A stretch of 64,000 bases of DNA. Origin: Mesodorylaimus sp. YZB2_4. Its lineage: Eukaryota > Nematoda > Enoplea > Dorylaimida > Dorylaimidae. Positions 1-64,000 of this stretch are shown here, piece after piece. The stretch is from positions 62,001 through 126,000 of the forward strand of contig JASANH010000900.1 of NCBI GenBank assembly GCA_030248295.1. The letters run 5' to 3'. Position 1 is the first letter of the stretch, and every line of letters begins with the position of its first letter. The translations under genes and the position numbers were made by a program. The notes beneath the pieces are model-generated. The model made no database searches and was not told where the DNA came from. It saw nothing but the letters and a program-made list of their open reading frames with translations.

Positions 1-1770
1 AAATACACTGGATTAGTATGGCCAGGCTGGTTCGTTATCCTAATCAGAGCTGCCGCCCTGTGTTCTCTTATGGCTTTCACAATACGTGATTTCCTACCTC
101 TGCTACACGATTACAGAGATAAGAATATAGCAATAGAAATAAATATTATCAAAAATGAAACCATCCCCAGACCCAATGTGACCATATGTCTCCCTTACTA
201 TAGCGACTCACTCACAAATATTGCCAAGTGGCTAGTCAGGCTCCAAAATGTCAATGAGACCAGACTGGTCGGTCAGTGCGAGGAGTGCGAAGCTATGAGA
301 AATCACTCCTGGGACGCATGGACAGACATGAACTTTTCGCATTCGGCATTAACCAACGAAGAGAAAGTAAAAACAGCAGTTATCAACGCTTTGGTCAGAA
401 AAGTACTGAATGAAGGTGATTTTTTCAAGATTTTAATCTTAAACAGAACGAATTTTAATTGGAATCAACCAATCGTCGATGCAGTATGGTCCTTTTTTGC
501 TTGTATTATCCATATGGATTCACAATATTTGACAAAATATTACAAATCAGATCCATGCGATAACGTGACAGATATCGATTGGGAATCGAACAAAACATTG
601 GATCTATTATGGCGACGAGTTTTGAATGCGGCTGGTATTTATTTCGATTTCTATTATTTAAGTGAAGAGAATAAAACCGAGGTACAAATTAGTACTTTAT
701 ATAATAGACATGCGTTAGCAATATTTGGTCCATATTTCTGTTTTCCCGCTTTACCTAATTCGATAGAAGAACATTACGTATTGTACCCATATACTGCACG
801 ACCATCCCCGCCGTGGAAACGATTCAAACGAGCACACAGTTATTACGTGCTGCCTGACGAGTCGGTTTTGTACGCGACTGTGAATGTGCTTGAATCACTT
901 TACACAACCGACGCTGCCAGTTTGGACACAGTCAATGACGAAGATGTAAAATTAGCCTGTAGTATCGATACTCGAGTTGTAGAAGCCAGGGGTGACCACA
1001 GAAAAACATGTTCCTGGGTACCAAGTCCCGCCGTATGTTTAATTCAACGTCAAGTCCGTGAAGCTATCAAAATATGCGGTTGTCTGCCATTTTCATTTCG
1101 ATATTTTGAATCTGATCAAGAAAATTTAACATATTGTTCAAAAAATCTTTATGACAAATGCGAGAACAAATTAGTGGAAAATTTAGAAAAGATGAGAGAT
1201 AAATGCAACAACAAGTGCGAACATGTTATTTATAAATGGCAACAAAATAGTGTGGCAAGGATTGATCAAAATCGGCCCAGTTTCATCTATTCTATGTCTA
1301 TTCGACTTATGCGATCGATTTTCTTAGAATTCAGTACCGCAGTCAAAGATACGCCTGAAAAATTCATCTCCCAAATCGGAGGTGTCGTGAATTTATATCT
1401 GGGCATAAGTGGCTTATCCGTTTGCGGATTCATTATTTTCTGTATTAATGCTTTCCAAACATGGAGGAGTAAAAGAAAGGGCGAAACTGCCAGTGATCGA
1501 TCGATTACTGATCAGGCAATCGGTAAGGTGATTTGTGATGGAATAAACGGACAGAATTCGACTAGCAATTTAAGAATGAATACTCTGACCGATTTTGGTT
1601 TTATCAGAGAAGATGTAGCAGCGGATGTGCAAAAATTGGGGATAGAAATAAAAGTATTGAAAGATCAAATGGCAGGAATACAGAAGAAGATGGGAAAAAT
1701 CGATAACTTATATCACGAAGCGCAATCGATCGAAGAGGCGCTGACCAAATCGACACCAATTAAACGATGA
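1..1770 (+). CDS. DEG/ENaC-family sodium channel subunit, 5' partial
   Basis: The reading frame is open from base 1, so the gene begins upstream of the window; about 589 residues are visible. The first residues form membrane helix 1, running into the conserved stretch before a P-N-V-T-I-C-x-P type motif that starts the extracellular domain. A long cysteine-rich ectodomain follows, with the late cluster seen in this family (C-x-C-x-P, then spaced cysteines ending in C-x3-C) at about bases 1040-1230. Helix 2 starts with GGVVNLYLGISGLS, and the G-I-S selectivity filter lies at 1402-1410. The intracellular tail ends in a probable coiled coil (about 1615-1755) and a TGA stop. Family members form trimeric amiloride-sensitive cation channels gated by peptides, acid or force. 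No intron is visible in this portion. The ligand or subtype cannot be told. Confidence 0.9.
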   Translation, partial: KYTGLVWPGWFVILIRAAALCSLMAFTIRDFLPLLHDYRDKNIAIEINIIKNETIPRPNVTICLPYYSDSLTNIAKWLVRLQNVNETRLVGQCEECEAMRNHSWDAWTDMNFSHSALTNEEKVKTAVINALVRKVLNEGDFFKILILNRTNFNWNQPIVDAVWSFFACIIHMDSQYLTKYYKSDPCDNVTDIDWESNKTLDLLWRRVLNAAGIYFDFYYLSEENKTEVQISTLYNRHALAIFGPYFCFPALPNSIEEHYVLYPYTARPSPPWKRFKRAHSYYVLPDESVLYATVNVLESLYTTDAASLDTVNDEDVKLACSIDTRVVEARGDHRKTCSWVPSPAVCLIQRQVREAIKICGCLPFSFRYFESDQENLTYCSKNLYDKCENKLVENLEKMRDKCNNKCEHVIYKWQQNSVARIDQNRPSFIYSMSIRLMRSIFLEFSTAVKDTPEKFISQIGGVVNLYLGISGLSVCGFIIFCINAFQTWRSKRKGETASDRSITDQAIGKVICDGINGQNSTSNLRMNTLTDFGFIREDVAADVQKLGIEIKVLKDQMAGIQKKMGKIDNLYHEAQSIEEALTKSTPIKR

Positions 1771-4700
1771 TAAGGAATTTTTTAAACTTAAGCATGATTG
1801 ATAGTGGCCTCTGTGGAGGATTGTGGTTTTTGAGGTTCTGTAATGTAGCTGATAGATGAAATTCATATTGCAGCTGTGAAAGGTAGAGGACAGAAAAGGC
1901 GCATTTATAGTCGACACAATTTCTACACCTACCCCTAGGGTAGGAGTAATAGCAAACGCGTATATGACCATTACACCTACCCTAGGGGTAGGAGTAGAAA
2001 TTTTGTCGACTATAAATGCGCCTGAAGGCTCTGGCAAAAGTGACCTCTCCCGACCTGCAACTCACATAGGTGCGCTTGACATACACAGCCTAACCTACTC
2101 ACGCGGGAAATTCAAATTCTGTCGCATTGTTCGATGTTCTGATGCATGCGAGATCTTATGCAAATTTTGGCCGACATGATAAAATCAAATTCAAAGCCAC
2201 TTATCGACGATAAAAACACGAGGAGAAATTTCTGTTGATCTCGAATATTAATTTAGATCGATAGATTCTGTACAGTGATCGGTCACTAGTTTCTGACTGT
2301 CATCAGCAGTCAAGCTACGTGATCGCGGAAATTCAAATTTTTGAATTTTTGCACAAGTCGATCCTTTTCATTAGTCGAGTGAGCCAGTCATAAAAACAAT
2401 CGTTTTGCGTATGTCACTTTCTACTGCTCGTAAAGAACATTTAGAAAGCCTCGTGCACTGCAAAATTTGAGTTTCCCGCTATAAGTCACCAATACCAGTT
2501 TTGCACAGATGGAATGTGCCTCATATTAAAGCCTGTGCGCTACTTGTATTGCGAGAAGATTTTCTATATTGATAACTTCAACTCATCCCCTTCTTTTTAA
2601 AAAGGCCGAGGGTTGCTGCTTTTCTGCGGGAAAAAGTTAAAATTCGGGCCGCGCACGCGTAGGTTCTAAGGTGAGGCATTTTATTGTCTATTCAATATTG
2701 TCATAAGCGACTTACAGCGAAAAATTTAAAGCTGCCTCTTATGAAGTATGTGGAATGATCAATACCTTTCTTGGCAGTGTGCGAGCACAGCTCTTCCACG
2801 TAAAAAGTGCAGTAAGGAGCAGGCCTGCGGGATTTCTTCACAGACTGGTGGTCACGCGCAATTTTTCCGCACAAAACTCTATACCAGAGCTATATGCAAT
2901 TTGGCAGATGTTTTCACGGAGTTTGATCTGACGAGGCGTTGCAGGGCGATGCTGTGTACCTCAAATAACCTATGCTACAGCAGGAGACATGAATGTCTGG
3001 AAAAATGCTCATTCTCAGTTTCATCAGCCAGAACTAGACATTTTTACCCAGTTTAAACGAGCAGCACAACATGAAATGGCGCCAAAAGATCACCTTGCGT
3101 CTCGAGGACGCTATGGTGGCATTTCATTGCTGGGAATCGCTGGCACACATAAAAGCCTCGGACAGCTCATTAAAAAAATCCGAAGGAGACTCAGTTGGGC
3201 TTTTTGTTCCCTACTGTTTCAGCACGTCAATCTTGCATCTTCCTTGTCCACGATGGCCATTGCCAGTCCTCCTTCGTTGAACCACTCCATCACCCCTCCT
3301 TATTCCCAGTCCAGATCAAATTATGATCTCATTTGTGTAATAAAAAGGCTCTTATTTCTGTTTTTTCTTCCTTTCCGCACTTGCTTGGTCAGAAAAACAG
3401 AAAGGTATTGAAAACCAGTGCATAAAACTCAAAGTCTCAGCTTATTATTCTTCCAAAGATGCGCGGAATGAGAGGATAGATTTCAGTGGGCTAAACTCAC
3501 TTCATTTGTAGACTCACAATCGGGCACCTGCGCATCGTTCACACCAATCTAATACTGGCTATTGATTTTCTCACCATAGTGTACCCCGTGACGAGTTCAG
3601 GACGAAATGCGTCAAATGAAGGGGCGTATTATTTCAGAAGAGCTTTCTTCTTTAGACAGGTGAGTGGCTTGAGGGTCGAAAGTGTAGTCATTAATGGGCA
3701 TCAAAGGAAGCTTTCGGTCTTTCATCGCCCACGACTGCCTAATTAGGAAACATGCCATTTGCTGCACGCCCATGCAGGACATCTTATTCATTTTTGTTTG
3801 TTTCTCTGCGACTCGAGACCATTCTAAACTACCATGCTGAGGAAGTAGTTGGGATGAGCGGAGTGCGTTTGTACGTAATGTGCGGAGGAAGCTGTGTTAA
3901 TAGGATGAGCAAGTAAGAAGTTTAGCCTCTGGTTTACTTAGTGCATAGACATGGTTGCTAAGAGCAAATCGACGCGGACTATGCTCGTCGTACAGAAATG
4001 TCGTGGGATGTGGTGTCGCGTGGTAATTTAACTAATTGAATCAACTTTTGGTTTATGTTTAACTATACCGAGAACATGGCGTTAGTATTTCCTGGCAAGA
4101 AACTTTTCATAACTGTTATTGATCAGCAGGGAGTTAAGAGAAGATGACCAGTGTTCCCATGATCACCTTATTCAGTGGAAAATCCTGTTGCGATCAACAT
4201 TGACTTTCAGACGAGCCACATTTTCATTTTTCTTGTTGCGAATGTTCAAAATACTGGGTGATAGCGTCTGGCTGCCAGACAAAGTTCTGGTCTTGTCCTC
4301 TTACCTTAAAGCTAAAGCTACTTTTTGCGCTTGTCCACTCAAACAGGGTCAAGGCAGAGGGGGCGGTCAAAGGTCCCCATCGAAGTGGTCCCTATTAATC
4401 TGCTTGTTTTATCAAGCTTTAAAACAGTTACGCCGACAGTTGCAGCTAGTGTGTGCGATTCGATTCGCAGGGCAGTCCTTTTAATCATCATGAAGAAATC
4501 AAGTGCAAAGATCGTGCTGCCCCCCCCCCCCGGAGGGAAGAGACACGCCACCGCGCTCCCACTCCCCACCCCATTGCTATAAAATTTTTAAGACTGATTA
4601 TTAGTTTTTTTTATAGCTAGATATTCGTGTTTTCAGATTCTGTTCAGGAATCTAAAATTTGTTTCATGATAGCGGCTCACGCACCCGAAACTTTTGATCC

Positions 4701-7627
4701 TCGATTGGATTGGGGTAATATCTGCCTCAGCCGCGCACAAGCATTCATGTCGTCTCATTGTTGCGCTATGGTAATTTATCTGGAGATTGTAACATTTCAT
4801 TATCTGATCAGGGAAATCCTGTTTCCATCAACATTCACTTCAGATAAGCCACATTTTCTTCAAATCATGGGACAGCAACTATAACTAGGATTCGATCACA
4901 AATGCATCAGAACCATGTCGAGTGATCTTCGTCTGACATCCTAATTTACATTTCACACGTCCACATCCCACATCTCTTTTCAAATAAGTTTCATGGGACA
5001 CACCCAGTCGGCATTTTACGATAGAATCACGTGATACGTGGTCCTATCATGCCAGATAGTCCACTCCTTCGTTTTCCATTTTCCTCAATATCCTTTGAGA
5101 TAGCGAGAAAAATCTTTATTGCTCTTTCATTTGGCGAGGATGAGCACTGGTCAGTATGGACTCGTATAGCTGTTGCAGAATATTGGGTCTAGCTAGAGCC
5201 GCTCGATCATTAAAAACGAGACATAAGCCATGCATCGAGCACGTTTTTCCGACTCGAGCCAAGTCTATGCCAGCTGTGTCGATAGGATAGATTTCATAGT
5301 TCCGCAAGACCAATTTGCGTATTTCAGATAAGCGGGTGGAAGAAGAACTGCGTCGCGCTCTCGTCAAGTAGCCCATTAGTTAGGTAAGGAGACTCGTTTG
5401 ACGAAAAGGAACCTGCTACTCCTTTGTGCATTAAACTTACGATCAGTTTAAGACGGTATGCGACTGAGTGAGTTTTCCGAAGAGTTGTTTTCCGCTTGGA
5501 AAACATTCTTTTAACATCGATTCTAGTCGACATAGCTGAATCTGTCAATATCTATTGCATGAGCACTAGCTTAAAGGTTGAGCTTACGTTGAAATGAGGT
5601 AGCTGTTAGAAAACTTCGACCTTGCTCACACGAGCGTAGCATTGATGGCTAGACAGTGCTTAGATCTTATTCTCAATAGCTTCCCTCCTGTGTCGATTAT
5701 GCTTGGCTTAGCACTGAGTTGGTGGCTGGGGCGGGAAGGAGTCATGATGTCAATGAAGCTTAGAATATGCTCGTTCTATCATGATCCGCCCATACAAACC
5801 ATTTTCTGCTCGCCTCCTTTGACTAGGTGGCGGAAATTCGTTCAATCTCGGATCTATATGTATGCGCCCTTAAAAACTAGGGTAGCTTGTCAGCACTACG
5901 CACTGGGACAGGCTGGGTGTGAATTATTGATACCTATCCCACGCAATATGTAAGAGCAACGTTGTGCAATGGGAAATATGTAGTCCGTGTGACTATAGTC
6001 TGCTAATGACTGCCTCAGCTCGGACTATTCGCAGGATTTATTGAGAATGCACAAGTTTTGTGTCGAATGGTGCTGGAATGCATTAAAGCTGGTGGAATCC
6101 TCTTTTTCCAGCTCCTTATCTTACTGCGTAAGTTGGTCGATTAGAGATCATTCCTTGCTCTTATCGTTAGTTGTGTTCTAAGAAAAACCTCTTGTTGCAG
6201 GGTTTGCGATTGCTTCTTGCCACCCCATTTTGTACCCCATTTTTTAAACTTAGTGTCATATCTTCTATTCCTCACTAATTGTGAGTCAATGAGGGGCAAC
6301 AGAATTTTCTTTAAAAAAAGACTTTTCAAATGTTCCGATGCCAGAAAATATTTCCGCTTCTGTGAACACTCAGTACCCAAAGTGCGAAGTGCGTAAATTT
6401 GCGGGAATTTGAACAACCCATTTTTTTCTGCATCGCTAGCTGCTATTAGAAGCTTAACTGAAAAAACATTGTTGTATTTTTTAATATAAAAAATCGTTTT
6501 TTTTTAAATACGGATGTGCCATAAGTTTTATGATGGCTTATTTGGAAATATCATGCGCATAAATGCTCGGGAGGTTGCGACAAAAAAGCCAGACCTAGTT
6601 TTTTTCCTAAGAAATGGCATTCCATCGGATAAATTATATAAAATAATCTGAACATAGTGTCCACTTGCTAGAACCCTCAGCTACTTCCTTTATCGCATCT
6701 CCGTAAACATCACGCGAACGCGCCAGTATGCAACGCAATATCATTAGTCCATTATCCAAAGTGGTCATGTTGTTTTATTTTGTCGCCCCCCCCCCCCCCC
6801 CCCACGCGAGCTTTCTACTGTTTAGCTACGACCAGTCGTCACATGCCGGAGGTGTGTGTACGAGGTCTCATCAGACAGGACTTTTTAGAGACGAAACAGC
6901 CGACTCCAAAAAATGTTCCCCGGAAGCGTAAATGCTGGTTGCCTGGCTATTTCTTTAAAGTGCCTAGTTTCCCGCCAAAACTGGATTTTTTACCGAATGT
7001 GATATTTCAAACGCTCGTGGGTTCCTTAGCAGTCGGTTCTAGTAGGCATAATGGATCGAACAACAAACTTGAATATCTTTACAACTTCAAAGTTTTTATC
7101 CGCGGGAGATCGCAATAGCTTTATGACCGAGGTTCTTGCTGAAAAATGAAAAAGAACCTGTTATTCAAGACCTTTTAAAAATGTTATCCTACTACTTCGA
7201 AGTTTTTTAGATATAGCTAGGCTGACGTGAGTATGTCATAGAAATTCGCAGGCTCGGAATATGATGCCCTGTTAAATTCTTGCGGAAAAAAACGAGTAGG
7301 CATGCATAAAAGTATCAAATTTGAATTTCTCTTTTAGATGAACGAACGGACGTGAACTTTTTTCGAAATTCGACACCTTTCTTACCCACTGACAAAATTT
7401 GACACTTTTATCGCTCGGGCGATTTGATTGACGACATGCGTAGGTCTTGTGGACGTGCAGTTGCAATGCTAGAATTAGCTTAGTCAGCTTAACAATATTG
7501 ACTTTACTGATGCATTTTGCAAAGTGCAAGCACGCGTCTATCCGACAACGATTAGTGGAGAAGATCTGAAGAATCAGAACTTTTTTAAAAGCTTTTCTGC
7601 CCAGAAAAGATTTTATAGCTTGTTGGA
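1771..7627. other. Gene-poor interval
   Basis: No open frame here has a recognisable domain, splice structure or composition like the neighbouring genes. It holds the short palindrome at 1897-2023, a poly-C run near 4519 and a longer one near 6787, and AT-rich stretches. Short open frames around 5116-5548 on the minus strand are the only faint coding candidates. Confidence 0.6.
1897..2023. repeat. Short palindromic element (fold-back or MITE-like)
   Basis: Two arms of about 54 bases, beginning AGGCGCATTTATAGTCGAC and ending with its reverse complement, flank a spacer of about 19 bases. Each arm contains a smaller palindrome of the form CCTACCCCTAGGGTAGG. The arms differ at only a few bases, so the copy is recent or constrained. 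A target-site duplication was not clear. Confidence 0.75.
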
Positions 7628-9908
7628 ATGGAGAATACAACAAGGGGCTATGGCGAAGACGGACGGACGGTTGTTGCTTTAGAGGATATTAAAGATGCGC
7701 AAGTATCAGCGAGTGCATTTTATTACCAAACAATGTCCTTTTGGTTGAATGGTGTGTTTAGCTTATTCTTAGTCGTATTGGGCATTGCTGGCAACGCGGC
7801 ATTGATCGGATCTTTTCGCTACAAGATCAAACATTGGTTAGCTTTGTATTTTTATTTCTTCACATTCGCAGTATGGAATACGGGTCTTTTATTGGCTACT
7901 GCACTATTCAATTGCCTGCCCGGTCTCCTCGATAGTTATTCCTCCGATTTGCCTACGCTAGGGATCCTTCTGCAATATACCCTCTACGTTGGATATCTTC
8001 TCGGCAACTCGTGCATGACAGCCATTATTTGGCTGGTCGTTGCTGTGACAGTCGAAAGGTGAGCCTGCTAAATGCAACGGCCTTTGTGAGGGAAAGGTTA
8101 CAAAAAGTTACGATAAAAAGCAGTTTTGTGTTGAATCTATTGATTTTTGATGGCATAGGTTCAGTGACTAACTAATATTCTGCTTCTCGGCAGGTTAGGG
8201 TTCAAATCCCTGTGGATCCTTTTCGTTTTTCATAATCCTGCTGTTGTTTTCATAATCCTGCTGAGATTGTGTGCTGCAGCTGTGCAATGCAGGTATGATA
8301 GAGAAATTGCTCATTCACATGCATTTAGAGGCCGTCTGAAGTGGCAGAGATGACAGACTAGATGGTGGGATTATCTAAGCAGGTGGAAATCTGACTCTAC
8401 TCTAGTCTCTAGTCTGACTCTAGTCCTGTTTACCAGCGCGTCCCTCATTCACTTGTGTTACAGTGAGCTTCATCCTGTTAGGGCCGGCCATCCATAAAGG
8501 TCGCCGCAGCCTAGGGGGAGGGGGCAAGAATAATTTAGAGGCCGTAATTGCAGTGGAGCACAGCGGACCAGCTTCATTTTTGTGGTCATGGTTCTTACCA
8601 CCGAGTCATTCCTGCACTCAACCCCCTAAGCCCCGCTAATCCACGACTCCCCTCTGCAAGGGGTCGTAGCCTAGCGGGTTAAGGCGTCTGCCTCTCAGGC
8701 TGGGTGCGCTTTTACAAGGGAGGGTTCGACTCCCGCCTCGGTACAAAATGATTCTCTAATACTGTATGTGTTCCTTAGCCCTCAAGTGCGCTATATAGTG
8801 CTTGGCTAAGGATATTGCATGACACGATAACATATCAGACCTACTGTAGCTCACAGCCTTTCTTTCAACCCGCATTATTATTGTCCCTGCACTACTGTGT
8901 CATGTGTGGCGATTTCACCTCACCACTGAACTCGGATATGCACTCGAGAGTGAAGAGACCCCACCAACACGATTCCATTATGAATGCACAATCCGAGTTC
9001 GCTTCCCACCTCGTACATCTCTTTTATAATTTCAATAAAACTGCCATAGTTTTTTCAGATACGTCGCTGTCACTCGACCATTTCACAGTCGCCTCACATC
9101 ACCAAAACGGCGAGCGAAGATCGTGTCTTTATGTGTCAGCATGGCTGCCATTTTCTACAACGTTCCACTCCTTTTCGAATTCACCCTCGGTGCGCAAAGC
9201 GACAATAATTCGCAGGATACCGAATCAACAGGGTCATATGCAGCTCACGACACTTACTCGCCTCGAGCCTCGTTCCTTAGAGAAAACGCATATTATATAT
9301 TAATTTATCGGGTGGTATGCAACATGTTATTCCTGTACGCCATCCCGTTTTTGACCATAGTCTTTCTAACAATCCAAATTGTATGCACAGTTTCTCAATC
9401 TGGTCAAAAACGTAAATTATTGAAACGAGTAGCTTCGAATGGGATTCAGGAAACATCTCACCAAGCGCATCTTCTATTGACATTTATCGTTTTCAAATTC
9501 TTAATTTGTTACAGTTTGCCAGTTGTATTGAATATTTTGGAATTGCTTATGGATGAGAATTCCACACGAAGTTTAGCATTCGCAGTCACTGTGGATATTA
9601 GTAATTTTCTGGTCGTCGGCGACAGTGCTAGCAATGCATTCGTTTATTTTTCGTGGCGAAAAAGAATTCGATTTTATGGTCTAAGCGTACGAAAATCGGG
9701 TCAATGCCTCGCATCGCCTCATGGAGTAGCAAAAAAATCAAAGCAAAATCGTTATGCTATGAGTGCACCGAATTCAGTGACTATAAATAATTATATTGAT
9801 CGAAATGATTATTATCATAGTAGTACCCCTGCGACCAGGAGCAGTTCTATAGTAGCCACGCCACTCTGTCGAAATGGTACGGCGAGGAAACACACGTCTT
9901 TTTTGTAG
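7628..9908 (+). CDS. Rhodopsin-family GPCR, peptide (FMRFamide-like) receptor type
   Basis: Two exons: 7628-8058 and 9059-9908, giving 426 residues. Exon 1 encodes a short N-terminus with one N-glycosylation site and helices 1-3, with G-N at the helix 1 position. It ends inside the helix 3 signature, split as V-E-R/Y across the intron, so the usual D/E-R-Y is E-R-Y. The donor is GTGAGC and the acceptor TTTTTTCAG. Exon 2 begins Y-V-A-V-T-R-P-F-H, continues through helices 4-7, and reads S-N-A-F-V-Y where N-P-x-x-Y is usual. The loop between helices 4 and 5 is long and rich in polar residues. The tail is basic and serine-rich. The ERY context and helix 7 resemble the invertebrate FMRFamide or myosuppressin receptor group, but the ligand is inferred only. 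The roughly 1 kb intron carries a SINE-like repeat. Confidence 0.85.
8645..8825 (+). repeat. tRNA-derived SINE-like element in the GPCR intron
   Basis: The head contains a pol III A box (TAGCCTAGCGGGTTAAGGC) and a perfect B box (GGTTCGACTCC), spaced as in a tRNA. The body ends near GCATGACAC. The same head and body recur at 10555-10715. The anticodon stem does not fold as a normal tRNA, so a SINE is a better reading than a tRNA gene. Confidence 0.65.
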
Positions 9909-10007
9909 CTTATAATTTTTTATCCCAGCTAACCTGCTGTAAAATTTTTCTTTTGCGAAGCACCAAAATGTATGTTAATTGTCTTTCCGACTTTACAAAA
10001 TGGGAGT

Positions 10008-10013
10008 AATAAA
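10008..10013 (+). promoter_or_regulatory. Polyadenylation signal of the GPCR gene
   Basis: AATAAA about 100 bases after the GPCR stop codon, in an otherwise AT-rich 3' flank. Confidence 0.55.
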
Positions 10014-10298
10014 ACAGATTGCGATCTTTGTTGTGTGATAACTTCTACAGAAAATCTTGGAAGACCCGACAGGGCTCACAGCCAACCCGCCATTGTCTGA
10101 GAAAGTCAATGTCTTGTCCAAGATGCCCTCAAGTAGAGGTGCTCCTAGTGGAGACGCTCACAATCAGAGAGACTCTACTGGTCGTGCTGGCTCACAGCCT
10201 CGCTTGCAATTTTTGTTAAACATCAACGGAAAACTAGATGTGTTAACTGGCCCCAGACCGCAGACCCCACACGAAGAATGTTTATGTATGTTTGTATA

Positions 10299-10362
<64 letters not shown>

Positions 10363-10368
10363 ATATAG
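10299..10368. repeat. (TA)n microsatellite
   Basis: About 70 bases of almost uninterrupted TA dinucleotides with a few single-base interruptions. Confidence 0.95.
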
Positions 10369-10554
10369 TATTGTATAGTATGTTTGTATGTAGGATCCTT
10401 GACTGCTGGCCAGCTAGAGGGTTTTATAGGGCTCGACTGTCCCCCTTGAGAAAAGGATTCGTAAGATTTCGATGTTTCATCACAGATTCAGAAGCAAGGA
10501 GGAGGGAACTTTTTAAAAAGACCAGACCTGGAAAATTAAGCATACGTTTTAATC

Positions 10555-10715
10555 GATTGGTCGTGGCCTAGTGAGTAAAGGCATCTTCCAATCACGCTAG
10601 GTGCGGCCTTACAGGGGTGTGTTACACTCCCAGCTGAGTAAAAAATGGTTGCCACTAGATGTGTTCCTAAGCCCACCAGAGCTTTGGGGTATGGATTGAA
10701 TGTATCACATGACAT
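10555..10715 (+). repeat. Second copy of the tRNA-derived SINE-like element
   Basis: It shares the head (TCGTGGCCTAGTGAGTAAAGG) and the body ending near TCACATGACATT with the copy at 8645. The B box has decayed to GTGTTACACTCCC, so this copy is older. The rest of 9909-12460 shows no gene. Confidence 0.55.
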
Positions 10716-12460
10716 TAGGTATAAAAGTCAAGTTAAAAGTCACTGTGCCAAGCCTCTATCCTAAGACTTTTCGAGACTCCCCAGGCCGTGTAGGTCGTGT
10801 TTACTGGGGTCCTCGGGGAAGATAGTGAAATAATGTTTTCTTCCGTTACACATTCCCAGCCAAGGGGCCACGCTAATCTCCTCTGTATCGTGCAGTATAC
10901 GTCATATACACGTCTGCCCATGATTAAAATGTTAGCAATGCCCTTTGCGACTGCCAAAGATTAGGTGGGCATCCTAATAGCGAAAATTGGGCAGGGCAGG
11001 CTAGTGAGGGCGTGGAAAGACGTCATCCCCATAAATTCATTTCTTGCAGTGGATCAGCCAGGTCCGATCGGGATCTAGGCCCAGGGTCGATGCTGGCTAT
11101 GTTCAGCATCTGTCGCATCCCAATGACGATACTGTAAAATATAAGACACATTCAGTGAGCAGAGGAAAGACTGGAGGCACTAAAATCGTTTTATCTGCCT
11201 CAGTAAAGTGAGAGGCCCAAAGATCAAGATTTTTTGAGAAACTGCTACAGTCGACTTGGGATAACTGCAACAAATCACCATTCCCCAATTTTTCAGCCAT
11301 GTATGTTTTACGTATATTCCAACCTCGGATTATTGCACCTTGGATATTTGCGACTTCGCCCAGTTTCCATGCTTTTTTTATCAAAACCCGTATTTTAGTG
11401 CGCTTAATTGCAATATTTGTTTTTTCGCAATAAGTTTAGTTGAATTTGTCTAGAAATTCGGACTTTGCTCACTCTAGCACAAGGATAGAAGGCGGGAGAG
11501 GCGAGTATTAGGGAGACAGCCGTTTACCATGACGACTCAACGTACGACTAACAAAGTACAGTGAGGATGACCCCAAGGTACTGTGCGCATACTGCACTGC
11601 CCGACGTTACAATGCGCATTAGCATCATAGCAAACCAAGAATCAGTCTGGGATAAGCCAAGTGCAGCGTATGCTGTGTGAAGGAACTTTGTAATTTTCAA
11701 AGGAGATTGCTGCCTATTTTAGCAGTAACTGCAGGGCGAATTTCGATTTACACATTAGTTGACCAGGAAAACTGAGTTTGTTATGTACGTATCTGAGAAG
11801 CGTGTCTGGGAGCTTACAAAAATTGAAGGTGTGCTTGTCTAAGAAAACTTCGCGTAATTGCAACTTTTTTGGAAAAATGCTTTCGAACCTCGATAATGGC
11901 AAAATTGGATGTTTACAACTTCGGCTATTGCAACTCTTTTTGACGTCCCGAGCGATTCCAATCATCCGATGTCGACTGTATCATATCGATTTGAGTCACC
12001 CAATGAGGCGGCTTCGGATCATCATTTGTATCTGATCATAATTTGATAAATTTTGAAAAGTAAATCATCGTTTGATGATTTTGGTAATTTCGTATCCATT
12101 GCTTATCACTATTTTCCTATTTTTCTAATTTTGGAAGGGGGGGTCGACTTGGCCCAGCCTCCCCTCGCCTATTCGCTTCCGTCAACTCTCCCCCGCCGAG
12201 GTAAGCTACCGGCTTGGACCAATCTGCACTCATAATTTCCGCGGGAAGTTACTCAGTATTTAGAAGAGGCTTTCGTAAGGATTGTTCAAAAGTGGACGTC
12301 TGTCGCTTCCAACCGTCTCCCAACTGTTGGATAGGTAGCACATATTTAGTCAAATACAGTACATAGAAACAGAATTCGTGAACCGTTCATGAATGGAAGG
12401 GATGGAGACGGTTGGCAGAACACATGCAACAACACAATAGAAGCATTCTATGCCAATCTT

Positions 12461-13883
12461 TTAACTACTTCTGTTTTTTGATTTGATTTTCGTTGTCCGA
12501 TGAGATTTTTCTTTTCTTTTTTGGCCTTTCCTTCCGTCGCCCTTTTCCGCCTCTTTTCTCCTGCAGTCTTCCCTTCTTGCAATTTTTGAAGCTTTCTTTT
12601 TTGCACGAATCATAAAGGCCATCTTATTTCGAAAATCGATCGAGCGCCATCGAATTTTCGACCATTTTGTCCCTGGTTTTTCGAGCACAAGCGCCTTCTT
12701 CAGATGCGCTGCTCGAATTCTTTGTAAAAGTCGCAGTGATTTGTCACATTCGTAGCAAGCGTTTTGAAAAGTCGGAATTTCATTTTTACATTTTTTGGAC
12801 CAAATTCGATCCTTCGTTAACTTGAAAAACGAGAGTTCGCGTGCCGTGATGATTTCTTGAAACGGCTTTCGATGGAGTCCAGGACACGTTTTTCGATTTC
12901 TTTGACTGGTCGAATCACTCGTGCACACTTCGACAGTACCGAAATAAGCATGATCAATTTTGCCACTTGCAGTTGGTTTGTCCAATTTGTTTTTGCGATC
13001 AATGCATTTCGTGGCGCCATGACTGACTGATTGCGCCTTGATTGTTGACTCGCGCTTTATTGACTGGCTCGGTTGAGTTTTGCATTCTATCGTCACTTTT
13101 TCCGATTCCTGCAATTTCACGGGGCGATGTTTTTGACCTTTTTCAACCTTCTTTTCACCGCTCTTTGATCGCAACAATTCTTGAGCGAATTGACGACAGG
13201 ATAAACAAGTTTTCAGCCATCTTCCTCGAAGAGGTCGTTGAATGAGAAGTGAACAATTTCTGGAGGTAATTTTCGATGGTTCAGATTCTGAAGCATCTTT
13301 TTCTTGTTCGAATTTATTGCCATTTATTGAACGGTGGATTGAGTGGTAAATTTGCCTGGCGTTTTCGTCCACAATTCCCTGGCAAGGATGGCAGTCAGAA
13401 CGAATGCGTTTGACGATATTGTACATCGTATCCCACGAACATGGACGTGCTAAAATGTCAAGAACCATGTTAAGTTTTATAAAATTCCAAAAATAGACGT
13501 CGTGTATTTCGATGGAAATGCTCTTTCTTGAAAACGATTTTCAAGGATTGATAAACACTTGGAACACGTTAACGTCCGAAGACGTCTACAGTAGAGGGAG
13601 CAGGAGTGGCAAGATTTCTTGAAGGTCCGTAACATATTCGCGAAAAAAGAAACTAAAAGTACCTACATTTGAAATCTGCGTACAATGAATGAGTGAAGTC
13701 CAATGGCACCCCTTCCATCGATAATTCGCAATGTCTATTCTGTCCGCGAATAACGAGGCCGAGTTTCACAATGTCTGGCGAAACAACGACCTCGCAAATT
13801 ATTTTTTCTTCACCACATGTCGTTGCGATCCATTTATTTGAAAAACTTCGTTCTAAGCTTTCTGCGATGTGCTTTTCCTCCAT
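12461..13883 (-). CDS. Unrecognised lysine/arginine-rich protein, two exons
   Basis: Exon 1 is 13883-13667. It starts at an ATG in the good context AAAAATGG and ends at a GTAGGT donor. Exon 2 is 13449-12461, after the acceptor GACATTTTAG. The phase-1 join gives 401 residues. The N-terminal 90 residues are mixed in composition with several cysteines and look folded. Cysteines are spaced through the first 170 residues (for example C-S-W, C-x2-C, C-x2-C). The last 90 residues are strongly basic with K-K and R-R clusters, as in nuclear or nucleic-acid-binding proteins. No family was recognised. A zinc-binding nuclear protein is a guess from composition only. It lies on the same strand as the membrane-protein cluster that follows but is unrelated to it. 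Confidence 0.55.
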
Positions 13884-14224
13884 TTTTAGTTACACAGAAC
13901 GGATTTTTCAAACCAAAGCAATGCAGGCAGTGCCAGGGTACTGTACTAGTCGGACGGCGGGTTGTGATGCTCAGGCGACTGCCTATGACAAAGACTGAAC
14001 CCTAAATCCTAAAAATTCTAACCCTTCAGTTTAAAAGGGAAATCATGGCTTTGACAAACATGTACGAGACGAGCAAATTATTTTGCATTCAAAAGCGCCA
14101 TTAGAAAGGAGCTAAAGATACCTAAAAATGTAACAAACGACAATGAGTTTCACTATTTTATGAAGACTGTTCTGAAAAAACAAAGAATGACTCATCAGCA
14201 AGCTATAAAAAGCAATACTTTATC

Positions 14225-14670
14225 GAAATCGTTCGAAAGAATTTCTTATCATGAGTAAACAAGGCAAGAATTTGAAATACTGTGGCAGCCGTAAGACCAT
14301 CGTAGTGGCTAGCGTATAAGCCTCGCAATTGAGAAGAAGACCCCGTGCCGGGGCATACACATCCGCACCTGGCGAAGTGCAGCTGAACAGAACATAAACA
14401 CTGATCGAAATCCTGTTACCATATTCGAACTTAATCATTCCAGAAGGCCGCCAACGATGCCGACATGTCCATACCACTGTAATGACCAAAGGTGCAACAC
14501 AGCGCCGGGCCACGCGTTCAAGTCAGTTTTTCAGACTTGTAATGCTCACACCAAAGATCTTTAATACTAATACCAAAAATTACCATCAGTATAGCCAAAG
14601 TCAAAGCAGGTATGACCAATATTTTTAAATAGCGTTGTACAAACGGATTACTGATTACACGCAAGGGCAT
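14225..14670 (-). pseudogene. Broken copy of the neighbouring four-helix membrane protein gene (15659-16300)
   Basis: It aligns along its length with the gene at 15659-16300, including the bases just upstream of the ATG (CAGTTTGAGATCAC). The ATG is at 14670 and the first helix is preserved (TLAILMVIFGISI), followed by the same L-W-C-E-H-Y-K. The frame then stops about 50 codons in, and later parts are shifted by small indels. The splice donor GTAAGA of the intact gene is GATAAG here, so splicing would also fail. Conservation of flanks and of the region around the donor argues for tandem DNA duplication rather than retroposition. Confidence 0.8.
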
Positions 14671-15658
14671 TTTCAGTTTGAGATCACTGGCAGTATTCTA
14701 GAAAGCTTTTCCGGCAAAATTTTTGTCCCGGCGACCTGTTTTTGGTTAAGCTGACCGTAAATGCTATTCTCGAACTATTTCTGGTCACCGGATTCCAATC
14801 ACTACGCGAAAATTGTTAGGGCAACCGTAAATAATTCCATTCTCAAAACTTTTATCGCCGGAAAAGTCCAGCGAGATACCCTGGGGCTGTGAAAAACTTT
14901 GAGGTGTTCCAAAGCAGCTAAATCTAGTTCCGCTGCAGGGCAACTTGGAATGAAAAGCATAAGCGCAAACATGAATATGGTAGACCAACCTTGAAGACGG
15001 TCAAATGTTTTATGCCACCTCGATAAGGCACTCGAGTGTCAATGATTCCTCTCGAGTCCCAAAAAGACTAAGGCCAATAATCTTGTCATCTGCGTATAAA
15101 ATTTGATCGGCAGAGGAGGAGATGCCCAGTGTCTCCACTGTCCGTTGTCCTGCTTTGCTTAGGGGTCTCACGATCAGTAGTGCACCCAACGTTTCAGCCC
15201 TCGTCATCGCCTGCTTAAAGAGTTCCTTTGCACGGTTCTTGCACATGTAAACGCGCCGATCCATGCATAATGCAGTCATGGATGTCGCTGCTTGTGCAGT
15301 TTTGCACAGCTTGCCTAAAGACTGCAAGAATTAGATTTTGATCCTCAAAATGACGAGATACTGTAGACGAGCAGCCATGTGCTACTATCGATTACGCTCT
15401 CCGCGCTGATGCTGGCTTTCGTTGAAGGGACATATGTACTGTACTGCTGCACAAGTGAATCCGAATTTAGAGCTGCATAACTGCAGCAAAACAGAAAATC
15501 TCGAAGGAACTAAAAGGTCACACAAATTTCAGCGAGATCAAAGCAAAAATCCGGACCGGCTTATTTTCAAAGATGATTTCGGATTCTCGACGAAGATATT
15601 TCCTGCAAAATATTTCAAGACGAATGATAGACTCGTAACAAAAGGCTTAGCATACTTT

Positions 15659-16300
15659 CTAAGCATCAACGATAACAATGGTTGTGACGCACCATTGCGA
15701 CAACATGTAGAACGCTTGTACGCAGCTAATGACCACTGAAATGAAAGTAACAAAAGTGTAGTTTGACAATATGCAGGAAGAAAATGTGCTCGAAGAAAAA
15801 AGAAGGACATGGCCAAGCTATGAAAAGCAAAGCTTTATTGGAATACTTCAAAATAATTTCTTACGATGAGTAAGGACGACGAAAAATTGAAATACTGTGG
15901 CAGCCGTAAAACCACCATAATGGCTACCATAGAAGCCCCACAAATGAAAGCAGGAGATTGTGGCACCCAAGTCCATAATTGTCGAGACAATGCAGAAAAT
16001 GCAGTGAACAATGATCGGAATCGTGTTGCCATTATTAAGCCCGATCAACCCCAGGACGCCGCCAATGATGCCGATGATACCAGCCGAAATGCCCACACCG
16101 CCGTAATGACCATGGGCGCAACGGTAGGTCGGAAGCACGTGTTGAACTCGGTTCTCATACAGGTAATAGTGCTTGTAATGCTCACACCACAGAGCTGCAA
16201 TGATAATACCGAAAATTACCATGAGTATAGCCAAGATCAAAGCTACTATGGCCAATATTTTTAAGCGGCCTGAATGATTATCGATTACTCCCCACGGCAT
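15659..16300 (-). CDS. Small four-helix membrane protein (cluster member 1)
   Basis: Exon 1 is 16300-15865 and exon 2 is 15735-15659, giving 170 residues. The start is the first ATG after a conserved upstream block shared with the pseudogene. Helix 1 is around residues 12-35, helix 2 around 65-85 (glycine and isoleucine rich), helix 3 around 90-115. Helix 4 begins in exon 1 and is completed by exon 2, which reads LVISCVQAFYML and a short tail. The donor is C|GTAAGA and the acceptor TTTCATTTCAG, phase 1. If the intron is retained, translation stops at 15848-15850, and AATAAA follows at 15839-15834. No named family was recognised. The topology is that of MS4A/CD20-like or MARVEL-like tetraspan proteins. 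Confidence 0.7.
15834..15839 (-). promoter_or_regulatory. Intronic AATAAA after the unspliced stop of cluster member 1
   Basis: On the coding strand this AATAAA is about 9 bases beyond the stop used if the 129-base intron is not removed. It could end a short-tail transcript. Confidence 0.4.
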
Positions 16301-16935
16301 TTTGCAGTTTGAGATCACCAACAAGCGCGAGCGACTGATTGCGAGCAGCGAGCGTGCGCAGCTACAGAAAAGAATGATGACTGAGAAGAAACAAGTGTAA
16401 AGTTGTTAGATCAGCATTAGAAGCGAGAAGCAAATTTCCAAAGATATTTTACAGCAGCAACTCTTCAAAAATCTACATTTTTAAAGTTTCAAAATTTGCC
16501 AGAAGCTAGGTTTTTCATTAGAAAAAACGATAGTAAAAGAAGCCGGAAGCTAGTGGATCTCGCTGAAATACGAGTACATTTCACTGGCAGCGTATTGGAG
16601 GGTGCTCAGAGGAAACTTGTATTATTGTGGGTGACTGCAATTGTTCGTAGTATCCTTTTATTGCCGACCGTCCAGCCTTGCCGACAATCCAAGGTAACCG
16701 ACTAATGGTGAAAAGCGCGATAGGCGCGAAATTCAAACTGTATGAACTGTGCCAAGTGCATTTTGATTCGTACCTACGATGGCGAAATCTGGCCACATAT
16801 TTTAAATATCGTTTTTGACAGTCAAACCCATTTTAACTCAAGTAAATTGATACAGGTGATTCGAAATTGATGCACGCTCTGTTATATCCAATGTGGTATG
16901 GTGCGCACAGTTTCAGAGCAGAGAAGATAGTTTGT

Positions 16936-17070
16936 ATACTGTAGATGACCATCGGTCAGCAACCTAGGACGGATTGACCTCTACAGTATCCTTATATACA
17001 TTAGTCGGCGAACCTAGACGGTCGGCAAGCTTTGACATACGGCAACGTAGAACATGTTTAAGTTGTCACA
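16936..17070. repeat. Dispersed repeat, copy A
   Basis: It begins GTATACTGTAGATGACCAT and ends near GGCAACGTAGAACATGTTT. The same start and end blocks are found at 37435-37855, with different DNA between them. Confidence 0.6.
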
Positions 17071-17604
17071 CCCTCCGCCATTTTTTCTAGGAAATCATAT
17101 ATCGGCGGCTCTAGTGCGGGTTTGTTGGCGCAGTAGCTTGATTTTCCCTGTAGCCCATTGGTGATTGTGACGTGCTGTGTATGTTTGTGCCCAGCTGTAA
17201 CAGAGGGACCTAAACTGCGCATTCAACAGTATTCTTCAACACACTAGTGTTTTTTTGCAGCGACGGAAACATGAAGAAAGGAGCGAAGATTTTGAGTTCT
17301 TTTCGTCAAGATCTACTGGCTGTCTTCAAAATCAGAAAAAGATTTTTTCTGAAAAAAAAAACATTCAAATACAGGCATGTAAATAAAGGTAGAAATGTAC
17401 TTTTCTCCGAGGACAAACATGTATTGCTAGGGTCTGAGATGAGGTTCACCGTTTCTTTTCGTGTCTATACAGCACGTTGATGGTTTTCTGCCGACTTCGT
17501 AGGCGAAATATCAGCAGAAAGAGGCTGTGTAATAGGCGGGAATACCTTATCTGCACCTGTCGGTGCACTGTCTCAGAGAACTGGTCTGCCTTTCTTACGT
17601 CAGG

Positions 17605-17900
17605 ATACGACAGGAGGCCGAGTGGCCGGCTTGGTTCGCTCTTATTGGGCGGTGACCGGTGTCGAGTTCCGTCTGCATGCAAACTCCAGGTAAAATGGGT
17701 GCAGGGCCTCAGTCAGGACCAACATGGGCGGCCCCCCCTGAGTTGTGAGACTGAATGAAAGGCTCTTGTGAGTGGTAGGCGAATAAAAGATACACGAAGT
17801 GTGTCGTGGACTGCGTGAGTTCGATCCTGTGGCTGGCCGTCCACTACCTCGTCCAAGTTCACCCTGGGAGAGGCCGAGAATTTCACCTGACCTTGACACT
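17605..17900 (+). repeat. Probable SINE-like repeat
   Basis: It carries A-box-like sequence (GGCCGAGTGGCCGGC) and two B-box-like sites (GTGTCGAGTTCC and GAGTTCGATCCTG). It shares the phrase AGGCTCTTGTGA with other repeats in the window. No gene was found in 16301-19825. Confidence 0.4.
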
Positions 17901-18398
17901 CTCTATATTACTGTACATCGCATCTTGGTGGTCTCTAGCAGCTGTAAAGTGGCAACGGGTGCTGCATATCAGTCTATTGGCCATTCTAGACATTTATTGC
18001 AGTAAAATCAGGTGAGGAGCCACTCAACAAAGGACTAATCCACTGGTTAAAGAAGTGTTCCCTCAGATAAAATGGATCATGAATATTTCAGATGGATTGT
18101 CCCTGTAGTCGCGGATAGTTAGGAACATCAGATTAGCGATCAGCGACTTGTGATAAATGGAGATTGGCGAACACCAAAGATAAAATAGCAGAAAGCATGC
18201 AGTTCATGGAATGAACCACTTTTAGGTAAAAAAAGATAATTTCTCAAAAAGGAACGTATAGATTTACGGTCAATGCAGCGTAAGCACTTTTTACAAAGCG
18301 ATTGCTCCAGAAGCAGGCACAAAAACTTTAGGCTTCAATGTGGATGTTCTGTTTGGTTCGTCGCCTCGGCTTTCATGTCAATGCAACAAGCACAATGT

Positions 18399-19228
18399 GG
18401 ACTCGTTTAAAAGATTGTGAGACGTTTCCCCCACATGGTCGATTCCCCCACTGAGACGATTCCCCCCCCCCCCCCACCATCAGGTTGATCAACTGCGGCT
18501 ATTCAAATTTTGAGCCTTCGTGTAGGAATACATAAGTACTCATCCACAAATCTTCATCGCTTATCCTAGAAGACATGAGATATGCCTCAAATACTCCACG
18601 ATTTTGTTGAATCATAATTCGACTGCCATGCTTTAAAAGCCATGTTGCGATAGTGGCCTAAAATGCTTGCTTCACGTTTGTTTCTTGGCCCACGCTCGCC
18701 TACTGTACTTCAACGACAAATAACGAGCGTAATGTATCGTGAATGAGAAAAGTGCTTTGCCAAAATCTGCAGCTGTCATACTGGTGAATTCACCCAAGTC
18801 CCTGCCTAAATTCATGTCTTCTGTTTTTCCCGATTCACAGTGAGGTAATTCTGCATTTGGAATTGAAACATGCCTTCATTGGCACAGAAAAACTGGTCTG
18901 GTCTTACACACACTCTTATTGGCAGCGTGTAAACCCATTTCTTCTGCGAAAAGTTGAGAGTTCAAAAAGCCTGAATACCTTGCACGTTGAGCTGCAGCAA
19001 ACTTGCACTTTACACTTGCCACATCCTTTAAGCCTATCATGCTGCCACACACATCCTCACACACACATGCTGCCTTTTGCAACACAAGTCGTACCTACCT
19101 GCATATCAGGGGAAAATTATGGGTAAAGGGGAAACGACACGGTGGGGGAATCGTCACAGTGGACGAAACGACCAATTGGGGGGGGGGGGGGGGGAAACGT
19201 CACGGGACCGTTTAAAACGGTGACTCCA
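18399..19228. mobile_element. Non-autonomous element with C-rich terminal inverted repeats
   Basis: The left end reads GACTCGTTTAAAAGATTGTG followed by ACGTTTCCCCC. The right end, reverse complemented, reads GAGTCACCGTTTTAAACGG followed by GTGACGTTTCCCCC. Both ends then contain degenerate repeats of GTGACGATTCCCCCAC and a long C or G run. The inside has no transposase-like frame. The target-site duplication was not resolved. Confidence 0.5.
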
Positions 19229-19825
19229 ATGACTTTTTCTAAAAATCATCTTCGCTTTCTTGACATGTTTGATTGCCATCGCCCTGGAAAAAGTAACTAA
19301 TGTGTATTTGCATTTTAATTTGAAAATTGGCTTACAAGTTGCAATTCTTGGCCCGGCCGAGGTTCTTGCTCCTCACCACACAAACACTTGCAGCAAACGA
19401 AGAAAATGTCCCTCGACGCCGCAAAAAAACCGAGTATGGCTAAACAAAGAAGGCATTAGAAGTTGATAATAAAAAGTCCCCTAAAATACTGTGCTGTGTG
19501 ATGCTTTATATAAAGATATTGTTCCATGTGAAAATCAAAAATATAGATTTCAGGCAACGTCTTCTTTCAAAATAACAAGATGGGTCCAGGGGCTACCGAA
19601 AAATGTAGCTCCCAATATCGCTACTGGTAGGGGGCTGGCATTACTCAGAATCGGATACAAATTTGAAGTCTACGAGTGATACAAAAACTTTGTCACTCAT
19701 TGATGTAATGGGATGTTGCGCACATTTCGCTAAAATTATATGCTCATGAGCAGTTGCGAGTATTGGAGCAAAACAGGCAATATACTGTGAAACGGTCTCA
19801 CAAATGAGGATTCCTGTCTGTGAGC

Positions 19826-20599
19826 TCATTTCACAGTTTTCCGAGAATTTAAAAAGGTACGGCGCCAAATTAAAATTTTCGCTATCACCGCCCACAGCAA
19901 ATAACAATAATAAATATGCCCTGCTCGCGGCTGGTTGGATAGCATAGAGATGAGGAAAAAGGCTAACGTGCCATAGAGTGCTTTAGCAATCTTCGCGGGA
20001 AATTTGAAATTTCAAGTTACCAGAAAGTGTGAATTGGTTTATTGCACGTTTCCTGAAGTTAGATTGTTAGAAGTTGATATGTTAGCTGAAGACTCACCGA
20101 CAGCGACTTCGCAAAAAGAGACAACCACATTCAATGCCACATTCACCAAAATTGCGTAATCCAAGGGTCCGTAGAGGTGACACTGGTCCGTTAAACTTTT
20201 CCAACTATCTTGTTCAAAATTTTCCTTCTCCCGCGTGTTTGTATCAAATATCTTTTTCATGCACTCCCTGTCCTCCAACAGTGCCGGCACAGTGCACCAA
20301 GGCAGCAAAAGGACACTGCCGGTGCAGCAACCAATACAAATAAACCATAGGCAAAATCTCAAAAGGCAGTACAAAACTTTCCACTTTTTCTTGCATTGAT
20401 TAAGATCCAGCAAAACAACGCCAAGCAGGCCACTCGCAATGCCGCACAGACCAGTAGGAAGTACCAAGACATTGGATGGACCAAATATTTTACGAACACC
20501 ATCAAAAAAGAGTAGAGATGCTGAGAAGGAAAATAGGAGCCAAAACATAAGAGTTGCGGTTGCATGCTTTCTTTGAGTTGGGCTCTCACTATTTGCCAT
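19826..20599 (-). CDS. Small four-helix membrane protein (cluster member 2)
   Basis: Exon 1 is 20599-20098. Exon 2, less certain, is 19962-19826. Exon 1 starts at an ATG (M-A-N-S-E) matching the start of its paralogue at 22451. It encodes helix 1 (FWLLFSFSASLLFFDG), helix 2 (glycine-rich), helix 3, an extracellular loop of about 50 residues, and the start of helix 4 (DYAILVNVALNVVVSF). It ends at a GTGAGT donor in phase 1. Exon 2 continues as AFFLISML after GCACGTTAG and ends in a basic tail. If unspliced, the protein stops at 20039-20041, where the stop codon overlaps an AATAAA. It is related to members 3 and 5. Function is unknown. Confidence 0.65.
20038..20043 (-). promoter_or_regulatory. 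AATAAA overlapping the unspliced stop of cluster member 2
   Basis: The stop TAA (20041-20039) lies inside the hexamer AATAAA on the coding strand, within the proposed intron. Such an arrangement could end a short isoform. Confidence 0.4.
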
Positions 20600-21599
20600 A
20601 TTTGCAAGGTGACGCGATTAGGCACACGGCAAAAATGCAATAGTGATGTTGGGAAAGTGCTAATCGGGGACAACAAGGGAAATCTTTTGGGTGAGTACGG
20701 CGTGATGAGGCACCAGGAAGGAACTGGAGAGGGCAAACCTAGCTGGCGAGAAGATGGGGCTTCAAAAAAATGGAAAAACCAGAAATCGATAAAAGCTTGT
20801 TGATGGGATAAGCATAAAGGAGTGGAGATGACTATTTAATGTAGCTTGTACCTACCGTGAGAAGCACAGGCCTATCGATTTTGCATTCTGATGGAAAAGA
20901 TCAATCATCTGGGCGACGAACTGGGTCGTGCAGTTTAGGTGATAAATTTACCTGCCATCTCTTTTGGCTTCGCGCTGTAAGCATAGCTGCAACGCAAATG
21001 CAAGCCTCTTCCAAATGAAAAAAGACTGTTCATAGCGTAATGGAAGTTTTTTGCACATCCATTACTGCGACGTCGTGTGGGCCGTCCGCCTTCTGCTGCG
21101 CTTTGAAGGACGGATACCAACTGCATTGTGAAAGTCATGATGAAAGAGGACTAAAATTTCATAAAGAGGCAGTGTAGTTAATATACGCCAAAGCCTTCAA
21201 ACCTCAAATCAGGTGCATATTGTGGTCCTAGGCGAGCAGACAACTACTTTTCTTTTACTCTTTCCAGTCCTACCCCTGACTTGCGGACGCTTCCAGTTCC
21301 AGAGCTGTTGCTGTAAGATGGCCTCAGTCGTGTGGGCATGATTCCTGCATCCGATTAAGTATGGCATACACATGGAGGCATCTTCAGTATGAACAGCTTG
21401 CATGAGAGCAAAACAAGATGCCATTGGACCTTCAAAAACATGATATAATACAGATGATCCTGTCCTCCAAGCTGCAGAATATGAATGCGCAGAAAACTTT
21501 TGCGGAAAATACCGAATTTCTGAATTTCAAACATTCTCACTTCCTCGGCATTGTATTTGATTTCCATCAACCTGCAACATGTCTGATGTGCTTGTGCAC

Positions 21600-22451
21600 T
21601 CAAGGAAGAACGATGCTTACGGGCTGAAGTTCTTGACTCGTGGGTTCTTCGTCCTCTGCGCACGCAGAGTTGTTGCAAACTGCGAAAATATCTCGGAATA
21701 CTACCATGAGTCCCAGGATCGCTAAAAGCATAGAAACATGATAGCCACCTTGGCACTGTATGTGTCAGGTGGGATAAATTTTGAGAGGATCTTTAGAAGT
21801 TGTGAATGGCCCCTTCCACTAATAATAGTTTGATGCTGATGAATGTCTGAACTTTCTAGTGCTTCTATTTCTGTTTACCAAGATCAGACTGATCCAATCG
21901 ATATCGGCGATATTGATTGCACCCAAACCTATGGCTAACTTACTAATAGCAAATCCAAAAAAGGACACAATCACATTCAATGCCAAATTGACCAAAATGG
22001 CATAATCGAATGGATCGTAGAGACGATAGTTGGCATTTTGCACCTGCCAGTCGTACCTTCCTCTCAAAAAATCATCTTTTATTTGCGCATTCGTAGAAAA
22101 CAGCTGTTTTATATTATCCCTGTCCTCTCGCATTGCTGGCACAGTATACCAATGCAGTAGGAGGATAGCACCGATGGCGCTGCCAAGAGCCAATAAAAAG
22201 AGACAAATTCTTGAAATGTGATATAATTGTCGTCTCTCTTTCTTGCATTGATCAACGCGAAGCGAAACAACACCCACAAAACTGCCCACAATGCCAGAAA
22301 ACCCAACAAATAGTGTCAGAATATTGTCCGGACCAAACATATTGCGAATTGTGTCGAAAAAGAGTAAAGACGTCGAGAAGAAAAACAGAAGCCAAAAAAT
22401 TGTAGGATGGCTCTTTTTTTGTTTGCGGATTTGACGGTCATCATTTGCCAT
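21600..22451 (-). CDS. Small four-helix membrane protein (cluster member 3)
   Basis: Exon 1 is 22451-21944 and exon 2 is 21721-21600, giving 209 residues. The ATG (M-A-N-D-D) was chosen over an upstream in-frame ATG because it aligns with member 2. Helix 1 is FWLLFFFSTSLLFFDTI, then the shared F-G-P-x-N loop, helices 2 and 3, a loop of about 55 residues, and DPFDYAILVNLALNVIVSFF of helix 4. The GTAAGT donor is in phase 1. Exon 2, after TATGCTTTTAG, completes the hydrophobic run (ILGLMVVF) and ends with an acidic tail. The joined frame closes exactly. Members 2 and 3 are clear tandem paralogues. Biochemical role is unknown. Confidence 0.75.
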
Positions 22452-22929
22452 GTTTGCAAATGGCTTGGTAAATTGCACAGAATGTGGGCTGTATGTAGGT
22501 TGAAAGAGGCGAGATCAAGTGGATGAGGTTACAAAGATGGATGCAAAGTTCAGATGAGGAAAAGACATGGATCAGGGAAAAGAGTGATCCCAGGCAAAGT
22601 CGGATCCTTTCTTATGTTGTTGTTAGCAGGTGTTGCACCCCTGATCGACAGCAGTTGGTTGCAACGAGAGGGCGAAGTTCGTGTTCTGCAGCTATTTTAC
22701 TATGAAAACATGCCTTATTGATTTTTGCCATTTGAGTCAACGAATAGAATATCAATCATCTCGGGGCGGCCGACAGGAAGTCGGCAATTTAGCACGTCCA
22801 GGCAGTGAGAGGCTACACGGCAACTACGCTGGGTCAAAAGACTGTTTAAAGCAGCGCAGTTATGAGCGCAGCGCAGCAGCGCATCTGTAATGAACTATAT
22901 AGCCATACCTAGCTGCCAAGATACCGCAG

Positions 22930-23130
22930 GGAGAGAGGAGCCCTCATGCGTGGTAGGCAATGGCGAGTGAGAGAGGGAGTTATCGATCCCCCAACCCTTG
23001 CTGAGAAACGTCAGCCGGCAACCCCTTCGGTTGATGTTTCATCACAGGTATAGTCTTGACTTTCAACAACAGTCGGAGTTCGCTCCCCGCTAACTTCAGT
23101 CGGCCACATTCTCTCCTGCGCCTACCAGGA
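22930..23130 (+). repeat. Dispersed repeat sharing a core with 53180-53350
   Basis: The shared core is CTTCGGTTGATGTTT, then ACAGGTATAGTC and CAGTCGGAGTT, in the same order and spacing. It is preceded by a TATCGATC block that may be a decayed B box. Confidence 0.55.
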
Positions 23131-23571
23131 TGTTATAAGAGGATCTTACGATCAGGTGGCCGTAGGAGCCGGAGACATCCACCTGGTCCGATGGGTTTCT
23201 GTCTCGCCTGGAACGCTCAAGGCAACCAAATGCTGGTCAGTCCCGCACCCGCACGCATCCAACGCAAAGAACTCAGCCATGAGCTGACCCGTCACCCTGT
23301 ACAGCAGTACTTCCCTGGTTTCCATGACATATGGCATAACGTCTTGTTTACAAGTGGTCTTTTATATTTCACATGCACATCACAGTGGGAGCAGGAAATC
23401 AGAATTGGGAATCAATGGCAAAACCGGTCGTCAAAGTTTTGTGTTAATCGATTAAAAAACTCGATTAAGCAGTAAGCAGGTAGTATAGTCTACAAAAAGC
23501 AAATGCGCGATTCCAAAAATCTTAAGCATAGAATAAGTTCTCAAGTGCTTTAATACCTTGTCTTCCTGTCT

Positions 23572-24765
23572 CTATTGCTGGTTCGGTTGCGCAATCATAG
23601 GAGGTGGGGCAGAAGGAGCCATAGGCTAAAAAAGACTAGTTTGTGCGAAAGAAGACTTGACTCGGTCACTCTTGACCTACCACTGCTGACGTCACATTGT
23701 CGTTGAATCTCGGAGCCCCGTTGCCACCAGGGGCGATGCAAGATGGGGACGCTACATCCATATTTGGCCTGTTTGGATTAACAGCCAGCATGACTGGGGC
23801 CGCAGATCTGTCGGCGGTATATCCATAGCATGGATACGTGCTCGGGGGTACCAGGACCAGTGCGGCGTTTGAACTAGCCAGTTCGGAAGGCACGGATTGC
23901 ACAGATTGGGCGTAATATACGGGCTGAGGTCCAAAGTTGGGGTGAACTGATGGTTGATTGACACGCACAATGTTGGACCAGTTTTTGCACAGGAGGCCGC
24001 ACGAGAAAATGCTGCAGATCACTAAACCACAACAAAGCCAAGGTCTGAGAGAGACTGGAGAAAGTAAAAATCTGATGGGAACCACAGGAATCTTGATTAG
24101 CGCCATCCTTGAGTTGTACTTTTTAAGAATTCAAGGAATAGAGTATTATTATTCTTCATTTAGTATCTCTACGGGGGGTTTTGGAAAAATTTTTTCTTGG
24201 GGACAGTTTTCACGGGCGTTCAGAATATCAGTATGTCAATCCAATAGAAAAACTTTAACTTACTGCAAGCAAGAGCTACAACAAAAATTACTCCTGCCAC
24301 GGCCAATATGTCTGTCCCTCGATGGAGTCCAAAGTTCATACTCGCACTATCCCATATTTGAGGGAATTTATGAGCATTGAAGTCTCTTTCGACGCTGAAA
24401 GATACGGGTTGATCGCCGACAAAAGTAATCACACTTGCGATGCACACCCCACAAACTAGGAATATAGCGAAAATATTTAAGAAGAAATGGCAGATAATTT
24501 GACATTGGCGCATGGTTCGGAATCCATCAAATCCCAGTAGTCCGCCAATAATGGCGAACAGACTCGCTAAAACGCCAGCGATCCCGCAAATCATTGGAGC
24601 GGATACGGCGGCCTGGGAAAGACATATTTGGACAGCACTGAACGACAGCAACAGGATACCAGATACGATCTCGGCCAAAGCCAAGCCGTGAAGATTCTGT
24701 ACGGGCTTGGCTTGAATGGTCGTCTGATGCGGATGTCTTGTAGGATACAGCTGCGATGGATACAT
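23572..24765 (-). CDS. Small four-helix membrane protein (cluster member 4), three exons
   Basis: Exons are 24765-24264, 24021-23681 and 23625-23572, giving 298 residues. Exon 1 encodes a short polar N-terminus, helix 1 (LALAEIVSGILLLSF), helix 2 (GIAGVLASLFAIIGG), helix 3, a loop of about 45 residues and most of helix 4 (DILAVAGVIFVVALAC). It ends at the phase-1 GTAAGT donor. Exon 2, after GTGGTTTAG, begins M-I-C-S-I-F-S-C, like the matching exon at 29897, and encodes a proline- and serine-rich tail. A short third exon after TTTTTTAG adds a proline-rich end. It is phase 0 and in frame, but short and so less certain. This is the closest paralogue of the gene at 29653-30687. Confidence 0.75.
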
Positions 24766-26224
24766 GACCGACAGCTATGGTGGTCGTGGCCTGAACTGAA
24801 GCAGAGTGCCTGACCGATCAAAGACACCAGCCTAATAGCTCTTGGGTGGCATTTGCTGTCTGCCTAGCCAAGATGATTCAGAAATGCCCGAAAAAGGTTT
24901 TCTGTTTCGAACTTGGCTTGGCCAACGCTACTTCGTCATGCAACAAAAGAGCTCTGTCGTTGGTGCACTGTACTAGAAAAATGTTAGGCTGATGAAATAG
25001 GTGAGATATATCAGCTTAACAGCTGCGGCGGTTTGCATTTGCTGGAAAATGCCAGAATACGCGTTCTTGTGACTCGCAGGTGACTGGAATGCCAGGGAAA
25101 GTTTTTCTGCTCAGTCATCAACCTTGATTGTTCAAAAAACCGTTAGTCATAGAACAAAGGTTGGATAGTCTCCTGTTGGGTATTTTCTCTCAGGTGGGCA
25201 TTTTCAGCGAGTCATCAAACCGAAAGCTTTATAACAACTTTTTCTTTTTTTCCAAGAGCTGTAGCTAATACGTCCGTAAGGCAGTTCATTCTCTTTTTTT
25301 CTAGACATCGCAACTCTACGCGATGCAATCTCGACTGTCTATGATTTTCAAGAAATAGAAACAGAAAAAACTGTCGCATAAGGTAAAATAATGCATGGAT
25401 TGTAAAACATGTAAATGAACACGAATAAACGAATAGGGTTAAATTCGAAAAATGATTAGACTGATCATTTCTGGACTGTAAACGAAGCAGCAGATACGAT
25501 TTGCGAAATTAGGTCGAAAGCAACATACTATTCTAGATTGAGGTTCGATTTTTCTGAGTTTAAGTGACAGTTTTTGGTTGTTTGAGGAGATTTAATTAAA
25601 TGTTGAAAAGTTTCCATTTTTGACTTCTACCGTCACATTAGTCTTTTTTCCTGTTCATTCCTTGATCTCCCTGCAGAATCCGTTTTAAAGACAGGCGTCG
25701 CAAATATTTATGGCAGGGGTAAAAATCCTGGGTACTTCAAGCTATACCACTTCGGCACCCTACACTGTATGGTCCTTACACGTTTTGTAAGCATGCTCTG
25801 CCAGCGCTACCCTTGGCAGAGCATGCTCACTATGATGCTTACAGTTTCTGACCGATCCCCTCCTTCGGGCTGATCACTGAATTCTTGATCGATCCAAACT
25901 TAGGAGCCGATTGCCCAGTAATAATGCTTCTGACCACATCCATGATCTTGAACATATCAAAAAAACCTAACTGATCGCCCCCACTCAAGACTCATCACCT
26001 GTCTGCGTGCTCTTCGCAGTTGATGTACCCTAGTCGCATAAAAGGTTAAAGTACAGCTTTCTGTTTGAATCTACCGCCAGTTCCTATGTAATTGCGGATC
26101 ACGCACGCTTCGAAAAAGTCCACATTGACTTTTGATATTGTTTTTTAAAACTTAAAAACTGAACACACCAGTTTTTTGAGCATGAATGCACGAAATATGA
26201 GTGCCTTTTATATCAGAAAATAAT
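24766..26224. other. Interval with no gene seen
   Basis: No splice-supported or domain-bearing frame was found. The sequence is mixed, with a short inverted pair around 25790-25830 (AGCATGCTCTGCCA and its complement). Confidence 0.5.
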
Positions 26225-27988
26225 CTAGTCCACCGACAGCCTCGACCTAAAAATATCACACAACATCTTCGTTTTCGTGCACTCGGACTGCGGAGTTATT
26301 TTGCTAAATAGGAAGCGCGCTGCAATGGCTGCTACTAACAGTGATAGTGAGCTTACAGCTTGAGAACCATCAGCATTAAATGAAAATAATCGACCCATGA
26401 TGTCGTTCGGGCATTGGCAACAGGTCGTGAAGAAACTGTGCGCTGCGACTGGCACAAGTAATATCACTAGAAAAATAAAATTGCATGACAGTGAAAAAAC
26501 ATGCGTATTTGAAAATAAGCTGAAACAGACGAGATGAAACATACGGCAAAGAATTGAGCCGCTACTCCCCTGCACGTGATGTTTGGAAGGGTCCCTCGAA
26601 TCTGGGCAGGGTACAGGCAAGTAACGGAGGAGGTGGCCTGCGCCCACTCTACTTCTAAATCCCAAATTTCACTGTGCAAGCACCCGACTGCATCTGACTG
26701 AAATAAAGTTCACGCTGCGGTAGTCTGTGGCACTTCCAATCTCCATAAAGCTTTGTTTCCAAAGCCAGTTTCGTCTACTCTGAAAATTTTCGATTTAACT
26801 CGATGGTTTGGTTTCCTGTTTAATTTTGCTGTTTTCTTGGGTTGTTGCTTTCACCAGGCAGGAAGCCCCAAAGACTAAGCGCTCACGCAAAAATTCAGTT
26901 TCATGCAAGTGATGGATAGGAGGGGCATTATTGAAAGGCCATTCGAAGCCATCTACCATAATTTAGTTTCGCATTTTCTTCTCTCAGTACGAGTTAAGTG
27001 GACCGTGGCTGAAATTTGATCAAAACTATTTCTGCCCGTTTATCGCGTCTACCCTGGCGGGGAGCGGTTGGTGTATTTTTCTGGTCTGACGATGAGTCTG
27101 GCTTAAAATCGCGATCAGAACCAAACTTGCACTATCGATCAGCTGCTCGAGGTTATGTCTTACGTTTTATTCGGCCTCAGTTAGGCTACTATACCACAAA
27201 AAAGTGTCGTCAATCAATGTATGCAAGCTAGGGCATCTAATTAGGTGCAAGTGTTCAACATGCCAGTTTGAAAGTCTAGCAAGATAATTAGCACTGCCCT
27301 AGCTATCCAGATCTGCTTGCATCGAAGTGCAAAGGACACAGATCCTCTAAAGATCCCCTCCTATTGGCCCATACGTGCTGTACGTATGCGCCCATAGGAG
27401 CTATGTATCAAAAAATGCGTTTTCTGCCTCCCCCCCCCCCCCCACCACCACGTATCCACCACTTATGTACTGTGCCAATCCTATGCCTCGTGGTTAGCCT
27501 TGCAGGACCAAAATTATATGCAGTATATGAACCCCCAGCTGCCACTTACATTGTGCGCAAACGCAAAATAAGAGAAATATTGTCAATAAAATATTGATTA
27601 AAATACTATTATTCATCTCGCCCTTTTCTAATTGACGTTTACAGCTGCGCAATTCAGGAATTAAAAATGAAAATATTGCGAAGCTATATCCAACTAAACC
27701 AGCCATACAGACCAGAACGTGGCTGAGAATGCATAAACAATAAAACAGCGTGCATTTTTTAATAAAATTTGGGAAATTAAACAGGAAGAGTCTCAAAAGG
27801 CTAGCAGTAATGCCGAAAAATGAAATATACATCGGCAGACTTTCAGATTCTTCATAAAAGATTTCACGAATGTTGTGGAAAAAGAATGCAGTTAATGAAA
27901 AGCATAGCAATAAGTACAGAATGCTGGTCAGAAATGAATGATCTTTTTTCGGTCTCGGATCTTGAGGAGGCGTCATGACTGGCTGCAT
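26225..27988 (-). CDS. Small four-helix membrane protein (cluster member 5)
   Basis: Exon 1 is 27988-27550 and exon 2 is 26466-26225, giving 226 residues. The start is one of two nearby ATGs (27988 or 27976). Helix 1 (FLTSILYLLLCFSLTAFFF) and the following N-I-R-E-I-F align with members 2 and 3, although overall identity is low. Exon 1 ends in helix 4 (ILINILLTIFLLFCVCA) at a phase-1 GTAAGT. The acceptor TTTTTCTAG at 26467 gives LILLVPVAAHSF and a tail containing S-K-I-T-P-Q. The intron is long (1083 bases) compared with its relatives, and a poly-C run lies in it near 27430. The exon pairing rests on phase and family pattern. Confidence 0.6.
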
Positions 27989-28224
27989 AAGCTGCGTGCT
28001 AGTGTTTTTAAGCTTAAAGAAGGATAAGACGACGGCTGACGCGGATGAGAATTGCAAGGAGGCATCCGCGGTTACAAGCATACCCGTGCAATCAATAGGT
28101 TCAGGCCCTTGATTAATGGCTACACACGTCGGCTCTATGTTTTCAAATTGTTTTCTCTGCCGATTAGCGATTTGTCGCATGAAACGTGGGAGCTGTAAGT
28201 CTGGCCGATAGCAATGCTGCATGG

Positions 28225-28510
28225 CTAGCTCGTTATTAGTATAATTATTTTCTGTGATGGCGTCACCCCACTAGTGTCCCATGGTTTCAAGCTATTTTGG
28301 TCGCTGCTCTTTGGATACCTACCCTGGCCCATAACAGACAAATTTTCATGGGCGTACTCGAACTGGGGCGTTATTTTGCTAATTGCAGTTAATGAAGGGA
28401 CTTCGGCGAGCGGACACTTGGGAGTTATTCGTATGTGTAGTGTGTAGTATGTAGTGAAAATCATCAGGCCATTACCGGTGAAAGTTTGAGAAACCCCGGC
28501 GCTGCATGCT
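28225..28510 (-). pseudogene. Possible orphan second exon of the four-helix family
   Basis: On the minus strand, around 28390-28330, the translation reads AISKITPQFEYAHE. This resembles FSKITPQSECTK in exon 2 of member 5. A GTAGGT donor-like site follows. No matching first exon was found upstream, so this looks like a leftover of a duplicated gene. A repeated block (AAGTCTGGCCGATAGCAATG / AAGTCTGGTCGATAGCACTG) brackets it at 28196 and 28616. Confidence 0.35.
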
Positions 28511-29652
28511 AGCAAACACACTCGACTTTGCTTCCTCTCCGGCCTATTGTACACAGTGGCAGAGCATTCCCACTTCCAAGTGACCTCTCTAGAATGCACT
28601 TTCTCACTCGGAACTGTAAGTCTGGTCGATAGCACTGCTGCCTACGGCCGCATCCCCATCGACGATTCTCTGTTTCCGATCTGAGTTTCGAAGCGAGGCG
28701 TAAGACAGCTAATGACGATGGGCATACAGCTGGCAGACCACAAAAGGATCAAAATGGCTGGGCATGCATGGTGGCATGCGTGGCTGGGCATGGTTGTCTC
28801 GATTGGCCGCCATACGACGGATTAGATGCCTTTTCTGCGCGCTCTACGAGTATGGGCTGCTACAGGCGGGGAAGAAGCCGTGGGCGTTGATACCTAGGCT
28901 CATCTAATATTACTGGAGACCTGCCTGGAGTGGTTTTTGGGAAATGTAGGGGTGCTTAGAGGCTCGAGCACATCCCCCTTGGGAAGTGTCAAGTCCATGT
29001 ATGCCTTACAGTATGGTGTTTTGAGGACCATGCAGTCCCGTTTCGTTCCCATGGTTTGACTTCCTGATGAGCACCACCTATCTGCAATCCTGGCTTTGCT
29101 TCTGCCGCGCTGCCCGCGCTATCTTCACCGTTGAAAGGCTCTTGTAACCAGCGCATCCAGGCGGCGAGGGATGTGAGAGACTGAAGCTTGGTATGCACTC
29201 AAGGTTGTACCGACGGACTCGCAAGTCGACGCACTGCTTCAGGTTTCCTTCTTTATCAGTAATATTGGTAGCATAAAAGGTAGGAAATCTGGCAAAACTC
29301 ATTTTCCGGACAAATGTATCGCTAAACAGACATTATGAAGTGCAAAGATCCTGTATTTTCAGAAGATGTCAATATATTACAAAATTCGACCAAGTTACAA
29401 ACAAAAGCTCTGCTTCATAACGCCATAAACTGCAACAGTAGAGAAACATGGAATGGGAATAAGTAACTTTTACTCCGATAAGCTCGAAATTACAGTGTGT
29501 GGATCGCCTAACAGAAACTTTTTCTTTCAGTCATTGTCCAATATTGATTTAGAAAACACCATGCCGCTAACGCTAGCTAAACATTTTGGCGTGAAACAAA
29601 CAGTGAGAAGTGCTGGAAACTAGCTCCCCTACCCTCGCGGTCTCCCCTCCAG

Positions 29653-30687
29653 TTACTCATTCATCGCGGAGATAAAATATGGGGACACTGCGACAACGCT
29701 CGGCCTGTTTGGAGCTGCAGCTCTGTCTGCGACTCGCCTGTAATGTCGATAGACTGACTGCGGAACCAGCACCAGGGCAGCGTTAGGAACAGCCAGCTCG
29801 ATGGGCACGGTGCATCCTCCGACGTTGTCACGGGTTGCTTGGTGTATATCCGGCCAGCTTTTGATCGGGTACAAACAGGACACAATAGCGCAAATCACTG
29901 AAAAATATGTGAGTCAGCGGTCAGTAAGCGACTCGACCCTATATTTTTCTTGAGTTTATGTCTGTTTCCTATTATCTTTTTTGGCCACTCAAGGAGCGAG
30001 AATGTGAATAGGACTTCACAGATTCCTAATACCTCAAATTATTTGTGCAGTGCCTCAGAGTCGCAGCTAGCAAAAACTCGGTGCAATGAAAACAGTCTTA
30101 AAAAATAAGCTTTTATTTTCATGGCCTTAACTCTGTGTAAAAACATATAGCGTCAGCTTACTGTGGGCAAGAGCTATCATAAGAGTGACCCCAGCCACGG
30201 CCAATGTGTCCGCACCTACACCAAATCGAAAGTTTATAAAATTCGTGTCTGCGACTTTCTGTCCATCACAGTTGAATTTGTTCTCCCAAGGTAGGACTGT
30301 CTCGCTCATAAAAGTAACCACACTGGCGATGAAGACACCGCCATCTAAAAATATAGCCATACAAGCCAAGACGAAATGGCTGATGATCTGGTACCGGCGC
30401 TTGACTTGGAGTCTATAAAATCCCAGTAGGCCGGCAATAATGGCGACCAGACTCGCTAAAACACCAGTGATTCCACCAGTCATTGCCGCTGGAACGACGT
30501 TCTGGGAAACACAAATCAGAACAGAACTGAATAGCAGCAGCAGGATACCAAACACGATCTCGGCCAAGGCCAGTCCACGAACATTCTTGGCTTGGATGGT
30601 CATCTGATTCGAATGTCTTGGGGGATATGGTCGCGATGATGAAGGTCGACTGGACTGGCGTTGAATGTACGACCAACTCGCTATCAT
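29653..30687 (-). CDS. Small four-helix membrane protein (cluster member 6)
   Basis: Exon 1 is 30687-30162 and exon 2 is 29897-29653, giving 256 residues. The first helix aligns with member 4 (GLALAEIVFGILLLLF), as do helix 2 (GVLASLVAIIAGLLGF) and helix 4 (TLAVAGVTLMIALAH). The donor is A|GTAAGC in phase 1 and the acceptor TTTTTCAG. Exon 2 opens M-I-C-A-I-V-S-C and shares NAALVLVPQS with member 4, so the two are recent tandem copies. The N-terminus before helix 1 is serine- and proline-rich. If unspliced, the frame stops at 30127-30129, and AATAAA follows at 30117-30112. Confidence 0.78.
30112..30117 (-). promoter_or_regulatory. Intronic AATAAA after the unspliced stop of cluster member 6
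   Basis: AATAAA on the coding strand about 10 bases past the stop used by the unspliced frame. Confidence 0.4.
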
Positions 30688-31008
30688 GCAGAGATACGCG
30701 TTTTGTGATTCACAGCTATACCAGGAAAATGGTTTCTCGTTTGCCAACTTGCCTTGCTTACTTCGTCATAGAACAAAGCGTAAAAAGTTTCTTTTTGGCT
30801 TCTTGTTCTGGCTATAGGTACTTTGAACGCGTCATCAATAAGCTTAGTATTCAGACACAGGTTTTCAGTATTTTGCGCTGCTCTTGCATTTTGTGAATCG
30901 GTTTTTAAAGCTGGCACGGTGAAGCATAATTTTGAGACATAAATCGCACTTTGCAACAGAAACTTTGGCGGCAAATTTAAAAAGTGCCGTGGTTTTTAAA
31001 TATCCTGC

Positions 31009-31165
31009 TCATAAAGGACTGAGTAACGCAGCTAAATATACAGTAGTATCAAATAACAGCATGCAAAACAAAAAGAGGACCCAATGAGCAATGTGCTTGG
31101 TCGTCTCTGTTTTTCTTTGCCTCGCACCGTCTGGGAAGGCAGCATGCCAATAAAGCTCACTCATA
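31009..31165 (-). pseudogene. Possible fragment of a four-helix gene (helix 1 only)
   Basis: The minus-strand frame reads HIAHWVLFLFCMLLFDTTVY after a basic stretch, then stops. Position by position this resembles the start of members 2 and 3 (basic block, FWLLFFFSTSLLFFDTI). No later helices follow. It is interpreted as a truncated copy, but chance hydrophobic similarity is possible. Confidence 0.3.
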
Positions 31166-31561
31166 TGTTGAACAGGACTGGCACTACCTGGCTTTTGCTC
31201 TGGTGTGTAAAATATGGTTTCAGATTTGGTCCATTTCTGGCCACACGCACACATGGTACATTTTTACTACACATACAGTAAGTGATCTAACCATCAAGCC
31301 CTTGCCTTCACCGATCAGTGTTTCAAGCACAGAAACTGTGGTTCACACTATTAGCCAGTAGGCACTAATGCATCTGCTTTATATTGTACAAAATCACACA
31401 AGAGTGCAGCCGCTTTCTTGTCCCCCTACTTTTTCTATGTTTTCATCAAAGCTAAAAGCAATATTCTTATACATAGAATCGTTCAAAGCTATCACATGGA
31501 TCAATGGCAATGGTTGTACATCTGGATTTTTGTTAGAGGATAGGGGATAAAATAATCCACA

Positions 31562-32876
31562 TCATGTTGGTGGGCATGGCTCTGAAGCACACACATGTGC
31601 TTCCTGCTCGCTGGTTCCAGTGCCCTGCACGACATCGGTTGGAGAATTATCTGTTGGCTCCTCTGGACAGGCGCAGAAATTCGGATTCTCCACTGAAGTT
31701 ATGGTCGTTTGATCGACTTCTGTGCTCGTATTGACTGGGTTCTGGGAAATGCGTAAGGAGCTTGATCTCTCCACGCAGTTACAATAACTTGGTGGGGGAT
31801 TCATGCCAGCGAATTGTCCAAGCATGGCGAGCATTGACGGATTGGAACTTTGTGGTCGCTGGACCAAATTTAGGTCGATCATTTGGCGGATGTCTGGTGA
31901 CGTGTACCAGTTGTAGCAGGTCAGCGTAACCGAAATGGTGGCGCATGCAACTTAAAATGATTGAAGCTGGCAGTGTGACGCGCACCCAGGATATGCGAGT
32001 CGGAAGTCAAGGCGAGCCTTACATCTATATCTGCGGCTGAAGCGTCAAAAAGGCGGGGGAGAGTATCGATCTCTCGACCTCAAGGAAGTACAACACACAT
32101 GATCATATGCAAATGTATGTGCATGCTGTACAATATTTTGCAATCACCGCAAAATTCAGTTTTTATCAGTTTTATCAGTCGAGTCACATTTCAGAAACCT
32201 TTGTCAAAGCCCGCCGCTCTCTCAAGCTTATCATTCTACTGGCACTAATTATCCTGTAATGCTTATTCCTCGCGCCGATCGTCCTTTATCCTGTAATGCT
32301 TATTGATTCCTGATTCTTTATAACTTCAGTCGTTTTTTATATCAGATGTATACAAATCCATGCAAGCGCTGTATATTACTGCACATGTCCTGCCGTGCTA
32401 CTCGTTGCTCGGCCTGCCGCTGCGTATCAGACAGTGATATCCAGTCACAACTTACTGTGGGCTAAAGCTATGGCGCCATTAATGGCAGTGATTGTCAACA
32501 AAGCGTATTGCCGGGTGGCCTCGTCATCCCTCATTGCACTGATCTTGCGATAATCATATTCCGTGTGCAGGTTTAGAATAGCCGCCACTAATCCCAGGTC
32601 ACATATGCCAGTGATTATGTTCAAAATAAAATTGGCCACAATTGCTGTTCTCTTGAGTGCTCGGAATCCCTCCATTCCAACAGCCCCTGCTGTGATGCAC
32701 ACGAGGCCATCTATGACGCCGATGATACCACTGCTAAGACTGGAAAATTTCCCAGAGTACAGACTGAGAGAGCCGAGGACAATGGTGCTGAATATGAACA
32801 TGATTCCACCCAGGACCATGCAGGCCAGAGCGAGGCCAACTAATAGTTTCCGTTTGTAATAGTTTCTTAGGTCCAT
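31562..32876 (-). CDS. Small four-helix membrane protein with PPxY tail (cluster member 7)
   Basis: Exon 1 is 32876-32456 and exon 2 is 31950-31562, giving 269 residues. Exon 1 begins with a short basic N-terminus (M-D-L-R-N-Y-Y-K-R-K). Helices follow at about residues 11-38, 48-70 (GIIGVIDGLVCITAGAVG) and 78-102, then a short loop and ALLTITAINGAIALAH. The donor A|GTAAGT is in phase 1 and the acceptor ATCATTTTAAG. Exon 2 starts I-A-C-A-T-I-S-V. It encodes a long cytoplasmic-type tail with P-P-P-S-Y-C-N-C, a PPxY motif of the kind bound by WW domains of NEDD4-family ubiquitin ligases, and many serine, threonine and cysteine residues. The function of the family is unknown. Confidence 0.78.
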
Positions 32877-34228
32877 AGTGCTGTGGATTTTGATTGCCTA
32901 AAAGAAGACAGGGTCATAATCAGGGTCTATGCACAATAGCCCAGTTTCTTAGGAACATAATTCCTAAACACAGTCCAGGTCCTCAGATGTCTCAGGTCAC
33001 TTGGATCACAGGCACTAACTTGTGAATGTTGGTGTTGAGAAAGAGCAAAAGATTACAAGTTTAAACAAAAGAAAGTCTGTTTTCAAACCAACCTAAAGCA
33101 GCAATAGCTGAACACAGCCACAGTTAAATTCACACTTTTATCACCACAAGCATATGTAGGCTGTATGCACAGTAGCTATACTGAAGAAAACGAGGCCTAT
33201 AATCAAGACAACATTATTGGAGTCGAATGTTAGCTGCCCCTGACGCTCTTACTCGTACGCTCGGGTGATCAGACAGAAGCGAAGCAGTATCACCAACGGG
33301 TATCGAACAGATGATTCATTCTCATGCAAATCAGCCAGGCAACAGCACGTTCCCATCATGACTGGACAAGCAAACACTTTCATGTAAAACATTTTCTTGC
33401 CGTTTTATACCATACACGGTGGACTGGAATTAGTCAGAAACTAGCATAGAAATGAAAGGTTCGATTCTTGTTTTGGCGCTGATACACGCAAGGCAGGAAA
33501 TGCTATTCAATAATTTTTTATCCCGTTATCTGACGGCTGCTTTTTCATTGCCCATACATATCCGTAGGTGTGGCAATATATTTCCTAGAAGCAGGCAAAT
33601 TCTGGAAAAACTTGTAATTCCTAGTGTAGATGCTAGATTTTTCATAGAAATAAATAAATGCTCATTTGCGGATTGTTTGAAAATTTGCAGATCGCTGCAA
33701 GGAAATACTGACATACATTTGACAAAGCACTAGCTATGACTTATGCCGTGAAAGAGCAAAGTTACTAGACTGGGGTCAGATTAGAGGTTTTTAGGCATTG
33801 ATCACAAACTTCGCAATGCCGAAGCGATCAGAACGATTTTGGGTTGGGCTTTGGGATTTTTGGGTTAGGGAATTAAATTGGGTGCTTCAAAAGATATTGA
33901 CACTGTAATTTGTTCAGAAACTCAATAAATTGCGAGAAGGCTCTTGTGTTCGCCACTAAATCCAGTTTATATGCTGTTTTCCTTGTGTATCGAAGACTTT
34001 GATTTTTTAGAGTTCGGTATATAAATTTCAAAAAATACCACTGCCAACAGCTCTTGACTTTATTATAATTTGGTGAGGGTGTGCCTTTTTCTTCCGACTC
34101 GTTGATATTGGCCGGAAAAAATATCTGATGGTTTTAAAGACAAGACAGGATGCACAAGCGACTCCTTAATTTTACCATGGGTAATCTTTTTTATAGACTC
34201 CCTTGATCGATAGAACAGACTACGTTTT
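32877..34228. other. Interval with no gene seen
   Basis: Only short frames without domains or convincing splice structure are present. Confidence 0.5.
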
Positions 34229-35827
34229 TTAAAACTTAGCGATAAGACTCCTGCCATTTGTGCTATTCAAGAAAACTCTTCTGTCAGTTCGTGTTACGTT
34301 AACATTTTCTATGCGGACCAGTGGCGTCGATGTGGCAATGGGACCATCAGTCAGCAAATGGTTTGAGGTCGAACTCGGACAAAGAATAGCGGGTCCGTTC
34401 TGATCTGGGTCCGGGTGTGATGTCTGGCTCGAAAAGGAGGCGGAAAGAAGATTCGGAAAAGTCGTCACAGCCGGAGTGGAATCTAGAAAGCAATAGATCG
34501 TGTCAGCCTGAAATACAGTGTGGTCAATGCGTCTTGATACCCGAAGGGATGATGCACACTCAGATTTTGTAATTTTTTGGGCCACAGCCCATTTTCCGAT
34601 AGCTGGTCAGCAGTCAAACCTAATAAGCCAGCACAGCAGCAGCGTCCCTGTGCGTCTCCACTATCAGGATAGTACCAGGTGAGTCACCCACGGCCTGGCG
34701 TACAAGGTCAGCGGGGGTTTATGGTTCGCAAACCGACCTCCATCACTGGGGATCGAACCCGGGACGAGTCCAGCCACTCGCTCCCAAGCAATATGGAGAG
34801 ACGAATGCCGAACCACTGCACCACCGCGGCAATGATGAGTTGTTGAACCTATTAGACATGCCTCCCACGCCAATCCTAAAGACCTACCTGTATATTCATC
34901 TTGCCCATCAGTCGTACCAGGATTCGCACCCACCTGCATGTCCCCAAGACTGCAAGACGGGCTCAAAAGATTCATGGGAGAACGACGATAATTGAATGAA
35001 TTTAGTTGCACTGGTACTGTTCGAATGCACTCATTGTACGATGGTGGACGGTCGTGAGCCACATGGGCCGTCAGTGAATTAGCGAGTCTCATATCCGCCA
35101 CCACTGTATGACGCCACGAGCAAACAAAGACGATCGATGCGCACAGGCAGGACACTGAAAAATTAGCTCGAGGTGAGGAAATGCTGATTATTTGGCAGAT
35201 TTAGGCTGCTTGCAAGATTTTCCGATGAGCATCGCCTGTTCTATAACCATGCACTTTGGATGCTCACCTCATCCGCTTAGAAAGGTTGGGGCTTTAGCAA
35301 TTTTTGAAAGACACTAGGCAGACACAGTTCTGGCTAGATATCAAATTATCCCCAAGCTACCTTTAAGTGCACATTCACTTACTGTGCACTAATACCACAA
35401 TCAAAACAAACATCGTCGCCTCCAATAATTCTTTTTGATCAAAATAAAAATAATTCGATGCTGGATATCTGTAAATCTTGAACACTTCAAGGCTTGAAAC
35501 AATCGCCGCTACGTCGAATCCAATCACAGCTATGTTCATGGCAGTGTGGAAAACAATTGCTCGAAGAACCATTTTGTTGAATCCATATACTCCCAATGCG
35601 CCCACCAAAAATGCAGCAACTCCACCGACTAAGCAGCTGGTGCCCAAGGCAATGCCTGGCATCAATTGGTGCTTGGTCATTTGGGTGCTGCTTGCGAGCA
35701 CAGCGATGCCAAAGACGACCATCATCAAACCGCAGATTGATTCCACTGAGGCTAGTGCTGTTAGGATCGTCCGCTGCTTCTGCCTGGCTTTCGGAATTTG
35801 GTTTGTAAATGGGGACGGGGATGACAT
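34229..35827 (-). CDS. Small four-helix membrane protein with PPxY tail (cluster member 8), three exons
   Basis: Exons are 35827-35383, 35154-34888 and 34482-34229, giving 321 residues. The ATG at 35827 was preferred because upstream frame extension has no ATG. Helices are near residues 25-48, 55-80 (glycine-rich), 88-110, and the last at TMFVLIVVLVH. The donor A|GTAAGT is in phase 1, in the same place as in the other members. Exon 2 starts M-S-C-L-C-A-S-I-V-F and carries D-R-P-P-S-Y-N-E-C, a PPxY motif. It ends at a phase-1 GTAGGT. Exon 3, after TTGCTTTCTAG, adds a serine/threonine-rich tail. The second intron (405 bases) holds a SINE-like insertion on the same strand. Confidence 0.78.
34675..34840 (-). 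repeat. tRNA-derived SINE-like element in intron 2 of cluster member 8
   Basis: On the minus strand it has an A box (TGGTGCAGTGGTTCGGC) and a perfect B box (GGGTTCGATCCCC). The distal part (AGTACCAGGTGAGTCACCC on the plus strand) recurs at 53968-54020. Confidence 0.65.
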
Positions 35828-36224
35828 TATGTGCAAGATGGATGCAGGTATGTGGGGAAAAGTTTGTGGCACGCAGATATTAAAGCTGGCTGCTCTTTAA
35901 ATACTAATCGCCAGGATAGACGATAACAGCAAGACGTGTTTTTCTGAGCTAAAAACTAAGCTTAGCTTGCAGAATTGTAGTGACTAAGAATTCGTGCAGA
36001 ATAATTCAATGACAACTTGGCCTTTTCGTAGTGGGTAGGCCACGAAATGGTTTTCTGATGACGAACATGCCACGGGCAAATACGAGTACTTTATGTGCAG
36101 AAAATAACCCACGAAAGGCCACGCCATGTAAAGCCACGTCAAGGCTATCCACTGATCTGCTCGCCCCCCAGATCTGTTGGCGAAGAGGATGAAGTCAATC
36201 GATTCGATAGCTCAATGAAAATCC

Positions 36225-36400
36225 ACAGTAAATTTGTTTTATCGCTTGTAAAAGATTAGCTGGGATTCTCTTCTGTGCTCGTAATGCAACGTATTCTTTG
36301 TCCTGTCTGTGTTGCATCATGTATTCTGTCCATCCATTTCTTGGCACTCTTCAGTTGTGCATAGTCGCCCTGCTCATCATTTCCAATCTTGCTAATTTTT
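36225..36400. repeat. Dispersed repeat, inverted relative to 43370-43515
   Basis: About 150 bases match the reverse complement of 43370-43515 closely, for example TCTTTTACAAGCGATA and AAGAAATGGATGGACAGAAT on the other strand. Small indels break any common frame. Confidence 0.7.
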
Positions 36401-37214
36401 TAGTAAGACTTAATTAAAACCTTGGCAGCCGGTAATTTTCTTAATAAGATTCGATAAAATCTTGGGAAGGGAAAGTTTATTAATAATTCTTAGCAAGATC
36501 TTATAAAAAGAATACATTCCTAGTAAGCTCTTGTCAAGATCTTATCTATGACTTTTGAACACAGCTAAAACTGATGCAACTGTAACATGGTCAAGGAGTC
36601 ATGGAGTCAATGAGCCAAGGAAGTTATTATTGGTGCAAAAAAGTACATGCCAGGCTTTTCCGACCAGATATACCCAAGAACTTATCGTACTTCTTCATAT
36701 TCAGGAATCAAATGTGACTATACTCCTGATAAGGCCTGTCAGAGACATGCTGTAGTCGTGCGTAGACTATGGCTAGCCCCACCCATCGGATTTGCTAAGA
36801 GGTGTTAAATAAGAGCTTACTGAAATATGAACGCTTAAGCCCAAAGTATACTTCGATGCGGTGCGTCATATATGCGTGCGATGCGACAGTTTTGGGTCAA
36901 CTGACAATGTGAAAAGGTGTCTAAAACGCCGCGTCGCAAGATTATTTGACGCATCGCATCGAACTATCCTTCCAGCCTTACTCATAACCCGCCCAGAAAA
37001 TATGGTCACATCTGACCTACCTGACACTTGGAAGTTACCCAGAATAAACCTGGGGTGCAAGGCGTTCATGCACTTTTATAAAGCTTCGCATTTTCCCTTT
37101 TTTATTCTTGCAAGACTTGCTCTACAAAAGCAAATTTTGCAAATACTGGAGTCGAACAGATGCGAAAGATTTCTGTAACTGCTAAAAGTATAAACTTGCA
37201 AAATGGCAGTATTT

Positions 37215-37320
37215 TTGACCCGTTTGACCCGATCTTTCAAAAAAGTGACCCGCCCCGATTTTGACCCGACCCGACCCGACCGAAACTACCTGACCGGATC
37301 CGGGGTCTACTTTCAGCTAC
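37215..37320. repeat. GACCCG-type low-complexity tract
   Basis: Irregular tandem copies of GACCCG and GACCC run through about 100 bases. Confidence 0.7.
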
Positions 37321-37434
37321 AATTCTAAAAATTTCCAAAAAAAAGCAGCGTTCCGCCTCTGTTACATCCTATGTGTTACATTGCGAACACTTTCCCATGA
37401 ACTTTCGTAACAGAAAATGTACTTGAGCATCATA

Positions 37435-37855
37435 CCTTGTATACTGTAGATGACCATTGATCGGCAACCTAGGCCAGGTTTGCCCATATCCTTATACAGT
37501 GGAGTCCACTTATAGTTACACCGGATAATGTCACAGTCTGGTTATTATCACAGGTTTTCGAAGCCCCGAATTTTTCCCCTATACTTGGTGTGTGTATTTT
37601 GAGTTCGCCTATTATCACGCTGAATTTGTCCCAGTCCGCTTACTGTCACATATTTCTTGGCCAGGCGGGATCAGTTTGGAAAAAGCGTCACATTTACGCT
37701 CTTGGCAGTCTGAAACAAGTGCAAAATCGTCAAAAGCTAGGATTCCTCTCAAGAAAACGCTTGCATGAAGGCGCATGGCACCTTTTTGCTTCAGCTTTGA
37801 TCTGACTGATCCTCATATTTTGGACGGCTGGACGGACGGCAACCTAGAACATATT
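37435..37855. repeat. Dispersed repeat, copy B, with possible pogo/Tigger-like insert
   Basis: The end blocks match copy A at 16936-17070 (ATACTGTAGATGACCAT and GGCAACCTAGAACAT). The internal part starts TACAGTGGAGTCCACTTATA, followed by CCGGATAATGTCACAG, which resembles terminal repeats of pogo-type elements. The other end is unclear. Confidence 0.45.
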
Positions 37856-38243
37856 CAGTCCACTACAGTGTCTTATCAGTGATTTGTATTGAATAAATAC
37901 AGTAGCGCTGTCGCCGCCTTTATACTTTCGGTTCTGCTTGCTCACCGCCTTCTTTCTGACAAGCTGGAAAAATCGCGTGTGTAAATCATCAACTTTATTG
38001 ACCAATCCATTTTTACTGCAGATATAGCCATCGCCATAAACATTATAAACCGTACCTTTGCCTAGCATAATGGCACCATTCGAGCATACTGTAGGTATCC
38101 TGGCCTAGGCGCTTGTTAGTACAGGCGGCGTTACAGATACGTGCTTTCAAACATGCAGTGTTTTGTGTCGTTTATAATGGAATTCACTATGCACTACCTA
38201 ATAGAGGGTTAAGAAATACAGCCAACCCTGGTGCGACTATGAC

Positions 38244-39215
38244 TCACGGGATGCGCAAAAACAGGGGCATATGCTGGTCAATAAGAAATCGACTTCCATC
38301 CTTGCCGTTCATGTGGAGGACGGCAAACACGTCGTAGCGCTTGTTTTGAACAATACTTGGAATCTGAATAAAGACTTGTTGCCGTGGCTTGATCACGCGA
38401 TCGAATTCGCTGACGATCCTGTAATCTGTCGTGTCGATAACTTGCCCAAAAATTTCAGCCGACTCGAAAGGCATATCTCCCACAGAATAACGCAAGGTGG
38501 CGCCTCCGTTCAGAATTGTGCTTTGATCTTCAACCCAGGAATATTGCAAGAAACGGGCTGCACTGAGACGGGATTCAGTCGTCGCTTTTATCACAGTACA
38601 AGAAGTACATTTATCTATTTTTGATGACCGAGCATAGCCCTGACGTTTTGTGCGGTTGGTCTCCCTATCTCCGAGATCTATCTTCTTGGTTGGTCGTGTC
38701 TGCAGCCCATTCGAACTGGGGCCGTCTTTGTCGCCCGTTTTGTTATTTTGGAAGTCGACAAACTTCCCTTCTTGGTGTCCCATCTGGCCTTCCCCATCGT
38801 TGTCGCCTTCGTTCCCATGGTTTAATTCTTGAACATCTAATGCAGCGCACAAAACATACCAGGAACCGTCACGCAACCTCTGATCAGTGATATCGACCAG
38901 GTGCACGAAATCTGCTTGTTGCTCATCGACGCTGCAGGTTTTGAGCTCAGATCGATCATTGACTTGTCTTTGATTGAGATCATTTTCATCAAAGATCAAT
39001 TGATCTTGGAGCTCGGAGTCTTCGATTCGGCCCAGCAATACGTTGCGGGCATTGATCGGTAATCTTAGAATCCATCTGTTCTGTTGTCCACCGGAATTGC
39101 TGGCGTCATTGTGGCACAGCTGCATGGGACCCTGATCGTGGGGACATGGCATCAGCTCGATCCCAGCTCGAACAACGCCAAGAATCGTAAGTAAGAAAAG
39201 GAAAGGAAGGGCCAT
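38244..39215 (-). CDS. Secreted protein of unknown family
   Basis: A single open frame of 323 residues starts with a clear signal peptide (MALPFLFLLTILGVVRA). The mature part has an early cysteine pair (C-P-H, C-H), later cysteines at C-S-V and C-A, a charged glycine/asparagine-rich middle, and a dibasic site R-T-K-R followed by Q, which looks like a furin-type cleavage point. After it comes C-T-S-C and a second domain of about 110 residues with alternating hydrophobic positions, probably beta-rich. Family similarity was not recognised. Pro-region and mature domain separated at RTKR is an inference. A TTTTTATTT box lies about 40 bases upstream of the ATG on the coding strand. Confidence 0.7.
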   Translation of the reverse strand: MALPFLFLLTILGVVRAGIELMPCPHDQGPMQLCHNDASNSGGQQNRWILRLPINARNVLLGRIEDSELQDQLIFDENDLNQRQVNDRSELKTCSVDEQQADFVHLVDITDQRLRDGSWYVLCAALDVQELNHGNEGDNDGEGQMGHQEGKFVDFQNNKTGDKDGPSSNGLQTRPTKKIDLGDRETNRTKRQGYARSSKIDKCTSCTVIKATTESRLSAARFLQYSWVEDQSTILNGGATLRYSVGDMPFESAEIFGQVIDTTDYRIVSEFDRVIKPRQQVFIQIPSIVQNKRYDVFAVLHMNGKDGSRFLIDQHMPLFLRIP

Positions 39216-40268
39216 GTTGACAGGATGACCTGACTTGTACGCAGTGACTGGGAGAGGAAAATAAAAAGGCGACGAGGTGGAGAGAAAGTGTGAGTGACCA
39301 GGGCAAGGTTAGGGCGTCCTTATTTTCATCCCGAGGGGTCATTGACTTGGCCGCAGATGTCTAATGGTCAGCGTCGCTATTGGCCACTTGCGTCTCGCAT
39401 AACCAGTATAACCTCTTCTCGGGCAGGCGATCAGTCATTCTACAGGGGGTACTGCTGGACCGTGACCTGGTCAACGCAACCGCAGGGCTGGTAAACCGAA
39501 AGGACGCGACCGCAAATCGAACAGCCCGTCGAACAGGTTCTAGTACGAGCCGCCCTCAGCATGGACGGGAGTATCTGCACGGGTCTCCGCAGCGCAGATA
39601 CGATCACTCCCTGCACGGTCCCTAAAGGCAAATAGCAGGGCAGAGTTTACTATGTACATGGCCGTTTTGCAGACACCTCTGCAACGGATCAGTCGAACAA
39701 GAATATTCGACAGTATTAGTCGAGGGCGCTTGAAAACCTAGGGGCTGCACAATATCACTTACTGACCGCACTGGGGAGACGACAACCAGTTTCGGCAAGA
39801 TTCGATGCAGTGCAGTCGAGGGCCGATGCACACGGAAGTAATCATAGTCACGTGCTGGACTTATATGTGCCCAGCGGCAAGTCTGAGGAGGAACACAAGC
39901 ATGGAGGGATGGGCGTTACAGAAAGAAAACGACTGCGGTACCCTCACTTTCACTCGGGGCTCCCTAGTCAAGGTGAACAAGTTCTCACCAGCCGCACGTT
40001 GTACCCCCGCCACTTGTATTACATAACAATTTTTTATTTTTTATATGGCAAAAATATCAAATTACAAAACTGTCGCAAACTATCCCCCAAAACAAGACAA
40101 AGAAATTGTTGCAAAAAACAAAACAGCCGAAAACTTTTTCTGCTCAAAACCCAAAACAATACAAAAAATTTTCAAAAACAAATACAATAAGGATGCAAAG
40201 CTTTTTCTTCAACTCCTGCCCCAGCAAGCATATTCCAAAGCGTACGCATTATTTTTCGCTGCCCTTCT

Positions 40269-41997
40269 TCAACTCCTCTGTTCCCATCGAGCCCCGTGTC
40301 GACGTTGCGCTTTGATCTTGTCCGCTTTGCTGACTCGAGCTCCCGTTTTTGTGTAGTGATGGTGGTGATGGTCCACGGTCAAATGGAGATTGATGTTGAT
40401 GCCAACATTGGGCATTTCGGAGTTCTCGTTCAGACCAGGCCCTTCCTCCGATTCCAGCAACCCCTCACCATCGTCGTCGTCGTCAGCGTAATATCGAGCC
40501 ACGTCCCGTCCTCGACCACCTATCAAATGGCCGCCACGTAAAGCAGCCATCGAGGACAGTATTGGGAAGCGATCGGCTTTGGACTTGCCAGGAGATAAGC
40601 TCTGACGACGACGGCTTACGGGACTAGCATTGGCCGAAAGGGCCTGATATTCATTCTCGTTTTTCTCCTCATCGGGTTCTCGCAGCGAAAGTGTACTTTG
40701 CATACGCGACATGCTTTTTCCACGTAGGCCGATCCGATAGGCCAAACTGGTCACACGACGTTCTTCTTTATCGAGCGCTTCCTAAAGTAAACACTGACTT
40801 ACATTGATCTGTGCGAGGCATGTTTCACAGGGTTTCCTATTCAATGCTGGCTGTGTGGCCTGCACCTGATCTTCATGATCGCTGTTAGTCTACTAGGATA
40901 ACGCGTTTTTCTTTTGTGCACATTTTGCGTTTTCCATTGGCGCAAAAACTCTGCTGAAAAGCATGGAGAACAGAAAACAAGAAAAAAGTTTTAAAATGAT
41001 TACTTTTAAGTACTCGCTCAAGGCAATAACGCAGTCTTCATGACCGTTTTTTAAAGCTAACGTAAAAGCAGTGTCGCCATCGTCATTTTCGGCGTCCAAG
41101 AAATCCAAGAGGGTGGCTGAATCTTTTCGATATCTGCGTTTAAACTCATTCATGAACAAGCGAACGATGCTGTCGTATCCTCGCACACTGGCGTACATCA
41201 AAGCCGTGTTTCCGGCTCGATCTCTGATCAGGTAATCGATCCGAGGGCACGTGAGCAACAATCGGATTATTGGAGCACCCGACTCGGCCAAGGCGTACAT
41301 GAGGGCCGTGCGACCACGACTGTCGCGAGCATTCACATCAGCCAGGAAACGAGCCTCACCAACAAGGCCAGACGACGGACGTTCCCCCTTCTCTAAGGCT
41401 TCTTTTATTGTTGATTCCTTTGAAATAGAAGACATGAATAGAACTGACTCTAGACGTTTCTAGTCAACCAGAAAGACTAAATCTGAAGTTTTAGATCATT
41501 GTACGATTTTTAGATTTGCGCCCTGATCTCCCCTGGCATATCCTGCCTCTACGATATCAATGGGGACTCTAATTTTTTACTTCAAGCGAATGTTCTCGAT
41601 GAAATCTTGAGGCAAGCTGAGAAGTGAACCAGAACAAGAGTACTTGGCAAGCAGAGAAGTCCATGAGTGAAATGTCATGTTTGACGTTATGACTTACTAT
41701 CTCGCTGAGATTCATATTGCTGAATAAGATGGAGGTCAGGCCGCCCAACGTGGTCACCTCAGACTTGTCTTCTCGGCTTATCCATAAGCTTGAATTTTCT
41801 TTGCTCCTCTTGTCGCCAGGTGCCCTCCGCATGTCATTTTGCAATTGCATGACCATTCCGCACAGCGAGTCCACATCGCCCTCGGACACCGAGTCAGGGA
41901 TGCTGGCGCACGAGTCGGCTTTCTTGGTGATGATGGAAGGAGTGCGGGTCATCCTCGAATTTCGAATACTTGGGAAATCCTCGTCCTGCATTGCCAT
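40269..41997 (-). CDS. Ankyrin-repeat protein, three exons
   Basis: Exons are 41997-41698, 41417-41004 and 40781-40269, all phase 0, giving 408 residues. The ATG (M-A-M-Q-D) sits in the context GCCATGG; the frame is open further upstream, so a longer N-terminus is possible. Exon 1 is serine-rich and polar. Exon 2 carries two clear ankyrin repeats (D-S-R-G-R-T-A-L-M-Y-A and D-R-A-G-N-T-A-L-M-Y-A) and a third, D-G-D-T-A-F-T-L-A-L-K-N-G-H. Exon 3 encodes a basic serine-rich tail with a five-residue aspartate run and a five-residue histidine run. Ankyrin repeats mediate protein binding; no partner is indicated. The acceptors (TTTCAAAG, TTTACTTTAG) are acceptable and all joins keep frame. Confidence 0.78.
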
Positions 41998-44794
41998 GGC
42001 GAAACGCGTTAAAAAGTGGTTTCGTCGTCTAGTCGTCAGAGGGACTGCAAAGAACATGAGCTTATGCAGATTTCCGGTTGAACTTCGAGAGAATATCAGG
42101 CTTCTGCAGGGGTCGGCATGCATTCTAGGAAATTTTCGACCCTCATTTTATAATGCATGCCATTTTTAAGGAGCCCCAAAACGAAAAAAACTGGCGTGTG
42201 GTGACAAAAATTGCCACCCTGCGCGCGGATTCATCGAAGAAACTTTTTTGAAATCTCGCAATCAGTCCTTGCATCCGAGACAAGTCGAACAATGTCGGAT
42301 TTTCGAAACTGAGCAAGGGCAAGGCGAGTGTGGAGTAAACGCAACTTCTGGATGTTTGCTAAAAATTTTTCAAAATTTGTCCGAAACTGCCCCTTGCTAT
42401 TTTTTAAAATCTGTTGAATATCCCTTTAAAATCGTGGCCGTTTTTCTCAAACGATCAGAATCTCTGGTCAGCAATTCCGTTTATGTCGGGTCTTGTTTTT
42501 TTTAAATTTTAGGTCTGATAGAACGAGATTTGTTTTTTACGCCTGGTGAAAATTTTTTCCAGAGGGCCCTATATGGTGGCATAAATAAGAAATATATGGT
42601 TAAAGTTGGTAGTTTTCTTAAAATTTAGGAAACCTGCGTGAACTAGGAACCCTAGAAAACAATTTTGTCCCCGGATTAAGATCAAGATGTGAGCCCAAGC
42701 AACTCTGAGATATCGAGGATACCTCGAATAAACACGTGCTTTCGGTGCTTTTTCTCGTTCCATGATGCCATATATTCATTATTCGCTCCGATAAGTGTGT
42801 TTGCTTCAGCTCATTCTTAATCAATGAATCTGGACTTAATCATGTGATTAGCGGATAAAGAGGCTTTTGTGAATTAGTGAACGGATAAAACTATTCCTAG
42901 TATGGGTTCGGATCTCCATCATCATTAGCCGGACACCTAGGAGTTGAAGAGGCGGGCAGTACTGACCATTGAAGCGAGAGAAGCTTCTTTGTGCATGTGA
43001 CCCCCGCTTACAGCATGTTATCGAAATTTCGAGCAGACCTGGCGCTCATCGACGTCAAAGAACAGAATCACGCGTCAATGCTGATATTCCTGGAAGATAT
43101 ACCGTGTGTCTGGGCAGGTAACGTTGCCCATCGGGTTTTTATTCTTTTATGATGGCTGACGCATTGGGCTCACTGGAGCAAATAATTAGAAGGGATGATA
43201 CAAGTCGTTTTCTGCCTCATTGCCAGGACGGTATGAGAGTAGAACTTCGATCAGGTGATCAAGTTACACGACCACAGCTACGGCAGTTTTTTTATGCGCC
43301 TCCTAAGTTATTGAATTGACCGATCCAATGTGAGTTGAGCATTCTGTGTGGGTGCTGCGCATACAGGGTGACCATGCACCCCTGAGGGCTGCAAAGAAAT
43401 GGATGGACAGAATACATAATGCAATCACAGACAGGACAAAGAATGTGTGGCATTACGAGCACAGAAGAAAATCCCAGTTAATCTTTTACAAGCGATAGAA
43501 AAAATTTACTGTAGATCACCATTGAATTTCTTTCTTTTGTAATGACAGATCTGTAAGTTTGATTTGGCTGGCTGTTGGTTTTTTGACGTTTTAGCGCTTG
43601 TTTTTTTATCTTATACAATAAGATTCCTTCAGAAGAATTCTGTTTTCCAACATGGTTGTGGGCGCCCGACATATTTGAGGGAGGACACAAGGAACATTTA
43701 CAGTTATTAGGTCAGTTATTTGCTGAAGAAATTTCCAAAAATTGGCCCTGGCAGGCCTGACTTTAATGTTCATTTGAAATCCTTATAACTAGCTCATACA
43801 CAAAAATAGCTGACCCAGCGCTTGCTGAGTTTTTCATTCACGTATATGCTACCACGGACAAGCATTGCCCAAGGGAGCGTCTTTGAAATCAAAAATTCTG
43901 ACTTTTTCACATGTAAGAATCCAGGCTTGAGGTGTCAGACTTCTGCCAGCACGTCCGGAATGGGACCCAAAGCATCCCTTCAAAACATGGGTGCATGGTG
44001 AATGAATATCACACTCTTTTCTCAGTATTCCGACATTCCCGCACTTTGTCTTACACACAGGGTGGCTCAACCAAAACAGCCGTTTGGGTGCCCTTGCGAT
44101 GTGGTGGCATTCGGCGCCTGGTGTCTGTGGACTGTGCGAGGTAGTTCCTGTGGTTTGCGCCATCCTATGGTCAGCCCTAGTCTGTCCTAAGTCGAGCACA
44201 ACCAGCTACGGACCCAAACTTTGATGCATGACAAAGCACCCCCCCCCCCCGTGCTCAGCCATTTTCCCCTCTAACATTTGTTCAATGGGGGTGCAGCAGA
44301 TGTAACAGCATTGCCTGACTTGGTGAGAGAATTTCACTGTTTAAAAATTAATGCTTCGGTGAGGGAGTGTTTATCCACATCTCACTTACACACCTCGCGC
44401 CCCTTTTTCTGATGACTATGAAATCTTGCGGCACAGACTGTTATTTGCATCCAATTCCTATTCTCTTCGTTCTGCATGTTTTTCTCACGCGACTCGCCGA
44501 TTTTGCGCAAACGCGCAACGCGCAAAATGCGAAACAATTTCCAGTCCAGCCAGGGCCTAGTATCGCCATTGTACAGTTTTTTAACAGTTCGAGCCCAGTC
44601 CCCCCCACACTATCCAGCTCAAATTCTAGGTACTGCAAAGCAGTGTCCTGCCCTCGATCACTTCACAGCAACTCAGCGGCCAATGAGCTGTCTCCAAGCA
44701 GACGTCATTCTTCTCCCGTCGAACCCAACGTGCGGTTTGTCTCTCATTCTCTCTCGCTCTCATTCGTTTTTCGATACCGTGTCCAAAGGCAGTC
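41998..44794. other. Interval with no gene seen
   Basis: No supported gene was found. It contains the dispersed repeat at 43370-43515, a poly-C run near 44240, and a CT-rich stretch (44740-44770) just before the tyrosine phosphatase gene that may belong to its promoter. Confidence 0.5.
43370..43515. repeat. Dispersed repeat, inverted partner of 36225-36400
   Basis: The match is described at the partner. The two copies are 7 kb apart in opposite orientation. Confidence 0.7.
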
Positions 44795-47700
44795 ATGAGC
44801 AGCTCTTCGATGACCTTCCTCATGGTCCTGTGTTTGGCCGCCATGGCCCTGACGTCGATGGGGCACAGTAAGTCATTTCTGGCCACGGGCCTCAACTCTC
44901 TGATACCGTGTTCGCGATACCGTGCATTCTCTTATTTCAGAGATCGAAAATGTCACCTTCATCAAAGACAACGCCCGAGTCAGCATGGCCGAAGTGAACA
45001 GCGACATCGTGATCGTTTTGGTCGGCACCTTCAACCAGAACGAATGGATCCATGCCAAGTTCCCAAACGGTTCCACCGTCGCCTCCATCCTCACCGCCGC
45101 CGACCATCGCTCGCCCTACGTCGAACTGACGTGGAAACTGCTGTCGGACAGCCCCTTCGGCGAGTACACTTTCGAGCACGATGGCAAAGACCTCGGACCC
45201 AAATGGCTCTTCCACCACCGCTTTCGTAAGTGCACTTTTTCCCTTTCCACTCCAGGAAATAAATTGAAGGGCCTGTTGATTTCGTGGGACCATGTCATTT
45301 AGCGACGGCGGCCGAGACCACCAACTGGCAGCCGTGCGACGACCCGACGAAGGTGAACCTGATGACCGCTCAAGGGTTGCAATGGTGCACCAAGACCAGC
45401 GAGTGCAGCAGACAGTACCCCGGAGTCCACGATCACGTGTGTCGAGGAAACCACAGAACGATGTGCGATTTCTACGCTCAAGACGCGGCAAAGGAGCCAA
45501 GTTCGGAACGAAACAAGGACTGCGACGAGAGCAGTAAGCAAATGTTTTTATTAGGAATGCAGATTTGTACCAAAATACCTTTTAGAGCCGCCTCCGCGCA
45601 TCGAATACATCAAGTTCGAAAAGACGCTAGTTCTCAACCTCTTCGATATAATCTCGATCGACGAGGGAAAGCCCTTGTTCGCTGCCCGCTGCATCGACGC
45701 CATGGTGGAAGCCAGGGGGAACTGCACCATGTCCCACTTGAATGGCACTGGATGGAGGTGGTTCCATTTCGACAAGTGCGACCGAATGACCCCCTTCAAC
45801 ATGACCAGCGTCTTCGAAATTCCCGCCATCTACGTCTTCCGCTGCTCGTGGAATGACAAAGACACGAGGGACGAATGGACTGCCTTCATCCTGAACCTGA
45901 AATCGAGTAAGCACATTGCTGCATTGATTCATATTTCAGAGGTGGCTCCAATGGTCCCATTTTTCAGAGGGAAAAATCGTGAGGGTGGAGAAAGACAAGG
46001 ATGGCTACGACACCAAAGTCGTCATCACGGTGGAAGTGCCTCCTTCGGAGAATGTTGTTGTCATCGAAGGACTATTGGACCCGACTGGCGAAAGCGTGGT
46101 AAGTTGCCTGGGTGTCAATACTGTACAGGGACATACTGTAGGATTAAAATTTTTCTGACAGGACTCTTACGACCCGAAAAAGTCTGGCATGTACACCTTC
46201 AGACGCACCGTCTTCTTCACGAAATGCGGCAAAACCAGTTTTGAAGTTTTCGAGGAGAAATTCTAGGTGAATGCCCGACCTGAGCCGAGTAAGCAGCCAT
46301 TTCTTGATATAAAGCAGTCGATACAGACGCGTATTTTCAGTCAAAGAGACGTCAAAACCTCCAATCTTGATCAACGTCACCTCCGGAGAAGAACATGTGA
46401 TCAATGGCCCAACGATCCCTCAAGAAAAGGACAGTAAGTACCTCGCCCCGCCCAGCCCTAGGATAAAGCAGTCGGGAGTTCTTTCAGCCTTGAACCCGTG
46501 GCTGATTGCCGGTATCGTCGCTGTTGTCATCGTCGCCTTCATCATCACCGTCGTCGTCGCTGTCATCCTGGTCCGCCGCAAAAGTAATGTTCGTTTCGAT
46601 CAGTGACTTCCTTTCTGAAAAAGACGTTTTTAGAGGAAGGCGCCAAGAACGTCGTCGACCCTGAGAAAGGCCTCGCGAACACCAAAAGTGACGGGATGGA
46701 CGACAGGATGATCGTCCTCCCTCGGAAAGAGGTGGAAGAAGTCATGGAGAAGCTGAACAAGGATGTGAACCAGGAAGCCCTGGACGTCCTGAACGTCGAG
46801 AAGCACGGGAAAGATGTGATCACCTGCGACCAGGAAATGGAAAAGCGCAAAAAAGAGGCCGACGAAATCAATGACGACGAGAAGAAAGCTTATAATGTCG
46901 TCGAGAAGTTCAACAAGGATGTGAAAAAGATCGAGGGCGAGCGTCGCAAAAACAATCAGATCGTCGTCATGACTGGAGTCCGTCACAGCTCCGAGTTGTA
47001 CGACCCGACGCGAGTCGTGCTGAAAGACAAGGACATCCACGAAAGCATGCGCAAGTGCCTGCACATGAACGCGATGAAGGACTTCCACAACACCGAGGTA
47101 CTCATCTCGCAATCCGCGCTGTATAAACACCTCTTCTACCATCTGCTGGCCTACTTGGAAAACTTGGTAAGCGATTCACATTCAGCCCATTCCATAGAGT
47201 CTGATCCATTGCTTGATCTATGCAGATCGGCGTGACCACCGTCATCGGGATGCTGAGGGAGGATGGAAAGCAACTGATCGACCCGTACTGGAGTCAGACC
47301 GAGAAAGGGTTCTTGCACTTCCAGGAGGAGCAAGGCAAAGGCAAGGACAGGATAATCACTGTCAGGACCTTGTGGCAAGTGAACAAGGTCTACGGCAATC
47401 TGTACCTGCTGCAGCTCGAGATGGCGGGCAGGCCGCATCACAAGGTACAGTATTTCTGATATTTGCAAGCTCAGGGGACGATGCAGGGGTCTTCCGTGTT
47501 TAGATGTTCCTGCAGCACATCGAAGACTGGAAGGACAACCAGGGGCCTGTCAACATTTCCAATGTGTGCGTGGCCGTCATGCAGAACAGGGAGCTGCAGA
47601 TGGTGCAGATGGTCAAACGTGGTCTGCCCAACATCGCCGTCCACTGCTCGGCCGGAATCCAGCGTTCGCCCACCTTCGTCGTCCTGCGCCTGAACCTGCA

Positions 47701-48298
47701 GGCCTTCATCTACTGCGGAAAGGTCAACGATCGTGGCTTCTGCCACCTGGTCCGCCTCAAGCATCCACGTCTTCACCAACGCCTTCTTCGAGCTCGTTCG
47801 GCACAAAATGTACCAGCAATTCTTGACTTGCGACAGGGGAACAGTCCGCCTGAGGAAATGGGCGCAACGTAGGTCGCTGTGGTCCCCCCTCCCCCCCACT
47901 GACGTTTGACTGCATTTCTTTTTCGTGCAGTTGGTCTCACGACCGAGGAGCTGATCGATGAGCGGTTGAAAAAGGAGGAAGAGAATGAAATTGAAGATCT
48001 CAAACGTAAGGTTGACGATCCGTACGAAAAAATGAGGCCGAATGAAGACAGCATGGTGACCGTGCCAATGAAGAAGAAAACGTCCAAGATGGCTCTGTCG
48101 AAGTCAATGAAAACGCAGAAGAGTGGGTCGAAGACCGCTGGAACAAAGCTCTCGATGTCGGAATCGATGAAAACGCAGAAGAGTGGGCCGAAGACCGCTG
48201 GACCGAAAAAGTTGATGCTGCTGAAGAAGTTTGTCACGAAGGCTACCATGGCAAAGGGAACGACGACCAAACCCAAGGCTCAACCGAAACGTGGCTGA
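44795..48298 (+). CDS. Receptor-type protein tyrosine phosphatase-like gene, 12 exons, with an in-frame stop and a frame break
   Basis: Exons: 44795-44867, 44941-45225, 45303-45533, 45586-45906, 45968-46098, 46162-46288, 46341-46433, 46488-46583, 46634-47166, 47226-47444, 47504-47868, 47931-48298. They begin with a signal peptide (MTFLMVLCLAAMALTSMG). An extracellular part of about 400 residues follows, with paired cysteines and several N-x-T/S sites. One membrane helix lies in exon 8 (AGIVAVVIVAFIITVVVAVIL). A charged juxtamembrane segment and a tyrosine phosphatase domain (exons 9-11) come next, then a basic tail. The P-loop HCSAGIQRS is at 47642-47668, with the catalytic cysteine near residue 751. 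WPD is replaced by WKD and KNRY is not preserved. A TAG at 46264-46266 interrupts exon 6. Near 47757 one base too many is present: only then do HVFTNAFFELVR and the exon 12 join stay in frame. It may be a young pseudogene, or the sequence may contain errors. Confidence 0.75.
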
Positions 48299-48364
48299 AG
48301 AGGATGGCGATGAGAGGAATGGAAAAGGGGAGAGATGAAGAGGGGTGATCGATGGATCGATTTT

Positions 48365-48485
48365 TCATCATTTTTTAGCGTTCTCGTCACTAACTGGATG
48401 CTGCTCTCGTGTTCTCGCTGCTGTTTTCACCATTTTCTAGCATTCTCGTCACTAACTCGATGCTGCTTTCGTATTCTCGTTGCTG
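48365..48485 (+). repeat. Tandem duplication in the phosphatase gene 3' flank
   Basis: Two units of about 60 bases share TTCTCGTCACTAACT, GATGCTGCT and TTCTCG. They lie between the stop codon and the probable polyadenylation site. Confidence 0.75.
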
Positions 48486-48495
48486 ATACATGATG

Positions 48496-48501
48496 ATTAA
48501 A
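48496..48501 (+). promoter_or_regulatory. Variant polyadenylation signal (ATTAAA)
   Basis: ATTAAA about 200 bases after the phosphatase gene stop. No AATAAA is closer. Confidence 0.4.
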
Positions 48502-48939
48502 AATCAAAGACATTTGTAGCACAATGAGCGTGCATTTTGGAAATTCGGAGAAGACGCCATTCGATCGCCGTCATTTTTGCTCCAACATCAATACCCCTCC
48601 GCCCAAATCACTGCTGCGCTCTTGTCGTGTAGTCACATTTCATGGATCTTCAAAAATCCTATGGTGCGGCAGAGTTGAAATCCATGTTTGCAAAGTTGCC
48701 TCTGCCTTCAGTACTCGGTTTTACTTGGCACTATGCTTCGACTTGGTTCCTTGAATGGCTTCAGTCAAGACTTTGAATTACGATGAAAACGCATGATCGT
48801 AGCGTTTCACTTTGACATTTGAATGGCTTGGGTTGCCTGAGTAGGTTGAATGACTCAACGACTGGAGGCGGAGCCTTGGTCGAACGCGTGTCCTTTTTTT
48901 AGGGCGGCATTACCTGCTGTGCTCGTGTTATGGTAAAGT

Positions 48940-49295
48940 TCGGAATCACAAACAGAAACGGGATGTGGATGTGTTTACGTTTGTCAACGGATTGCGCGCG
49001 CTCTTGGCTCGTGCTGACGCGGACACGGATCCGTTTGAGGCGAAGGAGATGATCGCGGAGCAGTTTCTCATGGCGCTTTTGCCTAAATGGCGTAACGAAA
49101 TTCTGCGTTTCTTCGGTTCGCAGCCAGCGCCATATCCTTACGCCATTTAGGCAAAAGCGCCATGCGAAACTGCTCCGCGATCATCTCCTCCGCCTCAAAC
49201 GGATCCATGTCCGCGTCAGCACGAGTTAAGAGCGCGCGCAATCCGTTGACAAACGTAAACACATCCACATCTGGTAGCTGTTTGTGATTCCGAAA
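48940..49295. repeat. Fold-back copy of part of a retrotransposon gag
   Basis: 48940-49095 and 49138-49295 are inverted copies of the same gag segment, separated by a 42-base spacer. Both strands therefore translate to nearly the same protein (FVNGLRALL on both). The minus-strand arm is continuous with the main gag at higher coordinates. Confidence 0.9.
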
Positions 49296-50062
49296 TTTCC
49301 GCACCAAAATCTGGGTGTTTTCTGGGGGTGCGAAGTACCGAAGCAAGGTGGCTACCAGCTGCGGGTAGTCTGCCCGAATTTCCTCAGCCAAACCCCAGAA
49401 CAGGTTAACCGCATGACCATCCATGAGGACAGCCAGAGCCAATGCACGATGCGCATCGGTGCAACCCGATGTCCGCATTTCAAATTTCTTAAACCAATCC
49501 CGAAAATTATAAGGCATCTGTTCAGTAAAAAGGGGCACTAGCTGCTGGATGCCCTGAATGGCCCTTCGATCTTTATTCGTCATGACACCCCCGCGCGGTT
49601 CCCGTCCGCGTTGCTGGTTGCCGGCATTGGCTCGGCCACGAGCCCTTCCTCGACCCTGGCCCTGAACCCCGCGGTCTGGACCCTCGTCCCCGCTGCTGCC
49701 CTTATCTCCGTCATCATCTGGCGGAGGGCGACCACCGCGACTCATCTCCCGATCCATCAATCCTGCCTAAACCCGACCTACGTTCGATGCGACTCAGCAA
49801 ATGGCGAGTACCAGTATCATGCGCGTAGAAACGCTGGTTAGAACTCCTCGGGGTAGGACCCCATGTGGAGCTCCTTCGGGACTGCCGTGTAGGAGGCCTC
49901 GGGGACCCCGAATCCTCGGACGGTCCTCTCCTAGGCAAGGATGCTCGATCTGGAACTCCCCCACCCAAGCCCTTACCTGATCGACCAAGACCTCTCTGAC
50001 CGAGAGTACCAGTGGGACTGTGCCAAACGGGCCCACGCATTGTTTAGCGCGCGAGGTCAGTA

Positions 50063-50994
50063 CTGTAAACCGGAAAATTATTCGCGGCGGAAAAAGTTCG
50101 CGGTTTTCGCGGTTTTTAATTTTCCGCGAAAATTTTCCTCCGCGAAGTTGTACACACAAAATTTGAATTTGGCGCGTAATGCATTAAGCAGCTGAGCGTA
50201 ATAATATGAGCATCAAAACCATGGCTATACTATATGTGATAAATCACTGGCTCGCTCGCACCAAAGCGGGCGCCCCCTAACGGTATGAATCAGTCAGCGT
50301 TGCCGGCATTCTCCATGAAAGCCCGGAAAGGAATGATATCAAATGAACAGTGCCAAGAGGCATGAAATCAGTCAAATGTGGACAATTTGAACTGTCATCA
50401 CGTTTGGGCGAAAACATCGTTATTTTGAATTTGCCGCCAATCAGGTTCTTATCGATCTCGTCTGCTAGGATGCGGCAAGCTGACTATGTTGCGCAGCTGT
50501 GCACAGTATGCCTTCGAACCTGATTGGCGGCAAATTCAAAATAACGATGTTTTCGCCCAAACGTGATGACAGTTCAAATTGTCCACATTTGACTGATTTA
50601 ATGCCTCTTGGCACTGTTCATTTGCTATCATTCCTTTCCAGGCTTTCATGGAGAATGCCGGCCACGCTGACTGATTCATACCGTTAGGGGGCGCCCGCTT
50701 CGGTGCGAGCCAGTGATTTATCACATATAGTATAGCCATGATCAAAACTGTCGGTTGGGTGAAAACTGGTATTATGGACGCGGTTAAAAATGCTTTATGC
50801 ATGGATTAGAAAACGTTTCTTGATGTAAAGTGAAAAGTAAAGATGTCTGTGACGGAACGATGTACGGAACAAAGACTGTTGTAAAACGGTTCAGCAGGTG
50901 TTTAGGGCTTGTCCGCGAAAATTTTCCTCCGCGAGAAAGCCATATTAGAGGGACCCGCGAAATTTTTCCGCCGCGAACATATTCCGTCTTACAG
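50063..50994. mobile_element. MITE-like element with TA duplication inside the left TIR of the outer element
   Basis: TA at 50061-50062 and 50995-50996 flank it. Ends are CTGTAAACCGGAAAATTATT and, reverse complemented, CTGTAAGACGGAATATGTT, both followed by TTCGCGGCGGAAAAA. A second shared block, GAGGAAAATTTTCGCGG, lies further in. It has no transposase frame. TA target duplication is as in Tc1/mariner-like elements, but other superfamilies cannot be excluded. Confidence 0.85.
50220..50740. mobile_element. Fold-back element, near-perfect 229-base arms (innermost)
   Basis: It is flanked by ATCAAAAC at 50212-50219 and 50741-50748, an 8-base duplication. Arms 50220-50448 and 50516-50740 differ at only a handful of positions and flank a 67-base loop. 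Ends read CATGGCTATACTATATGTG. There is no transposase. Confidence 0.88.
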
Positions 50995-51193
50995 TAATTA
51001 GAAAAATCGCTGTCAAACGGGCCCGTAGTCCTTATGTAAACATATCACACTGTACACCTTTGCATAGGATTGCCTTTAATAGACGCTCTTTGCAGATCCA
51101 CTCCATAAATGCCGTAAATCGTTGCGTGCAAAATTTTTTCACTAAACAGTTTTACATTTGAACTTTTGCGACTGTTTTTGAAATCGGCTGTGC

Positions 51194-51544
51194 ATGCAAA
51201 TGGCGCATTTTGGCGTCCCAGAAAAAGTTCTCAGTAAATATTTGACGACGTCACTGATTCGATGGAAATTGCAAAACGATCCCAATCGATGCTTCCTGTT
51301 CCGTCAGAGAAAGCCCCCTGCCGAAGTCGGCGGAATTTGGAAATCGTATTGGATTTGTCAAAAATGCGATCAAATTCGAAAACGCGGAATTCAAGGAATA
51401 GCTTGTAATTTGCATCTGCGGCACGAAGGAGCCAACGAGACTATACTTACCAATCCAGAAAACGGCCATCATCCAGATTGCATACCAGATACGGTCGGAG
51501 AAGCGGAAGCGCGTCAACTCAAACGGCCATTTTTGGCAGAATAA
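51194..51544 (+). CDS. FLYWCH-like zinc-finger frame inside the outer DNA element
   Basis: The frame has 116 residues, uninterrupted. The middle reads W-K-S-Y-W-I-C-Q-K-C, then R-K-R-G-I-Q-G-I-A-C-N-L-H-L-R-H, later H-H-P-D-C. The aromatic-C-x2-C ... H-x2-H layout resembles FLYWCH or WRKY-GCM type fingers often found in Mutator-like (MULE) elements. It may be a leftover of a transposase or a captured host exon. The start is the first ATG of the frame. Confidence 0.45.
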   Translation: MQMAHFGVPEKVLSKYLTTSLIRWKLQNDPNRCFLFRQRKPPAEVGGIWKSYWICQKCDQIRKRGIQGIACNLHLRHEGANETILTNPENGHHPDCIPDTVGEAEARQLKRPFLAE

Positions 51545-52657
51545 TTTCGATGCTGCGGCCCTTCATCATTTGAATAGCCCAGGGTACGTGTTCCTGGTAG
51601 GTACGATTCGTCACTACTTACGTGTTCAGCGCCATCGAATTGGTGACGAAATTGCCGTTCATTGAGAATGTTCAGTTGTTTTCGATAGAAGTTCTCTATG
51701 CTTTTGACAGTATCCGTACAATACGTGGTATTCTGATGAAGTTATTTTTTTAATGGTTTCTGCGACTGTGTTGAAAAAAGTTCACTTTGCGAGCCAGTAT
51801 TACAATAGAACAACGCTGATGGATATACAGTGCTAAGGAATATATAACGCTAAGGAATAGACAGTGAAAAGGTATGGACACGGGACCATTTGACAGCGAT
51901 TTTTCTAATTACTGACCTCGCGCGCCGAACAATGCGCGGGCCCGTTTGACACGGAATCGTACCAGTTGGGTGTCCCGCCTGCTGAGACATACCCTCGCCG
52001 TCATCGATACCCAGGCCCCCGAACGGGTCTGCCGTGTTGCCAGTTGGATCTCCATCTGGTTCCATATCCGGTGGTAGCTGAGTGTTCACCTTCGAACTCT
52101 CCTTGCCATTCCGCTTTCAAGTACGTGTTCACGAGTTCCGTAGGTAACTGTACATGGGCGGCTGCCTGTCCCGCCCTGACAAAGTTAGGACCAAAAAATT
52201 TGTTGGTATTTGGCAAAGGATGGTAAAATGGCATTCGATAAAGCCGATTTTCGAGGTGACAGAGGATGCGCCCGCACCAAGGCGACTGCGACGATTCGAC
52301 GCGTCAACTCCCTCTGTAAAAAGTCTACATCCGCTTTCCGATTGTCAGGCACTACAATGCCCACTGCTTCGCATGTGTCGAGCAGGGTGCCTACGTTCTG
52401 ACACTTCCCAATGGTGGCGGCAGCTTTGTTGATCAAGGTTTTCGATCCTCCACTGCCAGAAGCCATGATTTTATGAGTTCACAAAAATTCCTTTTTGAAT
52501 TCCCAAATCCGAGATTCCCCAAACTGAACTCGGAGCAAAGGAAATCACAGACGAGCTCAGAAGCTAACTAGCGATCCTAGAACGCGAGAATAACTATGCC
52601 CAAAATTCCAAGCTCAAAAAAACACAAAACAACACACAAAATTCCAGTGACCGTACA

Positions 52658-52677
52658 GGATCCCACCCGTGTCACCA
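52658..52677 (-). other. Candidate tRNA primer-binding site of the LTR retrotransposon
   Basis: On the minus strand TGGTGACACGGGTGGGATCC lies six bases inside the LTR end (CCATAACA). Its complement ends in CACCA and reads like the last bases of a tRNA T-arm and acceptor. This is the expected position and form of a primer-binding site. Confidence 0.6.
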
Positions 52678-52683
52678 AAAAAA

Positions 52684-53150
52684 TGTTATGGTTGTTGTTT
52701 GTGAGTGTGCGACAGATCTCCATCGCGCTCGTACCGGCGGGTTCGGGCTGATCTTACAAGCGAGCGGTCCAAGGTCTTCAATAGCCCAGGCCTGGTAGAA
52801 AGGCTTGTTCCTCCAGAGTATCGATCACTGAGACCCCGACTCCTCAACAAACCCCTCAGGCGTGTCTGCCGCGCCTCCCAAGGGTGCGTGCAACTGCTCT
52901 GTGCAATGATACACTAGCCTGGCTGCTGGTCGAATGCACCCGGTCCTAAGGTGCCTACGCGGACGAGCAGTTCCGCAGTCGGTGGCGCAGTAAAGACTTC
53001 CGTCAACACCAGAGGATCCTTTACGAAGCACAACGAAGCACGATGATGTCTCAGCCGTCCTAGATCTTACCCACAGACAAATACGCAGACAAACCAAGTG
53101 CCTGCCCTGGAGTCAACTCCTGGACTCTTCCAGTATGAACCAAGGGGAAC
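52684..53150 (-). repeat. Probable 5' LTR of the retrotransposon (outer limit uncertain)
   Basis: The inner edge is set by TGTTATGG next to the primer-binding site. The region shows no gene. The outer edge could not be fixed because the second LTR is not in the window, so the end given is a guess. Confidence 0.35.
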
Positions 53151-53179
53151 GACGACCGCAGAGTGTGACCAGCACGCCT

Positions 53180-53350
53180 GGCGGTCGGGAGTAATCGATA
53201 CGCTCCCCTGGCTGGGACGTCAACCTCTTCGGTTGATGTTTTTAGAGCAGGTATAGTCGCGAGACTTGCCTACCTCCAGTCGGAGTTTTTTGCTTAGAGA
53301 CTTCGGTCTCGACTATCTCCCGCCGCCTGGGTGCGCTGGTTACAAGAGGC
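53180..53350 (+). repeat. Dispersed repeat sharing a core with 22930-23130 and 29060-29200
   Basis: The core CTTCGGTTGATGTTT and CAGTCGGAGTT match 22930-23130. The end block GGGTGCGCTGGTTACAAGAG matches the reverse complement of 29140-29170. Confidence 0.55.
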
Positions 53351-53689
53351 CCTTTGAGAGTATGCTAATCGAAGTCCCTCGCTGGCGCCTGGCCTGCCCC
53401 ACAGTTCTGTCAATGGGTTGGACAACACCAGGGGGCCTCCCCCCTGACCACAAGCCGACCACTTCTAGCTAGCACCCCTCAAAACATTCTTGGCCACTTC
53501 AGCCATACCCCCTTGGCAACGCAGTTTTGTAGAACGCAGCTTATGCTTTATTAAGCTTGGAAAAGTGCCTTAATCATCGAGACAAATTCTTTTTGATTCA
53601 TGGAACAAATTTCATTCTGTTGGAGCCTTTGTGTTCATGTTCATGTCTCACCACATCAGCAAACGCTTATGCGCACTCGAGGGTGAAGG

Positions 53690-54020
53690 GACACATTTCA
53701 CACGAAAAGATTTACCCACGAGTCGAGCACTCGCCCGTAACTGCGCACCTGGAGTGAAAGGCAGACGCCTAACCCACAAGGCCACGAGGCTGGTGGGTGT
53801 GGCCCCGTGCCGCCCCATTTACCATAACCAGCTCTCACGGTAGCTTCCATGTTTGTGTCTCCACTAAAAGCACCTCCACGCGAGGGCATCCTGTGCCAGC
53901 ATCCCAGGGAGAAGGGAGGGTCCTTCCCGACTGGTGTTCGGGAACCTCTGTTTAGCGTCCGCCACTCGACAGTACCAGGTGAGTCGCACAGAGCCAGGTG
54001 TGCAAGGCCAGCGATGGAGT
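53690..54020 (-). repeat. SINE-like copies
   Basis: Minus-strand 53800-53690 has an A-box-like TGGCCTTGTGGGTTAGGCG and the phrase GGCGTCTGCC found in the 8645 copy. 53968-54020 repeats the distal part of the 34675 element. Confidence 0.5.
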
Positions 54021-54606
54021 TACTAAACTGGTGAAAAAAAGGGTTTTTTATCAAAAATGTGCAAGCTTGCAACGGCCGACCATCGGCCGCCTAGGCTGCG
54101 GTTATGGATAGTCCCTTGGCGATTCGAAGAGAATGATCGATACTCTCCCTTGGCTAATCGGTTAGACTTACCTGCTCCGCTTAAAGTTTCCCATTCTCCC
54201 CAACGCCTGCCAGACTTGGTCGCACACACCAACCCCCTGTCAACCAGCACACGCATCATCTCATCTATTGACACAGTCACTTCGTACACGCAGTACAAGT
54301 GTACCAATACAAAATCCACTCTTGATCCTCATCGAGTCATACCCTGCTCAACATAAATAACCACACTCCATCATCTAAGATTGCAATTTCTAAGCCTCGT
54401 GTTAAGATTATGAAAATGATTCCAACAAGTAAAAAAAGGAAAAATACAAAAAGGCAACAAGTAAAAACGAAATTACAAATTTCACAAAATCATCATGGAC
54501 TGCAGTAACAATTGACACGTCATTCGTGTGGTCATTTCAAATACATTTCATATTCAATACGACCAAAATCATGAAAACTCAATGAGCAATAGCCGATGGA
54601 CAAGCT

Positions 54607-57600
54607 TCACGAGCAAAGCCGTTTCCAAAGCAGAGTTAACGCGGAATAAAACGCCAAAAGGAGGAAGGAACTAGAATACAGTCTCATTGCACGGGCACCA
54701 CTCGATTGTGGTTTTCTGGTAGTTGCTGATGGCAGCTTCCTACTCGAGGGCACAACGGGCTGACGCGACGTCGTCGTGGCCACAACTGGCCTCCTCGTCG
54801 TCGCAGTACTGCCCGTGCTCGTCACCGCTGTCGTCTCTTCCGTCGTGCTCACTGACGTTGAAGGAGCAGTCGTCAGTTGCGTCGTGACCTCTGAGGTCGT
54901 GGGCGTGGTCACTGGCGTGGCAGTGGTTTGAGGAGTCACCACCACATCGTCGTCTTCTTTCCAACCACTATCGCCATCCAACTCGGAATCATAGTCACCC
55001 TCCTCGCTCTCCTCATTGTCATCGGGGTCTGGCGTCGAAGTAACTGGCTCGAAAGTGAGCGATTCTTCGGACGATGACCACGTGGCGGCAGTTGTTTTGA
55101 CACCCCTCGGTGTGGTATCCTCGTCACCCAGATCGATCCGTTCCGTCGAGTCATCTTCCGGTTGACCACTCAGGTGGTAGGTGGGCCTTCTCGTGGAACC
55201 CTTCCCGTCCTCTTCCCCAGACGGCCGTTTGCTGGTGCTCGTTCTCACACCAGGGACCACTCGTGCTGGTGGCGACGGCAGTTCATCCTCACCATCACCA
55301 CTACCACTTCCATCCATCAAATCTTCATCATCAGTATCTTTTGGCAATTTGGACCCCGGCCGTGGTTGGAACACTTCCGTGTCATCGAATGGATCCCCAC
55401 TTCCGTCCCGTACAGCGGGCCCAATCGAATCTAGTCTTCCCCTCCAGGGTTTCGACGCACCCAGATTCCTACTGTTCTCTTTATCCGATGTTCCAACAGC
55501 CGCCTTTTGCGCAGGGAACGCGGTATCGATGTTGACTGATGTCGAATACTTCCAATCGGGTTCCTGCCCATTGTACGCCTTCTTCAAAGCCGTAGTTGCT
55601 GTTCGCAATTTGGCCAACAAGTCTCGGACTGAGTTATTCGATCTTCCCGAATCCACCGACACTTCGGGATTGGCCAACTGCCCGAAAGGACCATCGTTGA
55701 CCAAAGGCGATTCATACCTAAAAGACATGACCATCAGAGGCGGTTCTCATCGACACCGCGCTAGTCTTACTTGTCCTTAGCCAATCCATTCCAACAATCC
55801 GTCTCTGTCTTCTCGCTATCCAAACTGGCCGCTGTCGAATGTGACATTTTGTCATCGTTGCATAAGGTGTGAGGTAAATGACGCCAGAATCCTTTGGCCG
55901 GCTGAACTTTTTCTCTCAGATCCCTCGATAATCGATCCAAACTCGTGCCAGCCGCTGTTGTTGGTCGAACACTGACCGGGTGATGTTGATTCGGCACTGG
56001 ACTACTTCCACTGCTCAGAAACTCGCTAAATTGCCTTTGCTGCTGTTGTTGTTTCTGTAGCCTTTGTCTCATTCTCCCTTGGCCACCCCTGCCATTCGCT
56101 TTATTCCCACCACCTCGATTCGATGATTGGCGCTGCTCCGATCTGTCCGATTGTCTCTTCGGCCTGGTTCTTCTCTGTCGACGTCCAGGGCCCATTTTCG
56201 GTGCACCACATTCAGAAAAAATCTGAAAAAGAAGGGCAGGATTTTCAGCAAAGGTGGTAAGAGGGGAGACACAGTTTCAGACTCCTGGTCAGGTCAATAA
56301 GCTGAACGCACATCCAACACACATCTACTGCATGTGAAGTTGGCCCAGCAGGTCACCCCATAGCGAGACCATATGAACGCATATCAAGCCCACCAAAGGC
56401 AGACAGAAAGACCAGAAACAGCATCTGCTGTTCTCAATATCGCCACAGTGTCCTCCAAGATCCCCACCCTAAAGGGATCCATACCTGATCAGAGATCTCC
56501 TTGCCACGATCTTGGAATATCATGATGGCTTCGGATATCTTGACGTCGATCGGATCGATCACTGTCTCGATATTGAACGGCCCCTCCAGACGACTAAGCA
56601 AGTGCAGCAGAGCGTCTACAAAACAACAGATTATTGCAGGGTGTCTGACCTGACTTGACCCATGAACCGGACAGCACATACAGACAAAATGCCAGGGAGA
56701 CCGGGCCTAGGTGGGCTGGGAAATGGTGATCTACATCATGAAAAATTTCCCGCCACTCACGACATTTGAATTTTTCATGGAAAATGTACATTTCTTAATC
56801 TCGTTTCCCTACAACCGCTCATCATCCCCGCTCATTGTCTGATTATGAGTCTATCATCTGCCTTATAGCCCTTTATACACTTTTCTACCCTCCTCTATGC
56901 TCATACGTGTAATCTATCATGAGTTCACCCGCGTCCAGCAAACTCTCTTTTCCTACTGCTAGACCAAGTGCAACCTTAGACAACATGGCCCCTCCCTCTG
57001 GTCATTTACACCCCCCCCCCCCACCAATCCCTTCGCCATCTCCAACTCGCAATCAAGAAATGTGCCCATATTTACGTTGCCCTATCTCAAGATTTATCGC
57101 TTCTTTCCGTTTCGAATATCGATTTGTTTGGCAGATAGTGTGTCCAGTGCTGGAAGGCAGGTGGCCATCGTCCATTCGCGAGTGACCAGTCTGTTGCGCC
57201 CGGGAACGTCTCGTCTATATTTACCCTCGGCATAGCCGCTTCTAAATTGGGACTAGGCCTCGGGTAAACCAGCCTCGTTATTAGTGCAATTTTTCGAGGC
57301 TACAAGGCGGATACGATCTCGTTTCCTTGCGTCCTGGTAATTCGGACCCGAGGTGGAAGCCGTGCTTTCTCTGGTCACCATTCAAACACGGCTATTGACC
57401 GATGCTTTTCCGCTTGAACGAACCAACGTTATTAATTCAAAAGCTTCGCTCCTCTTTCGCCTCCTGGTCACCCTTCATCGGGGGATTGCTATGGTCATTA
57501 CCCACCGTCCATATATAGCCGTCGGGTCACTCCGCTTCGACGCGCCATTCACTTGGCTACTAAATGGATTGTTGCCGGTCGACCCGGGACCAAAGTTGCA

Positions 57601-60600
57601 AAACACATGTTCCTTACGCAAGCCAAACCAGTCATTAGTGCACATAAATAGCTGCCTATTCAACCAGCTTGCCCCATTTCCCATACATTGCCCTTATTGA
57701 CAATCTCGATATTGACTTCCGACCAGCAAAACACCGTTGCTATTTTTCTGCCTCAACTAACACTCGGTCATGACGATAGTCTTGACTGTCTAGCTCGAAC
57801 TGCACAGCGTGCCCCCTCGAACCCATGCCTTTTCTCATGGCTGCATTGCATTCTGCTTTCTGCTGTTATGCACACGACCATCTGCCCCAACACACCAGCA
57901 TAGCTGATCACAGACAAGTGCCCTAGACGAGTTATGCAAGCCTCCTTGTCACATCAACTGTTCGATGTGGAGTGCACGGTTGAACAAGAGGCACTAATGG
58001 AAAGAGTACTCTTATGAATGCATTATGCACTGGACATCGACAGACGCCCTTTGCAGGTGCAAGATTCGAAAAGGCATTGCACATCCCGCTACCACTTTCT
58101 CTGTTTTCATGGGGCCCGAAAACACCCAGCGCCCAACACACACTTCAACACTCCACATGTTCCAGGTTTTCCTGCATAATCTAAAGTCCTGTACTGGCTG
58201 GACAACAGATCCAGTGGCAGGCTTCGACGAGGTTACTGCAGTCGACGGACCACATCCAGTACCCAGTTTTTTATGCCTGCATAAGAGCCCATCGAACCCA
58301 GGATACCTGTTTTAGACCCCGTCCCCTGCACTCTCAACAATCCACTCGAGACCGAACATTTGCCACGTACACTCCCTTCTTCACGCAACATCGGCCACCC
58401 ACTTCAGTGGGTAATAAATTTGTTTCAATTGAACAAATATTCTTCATTCAACAAGCCATCCCTCGCTTCACTCCCCTTCCCCCAAAATTACAGCCGCGTG
58501 CCAATCTATTCAAACTATCGCCTTGAGAGTAGCTCCAACTATCCGATTCTAAAGGTCGTAACCATAAAATTGAATCTGCCCACGATAAGTGCTACTTGTA
58601 ATTTTTCTCATTTCACCGCCCCTCAGCCACCACTTTCTCCTTTTATAAACCGGCCACGCCACGCCTTTGGTCAAAGAGCGAAAACGAGTGCAAAGCGGCC
58701 ATTTTCGCACGCCGCTTCTCAACCATCGTCCATTTTCCTTTTATTCAAAGCATCACCTAAGGAGCAGCTCGTCGTAAACATTTCACACACCACTCATCCC
58801 CCCCAAACACCAGGCCTATGCCTGCCTTTATTTGCCTCCGTCAATTCTTTATTTGTCCTATGTCTCAAATGGCCGACCCAACAATGGCCACCATAACACA
58901 CAATCCAAAAACCATAGATGGCTCGAATTGATAACCCCCATCCGACCCCTCCCACTGCAAAACATTTCCTTCTTCAAATAAGCCCAAAAGAAAAACGTCT
59001 TTTGAATTTCAATCACGAAACAATCCCCCATTTATGCTATTTTCAAATGCGCAACTCGTCGCATTCGTTTCTAGCCAACCCCAAGATTCTTTGCTTTGCT
59101 TTCTTTTCGCCCCCGGCCATCACTAAGCCCCGAGTCACTTTAAGAAACCGAGGGCGGCGAAAATCAAAGCGCATCATCCGGACAGACGAAAAATTTTACA
59201 CCGAAAGCATGCTAACGGCAACTCGAAGAAGGCCATGTTATGATTGAAAACAGTATTAAGAAAAACTTTCCAATCTTTCTCGGCTTCTCGAATTTCAAAG
59301 CTAACATTACACATGTCACGCGTCACTCGGCCCGTAGCCGTCAGTCAACTAGGCAGGCACTCGATGAGTGAAGGCATCACATAACCCCGACTAGTCCATT
59401 TTACACCCCATAATCCACCCCACTCCTTGGTCACGTCCATCATTCCCCCCCCTCCCGACTGCACCCCACTACTCACCCAAATACTCGTTCCAACTGTGAT
59501 CGAAATCGGCCTGATACGCCAAACATCCTTGCATGACATTTAGGCAAAAATTCGAGCACGGTTTCACATTGCTTAATCCACGACAATGAGGACAATACAG
59601 CATTCGCATCAAACCCGACGTGCACTCGTTGGAAGGCGATAGCTAAAATGAAAAAGGCGCATTACAACGGGCCAGTGACCACAAAGGCAGGGGTTCGACT
59701 CCCTCCTAGGGAAGCCCTTTTATAATGACAAACAAACAGGGCACCAAAATGGCCAAATAAGGAGCCACGCCTGTTAGCAAAATTAGTTCTAGAAAATTCG
59801 TCCCAAAACAACCTCCACTTTCAGCCATAGCCTATCTCACACATAACATTTTCATCTTATCTCAAAATCCATCTAGCCCCTCGGCACTCATCACCTTGAC
59901 ATTCATCCCCTACCAGCCCCGTCCCACCAGGCACAGCCATTCTCTGACTCAACCACCCTTCCTCAAAGTGCATTGCCTCATCCATCAATCTCCCCTACTC
60001 CCCAATCACTCACCACTCCCCTCCTGTTTCCTCTCGCAGACGCCCCCTGTCCGACAAACAAACCCGTTACACTTCGTTTTTGTACGGCTTCAATACGGGC
60101 ATGTGCCAACCAGTACCATCAGCTGGCTTCTTGTACTCACGACCGATTACACTGCCAGAAACCCTCCGCACACTCTCGTTATCACGGCACATGCCCAACT
60201 GTGTTGGCTGGGTGCGCATTGCTCGACTGCGCCCTGGTCATTTCTTGTGTACTGCCCCTTCACCCTCCTATTTGGCGATGTGATAAGGCAGGAACAGAAT
60301 CTGCCATACCTTGTACACTCCATCACATATATTCCAGCCCGTGCTGCCACGTTCATGCCTTGAACTGACTTGTACTGCATCCTACACACGCTCAATGACC
60401 ATAGTGCGGATGGGGTGATGCTATCATCCCTGAAACCACTATGCAATGCACTCTTCCCTCTACATGTCTTTGCATACCAATGCTGATTTCATATCAGTCT
60501 GAGCCAGACGTTCGGCAATCTACTACAGTACAGTGCGGGTGGGGTGCGGCTAACATCTGATCACCATTGTTCACCACTACTGCATGCATTGCACATTCAT

Positions 60601-63600
60601 ACTGCACACTGCATTTACGTGCAGCAGTATGCACTCCTGTACATGCACTACTGCACACGCACATGCAATGAATTTGCAGAGCAATGCATATGTGCATGCA
60701 GCAGTATGGACAATGACGGACTGCAACCTTCACTCTGCCATTCCTGTGTTTCCATATCAGGATCAGCACATCTCGTGCAGCCATAATCTTTATCGCATCC
60801 CCCTCGCCTCATTGACTCATCACTTCTTCTCCCTCACTTCATCACCGCATCAATCTGCCAATCTGCCATTGCACGCACCGTCAATTCGTATTCATCAAAT
60901 CCGTGCACTGCACTGCATTCCATACCCCACCTCATCGATACGGTCCCCCTTTCCTTACAAAAACCAGCCCCCTTTCTCTACTCTATAATATAACTGGACT
61001 AATACTCACCTACACGCAGAAAATACCTAGCCCCCCTCGGCAGCCTTGTCACGCACGGATACAAGAAAACTAAACATAGTCATCTATTCGGCGACACTCA
61101 GACGCCAATGTATCTTATCGTCTTGTGTTCCAGTTTTCTTTCACCCCACAATCCCCTCTCGCCACCCGTCGATCAAACAAAAACACCCAAAAACATCCAT
61201 TTCATATTATTCCTAGACCAAAAACCTACAGTCTCCGAGTCGAAATGCGACCAAAAGGCGATTACATTACGATAAAAAAGAAAAAAAAAACGAGGCCATT
61301 CGAATTCTTCGCCAACTATGCCCTTTCTTTTCATCATGAGAAACATTTTTCCCACGTCTCTCACCTTCTCCCAAAACCGTTACCTGACCTTATTTTCGTC
61401 AAAAATTTATTTCCTACGTATTAGGTCGAATAAAAAGAAAAATCGATCAACTTCTTTCGAACTTGGTAAACGTACAGCACCTAATTTAGTGGCGCACCAG
61501 GGGTAATTGCGTGTCCAACCAAGCATACATTTCATATATGGGTTATTGATCAATAATTCACGCATACCTGACTCAAACGACTTTTGTTTTTCTCATAACA
61601 TTCCAATATTTAATTGATAATCAATTAAATTACCTCTTTTTTATGAGATGCGCCCTTACACTTCTCCTAATCCTGAATACAAACTCGTTTTCGTTCCAGT
61701 TCAACAAGCCCTCTCATCCGACTCTTCCTCTTCTTCAAAACCTTTTCATCAACTAAAGTGCACTTTTCTCATCTTGTACATTTTCAAAATACCCCTTCAA
61801 GAACTCTTGAAAAATTTTCATTCCTATCCCATGTAAAAAATATCCAACAACCAATCCAAAATCATCACCGTCCTTTTGCCCCCCTTTTCAAACGTTTCCT
61901 TGACAAATTACCTTTTCATTTATCAAAATAGCATATAAACAAAAAACCCTACGCAAACTTTATCCAAATGTTTGCACACTCTCGAAAACGTGTCAAATTT
62001 TCTAAAATTTTATATTCTCTATTCAATTTATCATTCGTTTGATCGAAAAGGATCGAGTCAAGACTTAAAATGAATCGAAACACATCCTTCATCCAAGCCT
62101 AAACCCTTCCCCCTATTGATGGCTTTTTAGAAAAACTTTCGAACAACATGAACGCATTTGTCATCGAGTCGGGACCCCCTCCCTTCCCCCATTCCAAAGC
62201 ATCAGTTACACCATCCTATGGTTTTTTCTTTTCCTCACAAGCGGGGACGCGTGGCGGCGGAAATAAAGCGTCTTTACTTGAAAAATAACTGCACATTTGA
62301 GAAGGGCGGCTGGCTTTATTAGTGTCTCGTTTGTCTAGACCACTTCCGACCCCCCCTCGACTCATAAACCAAAAAGGCATAACAATGCTCATTTTCTTGC
62401 TTTCCGAGAAAAAAAACAAATCGATCATGAAATTCTTATGCATAGCCTTTTCAAGTCAGTCAGTGCCAGTCGGTTCTTCATCAAATCATAAAGAGAATAG
62501 TAATTAATGGCTATTTCAGACTTTGCACACACACGACACGACACGAAAGGAAATGCTCGACGGTAAAAAGACCAATGATTCTTTGAACCAAATCGACTAA
62601 TAAGCTATGCCTTCTATAAATAGGCACCGCGCGCCCGATCAAAGGCAGCCGCTTGAGAAATAATGAAACGTTTTCTGGGACAAACAACTCGCTTACCCAA
62701 GCCCCGGCCTTCGCCCGACCACCATTTCTAGCAAACAAACGACTAAACACACAAAACGATCATTCAGGATCCGAGACTGGGTGCGTAACAAATACGCCCC
62801 CCCCTGGAGATCTGTAGTGAAAATTTGGAAAACTGAAAATGCCAAAAAAACTGAACAACTGAAAATGAAAATTTACATGTCGGAAAATTACGAAACATTA
62901 TTTTTAGAGAATCTCACACCTCTTTTGGCAAACCACAAATTCAGGCAGCTATCTCCCCAAACCCTGACTTTCTGTCCCTGCTCCGCCAGCTCACCGCGCT
63001 CGAGGATGAAGGAACACATTACGCAAGAATGGCTCGTCCAAACTCTCGGATAGCTTGATCATTGGAGTGGGAGAAGGCCCCTTCGATACCCTTGTCGGAC
63101 ACTACTCTACCCCACCCACCCTCTCACCCATCCGTCACACTCCAATAGGTCCAATCGATTAGTCACTACTTTTTTTCCAACACTCTGCTCTGTACCAGTC
63201 ACTAAATTCCAACCTCTTTCAATCTTATCTCCATAAACTATAGACTACAATTTGAACGAAAAAACTCCTACAAAAAACAGACTGCAATCTGCTCACCTCC
63301 ATCATTCGCCTGACGACGTCTCGTCCAACGGCCAATCCTTGCACGAAAGTTCGCGCCGCAATAAAAGCTTTTTGTACTTGTAGTTTCATATTAGCTGGCA
63401 CATCGCCGAACGGCTTCAATCTTTCCATCTGCCCGCTCATACATTGCCAATATCGAGGTTCGAAATCGTAAGGTTGATTTAAAATTCGAAACATACGTTG
63501 ATAAAGTGTCGAATAAAATGAATCAATCGCGCGACTTAAATTAACTTTATTCAACGATCCAGATGTCGTCGCATTCGTCGCATGCAATTGACTCGACGGA

Positions 63601-63739
63601 CCATTACCGTAATAATGAGTCAGGTTGTCAAATAGGCCAGCGAAAATATCCGAATTCTGTTCGTATAATAAACCGTAAGTCCGCAAAAACATACTGTGCA
63701 AATCTCGACGTGCGTTTGATATCAGTTCACGAAAAAAGC
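54607..63739 (-). CDS. Glypican, GPC4/6 or Dally-like type, 5' partial
   Basis: Visible exons are 63739-63297, 59643-59478, 56615-56485, 56222-55771 and 55717-54607, all phase-consistent, about 767 residues. Exon 1 seen has the family blocks [23 protein letters not shown] and [16 protein letters not shown]. The second has the cysteine block YCPHCRG, C-S-N-F-C and [14 protein letters not shown]. The third has [20 protein letters not shown]. The fourth opens F-S-E-C-G-A-P, followed by a very basic glycine/glutamine-rich insert and C-N-D-D. The last carries acidic Ser-Gly sites ([11 protein letters not shown]) for glycosaminoglycan chains, a Ser/Thr-rich stalk, and a hydrophobic end ([16 protein letters not shown]) that fits a GPI signal. 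Glypicans are cell-surface heparan sulfate proteoglycans acting on Wnt, Hedgehog and BMP signals. The signal peptide exon lies beyond base 63739. Confidence 0.92.
59645..59740 (+). repeat. Partial SINE-like fragment in a glypican intron
   Basis: A perfect B box, GGTTCGACTCCC, is followed by TCCTAGGGAAGCCCTTTTATAATG, but the A-box part is weak. Confidence 0.35.
60583..60700 (-). promoter_or_regulatory. Cluster of four UGCAUG motifs in a glypican intron
   Basis: CATGCA occurs on the plus strand at 60583, 60642, 60662 and 60695, which is UGCAUG in the transcript. RBFOX-family splicing factors bind this hexamer. The surrounding region is rich in TGCA generally, so low complexity is an alternative reason. 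Confidence 0.4.
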
Positions 63740-64000
63740 CTAAAAACAGGTTGGTCAGGTGATTTTATCTGCAAAAAACCAGGTCCGGGAACTGGCTGGA
63801 CAGAGGCAAAAGAGGGCCATGATGTGACTGAAGCCATGACATAGGGTGGGGATACACAGAGGCGAGGGTAGACTGATGCTTGCTATAGGGTAGATAAGGG
63901 ACGCAGGGCTGACAGAGATTAACCGAGGGACCACAGGTAGGGCCCACGCGGTAATACATAGTGCATCCTGCAACACCGCACTCGAGAGCGAAGGGACACA

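What the first reader, a model, noticed from the sequence alone, without database searches (positions are those of the whole stretch)
50006..51966. Three DNA elements nested inside one another and then inside a gag, all junctions readable
A 521-base fold-back (duplication ATCAAAAC) sits in a 932-base MITE (TA duplication). That MITE sits in the left TIR of a roughly 1 kb TIR element (duplication GTACCAGT), which sits in a retrotransposon gag. Removing each layer with one duplication copy restores the layer below: the 84-base TIR pairs fully again, and the gag frame reads through. This gives a relative order of four insertions from the sequence alone and exact boundaries for three elements.
Basis: seen in the sequence. 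Interest (0 to 1): 0.78.

Follow-up and report, generated by a model that had tools for sequence, protein, structure and literature searches.

The report
Jumping genes nested in jumping genes
Three small mobile DNA pieces really do sit one inside another within a broken retrotransposon gene, but the two innermost also occur together elsewhere in the genome, so the nesting does not tell in which order they arrived; it is an ordinary kind of structure, cleanly documented.

Summary
Copies elsewhere in the same genome lack each insert and show one copy of the duplicated target: gag (single GTACCAGT at C577), the TIR element (single TA in 5 of 5 examined copies with that end), the MITE (single ATCAAAAC in 9 of 9 other copies spanning the site).

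Two readings change. (1) The outer element is an internally deleted copy of a 2.2-kb Mutator-like (MULE) transposon; the C3 copy keeps a 540-aa frame with the MULE domain. (2) The "order of four insertions" does not follow. A second MITE at C77, with its own TA duplication and different flanks, carries the same fold-back at the same base. Both lack about 107 bp of the usual MITE and share five substitutions absent from the ten other copies aligned. MITE plus fold-back most likely moved as one unit, so the fold-back may have entered the MITE before the MITE entered the MULE. Mutation counts cannot settle the direction.

"TIR pairs fully" is overstated (70 of 84). The same retroelement remnant holds a further, unreported insertion: a 181-bp solo LTR of an abundant miniature LTR element.

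Nested insertions, and MITE-bearing elements amplified as units, are already published. New member of a known kind, modest interest.

The parts
49132..52466 (-). gag region of a truncated LTR-retrotransposon copy (the outermost host), interrupted by the nest; similarity to other copies runs on to about 53443
   Evidence: ten copies read across the site are contiguous; the C322 copy is a 693-aa frame with a sub-threshold PF03732 match, 22.5 bits against 24.1
50006..50013 (.). left target duplication GTACCAGT of the MULE
   Evidence: single copy at the empty site in C577
51959..51966 (.). right target duplication GTACCAGT of the MULE
50014..51958 (+). internally deleted MULE copy (1011 bp without the MITE and its two TAs counted once each way, i.e. 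1945 minus 934); lacks about 1222 bp at about 51525 relative to the 2.2-kb copy at C3
   Evidence: transposase of the C3 copy: 540-aa frame, PF10551 E 9.5e-12
50061..50062 (.). left TA duplication of the MITE, inside the MULE left terminal inverted repeat
50995..50996 (.). right TA duplication of the MITE
50063..50994 (+). 932-bp MITE+fold-back composite; second copy at G000:C77:445734-446658
50212..50219 (.). left duplication ATCAAAAC of the fold-back
50741..50748 (.). right duplication ATCAAAAC of the fold-back
50220..50740 (.). 521-bp fold-back element, of a family with 8-bp duplications
53164..53344 (+). 181-bp solo LTR of a miniature LTR element, duplication AGAG at 53160-53163 and 53345-53348 (not in the finding)

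Best explanation
A truncated LTR retrotransposon was hit by an internally deleted MULE (8-bp duplication). That MULE carries, in its left terminal repeat, a TA-inserting MITE that had acquired a fold-back element (8-bp duplication). The MITE with its fold-back passenger moved as a single unit by cut-and-paste at the MITE ends, because the same composite sits at a second locus with different flanks. Shown: all boundaries, empty sites for all three layers, the second composite, the MULE identity. Inferred: mobilisation in trans by unseen transposases, and that the fold-back entered the MITE before the composite entered this MULE, which I think more likely than the reverse (about 3 to 1) but have not shown.
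For: Second composite at C77, 97% over query positions 56-991 only, i.e. exactly the MITE plus its TA duplications. In both composites about 107 bp are missing that six near-full-length MITEs (508-511 bp) have, and five substitutions, two of them beside the breakpoint, are shared and absent from the other MITEs with a letter there (ten others aligned). The 31-base junction pattern of this lineage occurs at 2 places in 145 Mb with up to 3 mismatches, these two. C77 has TA on both sides and different flanks. Empty sites for all three layers. MULE relatives: 8-bp duplications in 4 of 4 other copies with both ends, read by eye. PF10551 in the C3 copy.
Against: The fold-back sequences do not themselves unite the two composites: no site is shared by window and C77 and absent from the 13 others, and C77's nearest fold-back is C93 (5 differences), not the window (7); one further shared non-majority site is also found in 5 others. 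This fits a star-like young family but does not exclude independent insertion. Two other MITEs, C222 and C26, have a larger loss over the same region with a different left breakpoint, so losses there recur. Only two composites exist, so the direction of the move is not fixed. No transposase for the MITE or the fold-back was recognised.
Confidence: 0.82

Rival explanations
1. Strictly stepwise nesting at this locus (MULE into gag, MITE into MULE, fold-back into MITE), after which the finished MITE+fold-back composite transposed from here to C77.
For: Mutation counts allow it: window-only substitutions are 8 of 919 in the composite and 9 of 963 in the MULE pieces, Fisher p = 1. The window is the only MULE copy seen with the MITE (5 of 5 others examined are empty).
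Against: Needs the composite to leave soon after assembly and the donor copy to survive here; nothing points to the window as donor.
Confidence: 0.2
2. Two sister MITEs (sharing the 107-bp loss) each received a fold-back independently at the same base and in the same orientation.
For: No derived fold-back substitutions unite the two.
Against: Fold-back target duplications show no shared sequence by eye, so the same base and same orientation twice is very unlikely; no fold-back-free member of the lineage was found by the junction pattern.
Confidence: 0.03
3. Assembly artefact or chance similarity.
For: None seen.
Against: Every junction is reproduced by independent empty and, for the inner pair, filled copies.
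Confidence: 0.01

Closest known systems
Rice coding-MULEs carrying the Tourist-like MITE Os0548 (PMC3903597, passages seen)
   Same: A MITE nested in another DNA transposon, and the loaded element amplified as a unit: the paper says 107 elements (40 with an intact, 67 with a partial Os0548) are likely copies from a single insertion event
   Different: There the MULE carries a MITE; here a MITE carries a fold-back, in an animal-like genome, with only two composite copies found
Nested 936-bp inverted-repeat element (7-bp duplications) inside a Tm1 Mutator/foldback element of a root-knot nematode (PMC3169594, passages seen)
   Same: Two nested DNA elements with readable duplications, in a nematode, Mutator/foldback type
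   Different: Two layers, 9-bp duplications for Tm1, and in the passages seen no host retrotransposon layer and no second composite
MULE transposase P0004, Romanomermis culicivorax (first hit with a name; the top hit, unnamed, is 43% over 99%)
   Same: 41% identity over 71% of the 540-aa frame, MULE domain
   Different: A distinct family; its terminal repeats were not examined

Membership tests
Mutator-like element (MULE) | 8-11 bp target duplication | tested here: met
   8 bp in the window and in 4 of 4 other copies having both ends, read by eye
Mutator-like element (MULE) | terminal inverted repeats | tested here: met
   81 bp at about 90-94% within other copies; 70 of 84 in the window
Mutator-like element (MULE) | MULE transposase in a longer relative | tested here: met
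   540-aa frame at C3, PF10551 45.7 bits against cut-off 27.6
MITE with TA target (Tc1/mariner-like) | TA duplication and inverted ends | tested here: met
   TA on both sides in 9 of 10 copies with both ends; C222 is the exception
MITE with TA target (Tc1/mariner-like) | ends shared with a transposase-bearing Tc1/mariner element | tested here: inconclusive
   13 end matches; 13 loci with such ends were scanned only for open frames, which were not run against family libraries; no transposase recognised
Fold-back element | long inverted arms, short loop | tested here: met
   198-nt arm core 97% complementary, 67 nt between
Fold-back element | superfamily assignment through a transposase | tested here: inconclusive
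   four further loci with these ends showed no frame that I recognised as a transposase
Terminal-repeat retrotransposon in miniature (the 53164-53344 insert) | direct LTRs TG...CA, 4-5 bp duplication, short body without a long frame | tested here: met
   C20 copy: two identical 181-bp repeats, 724 bp in all, duplication GTTC by eye, longest stop-to-stop frame in the fetched stretch 133 aa; one copy examined
Terminal-repeat retrotransposon in miniature (the 53164-53344 insert) | primer binding site and polypurine tract | tested here: inconclusive
   candidate stretches seen by eye in L099 only, no tRNA match tested

The most novel reading that the evidence does not exclude
A MITE that captured a fold-back became a new mobile composite: two elements with different target rules (TA and 8 bp) now propagate as one unit, so that nesting depth and insertion order are decoupled in this genome.
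Probability: 0.75. Interest if true: 0.3.

Novelty: new member of a known kind. Interest (0 to 1): 0.27.

Why it matters
It is a documented case in which relative dating by nesting fails: containment is exact, yet the inner pair recurs elsewhere, so the innermost insertion need not be the youngest. Methods that order transposon families by who interrupts whom should first check whether the nested pair occurs elsewhere with different flanks. It also gives exact ends for a MULE, a TA-MITE and a fold-back family in an unnamed animal-like genome.

Tried and rejected
Autonomous partners. Four further loci with fold-back ends and 13 loci with MITE-like ends gave no frame that I recognised as a transposase; these frames were not scanned against family libraries.

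Dating. Comparing window-only substitutions in the composite and in the MULE was meant to decide whether the composite could have left from the window; the rates are equal (8 of 919 and 9 of 963, p = 1), so it decides nothing. The C291 copy was dropped from the left MULE block because it is truncated there, the 49-bp left MULE piece was not counted, and two of the composite sites (50203, 50213) were assigned by eye.

Empty site for C77. Only the flank at lower contig coordinates was searched. It is a repeat (39 other copies listed, 40 of 361 candidates scored), but the matches stop roughly 75-105 bp before the composite, so no empty site was obtained.

An RNA function for the fold-back was considered and dropped: the only Rfam hit in 48900-54600 at E up to 1 is mir-3851 at 25.2 bits against a gathering score of 106. 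For the miniature LTR element no Rfam family reached its gathering score.

Literature: searches. Of PMC3169594, PMC3903597 and PMC5907723 I saw passages (the last concerns non-nested arrays); the rest only as listings. I make no claim that the composite here is absent from print beyond these searches.

Full report
What was claimed and what is there. The sequence shows this: a MULE copy at 50014-51958 flanked by GTACCAGT, a 932-bp MITE at 50063-50994 flanked by TA, and a 521-bp fold-back at 50220-50740 flanked by ATCAAAAC. The window lies in a 145-Mb assembly of 1067 contigs, so each layer could be tested against its own genome (counts of repeats from such searches are lower bounds, 40 of 185 candidates scored there).

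Empty sites. For gag, the left and right flanks were searched separately, and ten loci in which both match were read across the site; an eleventh, C289, was not read. In 10 of 10 the flanks are adjacent. C577 carries exactly one GTACCAGT, C7 a diverged version, and in the other eight the 8-mer is not recognisable. Several of the ten are close relatives of one another, C322 and C291 being 99.6% identical, so they are not ten independent lineages. For the MULE, all five other copies examined that have the left end show a single TA. For the MITE, all nine other copies spanning the site show a single ATCAAAAC; two of them share flanks, so eight independent insertions.

The outer element. One search lists seven copies including the window. 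In C3, C125 and C291 extra sequence lies where the window has an abrupt junction at about 51525. The C3 copy is about 2234 bp, the window copy 1011 bp without the MITE and two TA bases pairs' worth of duplication, a loss of about 1222 bp; C125, C999, C158 and C508 carry different internal losses. The C3 copy has a 540-aa open frame with a Pfam MULE domain, E 9.5e-12. The four other copies with both ends have 8-bp duplications (by eye). Of 57 related proteins the best is unnamed (43% over 99%) and the first with a name is from Romanomermis culicivorax (41% over 71%). The element is therefore an internally deleted MULE. The claim that the TIR pairs fully is too strong: 70 of 84 positions match, and only two of the outermost six.

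The order of events. One further MITE copy, at C77, matches the window over exactly the MITE and includes the fold-back at the same base. It has its own TA duplication and different flanks. Both copies lack about 107 bp present in the six near-full-length MITEs and share five substitutions absent from the other MITEs with a letter at those sites. C222 and C26 have a larger loss over the same region with another left breakpoint. A 31-base junction pattern of the composite lineage occurs only at these two places. The simplest account is that MITE plus fold-back moved as one unit. If so, the fold-back may have entered the MITE before the MITE entered the MULE, and nesting does not give the order. 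The alternative, assembly here followed by export to C77, is not excluded: window-only substitutions are 8 of 919 in the composite and 9 of 963 in the MULE, p = 1. Against the simple account, no derived fold-back substitution unites the two copies, as expected for a young star-like family but also compatible with independent insertion; that would require the same base and orientation twice in a family whose target duplications show no common sequence by eye. The same caution applies one layer out: whether the MITE entered the MULE before or after the MULE reached gag cannot be told from one loaded MULE copy.

The families. The fold-back ends occur 195 times with up to three mismatches (91 forward, 104 reverse; reversed-pattern control 0); among the places listed, facing ends lie about 300 to 1100 bp apart. 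Of 14 other copies examined, 8 have exact 8-bp duplications, 3 match at 7 of 8 (C77 and two copies on C948), and 3 do not give a clean pair, one of them at a contig end. The MITE end occurs 13 times. No transposase was recognised for either.

Known or new. Nested DNA transposons with readable duplications are described in a nematode in PMC3169594 (passages). In rice, a MULE carrying a MITE was amplified as a unit, 107 copies from what the authors call a likely single insertion event (PMC3903597, passages). The present case is a new member of a known kind; its merit is that the inference from nesting to order can be seen to fail.

Setting. The gag remnant carries an inverted partial gag duplicate at 48935-49298 and, at 53164-53344, a 181-bp solo LTR with duplication AGAG that copies such as C322 lack. 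That LTR belongs to a 724-bp element with two identical LTRs at C20, and its core occurs 390 times with up to three mismatches (199 forward, 191 reverse, control 0). As RNA, window 53163-53344 folds far better than shuffles (z -7.2 and -7.1 on the two strands). The nest lies between a tyrosine-phosphatase-like gene (by eye) and a glypican-like gene (PF01153, 30.1 bits against 26.4).

Noticed in passing
window 53164-53344; L099 111-834: 181-bp solo LTR (duplication AGAG) of a 724-bp miniature LTR element; LTR core at 390 places with up to 3 mismatches; the single-stranded LTR folds with z about -7 on either strand, with UUCG-capped hairpins by eye; no Rfam family reached its gathering score.
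   Followed up: partly
window 48935-49298: Head-to-head duplicate of a piece of gag; the inverted part is 94% identical to the C322 copy while the direct part is 87%, so it may derive from another copy, although the two parts also cover different lengths of gag.
   Followed up: partly
window 46588-48348 (+) and 54607-55746 (-): Genes flanking the nest: a tyrosine-phosphatase-like gene with HCSAGIQR at the usual signature place (motif recalled, read by eye; its 46588-47232 frame had no Pfam hit) and a glypican-like gene (PF01153).
   Followed up: no
L092 5235-5648 (G000:C77): The repeat near the C77 composite has 39 other listed copies at 90-94% identity (40 of 361 candidates scored); not identified.
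   Followed up: no
L095 182-1284 (G000:C27): A 1103-bp relative of the fold-back with duplication GATCGCTC, containing one almost complete fold-back plus parts of others.
   Followed up: partly
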